IMG/VR virus record: IMGVR_UViG_3300042401_001556
Coordinates: 1 to 21,594 of that record
Length of the DNA stretch: 21,594 nucleotides
Direction: 5' to 3' (one strand)
Source: a virus
The notes under the pieces are model-generated. The model did no database searches. It was not told the DNA's origin and saw only the letters and a list, made by a program, of their open reading frames with translations. Positions 1-21,594 of this stretch are shown piece by piece. The position numbers and the translations under genes were made by a program. Each line of letters opens with the position of its first letter. The first letter of the stretch is position 1.

Positions 1-1146
1 TCGCAAGCCTACGATTACCGCACGATTCTAGCCTTGGGTGAATCCGCAGAACTTATCTTCCAGAATTTCGGCAGAACAGCTTTACGCACCCCAAACATGA
101 CAGATTACTCAATCCTAACTCAAGGCTACGCAGACACTCGTTATCAGGCTGTCGGATCTTACCTTACATCCGCAAACCTGACCTTTGCCAATCTCACAGG
201 CACGCCAACAACGCTATCAGGGTACGGCATCACAGATGGGCTAACCTCGGCCAATCTGACTCCTTACCTGACGATTTCCAGTGCCAACGCAACCTACGCC
301 GTCTTAGGCCACACGCACAGCATCGCCAATATTACAGGCTTGCAAACGGCACTGGATGCCAAGCTTGAGACAGCCAACTTTACTTATGCGAACCTGACAG
401 GCAAGCCAAGCACGTTTGCACCATCCGCTCACACGCACGCGATTTCTGAGGTCACAGGGCTTCAGACCGCACTGGATGCCAAGTTGCCATCGGTCAATTT
501 TACATATGCCAATCTGACTGGCACTCCAGCATCCTACAGCCTTCCAACAGCATCGACATCGGTTCTTGGTGGCGTCAAGGTGGATGGATCGACCATCACA
601 ATATCAAGCGGTGTGATCAGTGCTTCGGGATCGTCATATTCGCTCCCGGTAGCGTCTGCCTCTCAATTGGGTGGTGTTAAACTTGGAACAGGTGTTTCGG
701 TTGATGCCAACGGTTATCTATCGGTTTCAACGGCTTATGCTGGCACAGGTGCAAATAGCTTTACGGGGGCGCAAAACCTACAGGATAACGAGCTGACCCG
801 AGCCAAACTTCGTGACTATTCCGAATCTGTCTCCAGCCCAACGATATCATCCGGCACGCTGGTGCTGAACCTCGAAACATCGAATATCTTCACAGTCGCA
901 CTTAATGCAGCGATTACCACACTGACGATCTCCAATCCTCCTGCAAGCGGTTCCGGCGGCTCATTTACCCTGATCTTCACCGCAGATGGTACAGCTCGGG
1001 CAGTCACTTGGCCTGCGTCGATCAAATGGGCTGGTGGCACTGCTCCAACGATCACATCGGCATCCGGTAAGGTGGATAGCTTTGCATTCTTTACCTCAGA
1101 TGGTGGAACCAATTGGCAAGGGTACGTTGGAGGTCAAAACTTCTGA
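1..1146 (+). CDS. Tail fibre protein with HxH repeats (5' partial)
   Basis: This is a receptor-binding or side tail fibre at the virion surface. The frame is already open at base 1, so the true start lies outside the window; the TTG at 34 is only the first internal candidate. Two adjacent 40-residue units (about 304-423 and 424-543) share the core TGLQTALDAKL, each with an HTH triplet just before it (GHTHSIAN, SAHTHAIS). These match the known phage tail-fibre repeat; HxH motifs bind metal along the fibre axis in T4 gp37. A later section has fibre-type motifs (STSVLGGVKVDG, ASQLGGVKLGTG), and the C-terminus is rich in beta-type Thr/Ser sequence. The next gene starts inside its stop codon (TGATG at 1144-1148). 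The family is clear; the receptor is unknown. Confidence 0.85.
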   Translation, partial: SQAYDYRTILALGESAELIFQNFGRTALRTPNMTDYSILTQGYADTRYQAVGSYLTSANLTFANLTGTPTTLSGYGITDGLTSANLTPYLTISSANATYAVLGHTHSIANITGLQTALDAKLETANFTYANLTGKPSTFAPSAHTHAISEVTGLQTALDAKLPSVNFTYANLTGTPASYSLPTASTSVLGGVKVDGSTITISSGVISASGSSYSLPVASASQLGGVKLGTGVSVDANGYLSVSTAYAGTGANSFTGAQNLQDNELTRAKLRDYSESVSSPTISSGTLVLNLETSNIFTVALNAAITTLTISNPPASGSGGSFTLIFTADGTARAVTWPASIKWAGGTAPTITSASGKVDSFAFFTSDGGTNWQGYVGGQNF

Positions 1147-1856
1147 TGTTAGCCAATATAATCAGGAATGCCAAAAAGACTGTCGGTGGTGGAGGTGGAG
1201 GAATTGTAGGTGGCGACCCATATTTTAGCTCGGTATCGCTCCTGCTGCACATGGATGGCACGAATACATCGACAAACTTTGTGGATTCTGGGCCGAATGC
1301 ACTGGCAGTAACTGCGGCAGGAAATGCCCAAGTCAGCACGGCACAGAACAAATACGGTGGAGCAAGCGGATATTTTGATGGATCTACAGGTTATCTGTCG
1401 CTGACAGGAAACAGTTCCTTCCAGTTTGGAACGGGCGACTTCACGATAGAAGCATGGGTCTACATCTCTGCAAACGTAGCAAACCAGCAGACTTTCTTGG
1501 ATACTAGAGGGGCAGCTACGGCAACCCCGTTTACATTTGGGTTATATCAGTCGAAACTGGCTTTTTACGATGGAACGATGAGGCAGTCTTCTGCAACAGT
1601 CACAACAGGTCAGTGGTATCATTTCGCGGCGTGCCGATCTGGTGGAACCTTGCGTCTATTTATCGACGGAATAAGCTACTATAGCGCCTCCAGCACGACA
1701 AATTTCACGACTGGTGCAAACAGCATTTATATTGGCAGAGGATTTGATGCGGCGGCGTACTACACAAACGGCTTAATCGACGACCTCCGCATCACCAAAT
1801 ACGCTCGATATACCGCAAATTTCACGCCACCCACAGCAGCATTCCCCAACGCATAA
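1146..1856 (+). CDS. LamG/concanavalin A-like domain phage protein
   Basis: A 236-residue protein likely to be virion-exposed and to bind carbohydrate or host surface. A short basic N-terminus is followed by a Gly-rich linker (GGGGGG), then one laminin-G/jellyroll domain. Diagnostic blocks are SLLLHMDGTNTSTNFVDSG, YFDGSTGYLSL, FGTGDFTIEAWVYI, WYHFAACRSGGTLRLFIDG and LIDDLRITKYARYTANFTPP. I chose ATG 1146 over an in-frame TTG at 1113 because TTGGAGGT (1128-1134) sits 11-12 bases upstream and the ATG overlaps the fibre stop codon. Position right after the fibre suggests an accessory adhesin or fibre-tip protein. No signal peptide is visible. Confidence 0.8.
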   Translation: MLANIIRNAKKTVGGGGGGIVGGDPYFSSVSLLLHMDGTNTSTNFVDSGPNALAVTAAGNAQVSTAQNKYGGASGYFDGSTGYLSLTGNSSFQFGTGDFTIEAWVYISANVANQQTFLDTRGAATATPFTFGLYQSKLAFYDGTMRQSSATVTTGQWYHFAACRSGGTLRLFIDGISYYSASSTTNFTTGANSIYIGRGFDAAAYYTNGLIDDLRITKYARYTANFTPPTAAFPNA

Positions 1857-1865
1857 GGATCAAAC

Positions 1866-2432
1866 ATGCAATACTGCCAAGTCAGTCCAAACGGTCAAAT
1901 CTCAGGCCCACAGTGGCTACCACAGTCATTCACGACTGTATCTAATTTCAACGCACTCGATGACGCGAGTTTAGCCACATACGGCTATTACCCCTACACG
2001 CAGTCGCCAATCCCAAGCTATAACCCTGCCACACAGCGACTTTCCCAGAGCTTTGCCTTTGACGGCACATCCGTATCAGACACATGGACGGTCGTTGATC
2101 TGACGGCAGAAGAACAACAGGCTTATGTCATCCAACGACTCACCGAAATCGGCAACGGAATCGGCTCATTTCTTGATCAAGCGGTGTCCGTAAAGCAATA
2201 CGACAGCATTCTGTCAGCCACAAGCTGGACACTGAGCAACATCACAACTTACAAGTCTGAAGGCGATGCCGCAATCGCTTATCGCGACTCCATCTGGAGC
2301 TTGTTTTATAGCATGGTTCAAGCTGTTCAGGCGGGTACGCAAGCTGTGCCAACCGTGGGCGAATTCTTCGCATCGTTGCCACCGCTCTGGCCTATCAACA
2401 ACGGCAACGGGACATCCAACGGGCCAATCTGA
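1866..2432 (+). CDS. Fibre-associated phage protein, unknown function
   Basis: A 188-residue protein without a family I can name. AAGGAT lies just upstream of ATG 1866. The N-terminal part (residues about 30-85: LATYGYYPYTQSPIPSYNPA, FDGTSVSDTWTVVDLTAEE) resembles the N-terminal layout of many tail-fibre assembly or fibre-tail accessory proteins, in which a short beta region is followed by a helical region with a Gln-rich segment. The C-terminal half (about 85-188) is helical. The gene lies directly after two fibre-type genes and its stop overlaps the next start by one base. A fibre chaperone or accessory role is inferred from position and weak resemblance. Confidence 0.6.
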   Translation: MQYCQVSPNGQISGPQWLPQSFTTVSNFNALDDASLATYGYYPYTQSPIPSYNPATQRLSQSFAFDGTSVSDTWTVVDLTAEEQQAYVIQRLTEIGNGIGSFLDQAVSVKQYDSILSATSWTLSNITTYKSEGDAAIAYRDSIWSLFYSMVQAVQAGTQAVPTVGEFFASLPPLWPINNGNGTSNGPI

Positions 2433-2641
2433 TGACCTTCAGCACTGCCGCCAAGAACTTTGTCTTTCTCGTCACAGTTGCAATCTTGTTGCTGATTGTT
2501 GATCTGATCAAGTGGCAAAGCGGCAACGTAACATGGTCTGAAGCAATCTGGGAAGTCAATCAGCACTCACTCAGCTTTGCTCTCGGGGTGGGAATCGTCC
2601 TGGGCCACTGCTTCACCGTGCCAAGAGGGCTATCCAAATGA
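2432..2641 (+). CDS. Small two-helix membrane protein, holin candidate
   Basis: A 69-residue protein with two hydrophobic segments, about residues 7-26 (FVFLVTVAILLLIVDLI) and 47-62 (LSFALGVGIVLGHCF), and a short basic C-terminus. Size and topology fit a class II holin, but no sequence signature proves it. The start ATG shares one base with the previous stop and the next ATG overlaps its own stop (ATGA at 2638-2641), so it is translationally coupled on both sides. Confidence 0.55.
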   Translation: MTFSTAAKNFVFLVTVAILLLIVDLIKWQSGNVTWSEAIWEVNQHSLSFALGVGIVLGHCFTVPRGLSK

Positions 2642-2883
2642 CAGGAAAAGAACTGCTGGACTGGTTCATGAGAAGACAAAAGCCAAGCCTTGAAGAAATG
2701 GCAAAACGGCTGGCACGGCAAAAGGCAATCGAGCGGTATGCAGTGGACTCCAGAAAGCATGCCCAGTTGGTCACCCAGCTCGTCAATGTTCCTCCACCAG
2801 TGTTCCAAAACTATCTGGACGATCCGAACTACGTCTGGAATCCCAGCGTTATCCCAGTACCACCCAAGCCAAGGCCAATTTAA
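2638..2883 (+). CDS. Small charged helical protein, unknown
   Basis: An 81-residue protein with a basic, helical N-terminal two thirds (KELLDWFMRRQKPSLEEMAK) and a Pro-rich end (VPPKPRPI). No membrane segment and no recognised domain. It overlaps the preceding stop by ATGA and sits inside a run of tiny membrane proteins, which suggests a lysis or packaging accessory role, though nothing in the protein shows this. Confidence 0.55.
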   Translation: MTGKELLDWFMRRQKPSLEEMAKRLARQKAIERYAVDSRKHAQLVTQLVNVPPPVFQNYLDDPNYVWNPSVIPVPPKPRPI

Positions 2884-2894
2884 AGGACTCAAAC

Positions 2895-3107
2895 GTGAAC
2901 GACTGGATTGGACAAATCAACGCCCAGCAAGCCAGAGCGATCATCATTCGCATGGCTTTGGCAGGAACTGTGACGGCACTAGGCGTTCTGAGCCAACACC
3001 TTGACTCAATTATTGCAACCACCAGCCCATTGGGCATGGCGCTGGCGTTCGGGATCGCCCAAACGCTCATCTATCTCAACTCTGGCCAAACGCCACCAAA
3101 GGGTTGA
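2895..3107 (+). CDS. Small membrane protein, holin-like
   Basis: A 70-residue protein starting with GTG, with AAAGGA 8 bases upstream. Two hydrophobic stretches, about residues 14-32 (AIIIRMALAGTVTALGVLS) and 46-61 (LGMALAFGIAQTLIYL), separated by a short loop, then a polar tail. The layout resembles small phage holins. Together with the genes at 2432 and 3113 it makes three consecutive small membrane proteins, compatible with a holin/antiholin set. This is inference from topology only. Confidence 0.5.
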   Translation: MNDWIGQINAQQARAIIIRMALAGTVTALGVLSQHLDSIIATTSPLGMALAFGIAQTLIYLNSGQTPPKG

Positions 3108-3112
3108 TTTAA

Positions 3113-3298
3113 ATGCGTATCGAAGAAGTTATCAACCCCGACTATGGATGGATCGTGCCAGTAGCCCAAATCGTCACAGATAAAGCGGTTCAAGGCAGTT
3201 CTGTCGATCCGTCAATCCCTCAGACTATGTACGCATTGGCGGCAATCATCTATGCCATAGCAGCTTACCGCAGGTCTTTGAGAGACCCGAAGAAGTGA
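3113..3298 (+). CDS. Small single-pass membrane protein
   Basis: A 61-residue protein with one hydrophobic helix near the C-terminus (about 38-52, TMYALAAIIYAIAAY) followed by a basic tail RRSLRDPKK, so probably tail-anchored with a cytoplasmic C-terminus. AAAGGG lies about 8 bases before ATG 3113. Last gene before the non-coding hairpin block at 3299-3439. Family not recognised; a lysis-group role is guessed from its neighbours. Confidence 0.5.
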   Translation: MRIEEVINPDYGWIVPVAQIVTDKAVQGSSVDPSIPQTMYALAAIIYAIAAYRRSLRDPKK

Positions 3299-3315
3299 GC
3301 AGTCTCCCGCCGCCT

Positions 3316-3349
3316 ACCGTCTCACCGTCGAGAGGACAGGCGAGACGGT
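3316..3349. repeat. Inverted repeat 1 of a three-hairpin block
   Basis: ACCGTCTC (3316-3323) is the exact reverse complement of GAGACGGT (3342-3349), an 8-bp stem with an 18-base loop that can pair further (CC/GG). It lies 18 bases after the stop at 3298. No T tract follows on either strand, so it is not a classical intrinsic terminator. Confidence 0.7.
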
Positions 3350-3353
3350 TACC

Positions 3354-3375
3354 ATTTTGCTGGTGTCAGCAAAAT
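3354..3375. repeat. Inverted repeat 2 of a three-hairpin block
   Basis: ATTTTGCTG (3354-3362) pairs perfectly with CAGCAAAAT (3367-3375) around a 4-base loop GTGT. It starts 5 bases after hairpin 1. The 3' arm ends in AAAAT, so on neither strand is it a GC-rich stem followed by a T run. Confidence 0.75.
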
Positions 3376-3384
3376 AGTTGACAG

Positions 3385-3412
3385 ATGTTCCCGAAATCTG
3401 TTTCGGGAACAT
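3385..3412. repeat. Inverted repeat 3 of a three-hairpin block
   Basis: ATGTTCCCGAAA (3385-3396) pairs perfectly with TTTCGGGAACAT (3401-3412) around the loop TCTG: a 12-bp perfect stem, the strongest of the three. It lies 30 bases upstream of the gene starting at 3443. It could be an operator, an RNA processing site or a structured leader. The rest of the 3299-3439 gap shows no coding potential. Confidence 0.8.
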
Positions 3413-3442
3413 ACCCTAAACCCAAGAGAGGTAAGGTGATCC

Positions 3443-3676
3443 TTGTTCGCAGAGTTCATGATCTACACAGCTCAATCCTGTCAGTCTGGCCAGTGTCCAA
3501 AGCAGACAGTGACCACAACGACCACCACAGTCGAGCAAAAAGAGGTCAAGGTTCAATTCCTGCCTCCACGTCCCATCAACGGCAAACCACGACCACCAAG
3601 ATTCCTCTTGGCAAAACCTCGCGGCTTATTCAGCCCCAAGGCAATTTACATTTATGAAGTGGAAGCCAGCAAATGA
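3443..3676 (+). CDS. Small Cys-containing protein, unknown
   Basis: A 77-residue protein. The TTG start at 3443 has AAGGTGA a few bases upstream; an in-frame ATG at 3458 is the alternative (72 residues). It has a Cys pair in QSCQSGQCPK, a poly-Thr run (TVTTTTTTVEQ) and a basic Pro-rich second half (PPRPINGKPRPPRFLLAKPR). The short QSC-GQC style segment is reminiscent of exported planctomycete proteins, but no signal peptide is present here. Its stop overlaps the next start (ATGA, 3673-3676). Function not recognised. Confidence 0.5.
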   Translation: MFAEFMIYTAQSCQSGQCPKQTVTTTTTTVEQKEVKVQFLPPRPINGKPRPPRFLLAKPRGLFSPKAIYIYEVEASK

Positions 3677-3861
3677 TCAGCAAGATCATCATCCGCCTGT
3701 TGACACCGATCATCGTGGAGGTGATCCGCGAGCTGCTCTCCAAGCTGGCCAACGGCGAACTGGTGTCTATTGACGAGACCAGCGTGAAATCGGCGATGAA
3801 TCAGCGTGAAGAGTCGATTCAGTCGCAGCTTAAATCTGTTCAATGGGAGGTCGGCCTGTGA
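3673..3861 (+). CDS. Small amphipathic helical protein, unknown
   Basis: A 62-residue protein with a hydrophobic or amphipathic N-terminal helix (residues 1-25, IIIRLLTPIIVEVIRELLSK) and a charged C-terminal helix (NQREESIQSQLKSVQWE). It could be membrane-associated or form a coiled coil. It starts in an ATGA overlap with the upstream gene and contains, at 3845-3850, the GGGAGG ribosome site of the next gene, so the three genes are coupled. No family recognised. Confidence 0.5.
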   Translation: MISKIIIRLLTPIIVEVIRELLSKLANGELVSIDETSVKSAMNQREESIQSQLKSVQWEVGL

Positions 3862-4352
3862 TCGGACTTCTGATCGCAGTTCTACTGGCTCAACAGCCTG
3901 TTCCCTCGACTCTGGTTCCGCCAGCAGTCGAGGAACGGGTGGTGTTTAGTCATGCTGGATTCACCTACTTTGTGGGCAAGTCCAGTGGAAGTGTCATCGC
4001 CATCGAACAGGGTGGTGTTCGACCTGTCCCGCCACCAGTTCCTGATGAGGATGAAAAGCCTCAACCAGTCAGTGGAATCAAGTGGTTTTCGGTTGTTGTG
4101 GATGAATCCAAACCGGAGCAGCAAGCATGGCGTACAGATCCAGAGATCCGCAAGTTGCTAGAATCGCGTGGGATTCAGTACAGATCGTACACCGCCGAGG
4201 AGACGGACATCGACCGACTAGGGTTTCAAACAACCGTTGGTCAGATAGGTTTACCGACCGTCATACTTCAGGATCAGGCAGGAAAGATCGTCAAGTCTGT
4301 CAGTCCCAAGACCAAGGATGACATTATCAAGCTGGTGGAGGTGATCAAGTGA
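3858..4352 (+). CDS. Exported thioredoxin-fold-like protein lacking CxxC
   Basis: A 164-residue protein. I chose GTG 3858 because GGGAGG (3845-3850) is 7 bases upstream and the GTGA overlap with the previous stop is typical here; an in-frame ATG at 3843 would destroy this spacing. The N-terminus (IGLLIAVLLAQQPVPS) looks like a signal peptide or membrane anchor, followed by a Pro-rich linker (VRPVPPPVPDEDEKPQP). The C-terminal 90 residues look thioredoxin/glutaredoxin-like: strand IKWFSVVVD, helix RTDPEIRKLLESRGIQY, then the cis-Pro loop IGLPTVILQDQAGKIV. The CxxC pair is absent, so redox activity is unlikely; a binding or scaffold role in the periplasm is inferred. It is coupled to the peptidase gene downstream. 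Confidence 0.55.
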   Translation: MIGLLIAVLLAQQPVPSTLVPPAVEERVVFSHAGFTYFVGKSSGSVIAIEQGGVRPVPPPVPDEDEKPQPVSGIKWFSVVVDESKPEQQAWRTDPEIRKLLESRGIQYRSYTAEETDIDRLGFQTTVGQIGLPTVILQDQAGKIVKSVSPKTKDDIIKLVEVIK

Positions 4353-5140
4353 GCAATCTGCTTGGCTGGGTGACACCTGATGGCGAGCTTAGATACTTGG
4401 GAAGCCATGAATCTACGCTCATGCTGGCCACTGGCAAGCAACTCCCAGACATCCCCGAAAGCGAATGGGAAGAATTCGACCTGAGGGACGACCCAAAGTA
4501 TCCGGTCAAGATTAAAGACCAGAACGGAAAAGGGGCTTGCAATGGCCATGCAGCGGCAAGTTCGCTGGAAATCGCTCGCTACGTGTCTGGTGCTGCTCAT
4601 GTCCCTCTCAGTCCTTGGCTCGTCTATGCTGATCTTTGCAATGGCTGGGATGTTGGATCGAATATTGCAGAAGCTTTGGTCCACCTTGAAAACAAAGGGA
4701 CTTGCTCTGAGCCACTGGTTCCGTATGCAACAATTAATCCTTCACGAATTCCTCAGTCGGCCAGAACTGATGCCAAGCGGTTCAAGGTTGAGATCGGATA
4801 CAGACTCAACACCTTCAAAGACTTATGTATTGCCGCACAGCTCAGAATGCCATTTAACTTTTCAGTGCCGGTCAACGCCAACTTTAATGTTCTCGACAAA
4901 GATGGTGTCCCCGGCAATCGAGCTGGCTCCCACAACCATGCCGTCACAGGTGGAATGGGAATGAAGCGAATGCCCAACGGGAAGTGGGCGATCCTGATGC
5001 AGAACTCATGGGGAACTCAGTGGGGCTGGAATGGCTACTGCTGGATCATAGATCGTAATGTGGCCGGAACTAGCTGGGATGCTTATTGCGTCAGTGCCAC
5101 TGTGGCCGATCCAAACAACTTACCTCCAGTGCTTGCATAA
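4349..5140 (+). CDS. Papain-like (C1 family) cysteine peptidase
   Basis: A 263-residue protein that likely cleaves peptide bonds by a Cys-His-Asn mechanism. The papain signature is complete: oxyanion Gln58 in DQNGKGACNGHAA, nucleophile Cys64 in the same block, His197 in GSHNHAVTGG, and Asn219 in MQNSWGTQWGWNGY with the usual NSWG..WG..GY. The domain fills residues about 45-250; there is no pro-peptide of usual length and no signal peptide. GTG start in a GTGA overlap with the upstream gene, with GGTGGAGGTGATC just before it. It lies between a group of small membrane proteins and the head genes. It could be a lysis or entry enzyme acting on host envelope protein, or a virion maturation protease; the S78 protease downstream makes the second less needed. 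Confidence 0.9.
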   Translation: MSNLLGWVTPDGELRYLGSHESTLMLATGKQLPDIPESEWEEFDLRDDPKYPVKIKDQNGKGACNGHAAASSLEIARYVSGAAHVPLSPWLVYADLCNGWDVGSNIAEALVHLENKGTCSEPLVPYATINPSRIPQSARTDAKRFKVEIGYRLNTFKDLCIAAQLRMPFNFSVPVNANFNVLDKDGVPGNRAGSHNHAVTGGMGMKRMPNGKWAILMQNSWGTQWGWNGYCWIIDRNVAGTSWDAYCVSATVADPNNLPPVLA

Positions 5141-5184
5141 ATCGCACATTGAAACGAAAAACACCTAAGAGCAGGCTCAATGCC

Positions 5185-6069
5185 ATGCCAAGCGGCACGG
5201 AGTTGGAGCGTATTGCCCGCCGGATCCTCACGGAGCTGGGCAACAACGTGGCAAAACCGTGGCTGGCGATTTACGACCGAAAAAAGGAAGCCGATCCGTT
5301 CACGGCTCCGATTGATATGGCCGCCCAATTTATTCCAGTGATTGAAGCATGGATCGACGAATCTGGTCGGTCCTTTCTGGTGTCACTCGATCAACAGGAT
5401 GCGGATCAATGGTTGGTTCGTGCACCAGAAGTGATTGAGGCCGCACGCAATGCGACTCTGGACCTCTGCCAGGAGACGATCGACCAATTCACTACCGATA
5501 CACTCCGCACTCTGGAAGGCATGCGGGCTGATATCGCAGCTTCCATTGAGGCTGGCGAGACGGCTGGAGAATTGACCAACCGAATCAGCACATGGATCAA
5601 GGATAACGCTCGATGGCGGGCACGGCGCATTGCAATCACCGAATCAGCACGCGCCTATAACACCGGCCTGACAAGTGCTGCTGAGGGGCTGGACTTTATC
5701 ACCGGTTGGGAACTGCTCCTTTCCGGTGACGCCTGCCCGATGTGTCAAATGATCTTCAGATTATGCCCGGTCATTCCAAAGGGCGGAACCTTTGGGACGA
5801 ACGGTAAGAACAAGACATACAAAGACCTTAAATTTCCACCATTTCACCCTGGTTGCCGTTGCAGTCTCTTGGAAGTCTTTGAAGACGAGATGCCCAAGAA
5901 TCTGAAGCCACCTGTCAGGCCGGGTGAGAACGGATACCTACAGCCTGCAGACATCGACTTTGCTGCTGCTGAAGAGGCTGGATATCAATCGGTTGCAGTT
6001 GGCAACGCGAAATCATTCACAAAAACGGGCCGGATATTGGAGGCTGATAATGATCACAAAATCGACTGA
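5185..6069 (+). CDS. MuF-like phage head morphogenesis protein
   Basis: A minor head protein of the Mu gpF / SPP1 gp7 type, which associates with the portal and aids head assembly or DNA ejection. An N-terminal helical region (residues about 1-140) precedes the diagnostic C-terminal domain: RRIAITESARAYNTG (about 148-161), DACPMC (182-187) and PPFHPGCRC (218-226), whose Cys/His residues likely bind zinc. ATG 5185 (294 aa) has a weak AGAGCAGG upstream; an in-frame TTG at 5149 and an ATG at 5086 overlapping the peptidase gene are alternatives, so the start is uncertain. The C-terminus overlaps the protease gene by 20 bases. The portal gene normally found just upstream is not here. Confidence 0.85.
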   Translation: MPSGTELERIARRILTELGNNVAKPWLAIYDRKKEADPFTAPIDMAAQFIPVIEAWIDESGRSFLVSLDQQDADQWLVRAPEVIEAARNATLDLCQETIDQFTTDTLRTLEGMRADIAASIEAGETAGELTNRISTWIKDNARWRARRIAITESARAYNTGLTSAAEGLDFITGWELLLSGDACPMCQMIFRLCPVIPKGGTFGTNGKNKTYKDLKFPPFHPGCRCSLLEVFEDEMPKNLKPPVRPGENGYLQPADIDFAAAEEAGYQSVAVGNAKSFTKTGRILEADNDHKID

Positions 6070-6685
6070 TTCCGGCATCACAAAAAGCGATACAGGCGGC
6101 TTTGTGGGCTATGCTGCCCGCTTTTTAAATATCGACCGACAAGGCGATATCATTTTGCCGGGCGCATTCCAGAAGTCAATTCAAGACTTCATGGATTCTG
6201 GCGGACTGGTCCTGTCTGACCACGAAAACAAAACATCCGCGGTGATCGGCACGCTGAATGATGCGACCGAAGACCGGTCCGGTTTAAAAGTGGATGTGAC
6301 CTTTTCAGCCACAAAAGCCGGTCAGGATATCCGCACTCTGCTCCGCGAAAAAGCGGTTCGCAAGATGTCGATTTCATTTCTGGCAAGACAACCAGAACGA
6401 TTGAGCAAAAAGCAGGTCTCAGACCTATGGGACCGGTACGGATACAAACCAAACGCGAGTCAAATCAGGCTCGCTGAAAAGGGTGCAAACCTGATCAAAG
6501 AAGTGTCGGAGATTATCGAAGTCTCAGTGGTGCCGATCCCGGCCAACGCTGACGCTTCGATTATTAGCGTGAAATCGCTATCCGACGACGAAACACCGAC
6601 CCCGGTGGTGGATGCCAAGCACCTGGTGAAATTGTTTCGCCAGGCGGAATTGGCTGATTCGATATTGACCGCCGCCAAGCGGTAA
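6050..6685 (+). CDS. HK97-family prohead protease (S78)
   Basis: A 211-residue serine protease that cleaves scaffold and capsid N-termini during head maturation. The S78 triad is visible: His58 in GLVLSDHENKTSAVIG, Ser107 in VRKMSISF, and Glu157 in EIIEVSVVPIPANADA. These match the H-S-E triad of HK97 gp4. The length is normal. ATG 6050 has TTGGAGG 7 bases upstream (6037-6043); the open frame extends further upstream inside the MuF gene but without a ribosome site. It ends 16 bases before the capsid gene, as expected for a protease-capsid pair. Confidence 0.92.
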   Translation: MITKSTDSGITKSDTGGFVGYAARFLNIDRQGDIILPGAFQKSIQDFMDSGGLVLSDHENKTSAVIGTLNDATEDRSGLKVDVTFSATKAGQDIRTLLREKAVRKMSISFLARQPERLSKKQVSDLWDRYGYKPNASQIRLAEKGANLIKEVSEIIEVSVVPIPANADASIISVKSLSDDETPTPVVDAKHLVKLFRQAELADSILTAAKR

Positions 6686-6701
6686 ACGAAAGGTTCTTAA
6701 G

Positions 6702-8129
6702 ATGAGTATTGCAAACGAAATCCGCTCTGCGGCATCCATTGCCGAAGACCGCATCGCACTCGCTTCCAGCGTGATTGCATTGCGTGATGAAATTTTGGCC
6801 GCTCCTGATGAGGTGCGTGCCGATAAAACCGCCGACCTGCAAGCCGCAAACGACCGGCTTGAGGCTTGCGACAGGGAATATTATCTGGTAAAGGCTGTTG
6901 AAAACGCCAACGCCATGCTCGAAAGCCTGTCGGCCAAGCCACAGCGCCCACAGCCAACCTACAAAGCGGCCACAATTGACCGTCGCAGTGGTCAGGTTCT
7001 TGACGGTGGCGACCTTGCCAGCCTGACAGACACTGAAGCCGTTTCGTCTCGCGACTACAGCAAAGCGTTTGAAGGGCTTCTTGAAGCCCGTGGGAACATC
7101 GACCGCGTGACAAGCCGCAATCATCGCGACATGCTCGAAAGATACGGCAAAGGTGGCGACAGGAACCTTGGATGGAATGAATTCTTTATTCCGTTCAGCA
7201 AGGCGATGACGCTGGCATCGTCCACAAACGGTTCCAATGCCGTGGCTCCTGACTTCCGTTTTGATTTGATCACGCAACGCTCGGTCACACCTAAAGCATT
7301 GCAACTCTGTCGAGTGATCACAACGAACGTGTCCAGCGTCACGTTCCCGAAGAATACCGACGCCAATACCGATGGCGGTTTGGTGGGTACAATCGGAACC
7401 AACAACCGGCCAACAAAAGGTGAAAGCCCAACAGCCACGGCGATCGACACCGGGCCATTTACACAGCTCACCATCACCGCTAAGACCGGCACGATGGTTC
7501 AGGATATTTCGGCTGACTTCTTTCAAGATGCGCCGGGAATGTCCAGCTACCTGCAACAAGAGTCGAGCAAATTGTTTGCGAACCGAATTGACAAAGAAGT
7601 CTTTTCGGCGACCACTCTTTCTGACTCGCTGGAAGCCATTCTGGCCAACACCGGGATCGGCACACAGCTTTCAGGCACATCAGCCAGCCTCGGTTCGACT
7701 GATGCAATCACCTATAACAATCTGGCTGACCTGTTCTTTTCTTTCAAAGAAAGTTACAGCAGCAATTTATCATGGGTCATGAACCGTGCCACACATGGCA
7801 AGCTCTACAAGGTGAAGGATTCCCAAGGAATTCCACTGCTTTCAGGCTTCCAGCAAGGCACGTTTGCGAATTCTCCGGGCTATCAAATGTTTGGAGTTCC
7901 CGCAAATTATGTTGAATATATGCCAGCCTCTGGCGTAGCCAATGCACGCTCGATTCTGATCGGTGATTTCCAAGAGTATTACTTGCTGGTTCGCCAAGGA
8001 TTCACCGTTATCATTGACGACCTGTCAAAGCAAGGTGATAACCTGATTCGGCTGAATTACAAGTACCGCATCGGCGGTGCCGTTCGTGATGCTCGTGCAT
8101 TCGCAAGCATCAAAGAAGCCGTTTCCTGA
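6702..8129 (+). CDS. Major capsid protein, HK97 fold
   Basis: A 475-residue coat protein. The N-terminal 90 or so residues are strongly helical and charged (IALASSVIALRDEILAAPDE, KTADLQAANDRLEACDREYY), consistent with a delta-domain scaffold cut off by the S78 protease. The capsid core follows from about residue 150: TAKTGTMVQDISADFFQDAP, SYLQQESSKLFANRIDKEVF, WVMNRATHGKLYKVKD, and a C-terminal P/A-domain block GDFQEYYLLVRQGFTVIIDD followed by IGGAVRDARAFASIKE. AAAGG lies 10 bases upstream of ATG. A strong terminator follows its stop, matching the need for high expression. Identification as HK97-type is secure; the cleavage site cannot be read from sequence alone. Confidence 0.93.
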   Translation: MSIANEIRSAASIAEDRIALASSVIALRDEILAAPDEVRADKTADLQAANDRLEACDREYYLVKAVENANAMLESLSAKPQRPQPTYKAATIDRRSGQVLDGGDLASLTDTEAVSSRDYSKAFEGLLEARGNIDRVTSRNHRDMLERYGKGGDRNLGWNEFFIPFSKAMTLASSTNGSNAVAPDFRFDLITQRSVTPKALQLCRVITTNVSSVTFPKNTDANTDGGLVGTIGTNNRPTKGESPTATAIDTGPFTQLTITAKTGTMVQDISADFFQDAPGMSSYLQQESSKLFANRIDKEVFSATTLSDSLEAILANTGIGTQLSGTSASLGSTDAITYNNLADLFFSFKESYSSNLSWVMNRATHGKLYKVKDSQGIPLLSGFQQGTFANSPGYQMFGVPANYVEYMPASGVANARSILIGDFQEYYLLVRQGFTVIIDDLSKQGDNLIRLNYKYRIGGAVRDARAFASIKEAVS

Positions 8130-8147
8130 GTTTGGTTTTGTTGGTCA

Positions 8148-8184
8148 ACCCGGCGGGTCCTCCCTGCCCGCCGGGTCTCATTTT
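8148..8184 (+). terminator. Intrinsic terminator after capsid gene
   Basis: ACCCGGCGGG (8148-8157) pairs perfectly with CCCGCCGGGT (8167-8176) around a 9-base loop; a TTTT run follows at 8181-8184. The 10-bp, mostly G-C stem lies 18 bases after the capsid stop and 16 bases before the next gene. All later tail genes run the same way, so it is probably partial: it would make extra capsid mRNA relative to tail mRNA. Confidence 0.8.
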
Positions 8185-8200
8185 AACTTGAGGTAAAACA

Positions 8201-8536
8201 ATGGCCGCATACATATCGCAATCTGAAGCAACCACCTATACCGATGTGATCGGCACATGGGCGGCATCTACTGCTGTGGCCTACCTGTCGGCGGCATCGT
8301 CGTTAATCGACCAATATTGTGCTCGCACTTTTCTCCCTGCTGATTTGACTGCCGATGTGAAATTGGCGATCGCATTAACGGCTGTTCATTTAAAAAATAA
8401 TGGCCAGAATCCCGGTGTCCTCACCAGCGAACGAATTGGCGATTATTCTGCGACTTATCAGATAGCGACTATTGGTGGACTAAATGCGATGGTCATGCAA
8501 CTGCTCCAGCCTTATAGAGTGGTGGTGATGGGATGA
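8201..8536 (+). CDS. Head-tail connector protein (HK97 gp6-like)
   Basis: A 111-residue helical adaptor that would bind the portal ring and connect to the tail. Position just after the capsid gene, size and the helix with SSLIDQYCARTFLPADL followed by KLAIALTAVHLKNN match gp6/gp15-type connectors (the a..iD.yc.R.f pattern). TTGAGGTAA lies 5 bases before the ATG. The stop overlaps the next ATG (ATGA at 8533-8536). Confidence 0.72.
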   Translation: MAAYISQSEATTYTDVIGTWAASTAVAYLSAASSLIDQYCARTFLPADLTADVKLAIALTAVHLKNNGQNPGVLTSERIGDYSATYQIATIGGLNAMVMQLLQPYRVVVMG

Positions 8537-9138
8537 TTAGTCGAGACTTCCGTTTAGACTGGGAGGGCGAAGCGTACAAAGCTCGCCTGCATAAAGAATT
8601 ATCAAAGGCAATCCGCATTTCGGCTGGCAAGGTGCGAAACGCGGCCATCAAACTGCTCAACAAGCCGGGTGCCGCTGCCACAAGAGATCTAAACAAGCAG
8701 ACTGGCAAGGCTTTTAAGGGTTTAAATGCAACTCAGAAGAATGCTTTGACATTCTCCAGCGGATTAAAAAAGGTCCAAGGCTTAAAGACAGTCAAGGGGC
8801 GCAAATCCACACTGCGGTTTGGTGGGACTCATAAGGGTGCCAGCCGGATTTATTGGTATGGTCCCCCTCAGAATCGTTGGACGACTGCTTCTGCACCTGG
8901 CTCGCCACCACACAAGCAAAGTGGCAACCTCCAAAAGATTGTTGTTGAGCCATCACGAGGCGGACTACACGCCAAAGTAGGACCCATGCAAGGCTTGAAG
9001 TATGCACGAATTCAAGAGCTTGGCGGCAAAGGGATGATCAATTTACCTCCTCGTCCATACATGCGACCCGCCATGGAATCACAGCAAGCGGAAATCATGG
9101 AACGGTTCGAGCAAGCGATCCAAAAAGCCTCGGTTTAA
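8533..9138 (+). CDS. HK97 gp10-like neck / tail-joining protein
   Basis: A 201-residue basic protein. The C-terminal half has the gp10 pattern: SAPGSPPHKQSGNLQKIVVE (about 117-136), a strand region ending in KVGP, then YARIQELGGKG and LPPRPYMRPAMESQQAEIME. These residues are conserved in the neck proteins that complete the tail before joining to the head. The N-terminus is longer and more basic than in many relatives (KARLHKELSKAIRI, TQKNALTFSSGLKKVQGLK). Translationally coupled to the connector gene. Assignment rests on motif and gene order. Confidence 0.78.
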   Translation: MISRDFRLDWEGEAYKARLHKELSKAIRISAGKVRNAAIKLLNKPGAAATRDLNKQTGKAFKGLNATQKNALTFSSGLKKVQGLKTVKGRKSTLRFGGTHKGASRIYWYGPPQNRWTTASAPGSPPHKQSGNLQKIVVEPSRGGLHAKVGPMQGLKYARIQELGGKGMINLPPRPYMRPAMESQQAEIMERFEQAIQKASV

Positions 9139-9154
9139 ATCGAAAGAGGGAAAC

Positions 9155-9511
9155 ATGCCATTGCCGGAACGACTTTTAAACTCCTGTGCCACGATCTACC
9201 TGGAAGCCAACGCCAAGGGTTCTATGGGACAGCCGGTGCAAACGCTCACCGTGATCGGCACGCCAAAATGCCGCGTCGATTTCAAGTCCATCCAACGAGA
9301 CGGGCCGCCGATCGAAGGTGAGGCCCAGATATTCTCCGTGTACCTGGCTGGATCATGGCCGTTGACCACAAACCATTGGGTCAAGGTGCTGACCGCATCA
9401 GGCCGGGTGGCGACTGGACAGGTCTCCACATCATCTGAGGCCGCTGGACTGGGCCACAACACCGCTCTGACTGTGATCTGCCGCACACCTGTGCCGGTGG
9501 TGGCCTCATGA
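9155..9511 (+). CDS. Head closure / head-tail joining protein
   Basis: A 118-residue beta-rich protein at the gene-order position of the SPP1 gp16-type head closure (head-tail adaptor) protein. The sequence shows the expected small beta-barrel pattern: strand CATIYLE, a linker, FKSIQRDGPPIEGEAQ, then strands HWVKVLTASGRVATG and ALTVICRT. AAGAGGG lies about 6 bases upstream of ATG. Its stop overlaps the next start by four bases. The assignment is based on size, order and fold-like pattern, not on a decisive motif; a tail-completion role would be the alternative. Confidence 0.6.
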   Translation: MPLPERLLNSCATIYLEANAKGSMGQPVQTLTVIGTPKCRVDFKSIQRDGPPIEGEAQIFSVYLAGSWPLTTNHWVKVLTASGRVATGQVSTSSEAAGLGHNTALTVICRTPVPVVAS

Positions 9512-9885
9512 GCTACAACGTACCGCTGGTTATCCAATCGCACTGGTCCGCACAAACTGGGCTTCCCAGCTTATGGCTGGAATATGCACCAGATCCACTG
9601 GTTCCCCCATTAGCCGTGATGGAGGCGACCGGGTTTTCGCGAACTCCGCTTTCGGCTGGGTCCTATATGGACTCGCACAACTATCGCATCTCGATCTTGA
9701 CCACATCGGCGGAATCGACCTGGTCAATTGGCGAATCGGCAATCGAGAAAATGGACACTCTGGCGGGCGACAAAATTACCTCGGTTCAGATTGAACCGGA
9801 TAGTTTGGCACGTCCGGCAAAGGTTGGTCAGTTGGATGTTTGGGTATTCGAGTTCACATTGAAGGTCGAAATCTTCGACAATTGA
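9508..9885 (+). CDS. Probable tail terminator / minor tail protein
   Basis: A 125-residue protein between the head-closure and tail-tube genes, the usual slot of the tail terminator (lambda gpU / SPP1 gp17 type) that caps the tail tube. It has mixed alpha/beta pattern, with strand-forming segments NYRISILTTSA and LDVWVFEFTLKVEIFDN and a helix around STWSIGESAIEKMDTLAG. No diagnostic motif is visible, so the role is inferred from order. Starts in an ATGA overlap. Confidence 0.5.
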   Translation: MSYNVPLVIQSHWSAQTGLPSLWLEYAPDPLVPPLAVMEATGFSRTPLSAGSYMDSHNYRISILTTSAESTWSIGESAIEKMDTLAGDKITSVQIEPDSLARPAKVGQLDVWVFEFTLKVEIFDN

Positions 9886-9897
9886 AAGAGGTTAGAT

Positions 9898-10350
9898 ATG
9901 GCCATGAAGGGCAAGCCGGTCACGTTCAAAAACGGGACCATCACACTGACTCCACTGGATCAAACCACAGGCACAGCCAACACGACTGCATCCATCAACC
10001 TGATCGCCAAGTCCGGCTCGCTGGACGACAACGTGTCTGTTGCTGAGGCAAACGTGAACTGTGTTGGCAAGATCCGTGCTGCCGGCTCGCTGGACGTGAG
10101 TATTGAAGTCAATGCTTTCGTCTCGTCGGTTACAGGCACAGGCAACGCCAACGGAACGGTCCTGCCGTTTAAAACTGGCGACTATTTGAACGCCAACCTG
10201 GTTGCAGGATCACTCAACTACGAGGGCGAATTCATGCTCGAATCGCTCAAAACTTCTTTGGATGCTGCCGACTTTGTCACGCTGGATTTGTCGCTGAAAA
10301 ACAACGGCGATCCACGCACACGAGTTATCGGCATTGTGAACTGCGTTTAA
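9898..10350 (+). CDS. Major tail tube protein (probable)
   Basis: A 150-residue protein rich in beta strands and Asn/Thr, in the classic slot before the tail chaperones and tape measure protein. The tube-like C-terminal pattern is LVAGSLNYEGEFMLESLKTS followed by DFVTLDLSLKNNGDP: a G-x-Y-x-G strand, a short helix-like link and a strand ending in NG. This resembles the tube-fold core of siphophages and suggests a non-contractile tail. AAAGAGG lies 6-8 bases upstream of ATG. No sheath gene is seen next to it. Confidence 0.65.
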   Translation: MAMKGKPVTFKNGTITLTPLDQTTGTANTTASINLIAKSGSLDDNVSVAEANVNCVGKIRAAGSLDVSIEVNAFVSSVTGTGNANGTVLPFKTGDYLNANLVAGSLNYEGEFMLESLKTSLDAADFVTLDLSLKNNGDPRTRVIGIVNCV

Positions 10351-10369
10351 CACCTGAGAGAGATTTTAT

Positions 10370-10825
10370 ATGGTCTTTGATATTGATGACCTGATCGCTC
10401 GCAAATTCCAGTTCCGGCTCAACAGCCGGAGCTGGATACTTTCCGAGCTGACTGCTGGCGACCGTGCTGAAATTGGCAACGTGCTCAGAGGGATCGTTCC
10501 CAATCCACTGACTGACGCCAAAGAAGCCTGTCGCGACCTGCCACCAGCCACAGCCAAAGAGATTTGGAAGGAAGCGAAACGGCAGTACGCTTATTGGCCT
10601 CCACTTCCTGAAAGTGAAGATGGCCAAGCCTATCTGTTCAGCTCGCGTGAAGTTCAGCAGGCCGTTCTTTATCACGGACTGAAGCGAAACCAGACTGTCA
10701 CGCAAGATGAGGTTAAGGCGTTGGTTGATTCCATCCCTTACCAGACAGCACTCATCAAACTGCTGATGTTTGCGATCACAGGCAGAGGCGCAGACGACCC
10801 AAAAGACAGCTCCTCGCAGGTGTGA
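10370..10825 (+). CDS. Tail assembly chaperone (gpG-like), upstream frame
   Basis: A 151-residue, mostly helical protein between the tail tube and tape measure genes. In lambda-like phages this slot holds gpG and its frameshifted form gpGT, which coat the tape measure protein while the tube polymerises. The helical content (ATAKEIWKEAKRQYAYW, EVKALVDSIPYQTALIKLLM) and size fit. Near its end it contains CCCAAAA (10798-10804) with the phase C CCA AAA, the exact form that permits -1 slippage into the next frame. The unslipped product ends at 10825 in ...DDPKDSSSQV. Confidence 0.75.
   Translation: MVFDIDDLIARKFQFRLNSRSWILSELTAGDRAEIGNVLRGIVPNPLTDAKEACRDLPPATAKEIWKEAKRQYAYWPPLPESEDGQAYLFSSREVQQAVLYHGLKRNQTVTQDEVKALVDSIPYQTALIKLLMFAITGRGADDPKDSSSQV
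10798..10804 (+). promoter_or_regulatory. Programmed -1 ribosomal frameshift site CCCAAAA
   Basis: The heptamer fits X XXY YYZ, and the upstream frame reads C CCA AAA (Pro-Lys), the phase needed for tandem -1 slippage. After slippage translation continues AGA CAG CTC CTC GCA GGT into the 10822 frame with no stop, giving a fusion of about 214 residues (145 + 69). The frame was checked against codons starting at 10370. No obvious strong stem is seen just downstream. Confidence 0.75.
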
Positions 10826-11013
10826 ACTGGCACGACCTGATGAGGCGTTTAGTCTTGGAAGGCCACATGAGATATCAGGACGTTCTGGAGCTGACACCTT
10901 GGCAAATCATGGTGTTGATGGTGGAGAAGCCTGACCTGACAGGCCAGTTGAGCAGGGACACCCTGGATGAATTGATAGATTCTGTGCCGGATGACTGGAA
11001 CGAGGTGCACTGA
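10822..11013 (+). CDS. Tail assembly chaperone, downstream (GT-type) frame
   Basis: The 63-residue open frame (NWHDLMRRLVLEGHMRYQDV) is most likely the C-terminal part of the frameshifted chaperone. By analogy with lambda gpT it would recruit the tape measure protein. A GTG at 10822 overlapping the previous stop would allow separate start, but no convincing ribosome site precedes it, so the frameshift is preferred. The stop overlaps the tape measure ATG (TGATG, 11011-11015). Confidence 0.7.
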   Translation: MNWHDLMRRLVLEGHMRYQDVLELTPWQIMVLMVEKPDLTGQLSRDTLDELIDSVPDDWNEVH

Positions 11014-13058
11014 TGGCCGTTGGAAACCTGTTTGTCAATATCGGTGCAGACACGACTGCCTTGGGTCGCAGTCTGGATAAAGCCAAGTCCATGCTGAAAG
11101 GCATGGGCGGGGCTGTCTCCAGTGGAGGCAAGGGATTGCTGGCCGGTGCCATCATGGGCGGTGGAGCTGCTGTTGCGATGGCTGCAATCAATGCTGCCGG
11201 GGCGGCTGTGCGAGGGATCGGATCAGCAATCAGCGAATCATCCACACGTGGTGCCGATCTCAACGAGACACTCAGCAAGACAGGTGTCTTGATGGGCGAG
11301 GCCACAGCCGATGCGGTGAAGTTTGCGACCGAGCTGCAAAGCAGTGGCCAAGGTCAGATGAAGGATATTCTGGAGAGCATCACAGGCTCGGCGATGGCCA
11401 TGAAAGGTCTTGGCACTGAGACCGGCAAGGCTATCGAAACGGCCAAGCAACTGGAAGCCAGAGTGGGTGATATTGCCAGCCAGGACAATATCGACCCTGC
11501 CAAGATACGTGCAGACCTGCAATCGGCTTTTGCTGGCGAACTTCAGGTTATGCGGAAGTACAAGGTGTTTCTCGATGCTGACAGCCTGAAGGCCACCGGA
11601 CTGCCGATGGGTGAGGCTATCGCCCAAGGCATCATGCAACAGACGCAACGGGCGAAAGGCGACTTTGCAAACACTCGGCTTTCGACTTCCAACATGCAGC
11701 GGACCAACACCAACTCCATCGAAACGATGATGACCAAATTTGGCCAGGCGATTCAGCCTGTGACTCAGGCTTTTGCCTATCTGCAATCTGTCATTTTAAG
11801 TGCGATTGGTGGAGCAGGTTTTGAGGGGTTCACAGGCTTCATCGACCAGATGCGAAACACAATCATTGACATGGCTGATGGTCTTGCGGCGGCTGTCGTG
11901 GGCGTGATCATCCCGTTGGGCCAAGGCCTGATGACTGTGGGTGGATGGTTCATGTCGGTGCTTAGTTCCGTGGGCGGATTCTTTCGTGATGCCATTATCG
12001 GTTTTGGAGGATTCCAAGGGATCTTTGGCCGGATGGGTCTGGAGCTGGCCTATCGTTTAGCCCAAGGCATTGACCTGATCATGCAACCGTTCCGCTTCAT
12101 TGCCAAGCAATTGGGCATCAGCCTGGGCGAAGGCATGACCGGCATCGTTGCCTCTCTTGGCCAGCGCCGAGAGCAGATGGATCAAGAGGCTGGCGACAAG
12201 ATCGCCGAAGCCAACGCCAAGCGTGACGCAGACAAGGCTGCACTCTCTTCAGCTTTGCAGTTAAATGTGCCGACTGGGCCGGGTGCGATTGGTGAAATGC
12301 CGGGGAAAACCATGCCTGCGGACAAGGAAAAAGACAAAGACAAAGGACCGCAGCGAACCGCATTTTCGGCACTGCTGAATAACGCGCAAGGCGAAGACAA
12401 AAAGCAGACCGATTTGCTTGGCCAGATTGCAGCGAACACAGATCTGAAGAATCTGAACGCAGACAACTTCAAAGCCAAGCTGATGGAGAATCCAAGCATT
12501 TCAAAAGAGGATTCTTTAAAATCCAAGCTGATGGAGAATTTAGGGACCCTTCCAAACGCTGACAACTTCAAAGCCAAGCTGATGGAGAATCCAAGCATTT
12601 CAAAAGAGGATTCTTTAAAATCCAAGCTGATGGAGAATTTAGGGACCCTTCCAAACGCTGACAACTTCAAAGCCAAGCTGATGGAGAATCCAAGCATTTC
12701 AAAAGAGGATTCTTTAAAATCCAAGCTGATGGAGAATTTAGGGACCCTTCCAAACGCTGACAACTTCAAAGCCGGTCTTGTCAATAAATCCGGTTTGTCT
12801 CAGGAGGATCCAGCAAAGTCCAAGCTCATGAACAATCCTCTGTCGCCTCTGGAAGGGCCAGCAAACACATCAGCCAAGACCGCCCTCATGAACGGTAAAG
12901 GCTCTGAGACGACTGGCACACCGGCTACGGATGAGACCTTAAAGATGATCGCCCAACTCATCGCCACAGCGCTTGGCGGAACCAGGACAGGTGCGATGGA
13001 CATGGCCACAAAGAAACCCGGCCCAGACCGGTCCCCTCAACTGGTAGGAGCCTACTAA
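11013..13058 (+). CDS. Tail tape measure protein
   Basis: A 681-residue protein that sets tail length and is ejected on infection. Typical features: N-terminal VGNLFVNIGADTTALGRSLD leading into long helices, a hydrophobic Gly/Ala segment at about 41-70, a central hydrophobic stretch from about residue 287 (MADGLAAAVVGVIIPLGQGL, GGWFMSVLSSVGGFF), and a charged, polar C-terminal half. Residues 482-580 are three copies of a 33-residue unit (core DNFKAKLMENPSISKEDS), plus a degenerate fourth copy. With the rule of thumb of about 0.15 nm per residue the tail would be near 100 nm. It overlaps the chaperone stop by one base. Confidence 0.9.
   Translation: MAVGNLFVNIGADTTALGRSLDKAKSMLKGMGGAVSSGGKGLLAGAIMGGGAAVAMAAINAAGAAVRGIGSAISESSTRGADLNETLSKTGVLMGEATADAVKFATELQSSGQGQMKDILESITGSAMAMKGLGTETGKAIETAKQLEARVGDIASQDNIDPAKIRADLQSAFAGELQVMRKYKVFLDADSLKATGLPMGEAIAQGIMQQTQRAKGDFANTRLSTSNMQRTNTNSIETMMTKFGQAIQPVTQAFAYLQSVILSAIGGAGFEGFTGFIDQMRNTIIDMADGLAAAVVGVIIPLGQGLMTVGGWFMSVLSSVGGFFRDAIIGFGGFQGIFGRMGLELAYRLAQGIDLIMQPFRFIAKQLGISLGEGMTGIVASLGQRREQMDQEAGDKIAEANAKRDADKAALSSALQLNVPTGPGAIGEMPGKTMPADKEKDKDKGPQRTAFSALLNNAQGEDKKQTDLLGQIAANTDLKNLNADNFKAKLMENPSISKEDSLKSKLMENLGTLPNADNFKAKLMENPSISKEDSLKSKLMENLGTLPNADNFKAKLMENPSISKEDSLKSKLMENLGTLPNADNFKAGLVNKSGLSQEDPAKSKLMNNPLSPLEGPANTSAKTALMNGKGSETTGTPATDETLKMIAQLIATALGGTRTGAMDMATKKPGPDRSPQLVGAY
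12456..12851 (+). repeat. 99-bp tandem repeat in the tape measure gene
   Basis: Copies at 12456-12554, 12555-12653 and 12654-12752 (33 codons each). Copies 2 and 3 are identical and copy 1 differs from them by a single base (GCA/GCT Ala codon). A clearly diverged fourth copy follows at about 12753-12851. Each unit is itself made of two half-repeats sharing KLMEN (FKAKLMENPSISKEDS and LKSKLMENLGTLPNADN). The reading frame is kept, and the near-identity points to recent expansion. Confidence 0.95.
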
Positions 13059-13059
13059 A

Positions 13060-14091
13060 ATGATTTTCCCTGGCTGGACACCCGTGACCGACGGTTTTGG
13101 CTACACCGCTGAAGCAAATTCCGTGACCTACACAGGCCGTTGGATCGTCCCATGTACTGCGGCCAACCTGCAATTGGCTTTGACTCTGATCGACAGTAAA
13201 GACCGTTTTCTTGCACGCAAAAACGGTGGTCCAACAGCCAGCTATCCTTACAAAGCCAAGATCCAGCAGACACTTCTTTCGGCACTCACAGCTCAGAAGA
13301 TGTCGTTTAAGATTCTTGACACCTACGCACCTAACACCCTCAACGCCAACGGCACATCTGTTGACCTCAACTCAGGCGTCAACACGCTCGAAAATGCGGA
13401 TCTTGCAGAAGTTTCCGTGGAGTGGATGCAAGAGCCGGAGAACACGCTGGGCTTGAACTGTTGCTGGGTGACCATGCAAGGCTCAGGCGAGTTTGTGGAG
13501 TTTGGCGAGAACAACACGGTCGCTGCCAAATACACGGCCGCCGGTATCGCTGGTGGAGCTGGAGCAGACTTTGCCAACGGCACCTTTGCCCCGTTAAACA
13601 AGCCCATGCCCAGAGTCGATGCCAAGGACGTAATTCGCATCGAATTCCCGTGGGTGGATGCATCGCTTGTCAACCTGGCCAACATGACCAAGATGAGAGG
13701 ATCAGTCAACCGCAAGGATATTTCCATCTGGGCGGCTGGAACTCTGCTTTACCTTGGAAGCGACAACGAATACAGCATGTCGCCTCTGGGCTATCCAGGC
13801 TACAAGATCACCCACAACTTTGAGAGCAAGCCACAAGACTGGAACTTGATCGACGCGCCGACCGATGTTCGACCATCCGAGAGCATACGAGCCAAATACC
13901 CGGGCGCTACATCAGAACTGATGGCCTGGTCAACGATGGCGCCTGTGATCACGAACGGAGTGGCCCAAACCTCTGGGCCAAAGAACTCGCACGTCTTCCG
14001 CAGCTACAATTATCAGGACTATACAAGCACCCTCTTCTATTACGGCGTGCTGGCCACAGCTCCAAAACCACCCGTTTCAATTGCCGTCTAA
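13060..14091 (+). CDS. Distal tail / baseplate protein candidate
   Basis: A 343-residue protein immediately after the tape measure gene, where siphophages encode the distal tail or baseplate hub protein. It is beta-rich with scattered Trp/Tyr (MIFPGWTPVTDGFGYTAEAN, ENTLGLNCCWVTMQGSG, KDISIWAAGTLLYLGS, YPGYKITHNFESKPQDWNL). It has no domain I can name. GGTAGGAG (13043-13050) is about 9 bases upstream of ATG 13060. The next gene follows after 12 bases with its own strong ribosome site. Role inferred from position. Confidence 0.55.
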   Translation: MIFPGWTPVTDGFGYTAEANSVTYTGRWIVPCTAANLQLALTLIDSKDRFLARKNGGPTASYPYKAKIQQTLLSALTAQKMSFKILDTYAPNTLNANGTSVDLNSGVNTLENADLAEVSVEWMQEPENTLGLNCCWVTMQGSGEFVEFGENNTVAAKYTAAGIAGGAGADFANGTFAPLNKPMPRVDAKDVIRIEFPWVDASLVNLANMTKMRGSVNRKDISIWAAGTLLYLGSDNEYSMSPLGYPGYKITHNFESKPQDWNLIDAPTDVRPSESIRAKYPGATSELMAWSTMAPVITNGVAQTSGPKNSHVFRSYNYQDYTSTLFYYGVLATAPKPPVSIAV

Positions 14092-14103
14092 GGAGGCTCT
14101 GGT

Positions 14104-14586
14104 ATGGCAGCACTCAACCGACCATTCACCGGACGTGGCTTCATTGCAGGCAACGGAAACCGAGTCAACTATTCATGGTGTGCGGTAGGAACTGGACCAT
14201 CTGACGCCAATCCTCTCATCATCGAGCATGGATCCATATCAGCCACAGAGTCATCCAGCATCACCACTATCGGCACCACAGCCTACAACGGCTTCACAGA
14301 CAGCTATTCTGGACCTACCACAATCTCAGGGACCGTGGATGGATTTGTGACAGCCAGCGACACCGACCACACAAATGACCCTGTGAGCGTGCGGGCAGGA
14401 TCGAAGATGTATTTGATCATCACGGCTGGTTCATGGACGTATGAAGGCTACATTCTGATATCCAATTTCAATATCTCTGTGAACTCAACCGAGATGGCAT
14501 CGGTTCAATTCGGGTATACTTTCAAGACAGTGCCGGTCAAACGAACGCTTGGTTTCTACCGTGGAGGAGCCTGTAACAAGCCATGA
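14104..14586 (+). CDS. Tail protein with tube-like C-terminal pattern
   Basis: A 160-residue beta-rich protein with a very strong ribosome site, AAGGAGG, 6-7 bases before ATG 14104. The C-terminal pattern KMYLIITAGSWTYEGYILIS followed by NFNISVNSTEMASVQFGYTF is similar in layout to tail-tube folds and to the tube protein at 9898 (Y-E-G strand, then a second strand). It might be a second tube-like or tail-tip ring protein, as in phages whose distal tail proteins share the tube fold. Overlaps the next ATG by ATGA. Confidence 0.5.
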   Translation: MAALNRPFTGRGFIAGNGNRVNYSWCAVGTGPSDANPLIIEHGSISATESSSITTIGTTAYNGFTDSYSGPTTISGTVDGFVTASDTDHTNDPVSVRAGSKMYLIITAGSWTYEGYILISNFNISVNSTEMASVQFGYTFKTVPVKRTLGFYRGGACNKP

Positions 14587-14837
14587 ATGACGCAAGACCA
14601 AAGCAGGAACTTGTTCGCGACTTAGATATTCGCCTGACTGCGCAAGACTCCTCGACTCCCCGTAAATACTCTTGGGTTCAGGTTTATCGGGACTCCACAG
14701 GCAAATGGAATAACCTGACGACATCTGGGAATATCACTTACGATCCAGCTTATGAGTATAATGATGGCAGCGTCACCATCGGCATGATTCGACCAGCTCA
14801 CAGAGACACAAGAACCGGTCAGGTGCTTTTTTTTTAG
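14583..14837 (+). CDS. N-terminal part of a tail-tip protein, stops at T9 tract
   Basis: An 84-residue frame with GGAGGAG (14563-14569) upstream and an ATGA overlap with the previous gene. The pattern KYSWVQVYRDSTGKWNNLTT followed by YDPAYEYNDGSVTIGMI resembles a short domain I recall near the N-terminus of longer planctomycete phage structural proteins. It ends in QVLFF and a TAG inside and just after nine T residues. Reading -1 across the T run joins it without a stop to the next 487 codons, so it is probably the start of one protein of about 571 residues. Confidence 0.6.
   Translation: MNDARPKQELVRDLDIRLTAQDSSTPRKYSWVQVYRDSTGKWNNLTTSGNITYDPAYEYNDGSVTIGMIRPAHRDTRTGQVLFF
14827..14835 (+). 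other. T9 homopolymer joining two frames
   Basis: Nine consecutive T residues. The frame from 14583 reads CTT TTT TTT TAG; the -1 frame reads TTA GCC TTA AAT CAG and stays open to 16297. The downstream frame lacks its own ribosome site. Possible causes are programmed slippage, transcriptional slippage, phase variation, a frameshift mutation or a homopolymer sequencing error. Confidence 0.8.
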
Positions 14838-14884
14838 CCTTAAATCAGCAACCTGCCGGATGCTACGTTTATTTTTATGGTTAT

Positions 14885-16297
14885 GTGCCTACTTATGGGA
14901 CTTATGTCGATTCCAGATTTACCATGAGCACCATCATGGAGGAGCGTGAAATACAGTATGTAGCTAACGGCACTACTGGAGAATATGACGCACCAAGGCT
15001 GTTTATGGAATACGACTGCTACGGCAAGAAGTGGAGAATCTGGGACTTTTATTTAATCTTTACTACAAATAGTGCTCCAATTGGTCCTATTTTGCATGGC
15101 CCAGCAAGCAGCGTATCAAACACGACTGCTTGGATGGCACCCGCATGGAGAAACGAGGGAGAAACGGGCGTAGTCTATGACGGTGGATCCAAGGCTTACT
15201 ACAGCAACCCTCCATTCTCAACTGCTGATGTGGGTCAAGCTGGTCCCAAAATGTACTGTGAAGTCCAAAAGACATGCTCTTTCACACCACAGTTTCCCGG
15301 TGCATTGACGGGCGGCACAACGTACACATGGACGGACTCTCTAGTTGCATCCAACATCACCGGCGACAATCGTTTGACCGCTTACGGGCAATTCTTGCGA
15401 TCCACGAACTATTCATTCCAAGCGGTGAAGCCTTTCACCTTACCCAGCTCAAACGGCACAGCGAATCTGTCTGTTTACAACCAGGCAAACTCAACTTTCC
15501 AGTGGATCGACTCGACAGGCAACACCGTCACGGAGACAGGTTTGACGGTCCATTACAATTGGTCCATCACTCCCGTTAACTCGACGGTATCGCATTACAC
15601 ATCCAACGGTATACTGGCAAACGGTCCAGCAAATTCGCCTGGCATCACGTTTTATCAAGACGGAGATTTCGTTGTTCCGCTTGCAAATCAAACCACATCC
15701 ACCAACCTGACTTTAACTTTCAGTTCCGTGCCGAACGTGACCACGTCTGGTACTGCCTGTTTGACCACAAGGAACGTGACCAGGGCATTTCCAGTTCACA
15801 AGGTGATCAAGGCGACTTTCATTTCCAATTCGGTGGTGGGAGCCTTACCGTCAAATCTTCCGAATGTCCCTGTTGCGGTGCAGGATGCAAACGGAACATA
15901 CTTCTATATTTATCGCACTGGCCAAACCACCTCGGCTGCATCGAACATGACCCTGGGCGGATATTACTGGCCAGTCCCTTCGCAATATCAAGTGGTAAAC
16001 TCAAGTAAACAAAGCCATGCTCGCAGGCTGTTTACTGTGACGAGTTCCAGCGTATCGGCCAACACCACTGCAAACGGTGTGGCTTATCAAGTCTCCTTCA
16101 GCCACAATTTTGCAAGCACGATTGATATTCAGGGTTCAGGGACAACGCTCTACCAGTTCACTTCAAACCTCTCGTCAACCCTTCCGTACACTCAAGGCGC
16201 TAAAGCAAACATCACCCTCACAACTTCGTACCCAGGCGGCGGAACTTACCAGACTTTAGACTTGGGTACACTCGAACTCGAAGTGCTTGAAGTTTAA
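14885..16297 (+). CDS. Tail-tip/baseplate protein, main part (likely fused upstream)
   Basis: A 470-residue beta-rich, Asn/Thr/Ser-rich protein, likely virion-exposed. GTG 14885 is the first start codon in this frame but has no Shine-Dalgarno sequence (upstream is AT-rich), and the frame is open back through 14834 to the T9 tract, which supports expression as an extension of the 14583 gene. Features: LFMEYDCYGKKWRIWDFYLI near the N-terminus, then many repeated strand-turn segments (QDGDFVVPLANQTTSTNLTL, QDANGTYFYIYRTGQTTSAA) and an end rich in Leu/Glu (LDLGTLELEVLEV). No catalytic motif seen. Host recognition or tail-tip structure is inferred from location and composition. Confidence 0.6.
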   Translation: MPTYGTYVDSRFTMSTIMEEREIQYVANGTTGEYDAPRLFMEYDCYGKKWRIWDFYLIFTTNSAPIGPILHGPASSVSNTTAWMAPAWRNEGETGVVYDGGSKAYYSNPPFSTADVGQAGPKMYCEVQKTCSFTPQFPGALTGGTTYTWTDSLVASNITGDNRLTAYGQFLRSTNYSFQAVKPFTLPSSNGTANLSVYNQANSTFQWIDSTGNTVTETGLTVHYNWSITPVNSTVSHYTSNGILANGPANSPGITFYQDGDFVVPLANQTTSTNLTLTFSSVPNVTTSGTACLTTRNVTRAFPVHKVIKATFISNSVVGALPSNLPNVPVAVQDANGTYFYIYRTGQTTSAASNMTLGGYYWPVPSQYQVVNSSKQSHARRLFTVTSSSVSANTTANGVAYQVSFSHNFASTIDIQGSGTTLYQFTSNLSSTLPYTQGAKANITLTTSYPGGGTYQTLDLGTLELEVLEV

Positions 16298-16321
16298 CTC
16301 ATCCTTCAGAAAGGGCCAATC

Positions 16322-16813
16322 ATGCCAACAATCTCGACCGGAACGTCAACCGCAAACGCGACTATTCCAAGTATGCAGATCACATTAAACGACCACATCA
16401 CGGTTGCCTCTCAGAAGGCGGCTGCTGGTGGAAGTCTGCTGATATCTTCCGCTCAAATCGACGATGTTTTTTCCACGGCCAATTCCGTTGATAGCGGATA
16501 CGCCACCCACCTGATCGACGGTTCAATCACGGCGAACGGAACCGCCTTTACTTTTGGCAACAGCACCACCTCTTTGGGCGACACCATCACGCCTGTGACA
16601 CTCAGGTACTTGCGAGTTTCAAACGAGCAAACAAATGCGTCAATTGTACTGACTTCAAATATCACCGGCTTTCCAGTCGCAAATATTACTCCCGGCGGGC
16701 ATATCAAATGGTTTGCCAATGCAACCGGCTTGACGATCCCAGCCAACGGCTCCATCACCGCAACAGGTGCCAACACCACCCAAACCCTTAGGGTCACGAT
16801 GCTGGTAAACTAA
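16322..16813 (+). CDS. Small beta-rich virion protein, unknown
   Basis: A 163-residue Asn/Thr/Ala-rich protein of repeated strand-turn pattern (TISTGTSTANATIPSMQITL, GSITANGTAFTFGNSTTS, TGLTIPANGSITATGANT). AAAGGG sits 6-7 bases upstream of ATG 16322. It is the last rightward gene of the virion block and resembles the preceding protein in composition. It may be a tail-tip or capsid-decoration protein. Family not recognised. Confidence 0.55.
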   Translation: MPTISTGTSTANATIPSMQITLNDHITVASQKAAAGGSLLISSAQIDDVFSTANSVDSGYATHLIDGSITANGTAFTFGNSTTSLGDTITPVTLRYLRVSNEQTNASIVLTSNITGFPVANITPGGHIKWFANATGLTIPANGSITATGANTTQTLRVTMLVN

Positions 16814-16821
16814 GAATAAAG

Positions 16822-17004
16822 TTAAATAGCCCGCAACCTACTTACCTCGTAAACCGCGGGCCAATCGTAAGACTTAACTGAAGAAGCGTGTCCAGAGCGA
16901 TCCGGGCGACCCCCTTGTTTGCTGATCACTGGTGGGCGAACATACCCGCCAACAATCCCGCTCTGGCCTTCGCCAGTTGTGTGAGATTGAATTATAGCGG
17001 GCAT
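16822..17004 (-). CDS. Possible small leftward gene in the convergent gap
   Basis: A 60-residue frame starting with ATG at 17004, 19 bases past the stop of the 17248 gene, with AAGGTAA about 12 bases upstream. It lacks recognisable domains (MPAIIQSHTTGEGQSGIVGG). The same interval holds paired inverted repeats (CCAGAGCG 16892-16899 with CGCTCTGG 16959-16966; GGTGGG with CCCGCC between them), so it could equally be structured RNA or terminator sequence. Kept as a doubtful call because no other gene fills the interval. Confidence 0.3.
   Translation of the reverse strand: MPAIIQSHTTGEGQSGIVGGYVRPPVISKQGGRPDRSGHASSVKSYDWPAVYEVSRLRAI
16829..16861 (+). terminator. Possible end-of-operon hairpin
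   Basis: GCCCGC (16829-16834) pairs with GCGGGC (16856-16861); an outer AGTTAA (16820-16825) can pair with TTAACT (16874-16879). It lies 15 bases after the last virion gene stop, where two gene blocks converge. No T tract follows on the plus strand, so termination is only plausible. The rest of 16814-17023 is described with the neighbouring small leftward frame. Confidence 0.35.
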
Positions 17005-17023
17005 GCGCCAAATTTACCTTGAA

Positions 17024-17248
17024 TTACTCTGGCGCTTCACGTATCCACCGCCGGACTTGCTCGGAATCCATCACGCCGTTCTTCTTCGCCACCCTGCTGA
17101 TTTTTGCACGGTCTGCCGCTGAGAGCGAGAAGACGAACCGGATGGCTCGCCCCGGCGCTTCATCAACCTTGTAAACACGCTCGGCCCTTTGCGTCTTCTC
17201 GACCTTAGGTCGCCCCCTGCCTCGTTTGACAGGCTCTGTTGAATCCAT
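17024..17248 (-). CDS. Small DNA-binding protein with AT-hook-like motif
   Basis: A 74-residue basic protein. KRGRGRPKVEK near the N-terminus matches the AT-hook core GRP, which binds the minor groove. The C-terminal part (RFVFSLSAADRAKISRVAKK, SEQVRRWIREAPE) has the strand-helix-helix pattern of a ribbon-helix-helix-type domain. Likely a regulator or nucleoid-type protein in the lysogeny region. The ATG at 17248 has only a weak GAAGAG upstream. A second frame with a stronger ribosome site (AAGGAGG before ATG 17322) overlaps it in another phase, so the N-terminus or a frameshift is in question. Confidence 0.55.
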   Translation of the reverse strand: MDSTEPVKRGRGRPKVEKTQRAERVYKVDEAPGRAIRFVFSLSAADRAKISRVAKKNGVMDSEQVRRWIREAPE

Positions 17249-17351
17249 TGTTGCTCTTCAGGCTGTTGGGCAACAGTCAAACCGAAGCCCATGAAATTTA
17301 GTGATATTGTCCATCCGGCCATGATGTTGCCCTCCTTGGCAATCGTTAAAT

Positions 17352-17642
17352 TTACTTGGCAAACGCCTTAAGATTTACAATTGTGTTTCGGTTCCAGTCG
17401 CATGGCTCGCCGCTGTTTCCATCCCAAGCCCATGTACTGCCATCCACTGTCCCAGTATATTGATCAAGGTCACCTAAGAATTCGATTGCCTCGTTGATGT
17501 CGCAATATTCTTCGGCATCTTCCGTATCTGTATCGTGGATCAATTCCTTGCCAGCCGGATGGCCGTGACTGACAAACCAGATTGAATCAACTTCGCTTGC
17601 GTTCCAGAATTCCAAAAGGCTGACTTGTTGTTGCGTTTGCAT
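17352..17642 (-). CDS. Small acidic protein with own strong promoter
   Basis: A 96-residue, strongly acidic protein (HDTDTEDAEEYCDINEAIEF, LGDLDQYTGTVDG), no recognised domain. ATG 17642 is chosen because AGGAG lies about 9 bases upstream; the longer frame to 17765 would run through the promoter. A near-consensus promoter (17694-17722) lies just upstream. Acidic, small, separately promoted genes near int are often expressed in the lysogen or mimic DNA (anti-restriction, anti-CRISPR), but nothing in the sequence proves such a role here. Confidence 0.6.
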   Translation of the reverse strand: MQTQQQVSLLEFWNASEVDSIWFVSHGHPAGKELIHDTDTEDAEEYCDINEAIEFLGDLDQYTGTVDGSTWAWDGNSGEPCDWNRNTIVNLKAFAK

Positions 17643-17693
17643 CTGACTGACTCCTGTTAGTGGTCTTGGTTTTGTTTCTGCCTTACACTTATG

Positions 17694-17722
17694 AATATAT
17701 CGCACTTTGATATCACAGTCAA
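17694..17722 (-). promoter_or_regulatory. Strong sigma-70-type promoter, leftward
   Basis: On the minus strand: TTGACT (-35, 17722-17717), a 17-base spacer, TATATT (-10, 17699-17694). The expected start is near 17687, giving a leader of about 45 bases to the ATG at 17642. The spacer contains the palindrome TGATATCA, a possible operator. GAAAATAATTTTC (17742-17754), a perfect inverted repeat, lies just upstream. Confidence 0.7.
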
Positions 17723-17783
17723 GAATATTTATACAAGATTCCGAAAATAATTTTCCACCCTTCACAAGCCCTTACCTAAACTA

Positions 17784-17797
17784 CCCCCCCCCCCCCC
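17784..17797. repeat. C14 homopolymer (G14 on the minus strand)
   Basis: Fourteen consecutive C residues between the integrase stop (17824) and the leftward promoter. It stands out from the mixed sequence around it. Polymerase slippage would change its length readily; being non-coding, it could alter spacing or termination, or be a sequencing error-prone site. Confidence 0.85.
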
Positions 17798-17823
17798 TTG
17801 AATTATGTTGCGTAGGTTACCAA

Positions 17824-19035
17824 TCATCCGAGTTTCTCCGCAACTTCAATTACAAGCTCCAAATCCTTCTCCGCATAGACTTGCGTAACATCCGCATGTT
17901 GATGCCCCAAAGCGACCTGGGCGGCATGCAGGCCTATCTCTGATCTGACTCGTGTGGCAAACGAGTGACGGATTCGGTTTGGCGACCACCTTGGCAAGCC
18001 AGCCGCTTCCGCAGCATCACCAACACGCTTCCCAAAGCTGGACGCTTTGTAGGCATCGCCAGCGATCTTAGCAGGCTTGGCAACGGTACGATTAGTCTGA
18101 GAAGGCTGAACTGGTGTCTTCCGGTTCGCTCGCAAAATTGCTCGCCTCTCCTCTTCAGCCTGGGCGGGTGAAAAGATCGGCACATCTGGTGGTCGATCAA
18201 TCCATTCGAGAAGCACTTCCTGCGCCTGCTTACCGATCCCAATATGTCGTTCGATGTCGCGATACTCTGTTTTGTGTTTGTTGGGCGAATAGATCCAGAC
18301 CGGCTTAGATCGGTCGATATCCTGCCAGGTGATCAGCACCACTTCACCTGGTCTCATGCCGGTGTGCCACATCAGCAGGACCATCGACCAAACCTGTCTG
18401 GAGACATGTGGTTTAATTGCAACAACATGCTCCCAGCAGACTGGCTTGACCCGCTCCGGCTCACGAGCTGCGGACCTTCGCTTTTTCAACTTCTCCAACG
18501 CCCTCAGAGCGTCCCAAGACGATGCGGGTATTCGCTCAGTGGCAACGCCCCACCGAAAGCACCTGACAACGTAGCGCTGATACTTGGTGATCACGCCACG
18601 TGTTAGAGGTGTGCCGGAGTTGCCCTTGAGGATCCACATATCTCTGACAGCAGTCATCTGAGGTGCTCGGAAGTCCTTTGCAGGGATGCCACCAAACAGA
18701 GCCACAACACCACGAAGCGCCAGTTCATGGTTGCGTGGTTCTGTGGATTCGGAGTCGTGCTGAGTTTTGACCCACTTTAAAAACCCGTCCACGAGTTCTT
18801 TGGTAGATACCAAACTATCCTTTTCAAGTTTGATTTTCCCAGTTGCAAAGAAGAGCGCCAGAGTTTGCTGGTAGGCGGCAAGGCTTTCAGGCGTGCCATG
18901 TTTGCCAAGGTAGACAGTCACATCACCCCAGCAAGTGCGAGCACTGCCGGTTTTCTTGTGTAACATGTAACTTGGTATGGAGTTGCGTTTGCGTCCCATG
19001 AGTTCAAAGAATTCGCTAGAATGGTAGTCTACCAT
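17824..19035 (-). CDS. int: Tyrosine integrase
   Basis: A 403-residue site-specific recombinase that would integrate the phage at the tRNA-Lys site next to it. The C-terminal catalytic domain shows Arg228 in HTGMRPGEV, Lys255 in NKHKTEYRD, Arg356 in PNRIRHSFATR, His378 in LGHQHADV and nucleophile Tyr387 in TQVYAEKD. The first position of the usual HxxR box is Asn353, a substitution I associate with planctomycete integrases. The N-terminal part (about 1-70) is basic and likely binds arm sites; a SAM-like core-binding domain follows (about 75-185). ATG 19035 has GAAGGAA 7 bases upstream and lies inside the palindrome ATGGTAG-T-CTACCAT, hinting at self-regulation. Confidence 0.92.
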   Translation of the reverse strand: MVDYHSSEFFELMGRKRNSIPSYMLHKKTGSARTCWGDVTVYLGKHGTPESLAAYQQTLALFFATGKIKLEKDSLVSTKELVDGFLKWVKTQHDSESTEPRNHELALRGVVALFGGIPAKDFRAPQMTAVRDMWILKGNSGTPLTRGVITKYQRYVVRCFRWGVATERIPASSWDALRALEKLKKRRSAAREPERVKPVCWEHVVAIKPHVSRQVWSMVLLMWHTGMRPGEVVLITWQDIDRSKPVWIYSPNKHKTEYRDIERHIGIGKQAQEVLLEWIDRPPDVPIFSPAQAEEERRAILRANRKTPVQPSQTNRTVAKPAKIAGDAYKASSFGKRVGDAAEAAGLPRWSPNRIRHSFATRVRSEIGLHAAQVALGHQHADVTQVYAEKDLELVIEVAEKLG

Positions 19036-19040
19036 TTTAT
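19021..19040. repeat. Arm-like site 1 and palindrome at the int start
   Basis: TCTACCATTTTAT (19028-19040) recurs exactly at 19196-19208. The same place holds ATGGTAG-T-CTACCAT (19021-19035), a perfect 7-bp inverted repeat covering the int start codon. Position beside the core fits an integrase arm site that also represses int. Confidence 0.6.
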
Positions 19041-19114
19041 TCCTTCTGTTTTCGGTTGGTTACCAAAGAGGCAGAGGGAATATAACATACTATTTTCAAA
19101 AGGCTTGGGAAAAA

Positions 19115-19156
19115 TGCCCCCTGATGGACTCGAACCATCAACCCGCTGATTAAGAG
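19115..19156 (-). other. attP core: 3' half of a tRNA-Lys(CTT) gene
   Basis: On the minus strand the 42 bases read from the anticodon loop CTCTTAA (anticodon CTT at 19154-19152) through TCAGC, GGGTT, the T arm GATGG-TTCGAGT-CCATC and the acceptor end AGGGGGC plus A. This is the exact layout of the 3' half of tRNA-Lys. The 5' half is missing: the bases before the loop (GCGATT) do not pair with TCAGC and no matching acceptor strand lies upstream. A phage attP carrying such a fragment restores the tRNA on integration. It lies 80 bases from the int start, with phage genes on both sides. Confidence 0.8.
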
Positions 19157-19195
19157 AATCGCGAGTGGCCTATTTTAAGGCATTCAGGACTGATT

Positions 19196-19208
19196 TCTAC
19201 CATTTTAT
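19196..19208. repeat. Arm-like site 2
   Basis: An exact second copy of TCTACCATTTTAT, 40 bases beyond the attP core on the side opposite int. Both copies have the same orientation. A partial repeat pair (CTATTTTCAAAAGGC 19090-19104 and CTATTTTAAGGC 19170-19181) also flanks the core. Flanking direct repeats fit integrase or IHF-like arm binding. Confidence 0.55.
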
Positions 19209-19213
19209 CGGAT

Positions 19214-19230
19214 CACCTGCCGAAGCGGTG
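19214..19230 (-). other. UUCG-loop hairpin at 3' end of leftward gene
   Basis: On the minus strand CACCGC-TTCG-GC(A)GGTG forms a short stem with a stable UUCG tetraloop and one bulged A, directly after the stop of the 19498 gene. No T run follows, so it is a weak terminator or an mRNA 3' end stabiliser. Confidence 0.4.
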
Positions 19231-19231
19231 C

Positions 19232-19498
19232 TTAGTTTGCAGAGGCAGTCTTTACGAACTTCTTGAGGGCAGCAGAGTTGTTTTCAATCTCTTCTGCCCA
19301 AGTCTCTTTACCTTTGGCCCAGAAACCTGCGATAAGCCCTTGAAGGAATTCGCGTTCGGTGAACGTCATTCCTGATGGCTTTAGCTCAGACATCTCTGCC
19401 CAGCCAACAACCTGCTTCAATGCACCATGAATTTGCTCTGGTGCAGCAAATCCGATCTTGCGTTGTTCTGAGGTTATCTTGGCATTAGCAACTCTCAT
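19232..19498 (-). CDS. Small leftward regulator candidate, unknown
   Basis: An 88-residue protein transcribed divergently from the ribbon-helix-helix gene. I prefer ATG 19498 (AGAAGG 6-7 bases upstream) over an in-frame ATG at 19540 that falls in the -10 region of its own promoter. Mostly helical (SEQRKIGFAAPEQIHGALKQ, FTEREFLQGLIAGFWAKGKE, SAALKKFVKTASAN); no recognised DNA-binding motif. Gene order suggests a role in the lysis-lysogeny decision, as a repressor, anti-repressor or excision factor. Its leader (CAACCGAAAGAAGG) closely resembles that of int (CAACCGAAAACAGAAGG). Confidence 0.55.
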   Translation of the reverse strand: MRVANAKITSEQRKIGFAAPEQIHGALKQVVGWAEMSELKPSGMTFTEREFLQGLIAGFWAKGKETWAEEIENNSAALKKFVKTASAN

Positions 19499-19538
19499 AT
19501 AGTTACCTTCTTTCGGTTGCGGCAACATTGCCACATTC

Positions 19539-19567
19539 ATACTAGTGCATTAGGTAACACAAATCAA
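19539..19567 (-). promoter_or_regulatory. Leftward switch promoter
   Basis: On the minus strand: TTGATT (-35, 19567-19562), a 17-base spacer and TAGTAT (-10, 19544-19539). The spacer and -10 contain GTTACC and ACTAGT, the same motifs found in the rightward promoter. Expected start is near 19532, so the mRNA leads into the ATG at 19498. Confidence 0.55.
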
Positions 19568-19598
19568 TCTATCTTTTCCCATGTTGTCGTAGGTAAAC

Positions 19599-19627
19599 TT
19601 GACGGTAACTAGTATCCTTGTTATATT
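19599..19627 (+). promoter_or_regulatory. Rightward switch promoter
   Basis: TTGACG (19599-19604), a 17-base spacer and TATATT (19622-19627), close to the sigma-70 consensus. GGTAACTAGT (19604-19613) overlaps the -35 and fills the front of the spacer, so a bound protein would block the promoter. Expected start is near 19634, before the RHH gene at 19665. Confidence 0.7.
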
Positions 19628-19637
19628 GTGCATGTCC

Positions 19638-19651
19638 GGTAACTAGTCACC
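19638..19651. promoter_or_regulatory. Operator-like dyad GGTAACTAGTCACC
   Basis: An imperfect palindrome (one mismatched pair) centred on ACTAGT, just after the rightward promoter start. Its first ten bases repeat those at 19604-19613. Related elements: ACTAGT...GGTAAC (19541-19558), GGTAAAC (19592-19598) and GTTACC (19502-19507). Ribbon-helix-helix proteins often bind such short repeated dyads, so the 19665 product is the likely ligand. Confidence 0.6.
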
Positions 19652-19664
19652 TAAAGGATGAAGT

Positions 19665-19856
19665 ATGAGCAAGAAAAAACGCCTTGTGGTCAACGTCTCG
19701 GAAAAGGTTAGCGAGGCAATCTGGAAGATGCACTGCGACCAGAAGATCTCTCAATCAAGAATTGTCGAACGGATTCTGGAATCAAATCTTGAGGTTATTG
19801 GCGATCCGGTAACGGTTTCGGGAAGTGAAAGGTTCGCCATGGTGAACCAGTCATGA
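19665..19856 (+). CDS. Ribbon-helix-helix (Arc/CopG-type) regulator
   Basis: A 63-residue transcription regulator. The N-terminal segment KKKRLVVNVSEKVSEAIWKM then SQSRIVERILESNLEVIG has the beta-strand, helix, turn, helix pattern of RHH proteins: alternating strand residues RLVVNV contact DNA, and the SQSRIVERIL helix forms the dimer. AAGGA lies about 6 bases upstream of ATG 19665. The promoter just before it carries repeated GGTAACTAGT motifs, so it probably represses itself and the divergent leftward gene. It overlaps the next gene by four bases (ATGA). First gene of the rightward early/replication block. Confidence 0.75.
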   Translation: MSKKKRLVVNVSEKVSEAIWKMHCDQKISQSRIVERILESNLEVIGDPVTVSGSERFAMVNQS

Positions 19857-19996
19857 CTCAACAAAAACTGAGTTGGGAACTGCCACTTGGCACCGTCCGT
19901 GGCCAGCTCGATGAGCCTGGCCCACGGTTTGTTGATCCTTATGAAAAAGAAGAGCGAGAAGCGATTCAGGCTCTCTCAAAATTAGAGAAAGGCTGA
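19853..19996 (+). CDS. Short 47-residue protein between RHH gene and primase
   Basis: Starts at the ATGA overlap with the RHH gene and ends 4 bases before the primase ATG. The sequence MTQQKLSWELPLGTVRGQLD leads to an acidic helical end (PYEKEEREAIQALSKLEKG). No known domain. The tight packing on both sides argues that it is a real, translationally coupled gene. It also carries the ribosome site (AAAGG, 19988-19992) for the primase gene. Confidence 0.6.
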   Translation: MTQQKLSWELPLGTVRGQLDEPGPRFVDPYEKEEREAIQALSKLEKG

Positions 19997-20000
19997 ATCC

Positions 20001-21594
20001 ATGTCGTGGCCAGATTATTTTGACGCCTGCGCTCGCAACGATTTGTTTGCAGCGTTCGAGGCGCTCGTTTCTATTGGCTTGCTTCCAGTCGTCAACGGTG
20101 AAGACAAGCACGGCAAGATTAAACGCCCGATGGCCAACAAGGATGAGCCATGGCAGCATGTTACAACCGATCAGTGGCGACAACGATTGATCGGATATCT
20201 TCAGAATGGAGTACCTGTCGGGATTGGGTGCAAGCCTGTTGGTCATGTGGTGTTTGACATCGACCCATACAACAAGGACACCAAGTTTCTTCCTGATGCT
20301 TGGAAGGAGTCCGCCCAACTTCTGTTTGGGTCTGACGACTGGCCAGAAACTCTTATCGTCAAAACGGAGGGTGGTTGCCATGTCTGGTTTCAGGTGACCG
20401 ATTCCATCCTTCAGGCATGGGGGCGCTTAGGCAAAAAATCCATCGAACTTCCATCTAAAGGTAAGATTGAAATCTTTGTTGGCCTGGCTGACGCTGGGAG
20501 TCAGGTGGCCTGTGCTCCGAGCGATGGTAAACGGGTTTCAATTCCGATGGCACCAATTGCCCTGCCTGAATCCGCAGAGCAGGCGATCCTACAGGCAATC
20601 ACTCGACCCGAGAAACCAAAGGTCGATTTTCCTCCTGTGGTCGGAAATGTTTCCAGTGATTTTGAGTGGGCCAAAATGGTGCTCGCTAAAGGATATCTGG
20701 ACACTCAACTTGGAGACTACGACAAATGGCTTGCGGTAGGCATGGCACTCACTCACAAGTTCGGTGAGGACGGGGCTGAACTCTGGGAAGAATGGTCAGC
20801 TCGTCATGAAAAGCATATTGATGGAGAGTGTTCCATCAAAGTGAGGTCCTTCAAACGAACCGATGGCGATAAGCAAATCAGGTTTGGGAGTTTGATCCAG
20901 ATCGCCAGGGCCAACGGAGCAGCTCCGCCACAACTATCAACCGAGCCTTTACCAGTGGAATTCTTTGAAGGGATTGGAGAAGCGGCCAACACGGCTGACA
21001 TTCGTAGTCTGATGAAGGATCGTGAATGGCTCTGGGGAAACAAGGAACAGAATGTCGGCTGGTTTATCCAGAGAGGTCTTCACCTGGTCGAGGGCAAAGA
21101 AGGGACTGGCAAGACGCGATGGATCATGGATCTTGCTCGCAGATGGTCTCTTGATATGAGATGGCCAGACGGATCCAAAACAGAAATGGACCCTGACGCA
21201 AAAGTTCTGTTTGTGGCTTCTGATTCGCACTGGGATCAGATCGCCATGACTGCTGAGGCGTTTGGAATGCCTGACGAAAACGTGATCTTTACAGGTCCGC
21301 AAAACGACCCTTACAACTTCACCAATATTGATGACCCATCAACACTGGCCATGATCCGCCATTGGTGCACCAGGTACAAGGTCGGCATGGTGGTGATAGA
21401 TACTCTCATGGCCGCATCTTCGCGACCGTTAGTCGATCCACAGGAAGTTGCACAGATCGCCAAACCCCTTCGTGAACTGGCCAGAGATTTGAATGTTGTG
21501 GTAGTCATGATCGGACACCTGAACAGCCAGGGCGAAACTTGGGGACGTGCCATGGGGCGGACTTGCGATCACGTTATCAGAATGGAAGCCGATG
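20001..21594 (+). CDS. Primase-polymerase / helicase fusion (3' partial)
   Basis: At least 531 residues; the frame runs open off the window end. The N-terminal prim-pol (archaeo-eukaryotic primase) domain shows the acidic pair DID at 86-88 (VVFDIDPYN), GGCHVWF at 124-130 with His127, and the KGKIEIFVGLADAGSQ strand with PS at 173-174. A PriCT-2-like helical linker (about 220-307: KWLAVGMALTHKFGEDGAEL, LWEEWSARHEK) follows. The C-terminal RecA/RepA-type ATPase has Walker A GKEGTGKT (365-372) and a Walker B-like VGMVVIDT (461-468, Asp467), then VVVVMIGHLNSQGETWGRA. It likely primes and unwinds DNA at the phage origin. AAAGG lies 8 bases upstream of ATG 20001. Confidence 0.9.
   Translation, partial: MSWPDYFDACARNDLFAAFEALVSIGLLPVVNGEDKHGKIKRPMANKDEPWQHVTTDQWRQRLIGYLQNGVPVGIGCKPVGHVVFDIDPYNKDTKFLPDAWKESAQLLFGSDDWPETLIVKTEGGCHVWFQVTDSILQAWGRLGKKSIELPSKGKIEIFVGLADAGSQVACAPSDGKRVSIPMAPIALPESAEQAILQAITRPEKPKVDFPPVVGNVSSDFEWAKMVLAKGYLDTQLGDYDKWLAVGMALTHKFGEDGAELWEEWSARHEKHIDGECSIKVRSFKRTDGDKQIRFGSLIQIARANGAAPPQLSTEPLPVEFFEGIGEAANTADIRSLMKDREWLWGNKEQNVGWFIQRGLHLVEGKEGTGKTRWIMDLARRWSLDMRWPDGSKTEMDPDAKVLFVASDSHWDQIAMTAEAFGMPDENVIFTGPQNDPYNFTNIDDPSTLAMIRHWCTRYKVGMVVIDTLMAASSRPLVDPQEVAQIAKPLRELARDLNVVVVMIGHLNSQGETWGRAMGRTCDHVIRMEAD

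Follow-up and report, generated by a model that had tools for sequence, protein, structure and literature searches.

The attP site of an uncultured temperate phage: a tRNA-Lys(CTT) core, most likely carried on free phage DNA

The window, i.e. the whole stretch of DNA analysed here (21,594 nucleotides of virus record IMGVR_UViG_3300042401_001556), contains the 3′ half of a tRNA-Lys(CTT) gene next to an integrase gene and enclosed by phage genes. This raises the question of whether the DNA stems from a free phage genome or from a prophage. The best explanation is that the site is the attP of a temperate tailed phage of ∼33–36 kb from a freshwater planctomycete, and that the DNA is most likely free (circular or concatemeric) and not integrated. 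The parts of the site are the following.

19113..19156, minus strand: attP core, 3′ part of tRNA-Lys(CTT), identical with host tRNA genes in contigs L010, L011 and L012
19150..19156, minus strand: anticodon loop CTCTTAA, probable 7-nt crossover overlap; phage–host identity starts at this base
19157..19202, minus strand: P′ arm (primase side), conserved block with the half-site TGGTAGAAATC at its outer end
19036..19112, minus strand: P arm (integrase side) with the AAAATAGTATGTTATATTCC block, conserved between relatives
19028..19040, minus strand: 13-nt repeat ATAAAATGGTAGA, P-arm copy
19196..19208, minus strand: 13-nt repeat ATAAAATGGTAGA, P′-arm copy
19020..19036, no strand assigned: dyad AATGGTAGACTACCATT, centred 86.5 nt past the tRNA end and overlapping the first annotated integrase start codon

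The minus strand of 19115–19156 reads CTCTTAATCAGCGGGTTGATGGTTCGAGTCCATCAGGGGGCA and comprises the anticodon loop with CTT, the 3′ anticodon stem, the variable loop, the T arm, the 3′ acceptor strand and the discriminator base. Three genome contigs have a complete tRNA-Lys(CTT) of which positions 32–73 are identical to these 42 nt. Since phage–host identity continues for 2 nt (TT), the shared core is 19113–19156, or 44 nt from the first anticodon-loop base to 2 nt beyond the discriminator base at the tRNA end. An exact 42-nt match to a host tRNA is far too long to be explained by chance. A sequence-only reading had placed the tRNA half here, on the minus strand beside the integrase gene and with its 5′ half missing, and both the sequence and ARAGORN agree. 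According to ARAGORN, the window has no complete tRNA; the 5′ half is absent from it, and the 5′ flank, ...CCTTAAAATAGGCCACTCGCGATT, is unlike the host 5′ half. The core is flanked by a 13-nt direct repeat, TCTACCATTTTAT, at 19028–19040 and 19196–19208. None of 300 shuffles gave a 12-mer common to both arms, as the window has, and the repeats are putative integrase arm sites.

The gene neighbourhood is that of a phage.

6702..8129, plus strand: major capsid protein, HK97 type (PF05065, 1.2e-32), among the virion genes left of the integrase
17824..19035, minus strand: tyrosine integrase, 403 aa (PF00589, 4.6e-18; phrog_1, 1.4e-27)
19232..19540, minus strand: 102-aa open reading frame adjoining attP, no family match
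19665..19856, plus strand: 63-aa open reading frame, by eye possibly a ribbon-helix-helix regulator
20001..21593, plus strand: primase/helicase with Prim-Pol, PriCT-2 and AAA_25, cut by the window end

The core sits between the integrase and primase genes, with the integrase immediately downstream. As had been read from the sequence, virion genes (capsid, protease, head-tail connector, tail and tail fibre) lie beyond the integrase on one side, and two small open reading frames and the PriCT-2/AAA primase-helicase on the other. The signs that would speak for integration were looked for in the window: it has no tRNA 5′ half, and no host gene is recognised on either side of attP. By eye, the integrase translation has the R, K, HxxR, GH and Y motifs. 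An alternative start is at 18999 (residue 13), and the alignment with most relatives begins at residues 12–20. The 102-aa reading frame might, as a guess, encode a directionality factor or a regulator. An INPHARED search with the integrase gave one match, at 27%, and the capsid reached at most about 31% among the matches listed; thus the phage has no close cultured relative. A run of 14 C on the plus strand (17784–17797) follows closely on the 3′ end of the integrase gene and is possibly a phase-variable or assembly-prone tract.

A collection-wide scan for the core pattern, defined as the 3′ 37 nt of the tRNA half, led to three genome contigs, each with a complete tRNA-Lys(CTT) in which the full 42 nt are intact; 3 of the 45 genomes of the host family carry the core. 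The earlier proposals that the host attB is the tRNA-Lys(CTT) gene, and that candidate hosts should be searched for a full gene with the exact 3′ 42 bases, are borne out by these contigs. L010 and L012 are empty attB sites. L011 is an occupied site, attL, in the order host genes gap, pgk, rpe and accD, tRNA-Thr, complete tRNA-Lys(CTT), ATTTTTCACAAACC...GAAAACAGAAGGAATAAAATGG (the phage P arm) and integrase. The P arm is thus directly downstream of a complete tRNA in this host MAG, and in the integrated state the tRNA beside the integrase is complete, unlike in the window. The L011 integrase is 90% identical to that of the window across the 323 residues that precede the contig end. Over 4077 nt, L011 matches L012 with 95.5% identity, up to base 5951, which is 2 nt past the tRNA, and identity stops exactly at the end of the shared core. 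This pair is attL versus attB. A search for attR in the attL-bearing MAG matched only the attL core.

In the predicted mechanism, the integrase would recombine the CTCTTAA of attP and the identical heptamer of the host tRNA-Lys(CTT) gene. The 3′ half brought in by the phage would restore the tRNA, with the integrase gene now after it (attL), and the host's own 3′ half would be moved to the far end (attR). The suggestion that crossover occurs near the anticodon loop holds in that the core begins at this loop; the exact 7 nt are the probable overlap. The host loop CTCTTAA is flanked by the inverted pair GCTGA/TCAGC, a candidate for the core-type integrase sites.

The assignment to a planctomycete host rests on the MAG label and on the large genomes in the family. 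The three MAGs are labelled Candidatus Kuenenia stuttgartiensis, and they look mislabelled. A search of four genomes of the host genus did not reveal hydrazine synthase alpha (PF18582), with an uninformative control, and genomes of the family reach 10.9 Mb; the species label is distrusted for both reasons. The set of attB, attL and attP links an uncultured lake phage group to a host genus, which is stronger than a host prediction from sequence composition, and the ratio of attP to attL reads offers a ready test for lysogeny in situ.

Is the window itself, then, from free DNA? A search of IMG/VR with the integrase found eight relatives, all with the core and both arms. The contigs are circular permutations of one another, and the break points differ, none of them being at att: the breaks of G007 and G004 fall in the replication part and those of G005 and G008 in the virion part, the last two contigs being continuous from the primase round to the tail genes. 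G008 has an exact end repeat of 127 bp, the ends of G005 overlap by 176 bp (97%, five mismatches), and those of G007 overlap imperfectly. Permuted contigs together with these repeats and overlaps give a circle of ∼33–36 kb with attP inside, of which the window covers 21.6 kb. The other half, as present in G008, encodes a terminase, a portal, RusA, a thymidylate synthase, a Gp2.5-like SSB and a ParB-like protein. The last of these is encoded in the replication part, where a GHKL-ATPase-domain protein follows it (L027, 9831–12118). End repeats were not found in the window record; since this record is a 21.6-kb fragment with open ends, the free state of the window is deduced from the relatives.

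The arms are conserved to different extents. The 46 nt of the P′ arm are identical in all relatives except G007, the most distant. G004 keeps these 46 nt, and its DNA beyond them is different. The gene adjoining the P′ arm (19203–19540 in the window) is swapped in G003 and G004 (L031, L021). Replacement of this gene in two relatives with retention of the P′ arm marks att as a module boundary.

A survey of genomes from the host's class, covering 112 related integrases, puts attP anatomy in perspective; all of these integrases but the L011 copy are about 28–44% identical to that of the window. A complete tRNA precedes the integrase on the same strand in 86, its end 50–146 nt (median 79.5) before the codon equivalent to window codon 1, and 25 anticodon types are represented. 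Among the remaining 26, one integrase is behind a 5′ tRNA fragment and 20, about 18% of the 112, have only a 3′ fragment in front. Tandem integration was verified in three of these 20. In each, the 3′ tRNA half and a second integrase of the same clade are preceded, 14–37 kb upstream, by a complete tRNA of that type that has an integrase of its own.

G100, C1:7745435 and 7782373: tRNA-Asn, 37 kb apart
G179, C1:3081346 and 3095243: tRNA-Ala, 14 kb apart
G217, C2:316582 and 337900: tRNA-Lys(CTT), 21 kb apart

For eight integrated elements, the tRNA fragment displaced to the far end (attR side) was located, 8–54 kb away. By BLAST, these fragments start at tRNA positions 27–33 and end 1–11 nt past the tRNA. 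The window core starts at position 32; the site is of the anticodon-loop subsite.

It follows from the survey that an interior attP-like site alone is no proof of a free phage. With about 18% of the clade's chromosomal integrases behind a tRNA half, the sequence-only reading was right to favour a free genome, but its argument from the interior tRNA half was insufficient; circular closure of the relatives is the stronger evidence. The same reading had named two tandem prophages in one tRNA as the alternative. The window would then be the junction between two prophages in one tRNA-Lys(CTT), and its site a hybrid of P′ from one and P from the other, again with phage genes on either side. Such arrays are real and recurrent in this integrase clade, one of the three verified being in tRNA-Lys(CTT) itself, and 20 of the 112 related integrases have only a 3′ tRNA fragment in front, so that attP anatomy by itself leaves room for a tandem. 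However, both core flanks lie on one circular map in G005, G007 and G008, contigs that close or nearly close with no break at att, and none of nine virus contigs, the window included, has a host junction at the core. We therefore consider a tandem unlikely, and the free state the better reading.

Circular contigs would also be expected of a phage-plasmid or other non-integrating lineage, the genome being kept as a plasmid and attP being a relic, and the ParB-like protein of G008 (phrog_1033, 1.4e-12) would fit such a life style. Yet ParB is unconfirmed by Pfam and no ParA was found among the open reading frames searched. The integrase frame is intact, the P′ arm and the core are conserved, and an integrated relative exists (L011), which makes a plasmid lineage more doubtful still than a tandem. 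As for an assembly chimera or a chance tRNA-like sequence, nothing was found in its favour. The order P′-core-P recurs in eight independent records, and 42 nt of the core match host tRNAs exactly; the relatives refute this idea, and its probability is negligible.

The dyad in the P arm is the part of the finding that may be new; no description of a dyad at a fixed position was found in the literature searched, the coverage of which is incomplete. Its symmetry is kept despite changed letters in G007 (AATGGTAAGTTACCATT) and in L011. A dyad with arms of 6 or more lies 30–130 nt from the tRNA end in 79 of the 86 tRNA-anchored elements (loci L033–L191), versus 13% of shuffles. Raising the minimum arm length to 8 leaves 52 of 86, versus 1.1% of shuffles and 3 of 86 control stretches taken upstream. 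Seventy-four of the 86 integrated elements have the dyad within 60–112 nt of the tRNA end. The centres are at 83–88 nt in 64 elements, with minor groups at 70–74 and 93–96 that are perhaps one helical turn off, although these are too few to prove it. Position is fixed relative to the tRNA, not to the integrase start, and the letters vary by element, e.g. GGTAGNCTACC, GTGGAATNATTCCAC, AAAACGGTANNTACCGTTTT and GGGGAATCCCC. An element's own dyad recurs in the P′ arm in five of the eight elements with a known far end (0–2 of 300 shuffles); the P′ copy in the window is a half-site only, within the 13-nt direct repeat.

Dyad similarity tracks the identity of the integrase N-terminus (partial r 0.34; permutations at most 0.12), and it does not track the core-binding or the catalytic region (0.03 and 0.08). 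It should be pointed out that a control stretch of the P arm likewise follows the N-terminus (0.19), and linkage therefore accounts for part of the dyad correlation. The dyad is probably an integrase arm-type site. With moderate confidence, we propose that a widespread class of integrases in planctomycete genomes uses a dyad-symmetric arm site within the P arm. Its centre would lie ∼85.5 nt beyond the tRNA end, and its letters would vary by element together with the integrase N-terminal domain, the symmetry and spacing being fixed. This would constitute a fast-evolving, element-specific recognition code for integration. If the dyad is indeed an arm site, these elements represent a large natural data set on DNA reading by integrase N-terminal domains. 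An RNA hairpin or terminator is disfavoured: the arms are 0–2 nt apart in 59 of 74 elements, no T run follows the dyad in the P arms inspected, and position is tied to the tRNA, not to the integrase start.

The window attP is of a known and ordinary kind, for which attB and attL have now been located. Islander lists 2083 islands with an anticodon-centred site, termed subsite A (PMC4383910). As in these, the core starts from the anticodon loop, the element carries the 3′ tRNA part, the integrase is adjacent and the tRNA is restored. Unlike them, the window has an uncultured planctomycete as host and a P-arm dyad at a fixed distance. The cluster K mycobacteriophages CrimD and Pixie are likewise temperate with attP 5′ of the integrase gene, and the predicted attB of Pixie overlaps a tRNA-Lys gene (PMC3203893). 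Arm sites in cluster K drift together with the integrase N-terminus, and the arm-type repeats resemble the window in being on both sides, some inverted, and in differing among relatives (PMC3203893). CrimD-type sites are pairs of 11-bp repeats, however, whereas the window has one symmetric dyad with fixed spacing from the tRNA. Arm sites in attP before the integrase gene are also found in ICEMlSymR7A, which uses IntS, and its arm consensus TGKTGGTATC has GGTA in common with the window motif (PMC11963761). In contrast to the window phage, ICEMlSymR7A is an integrative and conjugative element, with five arm sites in a 283-bp attP (PMC11963761).

Another phage contig, L053, has a tRNA-Lys(CTT)-like half, from anticodon loop to CCA, at 6183–6230 near its own integrase gene. 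It was rejected as a relative, as it shares only the anticodon-loop pattern ATTCTCTTAATCAGCGGG and the core and integrase are different. It appears to represent an independent use of the same type of site.
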